DNA of 64,000 bases from Ardenticatenia bacterium (GTDB lineage: Bacteria > Chloroflexota > Anaerolineae > Ardenticatenales > Ardenticatenaceae): NCBI GenBank assembly GCA_030949995.1, contig JAUZRY010000107.1, forward strand, positions 62,001 through 126,000, written 5' to 3'. Shown here in pieces: positions 1 to 64,000 of the stretch. The translations under genes were made by a program, and so were the position numbers. Under the pieces are notes generated by a model. That model saw only the letters and a program-made list of their open reading frames with translations, did no database searches and had not been told where the DNA came from. Every line of letters begins with the position of its first letter. Within the stretch, counting starts at the first letter, position 1.

Positions 1-1023
1 CGGCAAAGTGTTCCCCCCTGGTGCCGATGAAGATCACCAACCGTCGGTCCCTCGGCATAGTGAGCGCCCACCAGCCCCTACGGGCCGTGAGGTCGGCCAC
101 CCGGCGTCCCCAGAGGCTCAAGTGGCCCACGTCGTGGCCGGGCGCCTCGGCCACCAGGACCAGGTGGAGGGCATTCAACTCGTACCCGAGCGTGCGGGCG
201 CGGGCCCGGATGACGGGCTCCTCCTCGTTTGCCAGGATGACGTCGAGCAAATCAGCTTGAATGGCCTGGCGCGCTTCGGTCACTGCTTGGAGCTTGGCCA
301 ATTCCATGGCCAAGGCGGCCGCCCTCGGACGGCTACCAGTTGGGAGAAGCGGTCTAACCGTTCGGGCACGTCCACAAGCCACAGCGTGCCCACCTGACGC
401 CCGCCCACGTGCACGGCCACCTCCACCCGCTCGGTGTGGCCGTCGGCGCGGCCGGGATTCAGGGGGGCCTCGGTGAAGAGGGTGCCGTCGAGGAGTTTGA
501 GCTCGGCCTGGTGACCGGTCAGGCGCACCACGTTGGCCAACACGCCCTTGACCCCCTCCCCTTGGGCCACGCACTGTGTCAGGCGGCGGAGCAATTCGGC
601 CGCGCGTGCCTCTTCTTGGGCCTCCGGGTCGCTGATCAAGCGCACGACCGCTCTGGCCACACGGGCCAAGTCGGCCGAGGCGGGGAGCTCGAAGAGGGGA
701 ATGCCCACTTCATCGGCTCGGGCACGGGCTCCGGCATCTACCGGCGGAAAGGTGGCCAGAGCGCTCACGGGGATTTCGGCCAGGGCGCTCACCACACGGG
801 TCAGGGTGAGGGAGGGCGTGAAGACCCTGGCCGCCTTAAGGTCCAACAGCGCCAGCTCCTCGGCGCTCAGGCCGGGGAACAGGGGCAGCGTGTGGCCGCT
901 GGGGCGTGCCCAGCGCACCGGACGGCCCAGGCCAGCGCCGCCAGCCACCAAGCGCGTGCCCAGTGGCAGGGCCATGCGCCACACGTCACGCACCGTGGGA
1001 GGCACAAAGTCGTTCATGGTCAT
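1..1023 (-). CDS. PucR N-terminal-domain family transcriptional regulator; 3' end runs off window; one frameshift near 320-330
   Basis: ORF 280-1059(-) starts VPPTVRDVWRMALPLGTRLVAGGAGLGRPVRWA (PucR-like N-domain); the protein continues in another frame as RAAALAMELAKLQAVTEARQAIQADLLDVILANEEEPVIRARARTLGYELNALHLVLV. Confidence 0.75.
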
Positions 1024-1063
1024 GGGCGCCCCATTTCGGCCCTTCCCGTCCAGGACCACGCGG

Positions 1064-3634
1064 CTACGCGGTCACGTGGACACGGCTTCCGCGCTCGTCC
1101 TTCACCACGTCAATGCGGGCCGGGAAGGCGTCCTTCAGCTCCTCAATGTGGGTAATGACCAAGATGCGGGCGAATTCGTCCTGAATGGCGTTGATGGCTG
1201 CGATGAGCCGCTCGCGCCCCGTGCGGTCTTGAGATCCGAAGCCTTCGTCAATGAAGAGGGTTTGGAGCCGCGCACCGGCCCGCCGTGCCAACAGCTTGCT
1301 CATGGCAATGCGCAGGGCAAAGTTCACCCGAAAGGCCTCGCCGCCGCTGTAGAGCTCGTAGGGGCGGGCGCCGTGTTCGTCCCCGATGATGATGTCGAGG
1401 GTTTCAACCACAGTGCCCCGTTGGGTTTCGCGCTGAGTTTCCAGGCGCACGTACATGCGCCCGTCGGTCATCATGCCCAGGAGGCGGTTGGCCTCATCTT
1501 CGATCTCGGGCAACACGGCTTCGATGATCATCGCCTGCAATCCGCGCTTGCCAAACGCCTCCTGGAGGGCCTGAAAGGCCCACAGGCGCTCCTGCCACCT
1601 GTGCAGCTCCCGGCGTTTGGCCTCTTGCTTTTCAGCCTGGCGGCGGGCGTACTCCAGCCGCTGTTGGGCGCTTCCCAGCCTGACTTGTGCGGCGGCCAGT
1701 TCGCCCTCCAAGTGGGTCACCGTTCTCCTGAGTTCCTCCTCCTGCCGGCGCAGGGTGTGCCCGCCCTCCAACTCCAGAAGCAGGCGTGCCCGTCGTCTCT
1801 CCAGCTCGGCTTGCTCCTCGCGCGCGCGCCGGAGGCGGGCACTCACGTCCTCCAGGGCTTCGCGGTCCCGGGCAATCTGTTCCCGGGCCACGCGCAGCCG
1901 GTTCCACGCCTCCTCGGCGGGTTCGAGGTCACGCGCGCGGCGTTCGGCGTCATCGTGGGCACGGCGGTCATAGCCCAGGTTGTGGGCTTCTTCGTCCAGT
2001 TGGGCCAAGCGCGCGTGGGCCTCGTGGGCGTAGTCTCGCCGGTCAAGCCGGCGTCGGAGCGCGTCCACGTCGGCCCGGGCCTGCTGTTGGCGCCGGCGCA
2101 CGGCCTCGGCCTGTTCGAGGCGCTGTTCCAGCCTGGCCAGCTCCCGGTCGAGCTGGGGTCGTTTGACGTGGAGTTGCGCTTCGAGCTCCTTCACGGCGTT
2201 CTCGTGGGCCTCGAGTTCGGCTTTCAGGGCTTGCAGGCGCTCCCAGTTGTGGCGGTACCGGTCCCCCAGGGCCGTGCCCTCCGCGCGGATGTCGGCGAGG
2301 AGCTGTTGCCGGCGTTGGTCGCTGAGGGGCTGGCGGCACACGGGACACATGGCGTCATGCTCTTCCTCGAGGAGTTGAATGCGCTCTTTGAGCTGTTCCA
2401 TTTCCTGCCGAAGGCGGTTGTTCTCGGCGATAAGCTCGCCCCGTTCCTCCTGAGCGGCGTCACGGGCAGCGCGCAACGCCGCCAAGCGGTGCACCAGGTC
2501 ATCAAGTTCGGCGCGTCGGCGCTCCAGCGCCTCCCGCCGGGCGACAATTTCCTGAACGCGGGCGAGCTCGGCCTGACATTGGGCCACTACTTGCTCCTTG
2601 TGGTGAAGTTCCCGCTCCAGACGGTGGCGGGCCTCGTCAATGTGGCGCTGAACGTCGCGCCGCTCTTCCTGGAGGTCGAGGAGTTCGCGCATCTTCCGGT
2701 TCCAGTGCTCCAGCTCGCGGCGGGCCTCCTGAAGTTGGTGGTAGGCGCTCTCGATCTCCTCGGCGCGGTGCAGCAGGGCCTGGTGCTCCTGCAGGCCGGC
2801 CTCCAACGCTTGCTGCCGCCGGCTCAGCTTCTGGAGCTCCGCGTGCAACTCCTGGATCCGCCGTTCCACGCGGAGTCGCTCCTCATCACGGGCCTCCAGC
2901 TTCCTCAGTTGATCACGCACGCGACGCAAGTTTGCCTCAGCGGCCTCCAAGGCCTGGCGGGCGTCCCGGACGGCGTGTTCGGCCTTTTCGACGGCCTTCT
3001 CCCGCTCCTCAATGGTGGCAGCCTCCCGCTCGATCTCCTCCAGCTCACGCCTTAGGAATTCGACCTGTCCTTCGGCTTCCTTGGCCTTGTCACGCGCCCG
3101 CTGCTCATACGCATCGTACACGTCGAGCCCCAAGATGTCGGCCAGAATCTCCTTGCGTTTGCCGGGCCGCTTGGTGGTGAACTCGTCGGCACGCCCTTGG
3201 AGGATGAAGGCTGAGTTGATGAAGGTATCGTAATCAACCCGCAGGAGCGCGTTGATCTTGGCCTGCGTTTCCCGCAAGTTGTTGCCGCTGATGGGGATGA
3301 AGAGGGTGCCATTGTGAAGCTGAAGCTCCAGGAGGGTTTGTCCGCGGCCACCACGGCCGGCGCGTGTGCGGCGGCGGATCACGCGATACCGCTGGTCGTT
3401 GAGCTCGAACTCAAAGCGCACTTCCGCCTCATCCTCGCCCCACGTGATCAGGTCGTCGTCCCGGCGTGCCCGCGATTTTCCCCACAGCGCCCACGTGATG
3501 GCGTCGAGCAGAGCCGACTTGCCGTGGCCATTGTCCCCCACCAGGGAGGCCACGTGCAACTGCGAGAAGTCCACCTCGTTGTGTTCGCCACGGTAGCTCA
3601 TGAAGTTTCGCAACACCAGGCGAAGTGGAATCAT
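1064..3634 (-). CDS. sbcC: SbcC/Rad50-like AAA ATPase, DNA repair exonuclease subunit
   Basis: Walker A GDNGHGKSALLDAITWALWGKSR, long coiled coils, zinc hook CPVCRQPL, C-terminal LYSGGEAFRVNFALRIA...LFIDEGFGSQD; GGAGG upstream of ATG. Confidence 0.95.
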   Translation of the reverse strand: MIPLRLVLRNFMSYRGEHNEVDFSQLHVASLVGDNGHGKSALLDAITWALWGKSRARRDDDLITWGEDEAEVRFEFELNDQRYRVIRRRTRAGRGGRGQTLLELQLHNGTLFIPISGNNLRETQAKINALLRVDYDTFINSAFILQGRADEFTTKRPGKRKEILADILGLDVYDAYEQRARDKAKEAEGQVEFLRRELEEIEREAATIEEREKAVEKAEHAVRDARQALEAAEANLRRVRDQLRKLEARDEERLRVERRIQELHAELQKLSRRQQALEAGLQEHQALLHRAEEIESAYHQLQEARRELEHWNRKMRELLDLQEERRDVQRHIDEARHRLERELHHKEQVVAQCQAELARVQEIVARREALERRRAELDDLVHRLAALRAARDAAQEERGELIAENNRLRQEMEQLKERIQLLEEEHDAMCPVCRQPLSDQRRQQLLADIRAEGTALGDRYRHNWERLQALKAELEAHENAVKELEAQLHVKRPQLDRELARLEQRLEQAEAVRRRQQQARADVDALRRRLDRRDYAHEAHARLAQLDEEAHNLGYDRRAHDDAERRARDLEPAEEAWNRLRVAREQIARDREALEDVSARLRRAREEQAELERRRARLLLELEGGHTLRRQEEELRRTVTHLEGELAAAQVRLGSAQQRLEYARRQAEKQEAKRRELHRWQERLWAFQALQEAFGKRGLQAMIIEAVLPEIEDEANRLLGMMTDGRMYVRLETQRETQRGTVVETLDIIIGDEHGARPYELYSGGEAFRVNFALRIAMSKLLARRAGARLQTLFIDEGFGSQDRTGRERLIAAINAIQDEFARILVITHIEELKDAFPARIDVVKDERGSRVHVTA

Positions 3635-3864
3635 CGACAACCTCCAACACCCTGGGCTCGGGAGCGTGCGGCGGCCAGTGGGGCAACGGCGGTTGACCGG
3701 CTACATATTACCACACCCCCGCGATGGAAACAAAGGGCAAGTTGTCAGAACGCCCCCAGCATATGTGGGCGGAGGAAGTGGGCAAATGTCAGGGGAATGG
3801 TATAATAACGGCCCCACTCCAGGGGACATACGTCAGCACATGGAGCCACAAGGTGAGGTGAACG

Positions 3865-5364
3865 ATGGCAGCACAAGTGCGCGTGCGCTTTGCGCCGAGC
3901 CCCACGGGCTACCTGCACGTGGGCGGGGCGCGCACAGCGCTCTTCAACTGGCTCTGGGCCCGCCACACCGGGGGCACCTTCATCCTGCGCGTCGAGGACA
4001 CGGACCGCAAGCGCTACGTGCCCGACTCGCTCGAGGACATCCAGGAGAGCCTGCGCTGGCTGGGCATCACGTGGGACGAGGGCCCAGGGGTAGGCGGCCC
4101 ATACGGCCCCTATTTCCAAAGTGAACGCCTGGCGCTCTACCACCGCTACGCCGAGGAGCTGGTGAACCGGGGAGCGGCCTACCGGTGCTACTGCTCGCCC
4201 GAGCGCTTGGCCCGCGTGCGCCAGGAGCGCCAGCGGCGCGGGGAACCGCCCGGATACGACCGCCGGTGCCGGTACCTGTCCGCAGAGGAACGGGCACGCC
4301 TGGAGGCGGAGGGCCTCGCCTCGGTGGTGCGCCTCAAGGTCCCCGAGAGGGGCACCACGGTTGTCCGGGACCTGTTGCGGGGCGAGATCGCCTTCGAGAA
4401 CGCCACCCTTGAGGACGTGGTGCTCCTCAAGAGCGACGGCTATCCCACCTATCACTTGGCCGTGGTGGTGGACGATCACCTGATGGAGATCAGCCACGTG
4501 ATGCGGGCCGACGAGTGGATTTCGAGCTTTCCCCTGCACGCGCTCATCTACCGAGCCCTCGAGTGGGAGCTGCCCACCTTCGTCCACTTGCCCATGATCC
4601 TGGACCCCAGCGGCACGGGCAAGCTGAGCAAGCGCAAGCAGAAGCGCGCCGACGGCCAGGTGGCGGACAACATGACGACGGTGCGCGAGTTCCGCGAGGC
4701 CGGCTACCTGCCCGAAGCCCTCTTCAACTTCATCGCCACCCTGGGGTGGGCCTACAGCGGCACCCAAGAGATCTTCAGCGTGGACGAAGCCATTGCCCGC
4801 TTTGAACTCGAAGACATCCGCAAGGCACCGGCTGTCTTCTCCTACGAGAAGCTGGAGTGGATGAACGGTGTCTACATCCGCGCCCTCGCGCCCGAGGAGC
4901 TCGCCCGCCGGCTGGTGCCCTTCATGGCCAAGGCGGGCATCGAGGTGGAGGCTGAGGCCCTCTTGCCTCTCATCCCCCTGGTCCAAGAGCGGCTGAAGAC
5001 GCTGGCCGATGGCCCCTCGTATCTGGATTTCTTCTTCCAGGAGGTGGAAGTCCCCCCGCCCGCGCTCTTCATCCACAAGAAGATGGACCTGGAGCGCACA
5101 GTGCGGGCGCTGGGGGCCGCACGCGAGGTGCTGGCCCAAGTCGTGTGGGAGGAAGAGGCCATTGAAACTCACCTGCGCCAACTCGCCAAGGCATTGGGCC
5201 TGAAGCCCGGCCATCTCTTTCAGCCCATCCGCGTGGCCACAACGGGCAAGCGAGTGGCGCCCCCGCTCTTCGGCACCCTCTACCACCTGGGACGGGAGCG
5301 CGTGCTCGCGCGCGTGGACCGGGCCATCGCCGCCCTGAAGCGCGCCCTCGCCCGACAGGAGTAG
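3865..5364 (+). CDS. gltX: glutamate--tRNA ligase
   Basis: VRVRFAPSPTGYLHVGGARTALFNWLWAR, class I HIGH-like motif, KLSKRK motif. Confidence 0.97.
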   Translation: MAAQVRVRFAPSPTGYLHVGGARTALFNWLWARHTGGTFILRVEDTDRKRYVPDSLEDIQESLRWLGITWDEGPGVGGPYGPYFQSERLALYHRYAEELVNRGAAYRCYCSPERLARVRQERQRRGEPPGYDRRCRYLSAEERARLEAEGLASVVRLKVPERGTTVVRDLLRGEIAFENATLEDVVLLKSDGYPTYHLAVVVDDHLMEISHVMRADEWISSFPLHALIYRALEWELPTFVHLPMILDPSGTGKLSKRKQKRADGQVADNMTTVREFREAGYLPEALFNFIATLGWAYSGTQEIFSVDEAIARFELEDIRKAPAVFSYEKLEWMNGVYIRALAPEELARRLVPFMAKAGIEVEAEALLPLIPLVQERLKTLADGPSYLDFFFQEVEVPPPALFIHKKMDLERTVRALGAAREVLAQVVWEEEAIETHLRQLAKALGLKPGHLFQPIRVATTGKRVAPPLFGTLYHLGRERVLARVDRAIAALKRALARQE

Positions 5365-5367
5365 CTC

Positions 5368-6615
5368 ATGAGACTCTTGGACGCGCTGATTCCAGCCCCT
5401 TTCGTGGTGCCACGCTACGACGGGCGCAGCATTGCCAACATCCCGGCCACCTTCGGTGCCCTGTGGGATGTGCCCGTGAGTCCCCTGCCCCCGCTGGCAA
5501 CGGAACTGTGGGAGCCCTTGGTGGGCAACGGGGTGGACCGCGTGCTCTTCATCCTGCTCGACGCCGTGGGCTGGCACCGAATGGGCCGCGCCCTGGCCCA
5601 GGATAAGAGCACCACCCGGTGGCTGGCGCGCGCGGGGGCCATTGTGGAGCCCATTACCTCCATCTTCCCCAGCACCACCGCGGCCGCCCTGACCACCATT
5701 TGGACAGGCACGCCGCCGGCCCAACACGGCATAGTGGGATACACCTTGTGGCTCAGGGAGTTCGGCGTCGTGGTCCAGATGATTGAGCTCCAGGGGGCAC
5801 GCCGGGGCTTGGGCGCCGACTTGTTGGCGGCCGGCTTGGACCCGGCGTCGTTCGTGCCGGTGCCAACTTTGGCCCAACGGCTCAGCGCTGCCGGCATTTC
5901 TCTGGTGGTGCTCATCGGCGCGGACATCCACGGCAGCGGGCTCAGCCGGCTCCACTTTCGGGGCACCGAACGGGTGATCCCCTACGCGGGCCTGGGGGAC
6001 TGCTTGGCCATCCTGCGCGCCGTGTTGGAGGAGTCACAAGGGAAGCGGGCCTTATTGGCCGCCTACTGGCCCTCGTTTGACACCCTGAGCCACCTGCACG
6101 GGCCCGAAGTGACCAACTGGGACGCCGAGTGGCGCGTGGTGACCACGGCACTGCGCGACGTGCTCCTTCATGAGCTCAGCCCGGCCGCCCGGCGACGCAC
6201 GCTGGTGGTGATCACGGCCGACCACGGCCACAACACTGTCCAAGAGGAGCGGCTGGTGGTACTCGAACGCCACCAGGAGCTGGCCGACGCTCTCCTCATC
6301 GAGCCCACCGGGGACAGCCGGGCACCCTACCTCCACGTGCGCAACGGCCACCGAGACGTGGCTCGCCACTATGTGGAGGAACATTTGCACCAGGCCTTCC
6401 ACGTGTTGGATTCGGAGGAGGCCCTGCACGCTGGGCTGTGGGGGCCCGGTGCTCCCATGCCAGAGGTGCCCTTTCGCGTGGGTGACCTCGTGCTGCTGGC
6501 CCGTGACGGTTATGCACTCGAGCACAGCCCGCGCACGATGCCCATGAGGGGCCGGCACGGGGGCCTGCTGCCAGACGAGGCGTTGGTGCCGTGGATCGCC
6601 TTTCGGTTGGACTGA
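5368..6615 (+). CDS. alkaline phosphatase family / type I phosphodiesterase-nucleotide pyrophosphatase-like protein
   Basis: RVLFILLDAVGWHRMG, SIFPSTTAAALTTIWTGTPPAQHGIVGYTLWLREFG, VVITADHGHNTV. Confidence 0.85.
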   Translation: MRLLDALIPAPFVVPRYDGRSIANIPATFGALWDVPVSPLPPLATELWEPLVGNGVDRVLFILLDAVGWHRMGRALAQDKSTTRWLARAGAIVEPITSIFPSTTAAALTTIWTGTPPAQHGIVGYTLWLREFGVVVQMIELQGARRGLGADLLAAGLDPASFVPVPTLAQRLSAAGISLVVLIGADIHGSGLSRLHFRGTERVIPYAGLGDCLAILRAVLEESQGKRALLAAYWPSFDTLSHLHGPEVTNWDAEWRVVTTALRDVLLHELSPAARRRTLVVITADHGHNTVQEERLVVLERHQELADALLIEPTGDSRAPYLHVRNGHRDVARHYVEEHLHQAFHVLDSEEALHAGLWGPGAPMPEVPFRVGDLVLLARDGYALEHSPRTMPMRGRHGGLLPDEALVPWIAFRLD

Positions 6616-6675
6616 GCGGAAGGAGCAGGCGGGGAAGCTGTGCGCGGCGAGTGACCACGGGGGCACAGCCAGGGG

Positions 6676-6912
6676 TTACGAGGGGGTTTTTTTGCTGTCA
6701 CGGTAGCGGTACACGATCCGCCCCCGCTCCAGGTCGTAGGGGGAAAGCTCCAAGCGCACGCGGTCACCTAAGGTCACGCGAATGTAGTTTTTGCGCATCT
6801 TGCCGGACAGATAGCCCAGGATCTCCTGCCCGTTGTCCAGTTGGACGCGGAACATGGTATTGGGCAGTGCCTCCACAATAGTGCCGTCCACGTACAGTTT
6901 CTCACTCGTCAT
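6676..6912 (-). CDS. infA: translation initiation factor IF-1
   Basis: [64 protein letters not shown]. Confidence 0.96.
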
Positions 6913-6939
6913 AGGGCCTCCTTCATCGGTGCGTTCGGG

Positions 6940-7248
6940 TTACGGTGACCACCCAAAGGGGGTACGCCGGACCTCAAAACGGGATTGTCCGCCCGTTGGG
7001 GGTTCTTCATCCACATCGACGTGGGTGACCCGCGCGGCCGGGGGTCCCCGGTGGGCCCAGCGAACCAGTGCGTCCACCGCCTCTGGCGGCCCCTCAGCGA
7101 CGAATTCCACCCGCCCGTCGGGCAGATTGCGCACCCAACCACCCACACCCAGGCGCAACGCCTCCTGCTGCATGGAAACGCGGAAGAAGACGCCTTGGAC
7201 GCGCCCACTGATGAACCCGTGGATCCGTTTCCGGCCCGGCGCGCTCAT
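6940..7248 (-). CDS. acylphosphatase
   Basis: [41 protein letters not shown]; start trimmed to MSAPGRK. Confidence 0.93.
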
Positions 7249-7324
7249 CGGGCTCCTCACGCCCCCATCTCTACATAAGTTCCCCGGCACGCCGGTGGGA
7301 TTGTACCATGCGGCCTCAGAGTTG

Positions 7325-8104
7325 TCAATCGCCTGGGACGTCCGCCTCAGCACGCACCGAATTGCACAACACGCCCACGCCTTCCACTTCGATTTCCACC
7401 ACATCCCCGGGCACCAGCGGTCCAACGCCGGCCGGAGTGCCGGTGAGGAGCACATCGCCGGGCTCCAAGGTCATCACGGCGGTGACAGCCGCAATGAGGT
7501 GGGGAATGGCGAAGACCATGTCGCGCGTGTTGCCGTGTTGGCGCACTTCTCCGTTCACCCGGGCGATCACGTCCACGGCACGGGGGTCCACATCCGTGAC
7601 AATCCAGGGGCCCAGGGGACAGAACGTGTCGAAGCCCTTGGCCCGTGTCCACTGGCCATCGCTGAACTGGAGGTCACGGGCCGTCACGTCGTTGGCACAG
7701 GTGTAGCCGAGCACCACGTCCCACGCACTCTCGTCAGGCCGCACGTGGCGGCAGCGCCGGCCGATAACTACGGCCAATTCCGCCTCGTGCTCCACGTGTC
7801 GGCTGAGGCGGGGGAGTCGAATGACTTCGCCTGTGCCGATGACGGCACTGGGGGGCTTGAGGAAGAGCAATGGCTCCTTGGGCACCTCGGCGTTGTGTTC
7901 GGCCGCGTGGGCGGCGTAGTTGCGGCCCACACAGACGATCTTGCTCGGTTGCACAGGGGCCAGAAGCTGCACCTCGGACAACGGGGCCACGTGGGTGCCC
8001 CGCTGCCATTCCCGGAACACATCACCGTCCAAACGATATACGTCCTCACCGTCCAACACGCCGGTGGCCACCAGGCCACGATAGGCAAAGCGCACAATGT
8101 TCAT
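7325..8104 (-). CDS. fumarylacetoacetate hydrolase family protein
   Basis: [70 protein letters not shown]. Confidence 0.95.
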
Positions 8105-8137
8105 GGTATCCCTCCCTCACGTTGCGCTCAGGTGGTA

Positions 8138-9442
8138 TCACGTTTGGAAAAAGGCCACGGCCACAGCTAGGCTCCCCATCACAGCCAGCACGCCGAAGCC
8201 GTAGGCGGTGGGCGTGCGGATGGGCCGAGCTCCTAAGGTGTACGCCATGGTCGCCTTGGCCAGGGTGTTGCCCAGGGTGGCGAAGAGAATCGCGATGGCC
8301 GCGCTCATCACGCTGAGCCCCCCGGTGGAGGCGGTGTTGGCCAGGGAGAGCACGATGGCATCAACGCCCACAAGGCCCGTGAGCAGGCTGGCCACAAAGA
8401 GCCCTACAGTGCCTAAGTAAAGCTCAGCAAATTTCACTATAAAGGAAACGACCACGAAGATCACGGTGAACCGAATGGCCCCGCTCAAGTTGAGGGGGTT
8501 CTCCAGGGTCACGCCTCGCTCGTCAGCCGGCAACCGGTAGACTTGCCAGAGCACGATGAAGGTGATCAGGCCGGACACGGTGAGGCCCAACAGGTAAGGC
8601 AACGTGGCCCAGAACAGCGCGGGGTTCAGGATCAGGAGGAGGACAGCCACCCGCGGGTACATGACCGTGGAGGCGAGGATGAGGGCCACGCCCAAGGCCG
8701 GCGCCAGGCGCGGCGTGCTGTGGCTGCGTTCGGCAAAACTCAGCGTTGTGGCCGTGCTGGAGACCATGCCCCCCAGCAACCCTGTCATCCAGAGGGCTCG
8801 ATGGGGACCCACGGCCTTGATGGCCAAGTAGCCCCCAAAGCTCACCCCGGAGATGAGCACCACGAGCAACCAGATGCGGTAGGGATTGAGCACCTGATAG
8901 GGGTCGAGGGGTCTGTTGGGCAGAATGGGCAGAATCACCACGGTGATGAGGGCGAACTGAAGGGTGGCCAACAGGTCCTCGTGAGTGAGGCTGCGAGCTA
9001 GTTCGTGAAGGGTGCGCTTGAGGGAGAGGAGCAACGTCACCACGACGGTGATGGCGCTGGCCAGAGTGCCCCATCCCCAGTAGCTGAGGCTGCCCAGCAT
9101 GAAGACGAGCAGGATGGTCACTTCCGTGGTGATACCTTCACTGCGGTCACCCCGCTCATCGGTGAGGCGGCGCATGTAGGTCACGCCCACGAGGACGGCC
9201 ATGCCCCCGAAGGCAACGGCGAACACAGTGGGCGATTCCAGCGTGTGGGCCACGAAGGCGGCCAGCGCGCCCAACAGCGAGATGAGGGGAAAGGTCCGAA
9301 TGCCGGCAAAGGCACGCTCAACCTCGGCCACGTGCTGCTGGGCGTACTCGCGCTCCAGTCCGACCAGCCCGCCAAGGGCCATGGCAAGGCCGAAGCGAAA
9401 CCAGAGATCAATGTTGGGCACCAACTCGGTGAGCCATTCCAT
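8138..9442 (-). CDS. MgtC/SapB family (DUF4010-like) membrane protein
   Basis: FGLAMALGGLVGLEREYAQQ, multiple TM segments; start at MEWLTELV. Confidence 0.85.
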   Translation of the reverse strand: MEWLTELVPNIDLWFRFGLAMALGGLVGLEREYAQQHVAEVERAFAGIRTFPLISLLGALAAFVAHTLESPTVFAVAFGGMAVLVGVTYMRRLTDERGDRSEGITTEVTILLVFMLGSLSYWGWGTLASAITVVVTLLLSLKRTLHELARSLTHEDLLATLQFALITVVILPILPNRPLDPYQVLNPYRIWLLVVLISGVSFGGYLAIKAVGPHRALWMTGLLGGMVSSTATTLSFAERSHSTPRLAPALGVALILASTVMYPRVAVLLLILNPALFWATLPYLLGLTVSGLITFIVLWQVYRLPADERGVTLENPLNLSGAIRFTVIFVVVSFIVKFAELYLGTVGLFVASLLTGLVGVDAIVLSLANTASTGGLSVMSAAIAILFATLGNTLAKATMAYTLGARPIRTPTAYGFGVLAVMGSLAVAVAFFQT

Positions 9443-9559
9443 GTGTCCTTGACCTTTAACGCGAATGTGTCCGCCAGGACGCGCTCCCCGGACGACGCCA
9501 AAGAGAAAAGCCGGGCCACGAAGCGCACCGTGCCCGGCTTCGGCCAACGGGCGGGCCGG

Positions 9560-11173
9560 TCATTCGATTCGGGGGGCGGCTGCTAGCACCTCCTCCGGCA
9601 CCAGTTCGGCAAAGGCCGCAAAGTTGCGCCGAAAAGCGGCCGCCAGGGACCGAGCGTGTTCGTCGTATGCCCCCTTGTCGGCCCACGTGTTGCGCGGGAT
9701 CAGCACCTCGTCAGGCACCTCCGGCACGCGGGTCGGGATGTGCAGGCCGAAGAGGGGATCGCGCACCGTCTCCACGCTGTCCAAGTGGCCGGCCAAGGCC
9801 GCGCGGACCATGGCACGAGTGTACTTCAGGGGCATCCGGTGGCCCACGCCGTAGGCTCCCCCCGTCCATCCCGTGTTCACCAGCCAGACGCGCACGCCGT
9901 GTGCCTTCATCTTGCGCCCTAACAGCTCCGCGTAGACGTAGGGATGTCGTGGGAGAAAGGGGGCCCCGAAGCAGGCGCTGAAGGTGGCCTGTGGCTCGGT
10001 AATGCCCCGCTCGGTGCCCGCCACCTTGGCGGTGTAGCCGGCCAGAAAGTGAAACATGGCCTGCTCAGGGGTCAGGCGGGCAATGGGTGGCAGCACGCCA
10101 AAGGCGTCGGCAGTCAAGAAGAAGATGTGGCGCGGATGGCCGCCGCGCCCCCTCGGGCACGTACCCGTCCACGTATTCTATGGGGTACGAGGAGCGGGTG
10201 TTCTCGGTAATACTGCCGTCGTCAAAGTCGGGCTCCCTGGTGAGCGGATCGAGGATCACGTTCTCCAGGATGGTGCCAAATCGGCGGGAGGCCGCGTAGA
10301 TGACGGGCTCCCCCGTGGGGGAGAGGTTGATCACCTTGGCGTAACATCCTCCTTCAAAGTTGAAGACCCCGTTGGGCCCCCAACCGTGCTCGTCGTCGCC
10401 GATCAGGGAGCGGTCGGGGTCGCTGGAGAGGGTCGTCTTGCCCGTGCCCGAGAGGCCGAAGAAGAGGGCCACATCGCCGTCGGGCCCCACGTTGGCCGAA
10501 CAGTGCATGGGCAGCCCCCCCCCTGAGCGGGCAACAAGTAGTTGAGCACGGAGAAGACGGATTTCTTGATCTCGCCGGCGTAGCAAGTGCCCACGATCAC
10601 CGTTGTGCGCTGGGCAAAGTTGATCACCACGGCCACTTGGGAGCGCGTGTTGTGGCGCTCCGGCGTGGCCACGAAGTGGGGAGCGTGGAGCACGAGCCAA
10701 TCGGGCACGAACTCGCGTCGCTCCTCCGGGGAAGGCACCAGGAACATGTTGTGAACGAAGAGGCTGTGCCACGCCGACTCGGAGACAACGCGCACACGGA
10801 AGCGATAGTCGGGATCGGCACAGGCGTACACGTCCTGCACGAAGAGCTCACGGTTCTGGAAATAGGCCAAGACATCACTGTGCAGGCGGTCAAAGTCGGC
10901 TGGCTCAAAGGGGCGGTTCACCTCACCCCACCAGATGTCAGCTTCGCTGGACGGCTCCCGCACGAGGAAGCGGTCATTGGGCGAGCGGCCGGTGTACGGG
11001 GCCGTGACGGCCACAAACGGCCCCTGGCGAGCTAGGATGCCCTCATTCCGCCGCAGCGCGTGCTCGTAGAGCTGGGCGGGGTAGAGGTTCCAGAGCTCAC
11101 GCCGGACGTTTCGCAGGCCGTGATGCTCGAGGCCATACGTGCTCTGTACGGTGGCATGTGGTTCCGCTGACAT
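9560..11173 (-). CDS. pckA: phosphoenolpyruvate carboxykinase (ATP), split by two frameshifts near 10150 and 10515
   Basis: Three ORFs in successive frames join to [16 protein letters not shown]...[60 protein letters not shown]...[49 protein letters not shown]. Confidence 0.93.
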
Positions 11174-11362
11174 GATCTCACCTCTCATCGGTTTTTGGCG
11201 CAGAAACCGGCGCGGTTCCCACGTTGTCCGGCACCCGGCGCACATGGCACCGGAGTTCCCCCGTGACTCGGCAGGCACCCCTGGCTGCTATGACGGACAA
11301 CTCACCCCACCACTCACCGCTTCCCTTGGGATTGGCCCGCGTGGCACAACAGCCCGGCACGG

Positions 11363-12045
11363 TCAGAGAAGTTGTACGTCGTTGATGATCAGCCGGAAGG
11401 CGCACCCCAACGTGCCGGCCGCGCGACGGCACATGAGCATGCGCGAGAGGAAAATCTCGAAGTACTCCATGACCGAGGAGATGGTCGGTCGATCTCCAAC
11501 TCCAGGGCAATGGTCTGCCGGTCATCGCTGACGCGCACGAAGGAGTGCTGAACGGCGAAGTTCACCCGGTCGTGGATGTCAAAGCGGGTCGGGTCTCGCT
11601 CCTGCACGCGGCTGCGGTGGACGTCGGCCTTGTCGGCCAGGACGACAGCCGCGCTGATGGCGTTGGTCGTGCTGCCCCGTTCCTCCTCGTGGTTGCCGAT
11701 GGCGTTGATGATCAGAGCGATCTCATCGAAGGACATGCCCAGCCGGCTGAGGATGTCGTGGGCAATCTGTGCGCCGCTCAGGGCGTGATTGTCCCGGTGA
11801 ATGACGTTTCCGATGTCGTGCAGGTAGGCCGCGATAGCCGCCAGTTCAGCCTGTCGGGAGGAGTGGCCCAAGTGGAGCAGGATGTTGTGAGCAATTTGGG
11901 CCACGAGGCCGGCGTGGCGGAAGCCGTGCTCAGTGTACCCGAGCGCCTTGAGGTTCTCGTTGGCCTGGTAAAGGTACGCTTTGACCTGGGCATCCCTTTT
12001 CACGTCTTCGAGGATGACCGTCTGCCGGTCCACGTGTGCGCTCAT
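11363..12045 (-). CDS. HD-domain phosphohydrolase, frameshift near 11490
   Basis: [21 protein letters not shown]...[28 protein letters not shown]; the tail continues in another frame as [40 protein letters not shown]. Confidence 0.85.
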
Positions 12046-12137
12046 GCCAATGGGCTCCCCGTAGGATGGTCCGAATTGTAAACCTCCCCGGTACACTTGT
12101 CAACTTCTCCCATTGCCCGAGCTCTGCCCCCGCTTAT

Positions 12138-12166
12138 TTGACAAGATAGTTGTTCTCCGCTAGACT
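12138..12166 (+). promoter_or_regulatory. sigma70-like promoter upstream of rpoC
   Basis: TTGACA - 17 nt - TAGACT. Confidence 0.6.
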
Positions 12167-12380
12167 TATTTGTTGCGAATCACACAAATACCCCCTAAGT
12201 GAGCGTGCTTGAAATTCAGAAACCCCAACACCATCTGTCCTCCCCAACAGAACACCTTTGTGGAATGATGTGTGAAGAGTAGATGCCGGAATCACGGAAG
12301 GGCAAGGGCCGGCGTTTTTCTCATGTGCCGGTGTCGGATAGAGAGCAAAACCTGGAGAATTGTATCAGTGGAGGGCCCGC

Positions 12381-17120
<4,740 letters not shown>

Positions 17121-17154
17121 ACCCGGCCCGCCTGACGCCCACACGCCTTTGCCC

Positions 17155-17186
17155 GGCCGGCGGACATTTTATCACGTCCGCCGGCC
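17155..17186. terminator. hairpin between convergent rpoC and cyclase genes
   Basis: Perfect 11-bp inverted repeat GGCCGGCGGAC-(10 nt)-GTCCGCCGGCC. Confidence 0.6.
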
Positions 17187-17225
17187 GCTTCCTCTCACAA
17201 GCCCCTGCTGCCCCTGTTTACCCCG

Positions 17226-19127
17226 TCACCAGTTCACCACGTGGTCCACAAGACGCACGCGCACAATGGGCCTCGAGGCGCTGTCGCCGAGAAAGTCAAC
17301 CCGGTCGTGGACCAAGGTGACGCCGTCACGTTTCGGGTGCACGTGGTCTGCCAGCTCCCGGGGCAGCACAATTTCGTTGCCCTGACTCGTGCGCTCCAGC
17401 TTGGCCGCCAAGTTGACCGTGCTCCCGAAGTAATCCATTTGTTCGTTGAGGGTGACCACCAACGCAGGTCCACTGTTGAGGCCCAAGCGCAACCGCAGTG
17501 GCCAGTCGGGATGGGTGGCATTGTACGCGGCAATCTCCCGGAGAATGCCTAACGCCGCCGTGACGCCTGCCTGTGGGGTGGGAAAAGCGCCCATGATCGC
17601 GTCACCGATGGTCTTGACAATGGCCCCGCCTGCTTGCTCCACGTTGCGCCGGAGGATCTCGAAGTGCTTTGAGACTTGATCGAAAGCCGGCCCGTCGCCG
17701 GCCTGGCGATAAAAGGCCGTCGAACCGCACAAATCGGTGAAAAGCACGGTGACCGCGGAGACATGAACTCTCATGCCCTTGTGCAGGGCTTCGAAGGGGA
17801 AGATATCCCGAAAGGCCTGCAGGTGGAGCATTCGGGCAGCCGTCAAGACGTGTTCCGTCCTCCACTGAAGGCGTTCCACGCCGATGAGGTGGGGGCGCAC
17901 GTCCTGGTTGGTGATGTGGAAGATCACAGTTCCAGGACGAAGCCGCACTTCGGCCGGGTGGAGCGCATCGTCCAGCACGAAGTGGATCGTGGATGTCCCA
18001 TTGTCCTGGTCATCCGTCACCACCACGCGAGCCTGCCATGGCCGAGACAACTGCCATTCGGTGAAGGCGTGAGCCACCTCCGACCACTCAGGATGGGTGG
18101 GCCAGCGCACGCGGTACTCCCCTTCCTCCAACTTGAGGGAAAATGTGCGCTCCTCGCCCGGCGCGAGCATCTGCTGGCTCAGCAGGTGAGGCGTGTTCTG
18201 GGGACTGCCGAAACAGTACACGGAGACGCTGACCTCCCGGACGGCCGGATGAGGGCGAAATGTCACCACCACAGCGTGCTCGAATTCGCTGTCGTGCTTC
18301 CAGGAAACACGACAGTAGGGGCAATGTCCCTCGGGGGGCAAGTCGGCCAGCCTCGTGATGGTCAGTGAGGTGCCGTGACACGAGGGACAGATCACATCCC
18401 AGTGCAGCTCCAACAGGCCCACACGGGAGGCATACAGGCACAGCCGGACAACATCTTGTGCATCACACCCCCACGCTCTGGCCAAGGAGAGCGGGTGCAT
18501 GTGCGCCACGTCAGCGTCAGGGGCCGTGCGCACGTGGTCAACCAAGCGGGCGACCATGTCGGCATCAAAGCCCGCATCGACCAGCCGGCGGGCACAGGCG
18601 TCCAGCAACGCCTCGTCGCGCAGGCGGGGAGGCGAGGCGGTCTCCACGTGCTCAGTGAGACCAGCCTCGCACTCATCCTCCGCCTTGGCGGCTCGCGCGT
18701 CCAGCAGGCGGAATGCCCGCTCCAAGCGCATACGATTTACCAAGCCCATGTAGACAGGAATGAACACGTAGCCCAACACGTTGGCCGGCGTCGCCCGCAC
18801 CGTGTAGGTGAGCAGGCTCCCACCCTCTGAGGTCGGCGTGAGGCGGAGCATGACGACTGTCTCGGCCAAGGGGCCGGTGCGGTAGCGGCGCACCACACGA
18901 AACCACTCCGGCTGAACCCACTCGAACGGCGACTCCTCCCACGTCAGCGCCTGGCCGAAGAGACGTGTTTGAATCACATGGGCCGGAGGAGTCACGGTTT
19001 CATCGTCGATAAGGTGAACATCAGGTAAACCGACCAAGGCATTGAGGCGGTCAGTGTCACTTACGAAGGGCCAAAGCCTCTCAGGAGGTGATGACAAACG
19101 CCATTGCCACGTGTATGTGAAGTCCAT
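17226..19127 (-). CDS. SRPBCC/START-like + DUF5939-like + class III adenylate/guanylate cyclase
   Basis: N-term MDFTYTWQWRLSSPPERLWPFVSDTDRLN; central CPSC...CPYC; C-term VTVLFTDLCGSTAFYRQAGD...VKTIGDAIMGAF...FGSTVNLAAKLE. Confidence 0.88.
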   Translation of the reverse strand: MDFTYTWQWRLSSPPERLWPFVSDTDRLNALVGLPDVHLIDDETVTPPAHVIQTRLFGQALTWEESPFEWVQPEWFRVVRRYRTGPLAETVVMLRLTPTSEGGSLLTYTVRATPANVLGYVFIPVYMGLVNRMRLERAFRLLDARAAKAEDECEAGLTEHVETASPPRLRDEALLDACARRLVDAGFDADMVARLVDHVRTAPDADVAHMHPLSLARAWGCDAQDVVRLCLYASRVGLLELHWDVICPSCHGTSLTITRLADLPPEGHCPYCRVSWKHDSEFEHAVVVTFRPHPAVREVSVSVYCFGSPQNTPHLLSQQMLAPGEERTFSLKLEEGEYRVRWPTHPEWSEVAHAFTEWQLSRPWQARVVVTDDQDNGTSTIHFVLDDALHPAEVRLRPGTVIFHITNQDVRPHLIGVERLQWRTEHVLTAARMLHLQAFRDIFPFEALHKGMRVHVSAVTVLFTDLCGSTAFYRQAGDGPAFDQVSKHFEILRRNVEQAGGAIVKTIGDAIMGAFPTPQAGVTAALGILREIAAYNATHPDWPLRLRLGLNSGPALVVTLNEQMDYFGSTVNLAAKLERTSQGNEIVLPRELADHVHPKRDGVTLVHDRVDFLGDSASRPIVRVRLVDHVVNW

Positions 19128-19207
19128 GATTCTCCTCCTGTCCGGTGAATGGTAGACATCCGGCTTGAGCCTGTCAAATCGGCTGATGGAACGCGGCTTA
19201 TTCGATC

Positions 19208-19237
19208 TTGACAAAGTAATACATTTTATTGTATTAT
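19208..19237 (+). promoter_or_regulatory. promoter with internal inverted repeat (operator candidate) upstream of deoR-family gene
   Basis: TTGACA-18-TATTAT; TAATACA(19217-19223)-TTTTAT-TGTATTA(19230-19236) perfect inverted repeat within the spacer/-10. Confidence 0.6.
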
Positions 19238-19285
19238 TCAATCATAAACGAACATCAACCCGCGCGCCTTTGAGGAGCCCAGATC

Positions 19286-20059
19286 ATGTTGGCCGAGGAA
19301 CGCCACCAGCAGATTCTCGTCCTCTTGGAGGAAAAAGGGGCTGTCACCGTCGCCGAACTGTGCGAACAGTTCGGTGTTTCCGAAATGACCGTTCGCCGCG
19401 ATCTGGCCGCGCTCGAGCGCAAGGGACTCCTTCGCCGTGTCCACGGTGGGGCGGTTAGCGCGCGCGGGCGCAGTTACGAACCCCCCTTCCTGGTGCGCAG
19501 CGGCCGCCACGCCAGGGAAAAACAACGCATCGCCGAGGCTGCCCTTTCCCTCATCCACGACGGCGACAGCATCGCCTTGGACGTGGGCACCACCACCCTG
19601 GAGATCGCCAGACGCCTGCGGGATGTCCGTAACCTGACCATCGTCACGCCCAGCCTGCACATCGCTAACGTCCTGGCCGACACCCCCCACAACCGCATCA
19701 TCCTCACGGGCGGCATTCTGCGCCCGGGCGAACTCTCTCTCGTGGGCCCCTTTGCCGAGCGCATCTTCGCCGAGCTCTACGTGGACAAACTCTTTCTGGG
19801 CATTGGCGGCTTGGACCTCGAGGCAGGGCTAACGGAATACAACCTGGAAGACGCCCAAGTCAAGCGTGCCATGCTGCGCTCGGCCAAGGAGTGCATCGTG
19901 GTAACGGACAGCAGCAAGTTAGGCCAGGTGGCATTTGCGTTCGTCGCGCCCGTTTCGGCCATGCACACCCTGATCACGGATGACGGTGCCGATCCTGAGG
20001 TTGTAGCCCAGTTGGAAGAAGAGGGTGTCAACGTGATGCAAGTGAACGTCGAGGCTTGA
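19286..20059 (+). CDS. DeoR/GlpR family transcriptional regulator
   Basis: [52 protein letters not shown]. Confidence 0.95.
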
Positions 20060-20174
20060 AAAGCACATGTGAGTCCAGGACAGGGTAATCCGAGCAGGCC
20101 GGTTGATGTGCACGCATCAGGACAGCCCACAGCAGATATTTGCTTTTTGGACAGAGGCTTTCTGGAGGATCAAC

Positions 20175-20990
20175 ATGAACGATTTTCTGTACGAACTCTT
20201 CAGCGTGAAGAAGCCGGTCATTGCCATGGCCCACCTGCCCGCGTTGCCGGGGACGCCCCGCTACGATCCTACCCTGGGTGTGGAGGGCATTGTGGAGCGC
20301 GTGCGCGCGGACGTGCAGCACCTCCTCGCTGGCGGCGTGGACGGCATCCTCTTCTGCAACGAGGACGACCGTCCGTATTCCTTCCATATGGGCCTAGAAG
20401 CGGTAGCGGTGATGACGCGCGTGATCACGGAAGTACGCCCCACAGATCGCCCCTTCGGTGTGGACTTCCTGTGGGACGCGAAGGCCGCGCTGGCCGCGGC
20501 CAAGGCCACCGGTGCCGCGTTCATCCGCGAAGTGGTCACCGGCGTGTACGAGAGCGACATGGGCTTGTGGGCTCCGGACGCGGCCGGTCTTTACCGCTAT
20601 CGCCGCCAGATCGACGCGGAGAACGTGCGCGTGTTTGCCAACATCACGCCCGAATTCGCCTCGCCTCTGGGAAACCGCTCCGTAGGCGAGCGGGCACAGA
20701 GCGCGGTTGTCTCCACTCTGGTGGACGCCATCCTCGTTTCCGGACCGATGGCCGGCGCCGAACCCGATGTTTCGTGGATACAGGAAGCCAAGGAAGCTGT
20801 TGGCAGTCATGTGCCAATCCTCTTGAATACTGGCGCCAAGACAAGCAACATTCGTACATTCCTCCAGTACGCAGACGGCGTTATCGTCGGCTCCAGCTTG
20901 AAGGTGGACGGCTACACGTGGAACCCAGTGGATCCTGAGCGCGTGAAGGCGTTCATGGAGGTGGTGAAAGAGATTCGCCGCGAGGGATAG
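20175..20990 (+). CDS. BtpA/SgcQ family protein
   Basis: KPVIAMAHLPALPGTPRYD...GVDGILFCNEDDRPYSF...GVDFLWDAKAALAAAKATGAAFIREVVTGVYESDMG. Confidence 0.9.
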   Translation: MNDFLYELFSVKKPVIAMAHLPALPGTPRYDPTLGVEGIVERVRADVQHLLAGGVDGILFCNEDDRPYSFHMGLEAVAVMTRVITEVRPTDRPFGVDFLWDAKAALAAAKATGAAFIREVVTGVYESDMGLWAPDAAGLYRYRRQIDAENVRVFANITPEFASPLGNRSVGERAQSAVVSTLVDAILVSGPMAGAEPDVSWIQEAKEAVGSHVPILLNTGAKTSNIRTFLQYADGVIVGSSLKVDGYTWNPVDPERVKAFMEVVKEIRREG

Positions 20991-21043
20991 ATCGTCCGTC
21001 GTTCATCGTCTTCTACTGTCGCTATCGCGAAAGGAGGCAGAAC

Positions 21044-22537
21044 GTGGCTTACCTCCTGGGTATTGACATCGGCACAACGGCCACCAAGGCCGTCATCATC
21101 GACACCAAAGGCCATATCCTGGCCGAAGCCTTCGCGCCCAGCACGCTCATGTCCCCCCTGCCCGGCTGGGCCGAGGAGGATGCGAACGAGTGGTGGGAGA
21201 ATGTGGGCACGGTGTGTCGCGACCTCCTCGCGCGCGGCTTCTCCCCCGACGACATCGCCGCGGTGGGCGTCAGCGGCATGGTGCCCACCATCGTGCTGCT
21301 CGACGACCAGGGCCACGTGCTGCGGCCCAGCATCCAGCAAAATGACGCCCGCGCGCATGTGGAGATCACGGAATTCAAGGCCCAGACTGACGAGGCCGAC
21401 ATTCTCCACCGCACGGGCAGCGCGGTGACCCAGCAGAGCATTGGCCCTAAACTGCTCTGGCTCTGGCGTCACGAGCCCGAGGTCATGGAGCGGGCGCGCA
21501 AAGTTCTCGGCTCCTACGACTTCATCAACTACCGCCTCACGGGCGTCTGTTCCTGCGAACAGAACTGGGCCCTGGAGAGCGGGCTCTTTGACATGCACCG
21601 CTACGACTGGGCCGACGACATTCTGGCCCTGGCCCGCATTGACCGCTCCTGGCTGGGGGAGGTGCATCAGCCCAGCGATATCATCGGGCAGGTGACGGAG
21701 GACGCGGCCGCGCATACAGGGCTGCGCGCGGACACGCCCGTTGTGGCGGGCTCCGCGGACCATGTGGCCTCGGCCTTCTCCGCGGGCCTGCGCCAGCAGG
21801 GGGATCTTCTTGTCAAACTGGGAGGCGCGGGGGACATCCTCTACGTGCTGGACGAGTTGGCGCCGGACCCGCGGCTGTTCATTGACTACCACGTGGTGCC
21901 GGGCCAATACCTGCTCAACGGCTGCATGGCCGCCAGCGGCTCGGTCATCAAGTGGTTCCGCACCACCTTCGCGCCCGACCTCGATTATCCCGACCTGGAC
22001 GCGGAGGGGGAACAGGTGCCTCCCGGTTCTGACGGGCTGATTCTCCTGCCCTACTTCCTGGGCGAGAAGACGCCCATTAACGATCCCCTGGCGCGGGGCA
22101 TCTTCTTTGGCCTGACGTTGGGCCACACCCGCGCGCACATGTATCGCGCCATCCTGGAGGGCATCGCCTACGGCTTCATGCACCACTTGGAGGTGATGGC
22201 CGAAAGGGGCCATCGGCCGGGGCGCACGATGGTGACCAACGGCGGCGCGCGCAGCCGCCTCTGGAAGCAGGTCACCGCGGATGTGCTCGGTCTGCGCCTG
22301 CACCAGATCGCGGAGCATCCTGGTTCCAGCCTGGGCGCGGCTTTTATCGCCGGTATGGGCGTGGGCCTCTTCGACGACTGGGCCGAGATCGAGAGGTACA
22401 TCACTATTGCCGAGGTAACCGAGCCTCACATGGAGCACCATCGACGGTATCAAGATCTCTTCCGCATCTACCGGGAGATCTACGAGCGGGTGAAGGATCT
22501 GTTCCCACATTTGCACGAGATCGCGAAGGGACAATGA
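21044..22537 (+). CDS. FGGY family carbohydrate kinase (xylulokinase-like)
   Basis: LLGIDIGTTATKAVIID; GMVPTIVLLDDQGHVLRPSIQQNDARA; NGGARSRLWKQVTADVLG. Confidence 0.93.
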   Translation: MAYLLGIDIGTTATKAVIIDTKGHILAEAFAPSTLMSPLPGWAEEDANEWWENVGTVCRDLLARGFSPDDIAAVGVSGMVPTIVLLDDQGHVLRPSIQQNDARAHVEITEFKAQTDEADILHRTGSAVTQQSIGPKLLWLWRHEPEVMERARKVLGSYDFINYRLTGVCSCEQNWALESGLFDMHRYDWADDILALARIDRSWLGEVHQPSDIIGQVTEDAAAHTGLRADTPVVAGSADHVASAFSAGLRQQGDLLVKLGGAGDILYVLDELAPDPRLFIDYHVVPGQYLLNGCMAASGSVIKWFRTTFAPDLDYPDLDAEGEQVPPGSDGLILLPYFLGEKTPINDPLARGIFFGLTLGHTRAHMYRAILEGIAYGFMHHLEVMAERGHRPGRTMVTNGGARSRLWKQVTADVLGLRLHQIAEHPGSSLGAAFIAGMGVGLFDDWAEIERYITIAEVTEPHMEHHRRYQDLFRIYREIYERVKDLFPHLHEIAKGQ

Positions 22538-22547
22538 GGAGGGGCCT

Positions 22548-23351
22548 ATGCTGCTTGAGGAACGTCTCGCTGCCGTGACCGGCGCCGGGGCCGGGATTGG
22601 TCGGGCTATTGCCCGAGCCCTGGCCGCGGAAGGAGCGCACGTTGCGGTGACGGACATCAATGAGGAGGCCGCGCGGGAGACGGTGCGCCTGATCGAAGAG
22701 GCCGGAGGCATCGCCCGCGCCTGGCGGATGGATGTCACACAGCGGTCGGACATTGTACAGGTGGTCGGCGCGATTCGCGAGTGGGGCGGAGGGCGCATCG
22801 ATATCTGGGTGAACAACGCGGGCGTGTCCACCATGAACCGCTTTGTGGACCTGACCGAGGAGGACTGGGACTTCAACATGAACGTCAACGCCAAGGGCAC
22901 GTTCCTCTGCTCGCAGGCAGTCGCGCGGGCCATGATGCAGCAGGATCTCATCCCCGATAGCGAACTGCGGGGCAAAATCATCAACATCGCGTCCATGGCC
23001 GGCAAGCGGGGCAACGCGCCCTTCCTGGCTCACTACGTGGCCTCCAAGTTCGCGGTGGTGGGGCTCACTCAGGCCACTGCGGGCGAACTCGCGCCCCACA
23101 AGATCACGGTCAACGCGGTGTGTCCGGGTTACGTGGCCACCAGCATGCAGGAGCGGGAGCTGCGCTGGGAGGCCGAACTGCGCGGCACCACCCCCGAGGC
23201 CGTGCGCGAGTTGTACATCCAGGATACGCCTCTCGGCCGCATTGAGACGCCCGAGGATGTGGCGCGCGTCGTCGTCTTCCTTGCATCCCCCCTCGCCGAC
23301 TTCATTACCGGCGAAGCCATCAACGTCAACGGCGGCGCGTGGATGGACTGA
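22548..23351 (+). CDS. SDR family NAD(P)-dependent oxidoreductase
   Basis: AAVTGAGAGIGRAIARALAAEGAHVAVTD; NNAGVST; YVASKFAVVGLTQ. Confidence 0.95.
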   Translation: MLLEERLAAVTGAGAGIGRAIARALAAEGAHVAVTDINEEAARETVRLIEEAGGIARAWRMDVTQRSDIVQVVGAIREWGGGRIDIWVNNAGVSTMNRFVDLTEEDWDFNMNVNAKGTFLCSQAVARAMMQQDLIPDSELRGKIINIASMAGKRGNAPFLAHYVASKFAVVGLTQATAGELAPHKITVNAVCPGYVATSMQERELRWEAELRGTTPEAVRELYIQDTPLGRIETPEDVARVVVFLASPLADFITGEAINVNGGAWMD

Positions 23352-23406
23352 AGTTTTACGTTGAATAGTTGGCCTTAATGTTGACTTTATGAAAGGAGGA
23401 GGCATC

Positions 23407-24723
23407 ATGCGCGGTAAGACACGTTACACCCTGTTCGCTCTGTTGATCGTTCTGGCTCTCGCCGTCGGCGCGTGCGCGGGCGCTACCCCCACGCCCAAAC
23501 CCGCGGCCCAGCCGACAAAGGCGCCCGCACAACCCGCGGCCGAACAGGTCACTCTGACCATCATCATGGAAGAAGTGCCCGACTACGACATTGTGGCCAA
23601 ACTGGCGCCCAAGTTCGAGGCCGAACACCCCAACATCAAAATCAAGTTCGACGCCATGCCCTACGACGCCATGCGGGACAAGATCCTCACCTCCTTCATG
23701 GCGCCCGAGGCCACCTACGACATCATTATCGTGGACAACCCCTGGATGGACGAGTTCTCCCTGGCCGATTTCCTCACCCCCTTGGATGACTACATCGCCC
23801 AGACGCCGGGCTACGACTTCAACGACTTCGTCGCGCCCATCCGCGAGATCGGCGTGGTGAACGGCAAGATCTACGGTGTGCCCTACTACAACTACGCGCT
23901 GGGCCTCATTGTCCGCCAGGACATCTTCGACGAGAAGGGCATCCAAGTGCCCACCACTCTGGAGGACTACCTCAATACCGTCCAGAGTCTGACGGACGAA
24001 AACAAGAGCTTCTACGGCGCGGCCATGCAGCCCCAGCGCGGGTACAAGATTTTCGAGGAGTGGAAGAACTGGCTCTACGCCGCGGGCGGCAACCTCATGG
24101 ACGAGCAGGGCAACGTCATCCTGGACAACGACGCGGGCAAGCGTGCGCTCTCCATGTACATCGAAGCCTACAACACCGCGGCACCGCCCAACTCCCTGAA
24201 CTGGGGCTTCGACGAGGCACTGCGCTCCATGGCCTCGGGGCAGGCCGCGACCATGCTCAGTTACAACTGGATGCTGCCCACCCTGAACAACTCCGAGGGC
24301 CCCGCGGGTGACCTGGCGGGCAAGTTCGCGCTCTACCCCGTGCCGGGCGGTAAGGCCGTGCTGGGCGCGTGGCACTGGGCCATCCCCCACAACAGCAAAA
24401 ACAAGGACGCGGCCTGGGCCTTCATCTCCTGGCTCACCTCCAAGGAGGTGGACAAGGAGCGCGTGATCATGGGCGGCGCGCCCACCCGCGCCAGCGTGAT
24501 GAACGATCCCGAGGTGTGGGAGAAGGGCTACGGCAAGGACTATTACCAGACCGTGCTCAAGATCCTGGACAACTCCGAGCCCTTGGCGCGCGGCCCTAAG
24601 GCCGAGGAGATCATCCAGGTCGTGGGCACGGAACTGAACGCGGCCGTCGCGGGCGAGAAGAGCGTGGACCAGGCCCTGAAGGACGCCGCGGACAAGGTGC
24701 GGGAGATCGTCGGGAGGAAGTAG
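23407..24723 (+). CDS. sugar ABC transporter substrate-binding lipoprotein
   Basis: Signal peptide with lipobox-like LAVGACAG; family 1 extracellular solute-binding features. Confidence 0.93.
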   Translation: MRGKTRYTLFALLIVLALAVGACAGATPTPKPAAQPTKAPAQPAAEQVTLTIIMEEVPDYDIVAKLAPKFEAEHPNIKIKFDAMPYDAMRDKILTSFMAPEATYDIIIVDNPWMDEFSLADFLTPLDDYIAQTPGYDFNDFVAPIREIGVVNGKIYGVPYYNYALGLIVRQDIFDEKGIQVPTTLEDYLNTVQSLTDENKSFYGAAMQPQRGYKIFEEWKNWLYAAGGNLMDEQGNVILDNDAGKRALSMYIEAYNTAAPPNSLNWGFDEALRSMASGQAATMLSYNWMLPTLNNSEGPAGDLAGKFALYPVPGGKAVLGAWHWAIPHNSKNKDAAWAFISWLTSKEVDKERVIMGGAPTRASVMNDPEVWEKGYGKDYYQTVLKILDNSEPLARGPKAEEIIQVVGTELNAAVAGEKSVDQALKDAADKVREIVGRK

Positions 24724-24757
24724 GATAGCCGACAGTAGACGATGGACGATGCAGGAG

Positions 24758-24789
24758 GGGCAGCCGAGGGGCAATGCCCTCGGCTGCCC
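24758..24789. repeat. intergenic hairpin between SBP and permease genes
   Basis: Perfect 13-bp inverted repeat GGGCAGCCGAGGG-gcaatg-CCCTCGGCTGCCC. Confidence 0.8.
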
Positions 24790-24824
24790 GAGGCTGGTGA
24801 GCCAGCACCTCTGATGTGAAAGCT

Positions 24825-25718
24825 ATGCTCGACAAGAGAACCACAGCCAAGACATTCCGTGGAGTTCCCTTCCCCTATCGCCTGCTCGCGCCCATGATCA
24901 TACTTCTCGTCGCGGTGCTTATCTACCCCCTCCTCTTCTCCCTGTGGATCTCCCTGCACGATTACACCCTCACCCGCTTGCAGGACGTGCGCTTCGTGGG
25001 CCTGGCCAACTACCTGGGCCTGCTGCGCAATGACGATTACTGGACGGCCATGCGCAACACGGTCACTTTCGTGGTGCTCGCCGTGGGGCTCGAGTTCCTC
25101 CTCGGCTTCAGCCTGGCCCTGCTCCTGCAACGCCGCCTGCCCTTCCGCGATGTGTTCCGCTCTGTGCTCCTTACGCCCATGTTCATCACCCCCATCGCGG
25201 TGGGCCTCATGTTCCGCTTTCTGCTCAACTCCCAACTGGGCATCATCCCTTACATCTTGCGGGAGGGCCTGGGCATCTCCGTGGACTGGTTTGGCCCCCG
25301 TTTGGCCCTGTATAGCATCATCCTCATTGACGTGTGGCAGTGGACGCCCTTCATGCTCCTCCTGCTCCTGGCGGGATTGGAATCCCTGCCCAAGGAGCCT
25401 TTTGAGGCTGCGCGCGTGGACGGCGTCTCAGGGTGGCAGATGATCCGCCACATCACCCTGCCCCTGATGCGGCCCATCATCATGGCCGCGATCATCATCC
25501 GCATGTTGGACGCGTTCAAAGTCTTCGAATATGTCTACGCGATCACGCGCGGGGGGCCTGGCAACCGCACCGAGGTCATCCAGTACCACATCTATCGCGT
25601 GGGCTTCCGCTTCTTCCGCATGGGCGAGGCCGCGGCAATGGCCTACACCCTGGTGCTGGTAATGCTGGTGCTGACCATCGCGCTCGTGTACGCCATGCGC
25701 AAGGAGGTGACATCATGA
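24825..25718 (+). CDS. sugar ABC transporter permease (MalF-type)
   Basis: Multi-TM; EAARVDGVSGWQMIRHITLPLMRPII (EAA motif). Confidence 0.94.
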   Translation: MLDKRTTAKTFRGVPFPYRLLAPMIILLVAVLIYPLLFSLWISLHDYTLTRLQDVRFVGLANYLGLLRNDDYWTAMRNTVTFVVLAVGLEFLLGFSLALLLQRRLPFRDVFRSVLLTPMFITPIAVGLMFRFLLNSQLGIIPYILREGLGISVDWFGPRLALYSIILIDVWQWTPFMLLLLLAGLESLPKEPFEAARVDGVSGWQMIRHITLPLMRPIIMAAIIIRMLDAFKVFEYVYAITRGGPGNRTEVIQYHIYRVGFRFFRMGEAAAMAYTLVLVMLVLTIALVYAMRKEVTS

Positions 25719-26564
25719 GCCATCGAGCGCGGGCGCGCGCGGCGCAGGTCGCCGCCCTCACCATCCTTCTCCTGGCCCTTGCTGCCGTCGCCTTTCCCTA
25801 CCTGTGGACGCTGCTCACCTCCTTCAAGCCGCCAAACATCCTCTCCCGCCCCGAGGTTATCCTGTTCGCGCCCACCCTCATCCACTGGCAAGACGTGCTC
25901 GGCTCCGACTTCCCCCGCTACCTGGCGAACAGCATCATCGTGAGCCTGGTCACCGTGGCCATTGCCCTGAGCACGGGCACCCCCGCCGCGTACGCGTTTT
26001 CCCGCTTCAACGTGGGCAGCCAGCGGGCCCGCTTCAGCGTCCTCATCGCCCAAATGGTGCCCCCCGACCGTGATCATCGTGCCCATGTTCCTCATCATGT
26101 ACCACCTGCGCCTGCTGGACACCCTGGCTGCCGTCATTGCCGCCCACCTGACCTTCATCCTCCCCTTGGTCACCTGGTTTCTCATCGGCTTCTTCGATGA
26201 AGTGCCCCGCGACCTGGAGGAGCAGGCCATGGTAGACGGCTGCACTCCCTGGCAGGCCTTTTACCGCGTCGTGATGCCCGTCATCCGCCCTGGACTGGCT
26301 GCTGCGGGCATGTTCGCGTTCATTCTTTCCTGGAACGAGGTCTTCTACGCGCTCTTGCTCACGGGTGGGGACAGCAAGACGCTCCCCGTCGCCATCGCTG
26401 GCTACTGGACGTTCCGTGGTATTGAGATGGGCAAGATGTCCGTGGCCATTGTGGTGGCCATCGTGCCCGTGCTTGTGGCCTCGTTCTTCATTCAGCGCCA
26501 CCTGGTGAAGGGCCTGGGGGGGCGGCGCGGTGAAGTTTTGAGTCGGAACCATGGACGATATTGA
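25715..26564 (+). CDS. carbohydrate ABC transporter permease (MalG-type), frameshift near 26060
   Basis: ORF from MSHRARARAA to VLIAQMVPP, then VIIVPMFLIMYHLRLLDT...EEQAMVDGCTPWQAFYRVVMPVIRPG in another frame; break at CCCCCC. Confidence 0.9.
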
Positions 26565-26607
26565 GGAAAGACCATCGTCCATCGTCCTCTCCCTGGAGGT
26601 TTGTCCC

Positions 26608-27399
26608 ATGAAAGAACTCGACATTGCCACCGAGGTTGCGTGCGAGGCGGGCAGGATGCTGATGGAAGCCCTGCACCGCCCGCACACCGTAACCACCAAG
26701 ACCAGCGCCATTGATCCCGTCACCGAGATGGACCAGAAGGTGGAAGCCTTCATCGTTGACCACCTGGCCGCGGCCTTTCCCGACTACGGCTTCCTCACCG
26801 AGGAAAGCCCTGCCCAAGGCGCGACCTCCACCCGCTGGATCATCGATCCCCTGGACGGGACCGTGAACTACGCGCACGGCCACCCCCACTTCGCGGTGTC
26901 CATCGCCCTGGAACGGGCGGAGGAGATCGTGCTGGGCGTGGTCTATCACCCCACGCTGGACGAAATGTTCACCGCGGAGAAGGGGCGTGGCGCGTGGTGC
27001 AACGGTCGGCGGCTGCGCGCCTCCAGCACCGCGCGGCTGGAGGAGGCGCTGCTCGCCTCGGGATCGCCCTACGACGTGCACGAGCGGCCCGAGCCCTACA
27101 TGCGCCTGTGGCGCGCGCTGGTCACGCGCGCGCAGGCCGTGCGCCAGAGCGGCGCGGCCGCGCTGGACCTGTGTTACGTGGCCGCGGGCCGCTTGGACGG
27201 TTACGTGGAGATCGGGCTGGCGCCGTGGGACGTGGCTGCGGGCAGTCTTATCGTCCAAGAAGCGGGGGGAACAGTGAGCAACTTCGATGCCCAAGGATTC
27301 TACATATACAACCGCACGATTATCGCCTCGGGCACAGCGTTGTGGAGAACGATTCTGGGCACCATTATCATCGAAGGGACTCAAACAAGAGCAGGCTGA
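26608..27399 (+). CDS. inositol monophosphatase family protein
   Basis: FLTEESPAQ...RWIIDPLDGTVNYAHGHPHFAVSIAL; GLAPWDVAAGSLIVQEAGG. Confidence 0.94.
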   Translation: MKELDIATEVACEAGRMLMEALHRPHTVTTKTSAIDPVTEMDQKVEAFIVDHLAAAFPDYGFLTEESPAQGATSTRWIIDPLDGTVNYAHGHPHFAVSIALERAEEIVLGVVYHPTLDEMFTAEKGRGAWCNGRRLRASSTARLEEALLASGSPYDVHERPEPYMRLWRALVTRAQAVRQSGAAALDLCYVAAGRLDGYVEIGLAPWDVAAGSLIVQEAGGTVSNFDAQGFYIYNRTIIASGTALWRTILGTIIIEGTQTRAG

Positions 27400-27575
27400 G
27401 AGAAGCCCCCCTGCCTCCCCACTCCTGTGATCCTCCACCCAAGCAGCTCAGTCTCGCCAAGTGGGTGACGTGTCCCGGAATGTTGAAGCACGGGATACCC
27501 CCAGTTCCACACTGTCGGACCATCAGGCTCGCCCAAGCTCCTCTGATGGGGTGAGCCCTCCCTAAAAACAAGCAT

Positions 27576-27605
27576 TTGACGCGGCGGAACAACTCATGTT
27601 ATACT
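27576..27605 (+). promoter_or_regulatory. sigma70-like promoter of the response-regulator transcription unit
   Basis: TTGACG-18-TATACT. Confidence 0.6.
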
Positions 27606-27634
27606 ACTTTTGCACCATTCCATGCACCTTAATA

Positions 27635-27714
27635 GGCAAACGGTGACGAGGTGAGCGAAAGCCCGGCAGGAAACGGGCATGAGTCCCTGTGGAGCCTGGG
27701 CCACTACTTTCTGT
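27635..27714 (+). ncRNA. putative structured 5' leader / riboswitch-like element
   Basis: AGGCAAACGGTGACGAGGTGAGCGAAAGCCCGGCAGGAAACGGGCATGAGTCCCTGTGGAGCCTGGGCCAC; can form GCCCGG/CCTGGGC and CAGG/CCTG stems; lies in a ~330-nt leader. Confidence 0.35.
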
Positions 27715-27940
27715 TCCCCGCATGTTACCCCCGTGCGCCCTATCGCCACCGAGACAACAACGGACCAGGCCATGTGGGCTACGAGCACCAATCGGCCATT
27801 CAACAACGCGCAGAAGCTTCATGGAGTACCTTTCGGATCATGCTCTTGTTCCTGCCGTCGGCGAGTTCGTCCCCGGCGGTTGGTCCTCCGGTCATCCAAG
27901 AGGGAAGCAGTTGGAGAACAAGAATGGGGGAGCTGGGCGC

Positions 27941-28657
27941 ATGAGCGGAGAATCAGAGGAACGTGTGATTCGGGTTGTTCTTGTCGACGACCATCCTCTC
28001 TTCCGTCAAGGGTTACGGCGCGTGTTGGACTCAGCGCCCGACTGTCAAGTGGTCGGCGAAGTGGCTGACGGGGAGTCAGCCGTGGAAGTCATTCTCGACC
28101 TCCTCCCTGATGTCGTGGTCATGGACATCAACCTGCCCGGCATGAACGGTCTCCAGGTCACGCGGGAGGTCACAGGGAAAAGGAATGACATTCGCTTCAT
28201 TATTCTCACGGCTTTCCACAACGCCGATCAGGTCTTTCACGCTATCCGGGCCGGCGCTTCAGCCTACTTTCCCAAAGATGTGGACTCGCAAGATCTCCTC
28301 GAGGCCATCCGCCAAGTCCACCGGGGCAATTATGTGATCGACGGTGAAGTGATGACGGAACAGAAGTTGGCCGCTTGGCTGCTCAAACAATTGGAGGCGC
28401 GCAACACATACGGGGGCTTTGAAGAAGACATGTTCGTGCCCCTCTCGCCCCGGGAGATGGAAATCCTGGTCCTCATCACGCGGGGATATTCGAACAAAGA
28501 GATCGCCTATAAGTTGGGCATTAGCCGTCAAACCGTGAAAAACCACATGACGTCCATCTTGCGCAAGTTGCGCGTGAACGACCGGACCCAAGCGGCCGTC
28601 TACGCACTGCGCCACGGGTGGATACGACTCCAAGATATCGAAGAGCGCGAAGAGTAA
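27941..28657 (+). CDS. NarL/FixJ family response regulator
   Basis: VVLVDDHPLFRQGLRRVL...VVMDINLPGMNG; LuxR HTH LSPREMEILVLITRGYSNKEIAYKLGISRQTVKNHMTSILRKL. Confidence 0.96.
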   Translation: MSGESEERVIRVVLVDDHPLFRQGLRRVLDSAPDCQVVGEVADGESAVEVILDLLPDVVVMDINLPGMNGLQVTREVTGKRNDIRFIILTAFHNADQVFHAIRAGASAYFPKDVDSQDLLEAIRQVHRGNYVIDGEVMTEQKLAAWLLKQLEARNTYGGFEEDMFVPLSPREMEILVLITRGYSNKEIAYKLGISRQTVKNHMTSILRKLRVNDRTQAAVYALRHGWIRLQDIEEREE

Positions 28658-28661
28658 TCTG

Positions 28662-29746
28662 ATGGGAGCCACAACGGATTTTCTGCACAAGCTAGAAGAG
28701 TTTCAGGCCGACGTAACCCGGGAGCTGGAGCGGGTCCAACAGGAGCTGCGGGAGATCGACGTGCTCATCCGCCAGAGCACGTCCGAGGTGGAGCGCTTAG
28801 CCCAGCGCAACTTACAAATTCAAAATAGGGTGCGCCACATGGAAGCCAACTTCGACGCCGTGCCCCGAGAGGACATCCGAGCTCTCTACACAGCCGCCCA
28901 AGAATCCCAAATGCGCCTCTTCACCATGCGCAGCCAAGTGGAACAACTCCAGAACAAGCAGCGGGTCCTGGAACAATACGCCCAATATCTTCAGCGCTTC
29001 CTCGAGCTGGCTAAAGCCGCGCCGACAGCCTAGTCCCAGAGGGGAAGCCGGAGGCGCCCCTTGACCAGGTGGAATCATCGCGGCTGCTGGTCACCCGCAT
29101 TATTGAAGCCCAGGAAGGCGAACGCCGCCAGCTCGCCCGCCAGATGCACGACGGCCCGGCACAGTCGCTGACGAACTTGATCCTCCAAGCTGAAATCTGT
29201 GAGCGCCTGTTCGACACGGATCCGGACAGGGCCAAGGCGGAGCTGACCAACCTCAAGAACGCGGTCAACACCACGTTTCAAAAGGTGCGCGATTTCATCT
29301 TTGACTTGCGCCCCATGATGCTGGACGATCTGGGATTAGCCCCTACGGTCAAGCGCTACATCGACGCTTACCAGGGCAAGGTAGATTACCGCATTACCTT
29401 GCACGTTACAGGTGAGGAACGTCGCCTCCCTGCACCAGTGGAAATTACCCTCTTTCGCGCCCTCCAGGAACTGCTCCAGAACGTCACCAGCCACGCCAAC
29501 GCACACCAGGTGACCGTGCAGCTCAACTTCCAGGACGGCGAGGTCGTGCTCACGGTCGAAGATGATGGCGTTGGCTTCGACACCGTGGAAGCGCTCCAGC
29601 CGGCCCAGCGCGGCCAGGCCGTTGGGTTAAAGGCCATGCAAGAACGCATCGAGATGTTGGGCGGCCACCTCCAGGTGGACAGCAGCATTGGCCACGGCAC
29701 GCGCGTCTACATCCGGGTGCCGGCCACAGAGCCCGTGGTAGCGTGA
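28662..29746 (+). CDS. DegS/LiaS-like sensor histidine kinase: N-terminal coiled coil (28662-29033) plus HisKA_3/HATPase (from about 29069), probably one gene split near 29020-29035
   Basis: RLLVTRIIEAQEGERRQLARQMHDGPAQSLTNLIL; HATPase VEDDGVGFD; the reading frame upstream of 29069 stays open across the first ORF's stop. Confidence 0.8.
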
Positions 29747-30570
29747 CGAGGACCGACAAGGAGATGCCTGTGGCCCGAAACACGACGGTCATTCGGTACA
29801 CTTTGGTCCTGATGGTTGGCGTCGTCTTTCTCGGGCTTGCGCGGGGCGCCGGTCTTTCCACGTCCTATGCGGCACCGGCTGCCCAGCGGGCGACGCCCAC
29901 GTTAACGCCCACCCCTCCCCCGACAGCAACTCCCCTGCCCCCGCCGACAGACACGCCCGCGCCCCCACCAACAACAGTACCACCATCGCCCACATTCATC
30001 GCCTCCCCCTCCCCCGGCCAACCCCCCCCTACATCTCCACCCTCAGACACTCCGCCAACACCACGTCCGCCTCGGCCGGAGGAGTCTCCCACCCCCTCGC
30101 CCCCGGCGTGCTTCACACGGCTGGAAGGCTTCGTGCTCGACAGGGAGAGCACCCCCGTTGTGGACGCCTTGGTCCGCCTCTTAGGTTTGGGGTGGAGTGC
30201 CGAGTGGCGTACCGATACCAATGGGTTCTTCTACTTCAACGGCCTCTGTCAAGGTGAAGCCACAGTGGAAGCCATTGTCAACGATCAGGTGGTCGCACGA
30301 GTGGATGTGCGCTTGGAAGGAGAGGGCACCGTCCAGGTGACACTGCGGAGTGAGCAACCCAGCGCACAGCCTACAGCCACCGGCGCACCAGCCACAGCCA
30401 CCCCTCTCCCCTCACCGACACCCTCTGGCCCCACCCCCACGCCGCAAGTGGTGACACGGTTGCCACAAACGGGCTCTTCAACATTGTCCATGTTGCTCGT
30501 TGCAGGCGTTTTGGCTATGATTATGTTCGGAGTGCGCGTGATCCGACAATACCGCCACAGCGCCCCGTAG
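29743..30570 (+). CDS. secreted Pro/Thr-rich protein with CarboxypepD_reg-like domain and LPxTG-like C-terminus
   Basis: Signal-like N-term; PTPTPPPTATPLPPP tracts; FVLDRESTPVVDALVRLLG...GFFYFNGLCQGEATVEA; C-term RLPQTGSSTLSMLLVAGVLAMIMFGVRVIRQYRHSAP. Confidence 0.75.
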   Translation: MTRTDKEMPVARNTTVIRYTLVLMVGVVFLGLARGAGLSTSYAAPAAQRATPTLTPTPPPTATPLPPPTDTPAPPPTTVPPSPTFIASPSPGQPPPTSPPSDTPPTPRPPRPEESPTPSPPACFTRLEGFVLDRESTPVVDALVRLLGLGWSAEWRTDTNGFFYFNGLCQGEATVEAIVNDQVVARVDVRLEGEGTVQVTLRSEQPSAQPTATGAPATATPLPSPTPSGPTPTPQVVTRLPQTGSSTLSMLLVAGVLAMIMFGVRVIRQYRHSAP

Positions 30571-30767
30571 CTGTGGAGGGACTAAGGTCTATATCCCCAT
30601 TCCGAGGCCCGGATTGTTGACTTCAAAGGTCCCTGCACAGGCGTGGGAGTTAGGTCCTATGTTCACAGGCCGTTTCCTCCGCTATAATAATCATGGTAAA
30701 GTATACTCCGAGAAACGCTGTCCTGTCAGGGAGCAACGCTCACAGGGGAGTTGGAGAGCCAGCAGTG

Positions 30768-31337
30768 ATGATTACCAGACGCCGACGCAAACGACAGCGC
30801 CCAGGGGGCTACAGGGGAAACGAGCAAGGGCAGAGCCTCGTGGAGGCTTCTATCACGTTAATCTTCCTGCTCTTGCTGGTGATCGCCATTTTTGAGATGG
30901 CCCAGGTGTTCTCCACCTACTTGGTGCTGGTCAACTCAGTGCGTGACGGTGCCATCTACGCAGCCAGTCACGCGAAGGCCAATCAGCTCCCGCAGGACGT
31001 TGAGATGTTACAACGGGATCCCACTTACCAGCCAAACACGTACTGTACAAACCCGAACAACCCTTCACTACAACATTTGAACGCTTACTGTGAGCGCGTC
31101 AAGCAGGGCATCTTGATCCGCGGACTCGACCCCCAGGGCGCCTACTTGACTATTTTGGACCCAGTCTTTGTGCCTACGACGAAGAACACCGCAGGGTTCA
31201 CCATTCTGGTGGGGGCTGAGTACCGGCTCACCACCCTCTTTACCAGCTCGATCTCCCTGCCCCTTTTAGGGCGCATGGGATTACCATCCCAATACACAGT
31301 TTCATATACTATGGAAGTGGACCCAACAGCATGGTGA
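30768..31337 (+). CDS. TadE-family pilus assembly protein
   Basis: NEQGQSLVEASITLIFLLLLVIAIFEMAQVFSTYL. Confidence 0.88.
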   Translation: MITRRRRKRQRPGGYRGNEQGQSLVEASITLIFLLLLVIAIFEMAQVFSTYLVLVNSVRDGAIYAASHAKANQLPQDVEMLQRDPTYQPNTYCTNPNNPSLQHLNAYCERVKQGILIRGLDPQGAYLTILDPVFVPTTKNTAGFTILVGAEYRLTTLFTSSISLPLLGRMGLPSQYTVSYTMEVDPTAW

Positions 31338-31747
31338 AGCACACGCCGGTGCGCTATCCCACAAGTGAAAAGGGACAGGCTCTTGTAGAATTCGCCCTTT
31401 CGCTGCCGGTCGTCTTGATGGTGTTGATCGGCTTCTTGGGGATGGCCTACCTGTTTTACTCGTGGATCACGCTCTACCACGCGGCCAATGAGGGGGTCAG
31501 CTATGCAGTCCGCTACCCCAATGCCACGGAGTTCGAGATCGTCCAGAATGCCATCCGCCCAAACATGTACGCGCTGTACGACGCTTCCAACATTGTCGTG
31601 CGGAAGTACCCGGACCGAGTGACTGTCTTGATTGAATATCAAGTGCCTCTACCAACGGTGCGCATTCCGTACATCATCACCGATGGCGAAGTGGTCTTAT
31701 TGCAACCTTTGCCGATGCGTGTGAGGAGCGTGGCATTTTACGATTGA
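31331..31747 (+). CDS. TadE-family pilus assembly protein (second copy)
   Basis: EKGQALVEFALSLPVVLMVLIGFLGMAYLFYSWI. Confidence 0.88.
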   Translation: MVKHTPVRYPTSEKGQALVEFALSLPVVLMVLIGFLGMAYLFYSWITLYHAANEGVSYAVRYPNATEFEIVQNAIRPNMYALYDASNIVVRKYPDRVTVLIEYQVPLPTVRIPYIITDGEVVLLQPLPMRVRSVAFYD

Positions 31748-31803
31748 TAACATCGCCACCACGTCGCATTTTTACCCGCAAGAAACTGAAGGAGGTGGCA
31801 CAC

Positions 31804-33978
31804 ATGCGACGACATGAACGAGGACAATCGTTACTCATTATGGGCGTGGCCATGGCTGCGCTGCTGGCGCTCATGGCGCTGGTGATCGACGCCGGCAACG
31901 GATACGTCCAGCGGCGCATCGTCCAGAACGCCACGGACGCGGCTGCTCTGGCTGGCGGCGTCGAGTTGGCCATGACGCCAAAGGTCAACGGCCGATATGC
32001 CGGCTCGCCAGCGGACGAGCGGCGTATTTTGGAGGCCGTCATACGGGTGGCCCAAGAAAACGGTATTCCTGATACCAACGGGAACCCCGATGACCTGATC
32101 AACGACAACATCACCGTCTACTTTGTGGGGCCCGGCGGAGAACGGCTCGGCCGGCCTTTGCCCCAGAACCGTGGCGTGCCACCTCAGTGGGAAGTTGCCG
32201 GCATCGAGGTCGAGACGGACAAGGAGTTCGGCACCTACTTCGCGCGTTTGGTCGGGTTGGACCGCATGACAGCCGCCGCTTCTGCCCAAGGGCTGGCCAA
32301 CCCGAACTGGTGTCCGGGCAGCGGGGATAATCTCTTCCCCATTGCTATCAGCACCGCCACCTTCGCGGGTGATCCCGGCGGTCAGCCGGTGCCCGGCCAG
32401 ACGTACCGCATCTGGGAGAAGGGGCGCAACTCGTCCTACGGCAACTTCGGATGGCTCTCGTGGAACAACGACCCCAGCAACACCACGCTGGTGGCCAACC
32501 TCCACGACCTGCGCCGCAGTGGCACGTGGCGCGTGGGCGACTTAGTGCCCGGGGCCACAGGCGTACAGGTCAGCCGCGGAGTACGGAACGAGTTGGACGC
32601 CTACATTGCCGGCCGCCTCCACAACGGCATCGAGCATGATCCGTCCGTAGTAGTACCGGTTTACGACTACACAGTGGGCCAGGGCAACAACCTGCGCTAC
32701 CACATCGTGGGCTTCGCCAAGTTCCGCATCACCGATTACAAGTTCCGGGGCCGCAGCAAGTGGATCGAGGGCACCTTCGAACGCTTCGTCGCCTCGGATG
32801 CCGAGCCGGGTGGTGAGTGCTACTTGGGCTCCACGGTGAAGCTGCGTGAACCCAAGGACCAGACCCGCAGCATCGTGGGCACGGTCCACATCAACGAGGT
32901 CTTCTTCACGCCCGGGTACAGCTCCAGTGTTCACGTGCCCGTGGACGTGATGCTGGTCATGGACATCTCCGGCTCAATGCGAGCCCGGTGGAGCGGCGGG
33001 TCCTCCAAACTCCAATCGGCCAAGGACGCCCTGCTGCGCTTCAACAGCTACTTGCAGCCCGACAAGGGCGACCGGGTAGGCCTGACCACGTATCCCTACA
33101 TCACGCGCGGCCGTCGGTACCGCACGGTGTGCCGAGGGTACCGGTTGCGCTCGTACTACTTCGGCCAAGTGCGCTCGCCGCTTACCAACAACGTGGCCTA
33201 TGTGAACAACATTATCAACGGCCTCAGGGCGAATGGTGGTACGCCCATCGCCCACGCCCTCCAGCAAGCGCGTGAGCAGTTGCTGAACGACCTGCGGCCC
33301 GGCGCCGTGCCGGTCATCATCCTGGCCTCGGACGGTATTGCCAACATCACCATTGACGGCAAGTGGACCGGCTTTGGTGGCGGAGCTGGACAAGGGCAGA
33401 ACACGCCGCCGTGCAACAATCAGGCCGAGCAGCAAACCATCGACCAGGCCAACTTGGCCAAGGAAGCCGGCATCATTATCTTCAGCATCGCCATCGGCGA
33501 CGGCTTCAACATGGACGTGCTCCAGGCCACGGCCTCGCCTGACTTCGACCTGAACGGCAACGGCCGCATCGACCCGAACGAGCGTCACTTCTTCGTCGCC
33601 AGGAGCGACGCCGACCTCGACGCCATCTACGAGCAGATCGGCAACCGCGTGCGCAACATCGCCCAGGAGGGCAAGATCCGCACACAGGAAACGGCCGGTG
33701 AGGGCGCTGTGGTGCGCCTCTACAACGTGAACACCGGCTCGGTGCGCACTACCGTGGCCGGCCCGGGCGGTGCCTTCGCCTTCGAGGACATCGAGCCGGG
33801 CACCTACAGAATTACGGCTTGGGCCACACGCAACGGCCTGACCTACGATATCCTCACCGACGGCAACGGTGGCCCGCCGCTGAACCCGCAGTACGTTGAG
33901 ATCCAAGTGGGCCAGGGGACTGGAACAACTGACGCGGCCGTCATCTACCTTTCCACAGATGACATTGTAGCGCCGTAA
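31804..33978 (+). CDS. TadG-like VWA-domain protein with C-terminal CarboxypepD_reg-like domain
   Basis: MRRHERGQSLLIMGVAMAALLALMALVIDAGNGYVQRRIVQNATDAAALAGG; MIDAS VMLVMDISGSM; DFDLNGNGRIDPNE. Confidence 0.88.
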   Translation: MRRHERGQSLLIMGVAMAALLALMALVIDAGNGYVQRRIVQNATDAAALAGGVELAMTPKVNGRYAGSPADERRILEAVIRVAQENGIPDTNGNPDDLINDNITVYFVGPGGERLGRPLPQNRGVPPQWEVAGIEVETDKEFGTYFARLVGLDRMTAAASAQGLANPNWCPGSGDNLFPIAISTATFAGDPGGQPVPGQTYRIWEKGRNSSYGNFGWLSWNNDPSNTTLVANLHDLRRSGTWRVGDLVPGATGVQVSRGVRNELDAYIAGRLHNGIEHDPSVVVPVYDYTVGQGNNLRYHIVGFAKFRITDYKFRGRSKWIEGTFERFVASDAEPGGECYLGSTVKLREPKDQTRSIVGTVHINEVFFTPGYSSSVHVPVDVMLVMDISGSMRARWSGGSSKLQSAKDALLRFNSYLQPDKGDRVGLTTYPYITRGRRYRTVCRGYRLRSYYFGQVRSPLTNNVAYVNNIINGLRANGGTPIAHALQQAREQLLNDLRPGAVPVIILASDGIANITIDGKWTGFGGGAGQGQNTPPCNNQAEQQTIDQANLAKEAGIIIFSIAIGDGFNMDVLQATASPDFDLNGNGRIDPNERHFFVARSDADLDAIYEQIGNRVRNIAQEGKIRTQETAGEGAVVRLYNVNTGSVRTTVAGPGGAFAFEDIEPGTYRITAWATRNGLTYDILTDGNGGPPLNPQYVEIQVGQGTGTTDAAVIYLSTDDIVAP

Positions 33979-34005
33979 CTTAAAACGGCCTTAGCTGTGT
34001 CGCGG

Positions 34006-34052
34006 GGGGGGAGAGGAAGACATTCCTAATTGTCACCTCTCCCCCTCTTTTC
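34006..34052 (+). terminator. rho-independent terminator after TadG-like gene
   Basis: GGGGGAGAGG...CCTCTCCCCC followed by TCTTTTCTT. Confidence 0.65.
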
Positions 34053-34128
34053 TTCACATACAGACACACACGTGAAAAGGCCATGCCGCACCCAACGAGC
34101 AGCACACCCAAGGGGAGGAAGAGGGGCC

Positions 34129-37100
34129 ATGAACCGGAAAACAACAGTGGTGAGTCTGATCAACCGGTGGCAATGGGGAGTCTTTGCTCTTCTCGCAGCA
34201 ATGGCGTTCGTGTTCTCCTTGCCGGTCTTCTTGACCACTGTTAGCGCCGAACCCACCGCCCCCCAGGCCACTGCGGCGCTTGTCACCGTGGCCGATGACA
34301 CGGCCGAGGATTTCTACCAGGGAACCTTCTACCATGCCGGTGTTTCCCGCCGATCACCACCTGAAGGGGATGGTAACGGCGAATTGCGCCTGTTGGCCGT
34401 GGGAATTGCTGGCACGTGGTATATTACTGAGACCCCTCCCGGCTTACCCCTTGTCCAAAGCCACTCCTTGGAAATTTACAAGGATGAATCGGGGGTTGAA
34501 CGCCTGTACGTGATCGGTGGCGCCGATCAGGACAGAGTTCCCACGACGACCATCTACGTAGCTCCCATTATCACCAGCACTACCCCCGGTGTGCCGGACA
34601 CACCCGGCCCTTGGACGCCGGCTGCCAATCTGCCCTATGCGGTTTACGATCACCAGTCTGTGATTGTGCGGGGCACGAACCAGGACTTCCTGTACGTGAT
34701 TGGCGGCACTGATGCCGCGGACAACGTCACGTCTACAGTCAGCTTCGCCCCCATCAACAGGGCCGACGGCACTATCGGGCCCTTCTCAATCACTGCCCCG
34801 TTGCCAGCAGGAGATTATGACTGTAACGGCGATGGATTCGCCGATTACTTGAACTACTTGACTGTTGGGCGTTACCAAATGGGCGTCGTGGAAGTCAACG
34901 GAACGATCTACGTCATCGGCGGCGGACCATATGGCCCTAGTGGTACTCAGTGCGTCTTCTACGCCACGCCCGATCCCAACACCGGAGAGATCAGCGCTTG
35001 GCAGGTCAATGAGAACTTTCCTGAAAAAGTCTACGGCAACACGGCCACGGCCTACAACGGCACCATCTACAGTATCGGTGGCTCGGACACTTCGGCCGCT
35101 GTCTACAAAATCACGCCCAACGCAGACGGCAGCTTGCCGGCCTCCGGGTGGATTGCCGAGACGAACACCCAGAACAACCACCACCGCTCCGTGGCCGTGA
35201 CCTACAACGGCCAGATCTTGCTGGTCGGCGGGGCCATCAACGACCGCCAGACCCCCCAGAACACGGTGAACGTGGCCCTCATCAACCAGGATGGCACCCT
35301 CGACACGTGGATCACCACCGAGCAGCTCAACTACCCGCGCCTCTTCCACGACGCCGTCGTCTCCAGCAGAGGCTGGATCTACGTCATCGGCGGCGATGTG
35401 AGCACAAATTCCTCCGCACCGAACATCACCCCTCACATCGAATACGGCACGATGGAGGGCGAAGGGCGCCAGTACGCTCCTTGGGGCGAGTTCATCTCCC
35501 GCGTCATCGCCCTCGACAAGGAACGCCCGCTCCAGGAGCTGCGTTGGACCACGTACATCACTGACACGTCCCAAATGACGGTGACCATTGAGTACAGGAT
35601 TGCCAACACACCCTCCGACCTAGCCGCTGCCCCTTGGCAGGGGCCGTTCAACACCGATTACTCCATCAGCGGGCTGAACACCACCACCATCACATTGGGC
35701 GCCCAGACGGCCCAGTTCTTCCAATACCGCATTCGCATGGGAACGCAGATCACGACGGCCACGCCCATCGTGCAGAAGGTGGAGCTCGTGTACGAGGTCA
35801 CGCCGCCCGACTTGGCTGTCTCCAAGAAGTCCAGCGTGACGTCCGCTGGCCCCGGTGACCTGATCACCTACACCATCACCTACGAGAGCGTGCTTACCGA
35901 CAGCGCGCCGGCCACGGGGGTGCGGATCACCGAGACGATACCGCCCTTCGTCGACTACGTCTCCGCCTCCCCCTACACTTTCTCCTTCGTGGGCACCTTG
36001 GCCGACGGCTCGAAACAGTACGCCGTCACCTTGCCGGGTGAGCTCCAAGGTGGTGTGACAGGCACCATCACTTTCGTTACCCGGGTAACGACGACTGTCT
36101 CGGCACTGCCCTTTGACAACCCACAGATCACCAACACGGTGGAGATCGACCACGACGGCACCGCCGGCCCAGACCGGGCCCAAGCCAACAACAAAGCGAC
36201 CATTTTCACCCCACTTCAGGTGGTCACACTCCAGGTCATCAAGGAGAACGCTCCCGAAGGCGAGGTGGAGCCGGGCGACGAAATCGTCTACACCTTGCGC
36301 TACTCCAACACCAGTGATTACCAGGCCACAGGGGTAGTCATCGAAGATCCCATCCCGGCGAACACAGTGTACGTGGACGGCAGCGCCACCGGGCCGGTGG
36401 ACACCAGCCAACTGCCGGCGAAACTGCGCTGGAACATCGGTACCCTTGATCCCCACACCGGCGGTGTGGTCTCATTCCGGGGTGCGGGTGCGCACTGACG
36501 TGGAGGGTATCGACGGCGACTTCGAGAACCAGGCCACAATCTGGGGGAACGAGACGCCCCCCAACCCCAGCAACGGCGTGGTCAACACACTGAAGACCAC
36601 GGAGGATTTGCGCATTTCCAAGTCAGCCACCCCCGCCGTGGTCAAAGCCGGCGATCTCATCACCTTCACCATCCGGTACACCAACGCCGGCAACGTGGAT
36701 CTGGAACAGGTCGTCATCACCGACCCAGTGCCCTTGCACACGGATTACCTGCCCGGCACCATTACCGGGCCAGGAGCTGACGATAGCAACCCCGAGGTCC
36801 TCTTCTGGAACGTGGGCACTGTGCCCGTTGGGACCAGCGGCACCTTGAGCTTCGTGGTACGAGCAAAGAAGCCTTTAGTCGCAGGCACCACAAGTATCCA
36901 GAACGTTGCCTTCGCCCAGACCAAGAGCATCGCCCCGTTCCAGAGCTCACCCGTTATCGTTGCGGTGGGCTCCAAGCCCAAATTTGCCATCACGAAGTGG
37001 GCTACCCCTGCCTACGGCATCCAGCCGGGCGATACGATCACCTTCACCATTGCCTACACAAATGTGGGAAGCATTGGCGCTCGCAACGTGGTGATCACCG

Positions 37101-38102
37101 ACCGCCTGCCGGCCAACACCACGCTCCTCGATAACGGGGATGCCACCTCCACCGCGGGCGGCGTGCTGACGTGGGAACACAGCGGTGACTTGGAGGGCCT
37201 CGGTGGCTCCGGGCGCGTGCAGTTCACCGTGCGCGTGGACGACGTGGGCGCCGGGGGCATCGCCAATGAGGACTACCGCATCTCCAGCGCCGAGGGCATC
37301 TGGACAAAGGGCAAACCGGTTTACGTGCCCGTCGGCGCTGACTTCGTCCCGGTGTACTTGCAGGCCACCAAACACGTGCTCAACCCCAATGATGACTTCT
37401 CCGTCCTAGTGGGCGTGACGAACCAAGGCGGCGATCCGAATGTCAGTGACCCAATTGGGGCATCTGGGTGGATCTCTACGTGAAAAATTCGCCCACTCCG
37501 CCGGCTTCCCTCCAAGAGCAGACGAACGTCAACGTCTTCTGGTACGTCTTTGGCAACGAGATCGAAGGGAGCACGGTCAAAGCACTGAGCTCGGCCAACA
37601 ACACCGGTCCAGGGGCCACGACCTTGACCAAGCTCTCCAGCACAGGCACCTACTACATTTACGCCCAAGTGAACACCGACGACGGCTCGGCCTCGTATCC
37701 GGTTCCCGAGTGGCCCACCACCAACAACATCATCGGCCCGTTGGTCATCACCGTGACGGACAGCGTGGCACCTGCCCCCACCGTTGTGGACATTACGCCG
37801 CCGTCCGCGGAGCAGCAAGCAGGGGTCGAGCTCACCATCACCGGCAGCAACTTCCAAAACGGGGCACAAATGTGGTTGTTCAACAGTGCCTTACCCTCCA
37901 GCTCGACCCGGAGAGCGCCCGAGTGATCGACAGCTCCACAATTCAGGCCACCTTTGACTTCCGTGGCCAGCCCGCTGGCCAGTGGGATGTGGTGGTGCGG
38001 AATCCAGACGGAGGCACCGGCACACTGCCCCGTGGCTTCACCCTGCAATCGTGCCCGCCCACCTGTTTCATTTACCTGCCGGTGGTCTCCAAGACACCGT
38101 AA
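34129..38102 (+). CDS. giant secreted kelch-repeat / DUF11 / IPT-TIG adhesin-like protein, split by frameshifts near 36478, 37458 and 37889
   Basis: Signal peptide; kelch-like YVIGG repeats; DUF11 DLAVSKKSSVTSAGPGDLITYTITYES, LRISKSATPAVVKAGDLITFTIRYTNAGN, FAITKWATPAYGIQPGDTITFTIAYTNVG; C-term CFIYLPVVSKTP. Confidence 0.85.
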
Positions 38103-38178
38103 TGGGTCAACCTTAGCTTCGGGCGGAGCACTCGTTCGCGGTCCGTTTGTGGAAAACATGCACCTGGAGTACAATCAA

Positions 38179-38206
38179 GGGGCACAGTCTCCTTGGGCTG
38201 TGCCCC
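38179..38206 (+). terminator. hairpin upstream of cpaB
   Basis: GGGGCACAG-tctccttggg-CTGTGCCCC followed by a short T-rich stretch. Confidence 0.55.
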
Positions 38207-38244
38207 CTGTTTGAAGCCCAAATTTCAACAAACAGGAGGGGAAA

Positions 38245-39036
38245 ATGCGAGGCGGCAGGATACTCATCTTGCTCGGATTCATCCTGGCCTTGGGCGCAGG
38301 CTTCATCACGTTTATGTTTCTCCAGAACGCCGCCGGCAATCAAGCCGCCGCCCCGGTGGAAACGCAACCCGTTGTCGTGGCCCTTCAGCCCGTGGACTCG
38401 CGCTCGGCCATTCCCCCTGATGCCGTGGGCATCCAAGACTGGCCGGTGACGCTTGTACCGCCCGGTGCCCTCACGGACACAGCTCAAGTGGCCGGCAAGC
38501 TCACTGTCGGCCCTGTCTTCCCGGGCCAAGTCATCGTGCAGGACATGATCGTGGACAAAGAACAGCTCGAGACCCAGCCGGCCGCCGCAGCCGCTCAGCT
38601 CGGCTCTGACCTCTCCTACACCATTCCTGAAGGCATGGTGGCGACAGCCTTCCCCGTCACGGAAATCTCCAGCGTGGCGGGCGCCATCAAACCCGGCGAC
38701 CGGGTGGACCTCATCATCACCGTCAACTTACCAGAACAGCTTGCCGCCGCCGAGGGCGGTGGGGGCGTTCAGAACGTGATCACCGGCCTTACCCTCCAAA
38801 ACTTGGAAGTCATCAACACCGTGCCGTGGGGAGTGGAGGCCGAAGGCGCTCAAGTCGGTGGACAGATCTACACCCTGCTCGTCAACCGCGAACAGGCCAG
38901 CATTCTCAAGTTCATCCGCGAGAACGCCCAGCCCGACTTCGTTCTGAGGCCGGCGGGCGACACGGAAGAATACGAAGTCGAGCCGATCACACTCGAGTAC
39001 ATCCTGACCAACTTCAACCTCCTACCCAATCAATAA
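38245..39036 (+). CDS. cpaB: Flp pilus assembly protein CpaB/RcpC (SAF domain)
   Basis: MRGGRILILLGFILALGAGFITFMFLQ; MVATAFPVTEISSVAGAIKPGDRVDLIITVN. Confidence 0.9.
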   Translation: MRGGRILILLGFILALGAGFITFMFLQNAAGNQAAAPVETQPVVVALQPVDSRSAIPPDAVGIQDWPVTLVPPGALTDTAQVAGKLTVGPVFPGQVIVQDMIVDKEQLETQPAAAAAQLGSDLSYTIPEGMVATAFPVTEISSVAGAIKPGDRVDLIITVNLPEQLAAAEGGGGVQNVITGLTLQNLEVINTVPWGVEAEGAQVGGQIYTLLVNREQASILKFIRENAQPDFVLRPAGDTEEYEVEPITLEYILTNFNLLPNQ

Positions 39037-39054
39037 GATTAGCGAGAGCACATC

Positions 39055-40389
39055 ATGGGCGCAGGAGACAAAATCCGACTGCTCATTGTGGATGATATTC
39101 CCGAGACGCGGGAGAACTTAAAAAAGCTCCTCTTCTTCGAGAACGATATCGAGGTCATCGGTACGGCCGGCAGCGGCGCTGAAGCCATTGAGCTGGCCCA
39201 CAAGCTCCAGCCGGACGTGATCCTCATGGACATCAACATGCCGGACATGGACGGCATCACCACCATAGAACGCATCGCCAAGGATCTCCCCCACATTCAG
39301 TTCATCATGATGAGCGTTCAGGGGGAAACTGACTACCTGCGCCGTTCCATGCTGGCCGGGGCGCGGGAGTTCCTGGTCAAACCCTTCACGGCCGAGGAGC
39401 TGTGCAGCAGCATTCGGCGCGTCTACGCCCTGGCCCAACAACGGCCCACGCCCCCGCCGCCGCAACAGGTCGCAGTCGGGCCGTCTTCCCTCACGCCCTC
39501 CGAGGTTTCCCAAGCCCCCGATCCCACAACAGCGGAGGGCGATCAGGCCCAATTGATCTGCGCCTTTGGCGCCAAAGGGGGGGTGGGCACCAGCACGTTG
39601 TTGGTCAACACTGCCATTGCCTTGCGCCATCACCTCCCCCACGCCCGTATCGTCATCGTGGACTGTGATCTCCAATTTGGCGATGTGGGCGTCATGTTGA
39701 ACATGGAAACCACCCACTCCCTGGCCGACGCGGCCTCCTCGGCCGACGAGCTCGACGCCCAGTTCATCGAGAACTTGATGGTCACCCACACGTCCGGCGT
39801 GAAGGTGCTCCTGGCCCCGCCATCGCCGGCCGACGCCGAACTGGTCACCGCCGAGGTGCTCAAGCGGGTCTTCTCGCTCCTGCGCCCGCACTTCGACTAC
39901 ATTCTGGTGGACACCCGCACCAGCCTCAGCGAAACGGTGCTCACCATCCTCGACGAGGCCGACACCATTCTGCTGATCATCACCACGGAGATCCCGGCCA
40001 TCAAGAACGCAAAGGTGTTCTTCGAGGTGGCCGAACAGCTCGGCTACCCTGAGTCCAAAGTGAAACTCGTCTTGAACAAATATGATCCCCGGGATGGCAT
40101 CGGTATCGACGCCATCCAAGGCAGCATCAAGCACCCCATTCTCATCACCGTCAGCGATGACGCACGGCTCACGCGCAGCGCCGTGAACCAGGGCATTCCC
40201 TTTGTTACCAGCCACCAACGTGCCCAAGTCACCCAAGAGGTCATGCGCTTGGCCACCACCTTACAGGTCACCCAACAACAGGCCGAGTCACCCTCATCGC
40301 CCGGCCTGCCCCGGCCCAGCACACCACCCGAGCAACAGAAGGCCAAAAGCAAACCATCACTCTTCGGACGCCTCTTCGGAGGAAGATAA
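39055..40389 (+). CDS. cpaE: CpaE-like receiver + MinD/ParA-type ATPase
   Basis: REC: RLLIVDDIPETRENLKKLLFFENDIEVIG; ATPase: CAFGAKGGVGTSTLLVNTAIAL, IVDCDLQFGDVGVML. Confidence 0.92.
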   Translation: MGAGDKIRLLIVDDIPETRENLKKLLFFENDIEVIGTAGSGAEAIELAHKLQPDVILMDINMPDMDGITTIERIAKDLPHIQFIMMSVQGETDYLRRSMLAGAREFLVKPFTAEELCSSIRRVYALAQQRPTPPPPQQVAVGPSSLTPSEVSQAPDPTTAEGDQAQLICAFGAKGGVGTSTLLVNTAIALRHHLPHARIVIVDCDLQFGDVGVMLNMETTHSLADAASSADELDAQFIENLMVTHTSGVKVLLAPPSPADAELVTAEVLKRVFSLLRPHFDYILVDTRTSLSETVLTILDEADTILLIITTEIPAIKNAKVFFEVAEQLGYPESKVKLVLNKYDPRDGIGIDAIQGSIKHPILITVSDDARLTRSAVNQGIPFVTSHQRAQVTQEVMRLATTLQVTQQQAESPSSPGLPRPSTPPEQQKAKSKPSLFGRLFGGR

Positions 40390-40412
40390 CCTGAAGCGAG
40401 AAGGAGGTCGCC

Positions 40413-41801
40413 ATGAGCCTGCTCCGCCGGTTAGAATCCCGCCAATCGGGTGACAAGAAAAAGCCACAGCCGAGTGCGCCCCCTTCTGGCACCAACATAC
40501 AGCGAATGCGCCGGCGGCCTGTGACCTCCGTGCGGGACACACTGAAAGAACTCAAGCACGAAATCCAATCCAAGCTCATCTCCGAATTGGACCCCAAGAC
40601 GATCGACCTCACCAAGGGCGATGAGCTCAGGGCCACGATCCGCTCCATGTTCGACGCCTACCTGGATTCAGAAGGGCTTGTGCTCACCCGCGCCCAGCGC
40701 AACGCCCTCTTCGAGCAGATCGTGGCAGAAATTCTCGGATACGGCCCCCTGGAACCCCTCCTCCAGGATGATACCGTCTCGGAAATTATGGTCAACGGTC
40801 CCAAATACGTCTACATCGAGCGGCACGGCAAGATCGAGAAGACCCCCATCCAATTCGACGACGACGATCACGTGATGCGCATTATTGACCGCATTGTGTC
40901 GCCCATCGGGCGCCGTGTGGACGAAAGCCAACCCTACGTGGACGCACGCCTGCCAGACGGCAGCCGTGTGAACATCATTATTCCCCCCTTGGCATTAAAC
41001 GGTCCCACGATCACCATCCGAAAGTTCTCCCGAGACCGACTCACTGCCGAGGACCTCATCCGCTTCGGGTCGGCCACGCCCGAGGTTATGGAGTTCCTCA
41101 AGGCATGTGTAGAAGCCCGCCTCAACGTCGTGGTCAGTGGGGGCACTGGCTCCGGCAAGACCACACTTCTGAACATTCTCTCCAGCTTCATCCCACCGGA
41201 TGAGCGGATCATCACCATCGAGAACGCGGCCGAGCTGCAGCTCCACCAGGAACACGTGGTCACTCTGGAAAGCCGCCCCCCCAACATCGAAGGCCGCGGC
41301 GAAGTGACCATCCGCGACTTGGTGATCAACTCCCTGCGTATGCGCCCTGATCGCATCATCGTGGGCGAGTGTCGTGGGGGCGAGGCGCTGGACATGCTCC
41401 AGGCCATGAACACAGGCCACGAGGGCTCCATGACCACGGTGCACTCCAACAGCCCCCGTGACACCATCTCGCGCCTGGAGACCATGTGTCTGATGTCCGG
41501 CATGGAGTTGCCCCTGCGGGCCATCCGTGAACAAATTGCCAGTGCCGTCGACCTCATTGTCTACCAGGAACGTTTCCGCGACGGCTCCCGCAAGATCCGC
41601 TACGTCTCCGAAGTACAGGGCATGGAAGGGGACACGATTGTCATGCAGGACATTTTCGTCTTCCAACAGACGGGCATCGAGAACGGCAAAGTGGTGGGCC
41701 GCCTGCGGCCCACGGGCGTTGTGCCCAAGTTCATCGATCGGTTCGAGGAACACGACATCTACCTGCCTCCCCAAATCTTCGGCGCCAGGAGAGCGTTCTA
41801 A
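40413..41801 (+). CDS. cpaF: CpaF/TadA family pilus assembly ATPase
   Basis: GYGPLEPLLQDDTVSEIMVNGPKYVYIER; Walker A VVSGGTGSGKTTLLN; MTTVHSNSPRD. Confidence 0.96.
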   Translation: MSLLRRLESRQSGDKKKPQPSAPPSGTNIQRMRRRPVTSVRDTLKELKHEIQSKLISELDPKTIDLTKGDELRATIRSMFDAYLDSEGLVLTRAQRNALFEQIVAEILGYGPLEPLLQDDTVSEIMVNGPKYVYIERHGKIEKTPIQFDDDDHVMRIIDRIVSPIGRRVDESQPYVDARLPDGSRVNIIIPPLALNGPTITIRKFSRDRLTAEDLIRFGSATPEVMEFLKACVEARLNVVVSGGTGSGKTTLLNILSSFIPPDERIITIENAAELQLHQEHVVTLESRPPNIEGRGEVTIRDLVINSLRMRPDRIIVGECRGGEALDMLQAMNTGHEGSMTTVHSNSPRDTISRLETMCLMSGMELPLRAIREQIASAVDLIVYQERFRDGSRKIRYVSEVQGMEGDTIVMQDIFVFQQTGIENGKVVGRLRPTGVVPKFIDRFEEHDIYLPPQIFGARRAF

Positions 41802-41821
41802 CGGTGTGAGGAGCAGAAGCC

Positions 41822-42796
41822 ATGGTGGACAACCCGCTTATCATCTCAGCCACGTTTTCGCTGGCCATCTTTCTCATCTTTGTGGGCTTGACGAGCTGGC
41901 TCAACGCGCCTCGCCAACAAACGGACGAGCGCCTGCAACGATACGCCCAGCGGAGCGGAGGAGAGTTCACCTTCCTACCCGAGGATTACCAGGGCACTGA
42001 CGATGCTGGCCCCCTGCCCGACTGGCTCAACAAGCGCCTCGAGGAGCGTGCCAAGCGCAGCGGCCTCCTCGTCGAGCTGGCCAGGGCCGACTTGAAACTC
42101 ACGCCCGGCGAGTGGATGGCCTTCACCGTGCTCTGCGTCATCCTGAGCGCGCTGATAGGATGGCTGATCTTCCGGGTCCTGCTCCTCGCCATCCTGGCCG
42201 GTATGGTCGGCCTACTCGTCCCCCGCTTCTACCTTCGCTGGCGTCAGCAACGGCGCATTGACGCCTTCAACCGTAACCTCGCCAGTGCTATCGGCCAACT
42301 TGCCAACGCCCTGCGCGCCGGCTACAGCCTGCTCCAAGCCATGGACAACTTGGCCCGCGAGATGCCCCCGCCCATCTCCACCGAATTCGAGCGCGTGGTA
42401 CGCGAGATGTCATTGGGCCTCTCCATGGAAGAGGCCTTGAACAACATGCTGGAACGGGTGCCCAGCGACGACTTGGACATGATGGTCACGGCCATCAACA
42501 TTCAGGCTGAAGTAGGCGGCAACTTGGCCGAAATCCTCGACATCCTGGCCTACACCATCCGCGAGCGAGTACGCATCCAAGGGGAAATCAAGGTGCTCAC
42601 CGCCCAGCAGATGATGGCCGGATACGTGCTCACAGCCCTCCCCATCCTGTTGGGCCTCGCGCTCTTCGCCATGAACCGCGAATACATGGAAGTCATGTAC
42701 ACCACCACGTGTGGCTGGATTATGTTAAGTGCTGCCGGCTTTCTTATCGTCAGCGGGTTCCTGGCCATCCGCAAAATCGTCCAAATCGAAGTGTGA
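41822..42796 (+). CDS. TadB-like type II secretion system F family protein
   Basis: T2SSF domain: ASAIGQLANALRAGYSLLQAMDNLAREMPPPISTEFERVVREMSLGLSMEEALNNM. Confidence 0.93.
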   Translation: MVDNPLIISATFSLAIFLIFVGLTSWLNAPRQQTDERLQRYAQRSGGEFTFLPEDYQGTDDAGPLPDWLNKRLEERAKRSGLLVELARADLKLTPGEWMAFTVLCVILSALIGWLIFRVLLLAILAGMVGLLVPRFYLRWRQQRRIDAFNRNLASAIGQLANALRAGYSLLQAMDNLAREMPPPISTEFERVVREMSLGLSMEEALNNMLERVPSDDLDMMVTAINIQAEVGGNLAEILDILAYTIRERVRIQGEIKVLTAQQMMAGYVLTALPILLGLALFAMNREYMEVMYTTTCGWIMLSAAGFLIVSGFLAIRKIVQIEV

Positions 42797-42817
42797 CAGG
42801 CTGAAGGGAGGTACCCT

Positions 42818-43744
42818 ATGACACAAGCCTTGCTCGCCTCCATGTTAATGTCTCTCAGCATCCTGCTCATCGTGATAGGGTTCGCGCTCTCGCGCCGGCC
42901 GGCCGAAGAAGTAGCCAGCCGCTTGGACCGTTATGGCACCCGCACGCCCCGATCCATCCAGGAATTAGAGCTAGAAGCCCCCTTCACGGAGCGGGTCATT
43001 CAGCCCATGATCCGCAACATCGCCCAAGTGTTGGCGCGCATGGCCCCCCAAGCCCTTATGGAAAGCCAACGCCAGATGTTGGAGATGGCCGGCAACCCGA
43101 ACCACTGGTCACCAGCCGATTTCCTGGGCGTGCGCGGGCTGGCGGCCCTCATCTGCGCGGCCATTCCAGCCGTGCTCTTTTTCCTGGCCGGCGCTCCCCT
43201 CATCCGCGTGATCATGTTCAGCGCTGGCTTTGGCGTTCTCGGGTTCATGCTCCCCGTACTCTGGCTGCGCCGCCGCATCCGTGAACGTCAAACATCCATC
43301 GTGAAGACCCTCCCCGACGCCTTGGACTTGCTCACTATTAGCGTGGAGGCAGGCCTGGGCTTCGACGCCGCCTTGGCCAAGGTGGCCGAAAAATGGGACA
43401 TTCCCCTTTCCCACGAGTTCGGCCGCGTGATCGCCGAAGTACGATTGGGGCGCAGCCGCCGCCAGGCGCTTCTCGACATGGCCAACCGCGTGGGCGTCGA
43501 GGAGCTGCAGAACTTCGTTTCCGCCATCAACCAGGCTGAGCAGTTGGGCGTGAGCATCGGTAAGATCCTCCGCGTGCAAAGCGAGGACATGCGCATCCGG
43601 CGCCGACAGCGGGCCGAAGAGGCAGCGCACAAAGCTCCCATCAAAATGCTCTTTCCCATGGCCTTTCTGCTCTTCCCGGCCATCTTCCTCATCTTGCTGG
43701 GGCCGGCGGTTCCTCGGATTATGGAGGCCTTTAGCAACCTGTAA
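42818..43744 (+). CDS. TadC-like type II secretion system F family protein
   Basis: LPDALDLLTISVEAGLGFDAALAKVAEKWDIPLSHEFGRVIAEVRLGRSRRQAL. Confidence 0.94.
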   Translation: MTQALLASMLMSLSILLIVIGFALSRRPAEEVASRLDRYGTRTPRSIQELELEAPFTERVIQPMIRNIAQVLARMAPQALMESQRQMLEMAGNPNHWSPADFLGVRGLAALICAAIPAVLFFLAGAPLIRVIMFSAGFGVLGFMLPVLWLRRRIRERQTSIVKTLPDALDLLTISVEAGLGFDAALAKVAEKWDIPLSHEFGRVIAEVRLGRSRRQALLDMANRVGVEELQNFVSAINQAEQLGVSIGKILRVQSEDMRIRRRQRAEEAAHKAPIKMLFPMAFLLFPAIFLILLGPAVPRIMEAFSNL

Positions 43745-43762
43745 GGGACGGCGTACACGGCC

Positions 43763-44113
43763 GTGGTCCGCGTCACGAATGTCACCCGAGGCACCGTCGT
43801 CTGCCGGCGCGCACGAATAGCCGGTTCGTTTTGGCACCGCCTCCGGGGGCTTATGTTTCGGCGCGAGTTGGCACCGGAAGATGGACTCCTGTTGGTGCCC
43901 GAGTGGTCCATTCACACCTTCTTCATGCGGTTTCCCATTGACGTTATCTTCCTCAGCCGGTCCGACGTGGTGCTCGCCACTTATGAACACGTTCGTCCGA
44001 ACCGCTTAGGCCCCGCCTGCCGAGGGGCCCACAAAGTGCTGGAGCTACCGGTCGGCACCGTGAAGCACAGCCAAACCAAGGAAGGGGATCAATTTGAAAT
44101 TGTGGCGGCATGA
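43763..44113 (+). CDS. DUF192 family protein
   Basis: FWHRLRGLMFRRELAPEDGLLLVPEWSIHTFFMRFPIDVIFLSRSDVV. Confidence 0.9.
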   Translation: MVRVTNVTRGTVVCRRARIAGSFWHRLRGLMFRRELAPEDGLLLVPEWSIHTFFMRFPIDVIFLSRSDVVLATYEHVRPNRLGPACRGAHKVLELPVGTVKHSQTKEGDQFEIVAA

Positions 44114-44900
44114 TGGGTGCTTCCAGATGTGGCGAGCAGCAGGTGCTGTCGTCCGTGCCCTCCTGTTCCCACACCAGTGCGTGAGCTGCGAACAGCACAC
44201 AGGCTGGGCGCTCTGTCCGTCCTGCCTCGCACAGAGCACCACATTTCCACCGCCACGTTGTGACCGATGTGATCTGTCCCTCGGAGAACCACACTCATGT
44301 GCCCATCCACCCCACCTCCAAGCTGTGCGCGTTGTGGGCCACCACACAGGGGCCCTGCGCCGGGCCATCCACGCGCTCAAATATGAGGGCAGAACTGATG
44401 TGGCCCGTCCGCTAGGCCTCTTGCTTGCCGCCCGGTGGCACCACACCGGTGTTCCGGTGGCCGGCCTCTTGCCCGTGCCCCTCGGCGCCGCCCGCTTGGC
44501 CGAGCGGGGCTACAACCAGGCGGCCTTGCTGGCCCACGAAATGGGCTGCGTGCTGAAGCTGCCGGTGCTCACAGGCGCCCTTCACCGTGTCCGGGAGACA
44601 CGTCCCCAAGTTGGGCTCAGCCAGGAGGACCGACTGACCAATGTGCGGGGCGCCTTTCAGGCATCGCCCGAACTGGCGGGTAAAAGGTGGTTGCTCGTTG
44701 ACGATGTGTGCACCACCGGCGCCACCCTGAGCGCCTGTGCGCAGGCACTTCTGGACTGTGGGGCCACTGCCGTCTACGCCATTACCTTGACGCGCAGCGC
44801 GGACACATCCTTCCAGACTTCACTGGCCCACGAGCTCCGCACTTTGACGGCACCGCTCACTCTGGGTTCTTCACTTGACCTGTTTAGACAATCATGTTAA
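44094..44900 (+). CDS. comF: ComF family phosphoribosyltransferase-like protein
   Basis: CVSCEQHTGWALCPSC...CDRCDLSLGEPHSC; LKYEGR; LVDDVCTTGATLSACAQAL. Confidence 0.92.
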   Translation: MKLWRHDGCFQMWRAAGAVVRALLFPHQCVSCEQHTGWALCPSCLAQSTTFPPPRCDRCDLSLGEPHSCAHPPHLQAVRVVGHHTGALRRAIHALKYEGRTDVARPLGLLLAARWHHTGVPVAGLLPVPLGAARLAERGYNQAALLAHEMGCVLKLPVLTGALHRVRETRPQVGLSQEDRLTNVRGAFQASPELAGKRWLLVDDVCTTGATLSACAQALLDCGATAVYAITLTRSADTSFQTSLAHELRTLTAPLTLGSSLDLFRQSC

Positions 44901-44903
44901 GAT
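44875..44903 (+). promoter_or_regulatory. sigma70-like promoter upstream of hpf
   Basis: TTGACC-17-TAAGAT. Confidence 0.5.
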
Positions 44904-45110
44904 ACAGCACATCCATTTTAATATAATGAAAGCGATTTCGCCTACAAATGTTGTGGTTCTGGGTGATAACCGGATCACGACTTATCGCTTGACGGGAGAA
45001 AGTTCTGCCCCGACACAACTCGGCCTGCTCGTGGGGAAGTCTACGTCATACACCACCCTCGACAATGAGGTCGCGGGTGAACTGTTAGCTTGTTCACAGA
45101 GGAGGGGCCT

Positions 45111-45665
45111 ATGAACATTCGCATCGTGGGAAAAGACGTAGAAATCACCGAGTGGTTACAACGGTACATCGAGAAAAAGATCGGCAAGCTGGACCGCTAC
45201 CTGCCCAGAACCCAGGAAGTGCTCGTGGAGCTGCGCCACGAGGCCACGAAAGATGCTAACCAGCGCAATGTGGTGGAAATCACCTTGTACGACGCGCGGG
45301 GGGCCGTGCTGCGGGGCGAGGAGCGATCTCATGATCTGTTCGCCGCCATTGATGCCGTGGTGGACACCATGTACCGGCAGATCTCCCGCTACAAGGGCAA
45401 GCGGCTAGCCCGGTACCGCCACGCCAACGCCGATGAAGCCCTCTTCCTGCCAGAAGTCGACGAGAGCGCCGAGGAGGAGGCTCCGGAAATCGTGCGCGTC
45501 AAGCGGTTCGCCATGACCCCGATGACGCCCGAGGAGGCCATCGAACAGATGGAGCTGTTGGGGCACAACTTCTTCGTCTTCTACAACCCTGACGAGGGCA
45601 GCATCAACGTGATCTACCGTCGCAGGGACGGCAAATACGGCATCATCATTCCGGAGCTCGTCTGA
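45111..45665 (+). CDS. hpf: ribosome hibernation-promoting factor, long form
   Basis: MNIRIVGKDVEITEWLQRYIEKKIGKLDRYLP; C-term RFAMTPMTPEEAIEQMELLGHNFFVFYNPDEGSINVIYRRRDGKYGIIIP. Confidence 0.95.
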   Translation: MNIRIVGKDVEITEWLQRYIEKKIGKLDRYLPRTQEVLVELRHEATKDANQRNVVEITLYDARGAVLRGEERSHDLFAAIDAVVDTMYRQISRYKGKRLARYRHANADEALFLPEVDESAEEEAPEIVRVKRFAMTPMTPEEAIEQMELLGHNFFVFYNPDEGSINVIYRRRDGKYGIIIPELV

Positions 45666-45721
45666 GCCCTGCTTCACCAGCCAAAACCCAATGCACCTCT
45701 TAGCCCGCGTGGCCAAGAGGT

Positions 45722-46261
45722 GTGTTTTTCCCACCGGAAATGGTGATGGAGGAGTTCGCCGAGCTTCAACAACCGAAGGGGCTTCACGGTGTGGTACTCG
45801 TGGTCTGCACCGGCAACGTGTGCCGTTCACCTCTGGCCGCGACACTCCTGCTCCACCGGCTCCACCAGGAAGGGTACACCGGCATTCGTGTGAAGAGCGC
45901 CGGCACTCACGTCACATCGCCGGCGCCGCTCACCCCGTACACGCGCCGCGTGCTCGCCGAACGGGGGTTCTACGTCGGGCCCCACCGGGCTCGCCAGGCA
46001 ACCCGTGAGCAGCTCCACACGGTTGACCTCATTTTGGTCATGGAGGGGGCCCACGCCAAGGCGTTACGCCACCTTGTCCCCGAAACGGCCGGCCGAATTC
46101 ATCTCATCAGCGAGCTCGGGGGGGCACAGTATGACATTCGCGCCCCTTACCAGGGCAGCCTGTGGGCCCACCGCCTCCTCGCCGAGGAGTTGGCCAGCCT
46201 GATCGAGACCGGGTGGCCGCGCGTCCTCGCCTGGGTTGCTCATGGCGCGCGTTCCCGCTGA
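45722..46261 (+). CDS. low-molecular-weight protein tyrosine phosphatase family
   Basis: VVLVVCTGNVCRSPLAATLLLHRL; start codon uncertain. Confidence 0.88.
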   Translation: MFFPPEMVMEEFAELQQPKGLHGVVLVVCTGNVCRSPLAATLLLHRLHQEGYTGIRVKSAGTHVTSPAPLTPYTRRVLAERGFYVGPHRARQATREQLHTVDLILVMEGAHAKALRHLVPETAGRIHLISELGGAQYDIRAPYQGSLWAHRLLAEELASLIETGWPRVLAWVAHGARSR

Positions 46262-47006
46262 AGCCCCCACAGATGTCGGCAGACGAGCACCTCGTAATAG
46301 GCCATGAGCGCGCACACCCCGAAGCCCAACAGGCCATCGCGATAGCCGTGCCAGGTGAAAAAGCGCCGCCGGAACTGACGCCACGGTTGCAACACGAAAA
46401 GTCCACGGCCGACACCGATGGCCCTCAAGGTGGCGACGGCGGGCCTCATAGGGCGCATAGGCGCGTTGCTTGGCCCAAAACTCCCCCCACGACTCGTAGT
46501 TCAGGTGGATGAGAGGAGTGTGCAGGTGGCCGGCAGGGCCGTCCAGCCGTGCCACTTCGTGCACCAGGGCTGTGCGGTCGTAGTGGGCACGTCCCTTGCG
46601 CAACAGGCGGAGCTGATAGTCAGGGGCCCAGCCGGCGTGGCGCACTTCGTGGCCCCAGAAGAAGTTCCTCCGGGGCACCCACCACCCCACCTCAGGCCCC
46701 GTGCAGGTGATCGTCCTCCTGATCTCCTTGGCGAGCGCCGTCGGCACCCGCTCGTCAGCGTCCACGAAAAAGACCCACTCGCCCGAGGCCATGTCGAGAG
46801 CGGCCTGTCGTTGGTCACCAAAGTGGGTAAAGGGACGATGCTTCCAGGCGGACGCCGGCAGCACGGGCGATCTCCGGCGTGCGGTCTGTGCTCCCGCTGT
46901 CCACCACCAACACCTCGTCGGCCCAGCCCAACGTGGCCAAACAGGCCGGCAAGTGGCGTTCCTCGTTGTACGCGAGCACCACAGCACTCACGGCCGGCCG
47001 GCTCAT
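46240..47006 (-). CDS. family 2 glycosyltransferase, frameshifts near 46440 and 46835
   Basis: VSAVVLAYNEERHLPACLATLGWADEVLVVDSGSTDRTPEIA / FGDQRQAALDMASGEWVFFVDADERV...WGHEVRHAGWAPDYQLRLLRKG / LRAIGVGRGLFVLQPWRQFRRRFFTWHGYRDGLLGF. Confidence 0.88.
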
Positions 47007-48052
47007 GGCCCCCTCCACCGTCGATAGGCGAGCCCTAGGCGAACGAGCAGACGAACCAGGGCAGCATAGGGGCGGGGCGAAAACTTGCGGTAGTATCGGA
47101 GACGGCTTTCCCAGAGGGCACGGGCCATCTCCTCGCGGTACTGTGCGGTGCTCTGGCCACCGTGATGGACCACACATGCCGAGGGCACGACCTCAATCTC
47201 CCAGCCGGCCTGTTTCAGGCGACGGCACCAGTCCAACTCCTCCACGTACATGAAATACCCTTCGTCCAACAGCCCCACCTGCTGAATGGCCTCACGGCGG
47301 ACCATCAGGGCCGCCCCCAACACCATGTCCACGCGGAAAGGGTGTCCGCGCTCGTACCACGCGCGCGGGTAGCGTCCGTTGAGTCGGCTTTCCACGAGGC
47401 GAGGGTGTAGGGGAAAGAGGTCGAGCACGACTTGGGCCAGCCCGGGAAAAGCGAAGCCGGCGTGTTGAAAGCGCCCGTCACCGTAGCGCAGCCTAGGGCT
47501 GACCGCGCCCACGCGCGGCACCTCCCGCAAGCGGCGTAGCAACACAGCCGGAGCTTCGCCCTCCACCTCCGTGTCGGGGTTGAGCAGCCAGACCGCCTCG
47601 GGAAGCTGCTCCGGTGCCCTATGTGCCTCCCCAAAGCCGAGAGCACGCAAGGCCAGGTTATTGGCGCGGGCAAAGCCCACGTTCTCCCCTGCTTCAATCA
47701 GGTCAACGGGGGAAAAGCGGGTGCGGACCATCTCCGCGCTGCCATCATGACTGGCGTTGTCCACCACGATCACGCGGGCATCCAAGCGGGCGCGCGACAA
47801 GCTCTCCAACAGGGAGGAGAGGCAAACGGCCAGGTGACGGCGAACGTTGAAGGAAACGATCACCACGGCCAGGGGAACATCATCCGACCTGAGGACGACG
47901 GCGTGATCTTCAGGCGAAGCCGTGGGCAGATGAGAACGAGCAGCCGGGCCTGTGCCCGGCTGCGGTGAGTTCGCGAGGCAACCATCGCCGAACGCCCCCT
48001 GCGCCTGCCTACGGGCGTGAGCCCAGGAGGTCCTCGACCACTGCGCGCTCAC
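47003..48052 (-). CDS. family 2 glycosyltransferase (rhamnosyltransferase-like); N-terminal start uncertain
   Basis: [22 protein letters not shown]...[16 protein letters not shown]...[13 protein letters not shown]...[13 protein letters not shown] overlap with downstream GT. Confidence 0.9.
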
Positions 48053-49004
48053 GGAGCAGCTCCTGAGTAGTCACCTCGATCATCTCGCCAATGTAATCGG
48101 GGTGCTCGAGGCCGTTCACGACGCTGTAGTGGCCGTCACGACACGTCACCGGGTAGGAGAAGATAATTCCCTCGGGGACGCCGTACTCTCCCAGCTCGGA
48201 GGGCACGGCCATGGAAACCCAGTCGCCCTCGGGCGTGCCCAAGGCCAGCGAGCGCACGTGGTCGATGATCGCGTTGGCCGCCGAGGCCGCCGAGGAGTGG
48301 CCGCGCATCTCGATGACAGCTTTGCCGCGCTGTTGCACCGTGGGGATGAACGTGTCCCGCACCCACGTTTCATCCCCGATGACCTGTGGCGCCGGTTCTC
48401 CCCTGATCAGCGCGTGGTTCAAGTCGGGCACCTGGGTGGCCGAGTGGTTCCCCCAGATGGCAATGCGCTGGACGTCGGTGACGTGCACGCCGGCCTTTTT
48501 AGCCACCTGGTTCACAGCTCGGTTGTGATCCAGACGGGTCATGGCGGCAAAGCGTTCCTTGGGCACATCAGGGGCGTTGCTCATGGCGATGAGGCAGTTG
48601 GTGTTCGCCGGGTTGCCCACCACCAACACTCGCACGTCGGGCGCTGCGTTCTCGTTAATGGCCCTCCCTTGGCCCACGAAAATGGGGCCGTTGTCACGGA
48701 TCAAGTCGCTCCGCTCTTGCCCCTTGCCGCGCGGCTTGGCGCCCACGAGAAGGGCCCAATTGGTGTCCCGGAAGGCCACAGCGGGATCATCGGTGAGCAC
48801 CATGTCGTGCAGCAAGGGAAAGGCACAATCCTCCAACTCCATGGCCACGCCTTTGAGGGCCTGCATGGCCGGAGGAATTTCCAGCATCTGGAGGATAATG
48901 GGCTGTTCCGGGCCGAAGGCATCGCCGGCAGCCAGGCGGAAGAGGAGGCTATACCCAATCTGACCTGCTGCCCCGGTTACCGTCACACGGATGGGGGATT
49001 TCAT
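48009..49004 (-). CDS. mdh: malate dehydrogenase
   Basis: [85 protein letters not shown]. Confidence 0.97.
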
Positions 49005-49277
49005 CAAAGCACCTCCCTTCGTTGGAGTGGTTCTCTTGAGGCGGGACGGGGTCACACACGGCCGATGAGGCCGCGGCACTGTATTGTCCAACCGTGCCTA
49101 TCATACTCCCAGATGTCCATCTTGACAATTGTAGCCCCCACATGTGGCTGAGAGGCCAGGAGCACATGCCCCTGGGATGTTCAGGAGGATGCTCACCAGG
49201 GGAAGTCAACGAGGCTCAGGTGAAGGGGTGCCACATGCCATGTTCGTCGGTCGGTGCACGTGTGTTCTGATATGGCT

Positions 49278-50516
49278 TCACGGCCTCGGAACGCGAATGG
49301 GACCCACCAGCAAGGCCTCCACCACGTCGCCGGCTCGGAAGTGATCGTGGCCCTCGGGGAGCTCCAGCAAGGCATTGGCACCCACCATGGAGAGCAGGCG
49401 TCCGCTGCCCTGAAAGCCCGTGGTCACGGCGTGAAAACGCCCATCCTCTTGCTTAAAACGCACCACAGCACGCTGATACTCGGTTCGCGCGGCCGTGTGG
49501 TGCACGTCGTGGTCGAGCACTACCGGCACCCGGGGCCGCTCAACACGTTCGGCCGGCCAGCCGGCCATGAGGAGAATGGCCGGGCGGGCGAACACCTCGA
49601 AGGCCACCAGGGACGAGACGGGAAAGCCCGGCACGGCGAACACATGTTTGTCGCGCACCGTGGCGAAGGTCACCGGCTTGCCTGGCTTGACGGACACGCG
49701 CCCGAAGTGGACCGTGCCCAAGCGTTCCAGGAGCGGTTTGACCAGGTCCAGTTCCCCCATCGAGACGCCGCCGCTGGTGACGATCACATCGTACTTCTCC
49801 AGGCCCTCCTGCACAAAGGCTTCTAGGGCCTCGGCTGTGTCCGGGGCGAGTCCCATGTCGAACGCCTCGGCGCCGGCATTGCGCACGGCTGCCATCAAGC
49901 TGAAGCGGTTGGCGTCCCGAATTTGGCCGGGGCCGGGCTTCTCGTCCGGTTCAACCAGTTCGTTCCCGGTGCTCATCACGCCCACACGCGGCCGGCGGTA
50001 GACCGAGACAGTGGTAGCGCCCACCGTGGCGAGCAACCCCAGCTCGGCTGGTCCCAACATCGTGCCGGCAGCAACCACCCGTTCGCCCTGGGCGATGTCC
50101 TGGCCGGGCGGGCGGATATCAGCGCCGGGCTTGACGCGCCGGTGAAAGCGGACAAAGCCATCGCGCACTTCGCTGAACTCCACCATGATCACCGCGTCGG
50201 CGCCGGGGGGGATAGGCGCCCCGGTGGTCACCCGCACGGCCGTACCCGGCTCCACGCGCACATCCGCCTGATAGCCGGCAAACTGCTCGCCCACAATGCG
50301 CCGCCACTCCGTGGTGTCGTCGGCCACCACGGCGAAGCCATCCTTGGCACTGGCCGGAAAGGGAGGCATCGGCTCAGCGGCGCGTACATCCTTGGCCAAC
50401 ACCAGCCCTTGGGCGCGGTCGAAACGTTCTTCCACCACCTCGAGCGGGCGCACATGGGCCCGAATGACGCGTTTGGCTTCCTCCACGGAAATCAACGGCC
50501 ACTTGGATTCGACCAT
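49278..50516 (-). CDS. moeA: molybdopterin molybdotransferase MoeA
   Basis: SVEEAKRVIRAHVRPLEVVEERFDRAQGLVLAKDVRAAEPMPPFPASAKDGFAV; VGVMSTGNELVEPDEKPGPGQIRDANRFSL; VTSGGVSMGELDLV. Confidence 0.95.
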   Translation of the reverse strand: MVESKWPLISVEEAKRVIRAHVRPLEVVEERFDRAQGLVLAKDVRAAEPMPPFPASAKDGFAVVADDTTEWRRIVGEQFAGYQADVRVEPGTAVRVTTGAPIPPGADAVIMVEFSEVRDGFVRFHRRVKPGADIRPPGQDIAQGERVVAAGTMLGPAELGLLATVGATTVSVYRRPRVGVMSTGNELVEPDEKPGPGQIRDANRFSLMAAVRNAGAEAFDMGLAPDTAEALEAFVQEGLEKYDVIVTSGGVSMGELDLVKPLLERLGTVHFGRVSVKPGKPVTFATVRDKHVFAVPGFPVSSLVAFEVFARPAILLMAGWPAERVERPRVPVVLDHDVHHTAARTEYQRAVVRFKQEDGRFHAVTTGFQGSGRLLSMVGANALLELPEGHDHFRAGDVVEALLVGPIRVPRP

Positions 50517-50529
50517 GTGAGTTTCCTCC

Positions 50530-51375
50530 TCACCTCATCATAGGGGGTGCTGGAGCCAGCCCCTGGCCCCGCAGAAACCGGTACCAAGTGTTCGCCTCCA
50601 GGGGAACCCGTTGCTCGCGAGCCCAGCGCTCGTAGTGGTAAAGCAAGCTGCGCGCGTGAATGAACTCCCCGTAAAAGATGTGGGCCATGAGACCGCTGGC
50701 CAGATACCCGCTCCGCTCAAAGGCCCGACACACGGGACGCCGGTCGTAAACGAGCCGGCGGAACTCCACATCCCACGTGCCGTCATCGCGCAGTGTGAAG
50801 AGAGTGTATTGGGCGCGGGGATCGCGGTTGAAGGGCACCCCCACCGCGCCCGGATTGACGACCCGGCACCCATTGACAGTGCGGTCGAGGGGAATGTGGG
50901 TATGCGCGCAGACCAACACGGGCTCCTCCACCCCTTCGAGAATGCGACACATCTCCTGTTCGCTCAGAAAGGGGTGGAGCCCTTCCCGGTTGTGGCGCGG
51001 GCTGCCGTGCACAATCAGGATGGGCTGTGCCCCGGGCTCGTGGAGGCGGATGTGCGCTGGCAAGGAGGCCAAATAGCCCACCCACCTCTCGACTTGGCGG
51101 GCCACCCACGCGAGGGGGCGCCACAGCGGGTCCTCATACCATTCTGCGGGCACGTGCCCGTGCACCCAGTCAGCCACGAGCTGATCGTGATTGCCCTGGA
51201 GCACTTCCCAGCCCGCCTCCACCACCATCTCCACCACATCCCGGTTGGAGGGGCCACGGTTCACCAGGTCGCCGGCCACAATGACGCGGCTCACCTCTTC
51301 TCGGTGGATGTCAGCCATGATGGCTGAGAGGGCCTCTCGGTTTCCGTGAATGTCGGCTAGAATTGCCACTCTCAT
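50530..51375 (-). CDS. metallophosphoesterase family protein
   Basis: MRVAILADIHGNREALSAIM...VIVAGDLVNRGP...LQGNHDQLV...VHGSPRHN. Confidence 0.93.
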   Translation of the reverse strand: MRVAILADIHGNREALSAIMADIHREEVSRVIVAGDLVNRGPSNRDVVEMVVEAGWEVLQGNHDQLVADWVHGHVPAEWYEDPLWRPLAWVARQVERWVGYLASLPAHIRLHEPGAQPILIVHGSPRHNREGLHPFLSEQEMCRILEGVEEPVLVCAHTHIPLDRTVNGCRVVNPGAVGVPFNRDPRAQYTLFTLRDDGTWDVEFRRLVYDRRPVCRAFERSGYLASGLMAHIFYGEFIHARSLLYHYERWAREQRVPLEANTWYRFLRGQGLAPAPPMMR

Positions 51376-51423
51376 TGTGCAGGAGGTGCGCTGTGCCACG
51401 CGGACGTTCCGCGTGCTGGCGCA

Positions 51424-51798
51424 CTACGTGGAATCTTGGGAGGAGAGAGGGCCCGGAGTCAGTGGGCTGGCCGAGAAGATGCGGTTGAAGCGCTCCTCGA
51501 GCATCTGGGGCAGGCCGTCAACCAGCTCGCGGAACTGGAGGACGAGCTGTTCGCCCGCAGGAGTCAGGCGCGTGCCACCACCGCCAGCCCCACCCACTTG
51601 ACTCTCCACCAGAGGAAAGCCGAGGCGCTCCTCCATTTCGTGGATCTTGGCCCACGCGGTGCGAAATTGGATACCCATCTGTTTGGCGGCCGCGTTGATC
51701 GAACCCGTCTGCTGGACGGTCTCCAGGAGTCGCACCCGCCACAGCGTGAGAATCACTTCGCCTTCATCCTCGATCCAGACGTTCAGCCGGGGTCGCAT
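51424..51798 (-). CDS. ModE N-terminal-like winged-helix (LysR-type) protein
   Basis: LLETVQQTGSINAAAKQMGIQFRTAWAKIHEMEERLGFPLVESQVGGAGGGGTRLTPAGEQLV. Confidence 0.88.
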   Translation of the reverse strand: MRPRLNVWIEDEGEVILTLWRVRLLETVQQTGSINAAAKQMGIQFRTAWAKIHEMEERLGFPLVESQVGGAGGGGTRLTPAGEQLVLQFRELVDGLPQMLEERFNRIFSASPLTPGPLSSQDST

Positions 51799-52016
51799 GA
51801 CGCTCCTTTCCGCGTGGCGATCCTGTCCAGGAATGGCCCACCTGCGGGGATTATAGGCCTTCACGCGGAAGATGTCAACGGGAACTTGCCCCTTTTGTGG
51901 AACCGTGATAGGCTAGGCCAAGGTCTCACCTCTGCTTTCCACAGGACATACCGTGACCGTGACCCGTGGAGGTGTCCACCGTCGCACAGAACTTCACCAC
52001 ACCAGGAGCACAGGCG

Positions 52017-52655
52017 ATGGATTCCGTGCGCACACAGACAGTTGGCACGTTTCTGGACGAGCTGGCCAGCGCCAACTCGGCGCCGGGCGGAGGGGCAGCC
52101 TCGGCGTTGGCCGGGGCTATGGGGGCCGCGCTGGTGGCGATGGTCGCCCAGCTCACGCTTGGCCGTAAGAAGTACGCCCAGGTGGAAGATGAGATGCGCC
52201 GCCTGCTCGCCAGGGCCGAAGCGGCCCGCGCGGAGTTGACCAAGCTGGCGGACTTGGACGCCGAAGTGTTCAACCGGGTCATGGAGGCCTATCGGATGCC
52301 CAAGGGCACCGAAGTTGAACGGGCTGAGCGGGCACGGGCTATCCAAGCTGCCCTCAAGGACGCCACCCACGTCCCCCTGCGCGTGGCCGAGCAGGCTGTC
52401 CACGTGTTAGCGTTGGCCCAGGAGGCCGCCGACAAAGGCAACGTGAACGTCATCAGCGACGCTGGCGCCGGAGTCGTGCTGGCCGACGCGGCCCTCGAGA
52501 TGGCTGCCCTCAACGTGGCCATCAACTTGGCCCTCATCGAAGACGAGGAGTTCTCGCGGGAAGCCCGCCGCCAACTGGAGGCATACCGAGCAGAACGGGA
52601 TCGGCTCAAGGCACCTGTCCTCGAGACCGTCTACCGCCGCATTGGCGGTTCCTAG
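52017..52655 (+). CDS. fchA: cyclodeaminase/cyclohydrolase family protein (methenyl-THF cyclohydrolase FchA-like)
   Basis: TVGTFLDELASANSAPGGGAASALAGAMGAALVAMVAQLTLGRKKY. Confidence 0.88.
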   Translation: MDSVRTQTVGTFLDELASANSAPGGGAASALAGAMGAALVAMVAQLTLGRKKYAQVEDEMRRLLARAEAARAELTKLADLDAEVFNRVMEAYRMPKGTEVERAERARAIQAALKDATHVPLRVAEQAVHVLALAQEAADKGNVNVISDAGAGVVLADAALEMAALNVAINLALIEDEEFSREARRQLEAYRAERDRLKAPVLETVYRRIGGS

Positions 52656-52798
52656 CGGACGCATGGTCCCGTTCTGGGCGGAGAGGGGCAGTGGGCGTTG
52701 GCCCCTGTGCTCCGCTCTAGGTGCCTTGGATCCCAACCATGTCGTGTGGAAGCCCAGTGGAAGCCCACGGCAATGAGCGAATCCCACAGGAGGCACCG

Positions 52799-53674
52799 AT
52801 GGCTACACTCCTCGACGGTCGTTCCCTCGCCCGAACCTTACGAGAACAGCTCCAGGCCAAAGCCGAGGCGTGGTCCAACCGCTCAGGACACATTCCCACC
52901 TTGGCCCTCCTCCGGGCCGGTGCCGACGAGGCCCTGCTAAGCCATGCTCGGAGTGTGCGCCGCACGTTCGAGCGGGCCGGTTTCGGCTTTCAGGAAATTG
53001 AGATGCCGGCTGAGAGCACCACAGAGGCCCTTGTCGAGGAAGTGCGCCGGCTGAACGGCGAACCAGGCGTCCATGGCATCCTCATCCAGGAGCCCTTGCC
53101 GGCTCACGTGGACCACAACGCCGTGGTTGAGGCCCTGAACCCGTTGAAGGACGTGGACGGCGTCCACCCCCTCAATGCCGGCCGCCTGCTCCAACAACGG
53201 GGCCGCTACCACGTGAGCTCCACTCCCTTGGGCGGCATCACCCTCTTGGAGCGCTACGGGATTACGTTTCAGGGTGCACTGGCCGTCGTGGTGGGGCGGA
53301 GCAACATTGTAGGCAAGCCCTTGGCCCTTTTGCTGCTCCACCGACACGCCACCGTGGTGCTCTGTCACTCCCGCACCAAGGGGCTGGCCGAGCTCACCCG
53401 CCAGGCCGACATCCTCTGTGTGGCCGTGGGGCGGGCGGGCCTGATCACCGGGGAGATGGTGAAACCTGGCGCCACCGTGGTGGACTTCGGCATCAACGTT
53501 GTGGACGGCCACTTGGTCGGCGACGTGGCCTTCGATTCCGTTGCCGAGCGGGCTGGCGCGCTCACTCCTGTGCCCGGGGGCACTGGCCCTGTAACGGCTG
53601 CCATGCTGCTCCGTAACACCCTGCAGGCGGCCCAGTGGCTGGCTGAGCAGAACAACACGGGCACTGCGACATAG
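52799..53674 (+). CDS. folD: bifunctional methylene-THF dehydrogenase/methenyl-THF cyclohydrolase
   Basis: GVHGILIQEPLPAHVDHNAVVEALNPLKDVDGVHPLNAGRL; VVVGRSNIVGKPLALLLL; TPVPGGTGPVTAAMLLRNT. Confidence 0.95.
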   Translation: MATLLDGRSLARTLREQLQAKAEAWSNRSGHIPTLALLRAGADEALLSHARSVRRTFERAGFGFQEIEMPAESTTEALVEEVRRLNGEPGVHGILIQEPLPAHVDHNAVVEALNPLKDVDGVHPLNAGRLLQQRGRYHVSSTPLGGITLLERYGITFQGALAVVVGRSNIVGKPLALLLLHRHATVVLCHSRTKGLAELTRQADILCVAVGRAGLITGEMVKPGATVVDFGINVVDGHLVGDVAFDSVAERAGALTPVPGGTGPVTAAMLLRNTLQAAQWLAEQNNTGTAT

Positions 53675-53716
53675 GGGCAAGCAGACCTCAAGCTTCATGA
53701 GAGGGATAAGCGCACA

Positions 53717-54073
53717 GTGGAGTTCTCCCTGTTCGGGCGTTCCGTCGGCTTCCTGAACAACTGGTATTCGGCCCAACTGGCAGCGGCCTACTACACGTGG
53801 GTCACTGTGACCCTGGTGGGCACCATTCAGGTGGCGGCAGGCCACTTCCGGCGTCCGGAACTGGCCTGGTTTCGCTCGGCCACGTGGTGCAAGGTGCTCG
53901 GACTGGTGCTCTGGGCAGGGGGCCTCATGGCCTTTTACATCACCCAATACCGCCTGCTCTTCGCGCCGGGCCCGGCGTCCGGAGAAGCAGCCCTTCTCTT
54001 CGGGCTCGCCACGCTAACGGCATGGGCCCTGGTTCGGGCCGTGGCTCTCGTGCGGGCGTGGGCCCGGCGATGA
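53717..54073 (+). CDS. small hypothetical membrane protein
   Basis: Hydrophobic 118-aa ORF overlapping PAP2 gene start by ATGA. Confidence 0.6.
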   Translation: MEFSLFGRSVGFLNNWYSAQLAAAYYTWVTVTLVGTIQVAAGHFRRPELAWFRSATWCKVLGLVLWAGGLMAFYITQYRLLFAPGPASGEAALLFGLATLTAWALVRAVALVRAWARR

Positions 54074-54648
54074 CGCGGAGGTGTCATGTGGATTACGCCC
54101 TCTTCCGCCTGATCAACGGCCTCGCCGGGCGCTCTCCTCCTGCCGACGAGCTCATGCGCCTGCTGGCCACGGATTACATGGTGCCCACTACGGCCATGAG
54201 CCTGCTGGTGTGGCTCTGGTTCAGCGGTGAACGGGGCCGCCAGCACCACGTGCTCATGGCCTTGGTGGCCTTCGTGGCCGCCAACATGGTGGTCAAGGCC
54301 ATGAACTTGGTCTACTTCCGGCCCCGTCCGTTCACCAACGACGATGTCACGTTGCTCTTTTACCACCCGAGCGACTCGTCGTTTCCGGCCAACTCGGCCG
54401 CGGCTCTCTGGAGCCTGGCCTGGGCCATCTGGCGCCTGGACCCCAAGCTTGGCCGGTGGCTGGTCGTCCTCGCCCTGCTCATGGGCATCAGCCGCATCTA
54501 CGTGGGCGTTCACTATCCCCTCGATATTGTCGGAGGCGCGCTTATCGGCATCGGCTGTGCTCGCTGGAGCGTGAGCCGCGCCGGGCCGCGCCTGGAGATG
54601 GTCTTCGACCGCCTCATCTCCACGTTGCGTCGGTTGGCCATAGCCTGA
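54070..54648 (+). CDS. PAP2 superfamily phosphatase
   Basis: KAMNLVYFRPRPF...SFPANSAAALWSLAWAI...ISRIYVGVHYPLDIVGGALIG. Confidence 0.92.
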   Translation: MTRRCHVDYALFRLINGLAGRSPPADELMRLLATDYMVPTTAMSLLVWLWFSGERGRQHHVLMALVAFVAANMVVKAMNLVYFRPRPFTNDDVTLLFYHPSDSSFPANSAAALWSLAWAIWRLDPKLGRWLVVLALLMGISRIYVGVHYPLDIVGGALIGIGCARWSVSRAGPRLEMVFDRLISTLRRLAIA

Positions 54649-54688
54649 GAGGACTGCCCCCCCAAACTGTCAGAGCAAGGAGGCTGAA

Positions 54689-56058
54689 ATGATGACCACT
54701 TCAGGCAACGATGCCATCCCGTCCCCTCAGCGTCCCCACTTGCAGGCCCCGCTTCCCGGCCCCCGCGCCGCTGCCGTTCTCGAGCGCGACCGGGACCTCA
54801 TTTCTCCCAGCTACACGCGCAGCTATCCCTTCGTGATGGCCCGCGGGGAGCGTGTCTGGGTGTGGGATGTGGACGAGAACGTCTACCTGGACATGACGGC
54901 CGGCATCGCCGTGACCAACGTCGGCCACGCCCACCCTCGCGTGGTGGCCGCCGTGCAGGAACAGGCCGCGCGATTTCTGCACATGTCCGGCACCGACTTC
55001 TACTACGAGCTCCAAATCCACCTGGCAGAGCGGTTGAGCGCCATCGCGCCTGGCGAGGCGCCCAAGCGCATCTTCTACACCAACTCCGGCGCGGAGAGCG
55101 TGGAAGCCGCCCTGAAGCTGGCCCGCTACGTGACCGGCCGACCACGGGTGCTGGCCTTCATCGGTGCCTTCCACGGCCGGACGATGGGTGCCCTCTCGCT
55201 CACGGGGAGCAAGCCTGTCCACCGCCGTGGCTTTGCCCCCCCTGATGCCCGAGGTCATTCATGTGCCCTATGCCTATTGTTACCGGTGTCCGGTCAACCA
55301 CACCTACCCCACATGTGGCGTTGCCTGCCTTGACTGGATCGAAGAGCAAGTCTTCGCCCACTTGAGCTCGCCGGAGGAGGTCGCCGCCATCGTGGTGGAG
55401 CCGATTCAGGGCGAGGGCGGCTACATCGTGCCCCCGCCAGACTTCCTCCCCAAGTTGCGCGCCCCTGTGCGACCGCCATGGCATCCTGCTCGTCGCCGAC
55501 GAGATCCAGACCGGCATCGGCCGCACGGGCCGCTGGTTCGCCAGCGAGCACTGGCACGTCGTCCCCGACATTATCTGTGTGGCCAAGGGCATTGCCAGCG
55601 GCCTGCCCTTGGGCGCCATGATCGCCCCGAAGGAGCTCATGACGTGGCCGCCAGGGGCACACGCCAACACGTTCGGAGGGAACCCGTTGGCCTGTGCTGC
55701 TGCCCTGGCCACCTTGGACGTCATCGAGGAGGAGGGCCTGCTGGAGAACGCTCAGCGCCAGGGAGAGCGCCTGGCAGAAGGGCTGCGCGCCCTGGCCGCC
55801 CGCCACGAGGTGATTGGCGACGTGCGGGGCATGGGCCTCATGGTGGGCGCCGAGCTGGTCGTCGACCGTGCCTCCCGCCGCCCGGCCACCGAGCTCCGCA
55901 ATCGCCTCGTCCAAGCGTGTTTTCAGCGTGGCCTCCTGATTTTGGGCGCCGGCACCAACGTGATCCGGTTCATGCCGGCCCTCAATGTCCGCGCGGAGGA
56001 AATTGACCTGGCCCTCGAGCTGCTGAACGATGCTCTGGGCGAGGTGCTGGAATCGTAA
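54689..56058 (+). CDS. class III aminotransferase (4-aminobutyrate/acetylornithine-type), frameshifts near 55230 and 55470
   Basis: [50 protein letters not shown]...[18 protein letters not shown] / [19 protein letters not shown] / [23 protein letters not shown]...[16 protein letters not shown]. Confidence 0.92.
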
Positions 56059-56104
56059 GCGGCAACACATCACGATGCACACGATGTTGTCAAAGGAGAA
56101 CACC

Positions 56105-57901
56105 ATGTCCACATCCAGACGCGCCGTGCCGTCCGACCTGGAGATCGCCCGCGCAGCCCGGCTCAAGCCCATCGTCGAGATTGCCCGCTCAGTGGGCCTC
56201 GAGGAAGAGGACCTCCACCTGTACGGCCGGTTTAAAGCCAAGGTGGACCTGAACGTGCTCACCAAGTGGCGCGCGCGCCCTCCTGGCAAGTACGTGATCG
56301 TCACGGCCATGACGCCCACACCCTTCGGGGAAGGGAAGACCACCACCGCCATTGGGATCGTCCAGGGGCTTGGTCGGCTGGGAAAACAGGCTGCTGTCTG
56401 CCTACGCCAGCCATCCCTGGGCCCCACGTTTAGCATCAAGGGCGGGGCTGCCGGCGGGGGCTTCGCCCAAGTGGTGCCCATGGAAGAGTTCAACCTCCAC
56501 CTCACCGGCGACGTCCACGCCGTGGCTGTCGCCCACAACCTCTGTGCGGCAGCCCTCGACGCCCGCCTCATGCACGAGCGCAACTACCCGGACGAGCGCT
56601 GGGCCCGCAGAACGAGAAGCACGGCCTATCCCGACGGGCTGCCCCGTCTCAACATCGACCCATACACCATCACGTGGGGCCGAGTGGTGGACGTGAACGA
56701 CCGGGCCCTGCGCCACGTCGTTGTTGGGTTGGGGGAGAAGTGGGACGGGTATCCCCGCGAGGCCCACTTTGACATTGCCGTGGCCTCCGAAGTGATGGCC
56801 ATCCTGGCGCTCATTCGCGGTGAAGACACCCGTTCGGCCCTCCACGACTTGCGCCGGAGGCTGGGGAACATTGTCGTAGCCTACACGTATGAGGGCCGTC
56901 CGGTCACAGCCGAGGATTTGGGGGTGGCCGGAGCCATGACCGTGCTCTTGAAGGAGGCCATTCACCCCAACCTGATGCAAACGCTGGAGGGACAACCGGC
57001 TTTCGTTCACGCCGGCCCCTTTGCCAACATTGCCCACGGCAACAGCTCCATCCTGGCCGACGCGGTAGCCCTCCGGCTGGTGGACTACGTGGTTACCGAG
57101 GCCGGATTCGGGGCCGACATGGGTTTGGAGAAGTTCTGTCACATTAAGTGCCGCACATCGGGCCTGCGCCCTGACGCCGTGGTGCTGGTGGCCACGGTAC
57201 GTGCCCTGAAGCTCCACGGCGGCGGTCCGCCGGTGACGCCCGGGCGTCCCCTGCCGGCCGAGTACACGGAGGAGCGTTTGGACCTCGTGGAACGCGGGTG
57301 TGCGAATCTGGCCTGGCACATTGGCATTGCCCGGGCCTTCGGCTTACCCGTGGTGGTGGCCATTAACCGTTTCCCCACCGACACCGAGGCTGAGATCGAG
57401 CTCGTGCGGCGGGCCGCCTTGGAGGCCGGGGCGCTGGCCGCTGTGCCCGCCACGCACTGGGCTGAGGGAGGAGCTGGGGCCGTGGCCCTTGCCGAGGCCG
57501 TGGCCACCGCCTGTGAGCGCCCCTCGGCCTTTCGTTACCTGTACGAGCCCCAGTGGTCGCTCAAGCGCAAGATCGAGACCATTGCCACCACGCTCTACGG
57601 CGCAGCAGGTGTGGAATACACGCCCGAGGCTGAAGCCCAAATTCGCCGCTACGAGGAGAGCGGATTCGGGGAGTTGGCCATCTGCATGGCGAAGACACCA
57701 CTCTCCCTTTCCCACGATCCCAGCGTGAAAGGTGTGCCACGCCACTTCGTGCTGCCCGTGCGCAACGTGCGCCTCAGCGCCGGAGCCGGGTTCGTCTACC
57801 CCATCTGTGGTGACATTCGCACGATGCCTGGCCTCCCGGCCACTCCCAACTTCATGCAGGTGGACATTGATGAGGACGGCCAAATTGTGGGCCTCTTTTG
57901 A
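56105..57901 (+). CDS. fhs: formate--tetrahydrofolate ligase
   Basis: YVIVTAMTPTPFGEGKTTTAIGIVQGL; RQPSLGPTFSIKGGAAGGGFAQVVPMEEFNLHLTGD; MPGLPATPNFMQVDID. Confidence 0.97.
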   Translation: MSTSRRAVPSDLEIARAARLKPIVEIARSVGLEEEDLHLYGRFKAKVDLNVLTKWRARPPGKYVIVTAMTPTPFGEGKTTTAIGIVQGLGRLGKQAAVCLRQPSLGPTFSIKGGAAGGGFAQVVPMEEFNLHLTGDVHAVAVAHNLCAAALDARLMHERNYPDERWARRTRSTAYPDGLPRLNIDPYTITWGRVVDVNDRALRHVVVGLGEKWDGYPREAHFDIAVASEVMAILALIRGEDTRSALHDLRRRLGNIVVAYTYEGRPVTAEDLGVAGAMTVLLKEAIHPNLMQTLEGQPAFVHAGPFANIAHGNSSILADAVALRLVDYVVTEAGFGADMGLEKFCHIKCRTSGLRPDAVVLVATVRALKLHGGGPPVTPGRPLPAEYTEERLDLVERGCANLAWHIGIARAFGLPVVVAINRFPTDTEAEIELVRRAALEAGALAAVPATHWAEGGAGAVALAEAVATACERPSAFRYLYEPQWSLKRKIETIATTLYGAAGVEYTPEAEAQIRRYEESGFGELAICMAKTPLSLSHDPSVKGVPRHFVLPVRNVRLSAGAGFVYPICGDIRTMPGLPATPNFMQVDIDEDGQIVGLF

Positions 57902-57937
57902 GGCCCACCTCCTCCCGCACAGCCTCCTCCGGGATGC

Positions 57938-58483
57938 CTATTTGCGCTCGGAAGTTGCGGTTGACCGGCGTGCCCCCCACCACCAGAGGGCGGCCACGGC
58001 CAAGAAGGGAACCAGGCAGAGCAAGGACCCCAGGCTCAAGGACGTGCCGGGCGGCGTGGCCGTCACCGAGAAGGTAGTCTCGCCCGTGCCGGCCGGCCCG
58101 CTCAAGGTGAGACGAACCCACCAGAGCCCCTCGGCATCAAAGGGCACCTGAATGGTGAACCGCTCCGGTCCCAACAGCGATGAGGTGCGTGTGCCCGTGT
58201 AGGTCACCTCGGCAAGATGGCCGTCGTCGGGCCAGACGCGCGCCGAGACGGTGGTGCCGGCGGGCACGGGGGCCCCTTCCTCAAGCGTGGCTTCCACGGA
58301 GAGGCGGCCACCTCCCACATCCGGGTCGGCCCAGACGGAGACGATGTAGGGGCCTACCTTCTGTTCCGCCACGACCAAGATCGGGGCGCCCGAGTGAGCC
58401 AAGGCCGGCTGTTCCACCATTGGGGCACCCACGAGGGCAACCAACACCAAGAACAGGACAAACGGGCCAATTCGCCTCATCAT
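57938..58483 (-). CDS. membrane-anchored FixH/YtkA-like protein
   Basis: Signal peptide, ...KVGPYIVSVWADPDVGGGRLSVEATLEEGAPVPAGTTVSARVWPDDG...VPFDAEGLWWVRLTLSGPAG, C-terminal TM. Confidence 0.6.
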   Translation of the reverse strand: MMRRIGPFVLFLVLVALVGAPMVEQPALAHSGAPILVVAEQKVGPYIVSVWADPDVGGGRLSVEATLEEGAPVPAGTTVSARVWPDDGHLAEVTYTGTRTSSLLGPERFTIQVPFDAEGLWWVRLTLSGPAGTGETTFSVTATPPGTSLSLGSLLCLVPFLAVAALWWWGARRSTATSERK

Positions 58484-59925
58484 GCCAGGAATGTCCCCCT
58501 CATTTCCATGGGTTGGAGCATGAGCCACACGGCCGTGAGGGCCAACAGGCCGATGAGGATGGCCCAAGGCAGGAAGGCAGTCCAGGGCTTTTGGGGAGCA
58601 TCACGGCAGGCCAGACGATAGGCCACCAGCCAACTTCCCCACGTGCCCAAGGCGATGAACCCCAGCTCCAATGCGTCCAGCCATTCTAGAGGCACGGCCG
58701 GTCCGAGCTCCCAGCGGGGCCTGCCCAACCAGAAGCTGCCGGTGAGCTCACCCACCAGGTTTTGCACAATGGGCACCACTCCCCAGAAGCCGATCAGAAC
58801 GTGGAACAGGTAATGGGCGGCCCACACGCCCATGCCAAAGGGCACCAGCGCGTACACGTAGCGCATGACCACGGCCAAGAGGGGCTCAGCCCGGCCACTC
58901 CAGGTGCGGGAGAGCCACCCGGCTCCGCCTAGCAAGAGGGCTGGCTCGACCACCAGCGCGCCCAGGAAGATCAGGCCGAGCACAGGCCATTCGGAGGTGG
59001 TGCCCAGTTGGGAGGCCAACCACGCTTCCAGGGCGTACACTGGGCTGACCATGCCGAAGGCGTTCAGCAAAGCCCCAAAGGTGAACACCGTGACCAGTGC
59101 GGCCACATCGGGGCGCCGCCAGAGGCGCCCCACGCCGGAGCGCAGGCGGTCCTGCCAAAGTTCGCTGCCTGGCAGGCGAAAACGGATGCCCACATTCTCA
59201 TGAGGGCAGGCGTGGATACAATCCAGGCAGAAGGTGCAGTCCATGTTGCCGTACTTTTTTTCCTGGAAGAGCCACAGCTCGCATCCTCGCTGGGCTTCAT
59301 GTCCTCGAAAACAATCCTTTGTGGTGCAGGAGGCACACACATCGTGGTTCCGCACCGCAATTTCCAACGGGGAAATGAGCGACCCCACGAAGTTGAACTG
59401 CCCAATGGGACACAGGTACTTGCAAAACGGAGCACCGCGAAACAGGCCGTTCACTGCCAAGGCAACGAGAAAATAGGCCACAATGACCCACGCTGTCCAC
59501 CACGGGCTGGCCCAGAGGTCAAAGAGCTCGTAGGCGAAGAGGAAGGCAGCCAGCAACACCACACCAGGCCACTTGGAGCGCAAGGGGCGCGGCCACATCC
59601 AACGAGCGCGCCCCAGGCGCTCGGCCACCAGGCGCGGCCACATGAACGGACACGCCATGCAGAAGGCGTTGCCAAAGATCAGCAGGGCGAGCACGACAAA
59701 GCCACGGTAGTGCAGCCACGTGACGGTGGTGGCCAGGTTCTTGGGCGCCAGTTGTGGGCCCGTGAGGCCGTCCCACACGAGGAGCGCTGCCACGAGCAGC
59801 AGGGGCACCTGCAGGGCCGAGCGGGCATGTCGCCAACGCAGGAATCGCCCCACCAGCGGCCAAGTGATCATGTCGGCCGAAGGTTCGTGTACTGAGCCGA
59901 CACGCTCGATCACGCCCATCGCCAT
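58480..59925 (-). CDS. NapH/CcoG-like 4Fe-4S polyferredoxin membrane protein
   Basis: FCMACPFMWPR; CKYLCPIGQFNFVGSLISPLEI; CASCTTKDCFRG; CTFCLDCIHACPHENVGIRFR; many TM segments. Confidence 0.88.
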   Translation of the reverse strand: MAMGVIERVGSVHEPSADMITWPLVGRFLRWRHARSALQVPLLLVAALLVWDGLTGPQLAPKNLATTVTWLHYRGFVVLALLIFGNAFCMACPFMWPRLVAERLGRARWMWPRPLRSKWPGVVLLAAFLFAYELFDLWASPWWTAWVIVAYFLVALAVNGLFRGAPFCKYLCPIGQFNFVGSLISPLEIAVRNHDVCASCTTKDCFRGHEAQRGCELWLFQEKKYGNMDCTFCLDCIHACPHENVGIRFRLPGSELWQDRLRSGVGRLWRRPDVAALVTVFTFGALLNAFGMVSPVYALEAWLASQLGTTSEWPVLGLIFLGALVVEPALLLGGAGWLSRTWSGRAEPLLAVVMRYVYALVPFGMGVWAAHYLFHVLIGFWGVVPIVQNLVGELTGSFWLGRPRWELGPAVPLEWLDALELGFIALGTWGSWLVAYRLACRDAPQKPWTAFLPWAILIGLLALTAVWLMLQPMEMRGTFLA

Positions 59926-59938
59926 TCCCCCTGCTCGC

Positions 59939-60343
59939 TCATTTGGCCCGCACGCCCGGCACGTCCACCGTGTGCTCGAAGGGGCGGCCATCCGGCCACG
60001 TGCCCCGCACGGCGATGAACCAATCCCCGCCCATCGTGAACGTCAGGGTGGCCACGTACCGCCCCGGCTCCACCTCTTCGGCCTGGACAATGACGGGCTT
60101 CATGCCGGCGTGATTCATGTTGCCCTCGATCTCCAGCGTCATCCCGCTCACCGGTGCCCCTTCAGCATCACGCAATGTAATGGTCACAGTGGTCGGCTCG
60201 CCTGTGCGCGGGGGCATCGGCTCAACAACCACAGTGATGCCCTCGTCTGTGGATTCCAGGCGATTGCGCTGACAGGCTACCACAGCGCTCATCACACTCA
60301 TGACCACCAGCATGACTAACCACCATCTGCGTGTTGTGTTCAC
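59939..60343 (-). CDS. FixH/YtkA-like lipoprotein
   Basis: lipobox-like SAVVACQ; GMTLEIEGNMNHAGMKPVIVQAEEVEPGRYVATLTFTMGGDWFIAVRGTWPDG. Confidence 0.78.
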   Translation of the reverse strand: MNTTRRWWLVMLVVMSVMSAVVACQRNRLESTDEGITVVVEPMPPRTGEPTTVTITLRDAEGAPVSGMTLEIEGNMNHAGMKPVIVQAEEVEPGRYVATLTFTMGGDWFIAVRGTWPDGRPFEHTVDVPGVRAK

Positions 60344-60828
60344 GGTGACACCTCCACGTTTACGGTGATGGGATCACTCTGCTCAAGGATCAAGGTGAGA
60401 GAGAACCGGTCGCCGGGACGCAGCGGTTGGCGCACGCCCATCAACATGACGTGATATCCGCCCGGTTCGAATACAACCCGCTCGCCTGCAGGAATGGGCA
60501 CGCCGTCGGTCACGGGCACCATGCGGGCCACCCCCTCCTCCACGCGGGTCTGGTGAAGTTCGGCCTTCTCGGCCACTGTGGTGGTGACACGCAGCAAGCG
60601 GTCAGGCTGATCCCCGCTGTTGATGAGGGTGAAATACACGGCCCCTATGCTGCCCATGCTCTTCTCCTCGCCCTGCGAGCCGGCCGGATGGCTTCCCCCG
60701 CTGGCCGTGGGGCGGGCCCACGCGGCCTCCACTTGGAGACGGGGCCCATTGGCCGTGGCGGGACCACACCCGAAGGCCAACGCCAGGAACAGCAGAAAGA
60801 TGGTCCATGTTCTCGCGTAAGCGTGCAC
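60340..60828 (-). CDS. PCu(A)C copper chaperone
   Basis: VEAAWARPTASGG...GAVYFTLINSGDQPDRLLRVTTTVAEKAELHQTRVEEGVARMVPVTDGVPIPAGERVVFEPGGYHVMLMGVRQPLRPGDRFSLTLI. Confidence 0.92.
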   Translation of the reverse strand: MHAYARTWTIFLLFLALAFGCGPATANGPRLQVEAAWARPTASGGSHPAGSQGEEKSMGSIGAVYFTLINSGDQPDRLLRVTTTVAEKAELHQTRVEEGVARMVPVTDGVPIPAGERVVFEPGGYHVMLMGVRQPLRPGDRFSLTLILEQSDPITVNVEVSP

Positions 60829-60906
60829 AAGTTCACCTCTCAGTTCGCTCAGTCCTCCAGCGATGACTTTCCGAGCCGCTTCACCGATGGCCGCCCTTGG
60901 ACGGCC

Positions 60907-61500
60907 CTACGGGAGCAACAGGCGCACATCGTGGGCCATGTCCTCCGCGGATGTGCCAAAGGGGAACGTCAGACGCCACATGCCGTCGGGGTCGATGGCG
61001 AAGACGGCCGCCGTGTGCTCGACAAGGTAGTCGGCTGCCGTCTCCTCGGCAGCCGAAGCGTTGACGAAGACATGATAGGCCTGGTAAACTGAGGCCAACT
61101 CCTCTGGAGTGCCGGTCAGGCCGATGAAATTGGGGCTGAAGGCAGCCAAGTGGGCCCGCAGACGCTCAGGGGTATCCCGCTGCGGGTCGGCGGTGATGAA
61201 GACGAAGCGGACATCTTGAGCCTGCTGGCCGAGCGCCTGTTCGACCTGCTTCCAGGTGGTCAGCGTCGTCGGGCACACATCCGGACAATTGGTGTACCCA
61301 AAGAAGAGCAGCACTACTCGGCCTCTCTGCTCGCTGAGGCGGAAGGGGGTGCTGTGCTGGTCGGTCAGGGTAAAATCGGCGGCCGGCACCGGGTCGGGCA
61401 AGACGGTGCCCTTAAATGCTGGCATTTGGCCACAGGCCACGCCGGTGAGGAACAGCAGGATGACGGCAACGAGGGCGACAGAGCGAGATTCCCAGCCCAT
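60907..61500 (-). CDS. SCO1/SenC family copper/thiol protein
   Basis: DFTLTDQHSTPFRLSEQRGRVVLLFFGYTNCPDVCPTTLTTWKQVEQAL...FVFITADPQRDTPERLRAHLAAFSPNFIGLTG. Confidence 0.95.
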   Translation of the reverse strand: MGWESRSVALVAVILLFLTGVACGQMPAFKGTVLPDPVPAADFTLTDQHSTPFRLSEQRGRVVLLFFGYTNCPDVCPTTLTTWKQVEQALGQQAQDVRFVFITADPQRDTPERLRAHLAAFSPNFIGLTGTPEELASVYQAYHVFVNASAAEETAADYLVEHTAAVFAIDPDGMWRLTFPFGTSAEDMAHDVRLLLP

Positions 61501-61517
61501 GCTTCCCTCCTGAACAT

Positions 61518-62105
61518 TCAGGACGATTTCTTTTCCATGTGCGTTTGGATGGCCTGCACAGCTTGCTCCCATGTCGCCACCTGGCCTCCAAACCCCTGTT
61601 GGAAGCGGGCAGCATCACGGGGGGATTCAAAGGCCAAGACGGTGGGCACACAGCAGAGTTCCACGTCGGGGCCTACAAGATACGTGGCTTGGTGGGCGTT
61701 CACCGTGCGGCCGGTGAGGAAGTCGGGCACAACAGCGGCAACAATCTCCTCGCCGTGGATGGTCAACGACCAGAGCCCGCAGTGGGCACAACACGTGCGC
61801 CATGTCTCCCCACCGCGCAGGTGCAAGGTCATGCCGGTGCGCCCGTCGGGCATGTGGGCGCACATGGGACAGTCATGTGGATCGTGGACCGTGGCCGGCA
61901 CCGCGCCGCCACGAACTTTTCGCAACATCCCGCGCGCCGCGAGGGTGTTCAAGTCACGGTGGACGGTCATCGGTGAAACGTGCAGCTCACGGCTTAGCTC
62001 GGCCACTGTGACCCGGCCACGCTGGGCTAGGCGTTCTAAGATGCGGCGGCGGCGCTCAGCGGGCAACATGGGCCCCTTGCTCGACCACTTCTGAGTGTCG
62101 GCCAT
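61518..62105 (-). CDS. DeoR-type HTH fused to NosL-like metal-binding domain
   Basis: RRRRILERLAQRGRVTVAELSRELHVSPMTVHRDLNTLAARGMLRKVRGGAV + CPMCAHMPDG...CCAHCG...VPDFLTGRTVNAHQATYLVGPDVELCCVPTVLAFESPRDAARFQQGFGGQVATWEQAV. Confidence 0.82.
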   Translation of the reverse strand: MADTQKWSSKGPMLPAERRRRILERLAQRGRVTVAELSRELHVSPMTVHRDLNTLAARGMLRKVRGGAVPATVHDPHDCPMCAHMPDGRTGMTLHLRGGETWRTCCAHCGLWSLTIHGEEIVAAVVPDFLTGRTVNAHQATYLVGPDVELCCVPTVLAFESPRDAARFQQGFGGQVATWEQAVQAIQTHMEKKSS

Positions 62106-62160
62106 TGGTATGCCTCCTCAGTTGCTCCCAACTATAATACACAGCACATGGCGATATGGA

Positions 62161-62196
62161 GTGATATATATCACATATTTTCACGTATTATATCAC
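62161..62196. promoter_or_regulatory. palindromic operator candidate between divergent deoR-nosL and hsp20 genes
   Basis: Perfect 14-bp palindrome GTGATATATATCAC (62161-62174; GTGA-N6-TCAC); on the minus strand GTGATATA recurs 22 bp away (62189-62196). Confidence 0.55.
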
Positions 62197-62250
62197 GCCA
62201 CTTCTCCCACAAACGCGAACGGCGGGGCCAGAGCCCCCCCCACAAGCAAC

Positions 62251-62305
62251 TCTCTAACACATCTCTAACGCGCCTTTAGCAGGCCTCCAGTGAACTTCTA
62301 ACAGC
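62251..62305 (+). repeat. 11-bp phased direct repeats upstream of first hsp20 gene
   Basis: tctctaacaca|tctctaacgcg|cctttagcagg|cctccagtgaa|cttctaacagc. Confidence 0.75.
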
Positions 62306-62377
62306 CCTCCTCTATTGTAGAGGATGTGAGCCGGACAAGAACGAAGCACATGAGCCGACAGTTGAGGAGGTGAGACC

Positions 62378-62824
62378 ATGACGATCTCCCGCTGGGATCC
62401 GTTCCGCGAGCTGGTGAACTTGCGTGAGGCCATGGATCGGCTGTTCGAAGACGCGTTTGTGGTGCCGCGCAGCACGGAACTTCGCACTGAGGCCATTTAC
62501 CGTCTGCCGGTGGATGTCTACGAGACGGCTGACGAGTACGTGGTCGAGGCGGTGATTCCGGGCATTCCCGTGGACAAGATCAACATCGAGTTCCGCGACA
62601 ACACCCTCTATATTTCCGGTGAACTGCCCTACGTGGAACATGAAGGCGCCACCTACCACCTGCGCGAGCGCTGGTATGGCCGCTTCCAGCGCACGCTAAC
62701 CTTCCCGACGGCTGTGGACGCCAACAAGATCGAGGCCACACTGGAGAACGGCGTCCTGCGCGTTCACCTGCCCAAGGCGGCCGAAGCGCGGCCCAAGCAG
62801 ATCCGCGTCAAGGCCGTGCGGTAA
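62378..62824 (+). CDS. Hsp20/alpha-crystallin small heat shock protein, copy 1
   Basis: SRWDPFRELVNLREAMDRLFEDAF...YRLPVDVYETADEYVVEAVIPGIPVDKINIEFRDNTLYISGE...TFPTAVDANKIEATLENGVLRVHLPKA. Confidence 0.95.
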   Translation: MTISRWDPFRELVNLREAMDRLFEDAFVVPRSTELRTEAIYRLPVDVYETADEYVVEAVIPGIPVDKINIEFRDNTLYISGELPYVEHEGATYHLRERWYGRFQRTLTFPTAVDANKIEATLENGVLRVHLPKAAEARPKQIRVKAVR

Positions 62825-62832
62825 GCGTGTGG

Positions 62833-62858
62833 CCGGGCCGGGGCTTCTCCTGGCCCGG
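62833..62858 (+). terminator. hairpin after first hsp20
   Basis: CCGGGCC...GGCCCGG. Confidence 0.5.
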
Positions 62859-62901
62859 TTCTAACAACTTTCTAGCAACCTTCCAACACGACTCTAACAG
62901 C
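62858..62901 (+). repeat. 11-bp phased direct repeats upstream of second hsp20 gene
   Basis: gttctaacaac|tttctagcaac|cttccaacacg|actctaacagc. Confidence 0.8.
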
Positions 62902-62988
62902 CCCTGTGAATTCTTTGTGGTGGAATCGCACTGGTGGGTTTAACCGACCATGTTACGCAAGATCATCTCGGGAAAGGAGGTGAGGCAT

Positions 62989-63441
62989 ATGACGTTGGCC
63001 CGCTGGGATCCGTTCCGCGAGATGGTGAGCTTGCGTGACGCGATGGACCGTCTCTTTGAGGAGTCCTTCATCCTGCCGCGCCGGCTGTTTGGCGAGGTGT
63101 GGAGTGGCATGGTCTACCAACTCCCTGTGGATGTCTACGAGACGGCTGACGAGTACGTGGTCGAGGCGGTGATTCCGGGCATTCCCGTGGACAAGATCAA
63201 CATCGAGTTCCAGGAGGGTGCCCTGACCATCTCGGGTGAGGTGCCGCGCGTTGAACCCGAGGGCGCCACGTACCATCTCCGGGAACGCTGGTACGGCCGC
63301 TTCCAGCGCACGCTGACCTTCCCGACGGCCGTGGATGCCGACAAGATCGAGGCCACGCTGGAGAACGGCGTCCTGCGCGTTCACCTGCCCAAAACAGCCG
63401 AAGCACGGCCCAAGCAGATCCGCGTCAAGGCCGTGCGGTGA
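62989..63441 (+). CDS. Hsp20/alpha-crystallin small heat shock protein, copy 2
   Basis: ARWDPFREMVSLRDAMDRLFEESF...LPVDVYETADEYVVEAVIPGIPVDKINIEFQEGALTISGE. Confidence 0.95.
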   Translation: MTLARWDPFREMVSLRDAMDRLFEESFILPRRLFGEVWSGMVYQLPVDVYETADEYVVEAVIPGIPVDKINIEFQEGALTISGEVPRVEPEGATYHLRERWYGRFQRTLTFPTAVDADKIEATLENGVLRVHLPKTAEARPKQIRVKAVR

Positions 63442-63460
63442 TTCCTCATTCGCCTGGTAT

Positions 63461-63493
63461 AGCCCCCCTGCCCATCTGACGGGCAGAGGGGCT
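63461..63493 (+). terminator. terminator-like hairpin between hsp20 copy 2 and groES
   Basis: AGCCCCCCTGCCC-atctgac-GGGCAGAGGGGCT (one bulge). Confidence 0.6.
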
Positions 63494-63534
63494 CATTCTG
63501 TGAAGTGATCAACGAAAGCGGAGGAGGTGAAGGC

Positions 63535-63828
63535 ATGAACATTCAACCCTTGCACGACCGAGTGCTGGTGCGCCCTATTGAGCAAGAGGAAGTAACGCCC
63601 AGTGGCATCATCTTGCCCGAGACAGCCAAGGAGAAGCCGATGGAAGGCGAAGTCATTGCTGTCGGCCCGGGTGCGCTCCAGGAGGACGGCAGCCGCCGAC
63701 CGCTCGACGTGCAGGTGGGCGATCGCGTCATCTACGCCAAGTACGCCGGCACGGAGATCAAGAACGGAGACAACAAGTTGTTGCTCCTGAAGGAAAGCGA
63801 CATTCTGGCCAAAGTCGTTGAAGGCTAA
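63535..63828 (+). CDS. groES: co-chaperonin GroES
   Basis: [46 protein letters not shown]. Confidence 0.97.
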
Positions 63829-63847
63829 AACTCGAAGATGGAGGTGA

Positions 63848-64000
<153 letters not shown>

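Follow-up and report, generated by a model that had tools for sequence, protein, structure and literature searches.

Phased 11-bp direct repeats before chaperone genes of an Ardenticatenia bacterium: probable Pho-box-type operators of a heat-shock regulon

The control of the heat-shock response in bacteria is usually assigned to few systems. HrcA/CIRCE, HspR/HAIR, CtsR and RpoH, which govern the same gene set in other bacteria, rely on inverted-repeat operators or on an alternative sigma factor, whereas an hsp20 gene in the DNA considered here, a stretch of 64,000 nucleotides from an Ardenticatenia bacterium (hereafter, the window), is preceded by 11-bp direct repeats. What binds these repeats, and how might they control the gene? 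An earlier note on this DNA had described five in-phase 11-bp units at this site, and these proved to be exact, letter for letter (Table 1). A register shifted by one base, [CT]TCTAAC[AG]NNN, nevertheless fits the array better than the reported phase. Degeneracy affects two of the five units, one of them unit 4 (CTCCAGTG), and the canonical four-unit operator described below aligns with units 2–5. At a lag of 11 bp, 24 of 44 positions are identical (0.55), a level reached by 47 of 63,946 windows; identity at lag 22 is likewise 0.55, and both lags exceed all others. Between the genome carrying this locus (G000) and its relative G002, the core bases of array 1 are identical at 39 of 40 positions and the spacer bases at 9 of 15.

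The stronger array of the window, array 2, precedes a second hsp20 gene and was absent from the earlier note. Its identity is 0.64 at lag 11 and 0.68 at lag 22. Between G000 and G002, 29 of 32 core bases and all 12 spacer bases are conserved; as core and spacer are both kept, the contrast between them is seen only in array 1. Neither a promoter-like site nor a forward-strand terminator-like site was found between hsp20-2 and groES/groEL, and no sigma-70 promoter-like site was found within 62100–63900. Judging from this arrangement, groES is probably read through from array 2, with groEL in the same transcript.

Table 1. Coordinates of the two arrays and of the associated features in the window
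Feature	Position	Strand	Remarks
Array 1, units as reported earlier	tctctaacaca 62251-62261; tctctaacgcg 62262-62272; cctttagcagg 62273-62283; cctccagtgaa 62284-62294; cttctaacagc 62295-62305		
Array 1, five 11-bp units, shifted register	62252..62306	+	CTCTAACACAT / CTCTAACGCGC / CTTTAGCAGGC / CTCCAGTGAAC / TTCTAACAGCC
-10 box TATTGT	62313..62318	+	Exactly 6 bp past array 1 unit 5; no -35 hexamer
hsp20-1	62378..62824	+	First putatively controlled gene; PF00011, 2.6e-20
Array 2, four 11-bp units	62859..62902	+	TTCTAACAACT / TTCTAGCAACC / TTCCAACACGA / CTCTAACAGCC; window's top match to the independent matrix, 34.2 bits
-10-like AATTCT	62909..62914	+	Weak match; same 6-bp offset, array 2
hsp20-2	62989..63441	+	Second putatively controlled gene; PF00011, 6.7e-20
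groES	63535..63828	+	Sequence reads as GroES
groEL, start	63854..64000	+	Extends past the window end

Both arrays were scored with a 44-position matrix trained on 24 arrays, all from other taxonomic families. They took the two top places in the 64 kb, with array 1, at 23.1 bits, ranking behind array 2. By comparison, the maximum in 120 dinucleotide shuffles of the window averaged −12.4 bits and was 5.2 bits at its largest. The earlier note had named a lack of conservation in orthologous promoters as one refuter. It fails: the arrays are kept before the orthologous hsp20 genes in G002, and the same arrays precede chaperone genes across the class. The degenerate units of array 1 could be taken to indicate a chance or low-complexity run without function; the score of array 1 relative to the shuffles, together with the retention of the arrays in orthologs and across families, refutes this reading on sequence grounds and leaves it a negligible probability.

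The full element consists of four [CT]TCTAAC[AG]NNN units, the third of which is degenerate, followed by exactly 6 bp and a −10 box, and it lacks a −35 box. Among 38 arrays, TAnnnT occurred at exactly +6 in 26 and, at each of the other offsets between 0 and 40, in two at most; a TTGACA-like −35 sequence was found in none. Since the search pattern left out units 3 and 4 and the −10 box, the conservation of these parts is independent of it. Across 41 genomes, the two-unit pattern gave 86 matches versus 43 with the reversed control, both being sums over the result table. In Pho boxes, 11-nt units are bound head to tail by PhoB (PMC4415409), which, in a structural model, contacts sigma and alpha over the −35 region (PMC3348028). 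We located the region upstream of pstS in E. coli genomes: it reads CTGTCATAAAA CTGTCATATTC CTTACATATAA CTGTCACCTGT, 6 bp, TATTTT, and thus shares with the present element the four 11-bp direct repeats, the degenerate third unit, the 6-bp gap and a −10 box without a −35 box. It differs in its CTGTCAT core and in serving phosphate genes, where the elements described here have TCTAAC and precede chaperone genes. Given this common architecture, the earlier assignment to an OmpR/PhoB-type tandem operator is well supported.

We consider it likely, from the sequence and by analogy with pstS, that the repeats serve as operator in a heat-shock promoter that depends on an activator, with an OmpR/PhoB-family protein taking the place of the −35 element. 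Directly supported are the repeat sequence, its phasing, the fixed −10 spacing, the missing −35, the conservation and the target genes. Winged-helix monomers of the OmpR/PhoB family would bind head to tail to the four 11-bp boxes (five at array 1). The bound boxes would reach to 6 bp before the −10 box, standing in for the missing −35, and the activator would then bring in the housekeeping RNA polymerase, in the manner of PhoB at E. coli pstS. By the same analogy, we infer binding by a PhoB-family protein, activation, and heat or protein damage as the signal.

Scans with an element model gave matches in 31 of the 41 class relatives and in 42 of 151 genomes sampled from the phylum. The element is weaker in the other classes, where groES, hsp20 and htpG recur as targets. 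In G000 (3.1 Mb), the phased motif also precedes dnaK and a small DUF2630-like gene, and two array units lie before an ECF sigma gene located after dnaK. At L013 2247-3240 (−) of this genome, a small MerR_2-like gene and then a third hsp20 each have a four-unit array of their own. Fetched loci contained 115 distinct arrays, L296 and L299 having been picked for hsp20 and the others by array or regulator gene; 89 of these arrays precede an Hsp20, DnaK, GroES, Clp or HtpG gene. Within 900 bp of the arrays were found genes for Hsp20 (48), GroES (14), DnaK (13), Clp (11) and HtpG (3), the remainder being M48/M50 protease (5), DUF2630-like (5), MerR_2 (1), a small Cys-rich protein (1) and other genes (14). 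The occurrence of the same operator before hsp20, dnaK, groES, clp, htpG and some membrane protease genes indicates a regulon, which is predicted to far exceed a single hsp20 gene. In some relatives without a model match, namely G007, G020 and G040, the hsp20 promoter has a drifted array; in others, read by eye, it has an ordinary sigma-70 promoter (G011 and G035) or a CIRCE-like site (G031). In none of the low-scoring matches of the first scan (L011, L012, L014-L016) did a chaperone gene follow a full array, and these matches were set down to chance.

Several genes other than those for chaperones were observed beside arrays. In five genomes belonging to the same family as the window, an array precedes the gene of a DUF2630-like protein of ∼74 residues (L009 3557-3781 (−), also L048, L053, L058 and L140). 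A small Cys-rich protein, CANCxIxIRWxPTIVxGxxYCCxGC...CDY, is encoded directly after arrays at L065 3264-3494 and at L069, L381, L387 and L394, and is possibly an uncharacterised heat-shock protein. Downstream of a six-unit array in G008 lies the gene of a large non-chaperone protein with, by appearance, a NACHT-like NTPase domain (L083 3276-6032, reverse strand). Just after dnaK, and preceded by two array units, L010 7373-9488 encodes an ECF-type sigma factor (PF08281) as well as a fusion of a zinc-finger protein (zf-HC2, weak) with a baeRF family 10 release-factor domain; this pair is possibly a secondary stress regulator. Finally, the hsp20 promoter of G025 (L299) has an apparent five-unit 11-bp array with another core (TTCTGATA, CTCATAC, TCCTATA, CTCATAA, TTCATAT). 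The candidate regulator described below was not found in this genome, and the deviant core may represent operator drift or another regulator.

The earlier note had also remarked that a two-component-controlled hsp20 would be unlike one under HrcA/CIRCE or RpoH. In the window, the CIRCE sequence TTAGCACTC-N9-GAGTGCTAA had no match with up to three mismatches. HAIR (CTTGAGT-N7-ACTCAAG) gave a single three-mismatch match in the window, at 36214, which is at chance level and far from the chaperone genes.

A comparison of OmpR-family proteins in genomes that have few of them singled out one family, in which the helix is PhoB-like (RTLDVHIRWLR) and the receiver degenerate; the G000 match L165, a partial domain, was left out of this comparison. 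The G000 member is an orphan PhoB paralog (C83:4780-5466(−)) that matches PF00486 (1.4e-27), PF00072 (2.3e-08) and, in the PDB, regX3 (9.4e-35; winged helix and receiver fold). One member of the family also has a weak match to the GlnR_1st Pfam. Over 33 members from across the class, R193, T194, H198, W201 and R203 (PhoB numbering; position 201 is R in PhoB) are nearly invariant, and a complete phosphorylation pocket, comprising the acidic pocket, Asp and Lys, is present in none. In many genomes, the gene lies beside that of a YfhO-like membrane protein, and a DPM-type glycosyltransferase is a frequent further neighbour. No kinase was recognised among these recurrent neighbours, which were not domain-scanned for kinases. 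The shared neighbourhood identified orthologs, including the diverged members of G004, G005 and G036; those of G004 and G005 have an insertion in the DNA-binding domain and were for this reason missed by the profile.

Counting these three, members of the family occur in nearly all array-bearing genomes. The array-bearing G008 and G022 yielded no member; conversely, G003 and G028 retain the gene without giving an array match, and in G011 and G035, whose inspected hsp20 promoters lack an array, it is receiver-less. The co-occurrence of candidate and array is weak because the family is nearly class-wide. On this circumstantial evidence, C83:4780-5466 is the most likely binder of the arrays, with about an even chance of being the right protein. 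PhoB and other regulators of G000 have the W201 helix as well; binding or cross-binding of the arrays by these proteins is conceivable. If the candidate is the binder, its incomplete pocket implies control other than phosphorylation, for example by titration of chaperones, by oligomerisation that depends on temperature or by the level of the protein itself. More tentatively, and at somewhat below even chances, we propose that in a large part of a phylum the cytoplasmic heat-shock response has as its master activator a pseudo-receiver orphan of the OmpR family, closely related to PhoB, which would be independent of phosphorylation, act through four-unit Pho-box-like operators and sense heat or protein damage without a kinase.

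FHA-wHTH proteins were rejected as the regulator, being present in 37 of the 41 genomes, array-negative ones included, and absent from array-bearing G013 and G023. The joining of an FHA domain to an OmpR-type winged helix (L163, L164, L342, L346) is itself an observation, and such a protein is possibly a Ser/Thr-kinase-linked regulator.

Who else might bind the arrays? The genome's own PhoB would make them true Pho boxes and couple the chaperones to phosphate starvation. It shares the key helix residues with the candidate, W201 included, and its own operator is likewise 4 × 11 bp with TAAC in common. In G000, the canonical PhoB gene lies inside the pst operon, as does a PhoR-like gene, and the pstS promoter has a four-unit box of 11-bp units with a TTAAC core (L271, about 12520-12470 (−)). 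Pst/PhoB-linked boxes read [CG]TTAAC in G000, G002, G019, G034, G020 and others, so that the heat-shock box has T-C, and the Pho box [CG]-T, ahead of TAAC. Since the box at the PhoB operon is a different one, the TCTAAC arrays are not the Pho regulon. Moreover, the element model found no TCTAAC array at the pst operon, and the targets of TCTAAC are chaperones, with the 89 arrays before chaperone or Clp genes noted above. PhoB was accordingly set aside for its different box, and its binding to the arrays appears improbable. Of the earlier label, Pho box type, the 11-bp tandem architecture is retained and membership of the Pho regulon is not, the targets being chaperones and proteases.

Two-component control of hsp20, as the earlier note suggested, is doubtful with a best candidate whose family lacks a complete pocket. 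A canonical, phosphorylatable OmpR-family response regulator with a histidine kinase would provide such control by binding the arrays; other G000 regulators have the W201 helix (L159), and chaperones are under a two-component system, Hik2/Hik34-Rre1, in cyanobacteria (PMC13421787). A response regulator-kinase pair lies ∼1 kb from an array-bearing hsp20 gene in G004 and G005. This pair has R rather than W at helix position 201 and adjoins hsp20 only in that genus, and was rejected for its different helix and narrow occurrence. Furthermore, of all families in the comparison, it was the pseudo-receiver family alone that could be traced through nearly all array-bearing genomes. We therefore regard a true two-component heat-shock system as unlikely, although it is the least unlikely of the alternatives. 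A repressor would bind the same arrays, block the polymerase and be released upon heat shock. RprY of Porphyromonas gingivalis is an orphan OmpR-family regulator that binds and represses the groES, clpB and dnaK promoters (PMC3646045). A repressor site normally coexists with a full promoter, so the missing −35 (0 of 38 arrays) speaks against this reading, as does an array that stops 6 bp before the −10 box; its probability is low, if slightly above that of PhoB binding. An activator standing in for the −35 element thus remains the preferred reading.

If correct, this reading adds an alternative to sigma-32, HrcA/CIRCE, HspR and CtsR: a Pho-box-type activator promoter for hsp20, dnaK, groESL, clp and htpG appears to be in use across a whole bacterial group, and the candidate regulator of its chaperone promoters is probably not phosphorylatable. 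The operator would also have moved away from its own genome's PhoB box by no more than one or two bases. What emerges is a concrete motif open to testing, together with a candidate protein and a regulon. Our search of the open-access literature, with subscription papers outside it, returned no description of the operator or the regulator. Atypical orphan regulators of the OmpR family with a degenerate receiver phosphorylation site and no partner kinase include actinobacterial GlnR, Helicobacter HP1043 and ChxR. The candidate receiver resembles theirs in its degenerate site; to our knowledge, none of the three controls a chaperone regulon. Compared with E. coli PhoB, the candidate has a similar recognition helix but no complete phosphorylation pocket, and its genome has a separate PhoB with a TTAAC box. 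In cyanobacteria, Rre1 (with Hik2/Hik34) is a response regulator that controls chaperones as a direct activator of groES, groEL, dnaK and htpG; unlike the system proposed here, it has a LuxR/NarL DNA-binding domain, recognises GTNCGGK and is phosphorylated by a kinase (PMC13421787). RprY resembles the candidate as an OmpR-family orphan acting at groES, dnaK and clpB promoters, but is a repressor in sodium and oxidative stress, and the accessible part of its description mentions no conserved 11-bp array (PMC3646045). In Myxococcus, an orphan response regulator exerts its effect on groEL via HrcA (PMC9040617).

A divergent gene of the window (61518-62105 (−)) encodes a DeoR-type HTH joined to a NosL-like domain. 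A palindromic gtgatatatatcac stretch before it (62158-62200) is largely kept in G002 and is probably this gene's own operator, unrelated to the arrays.
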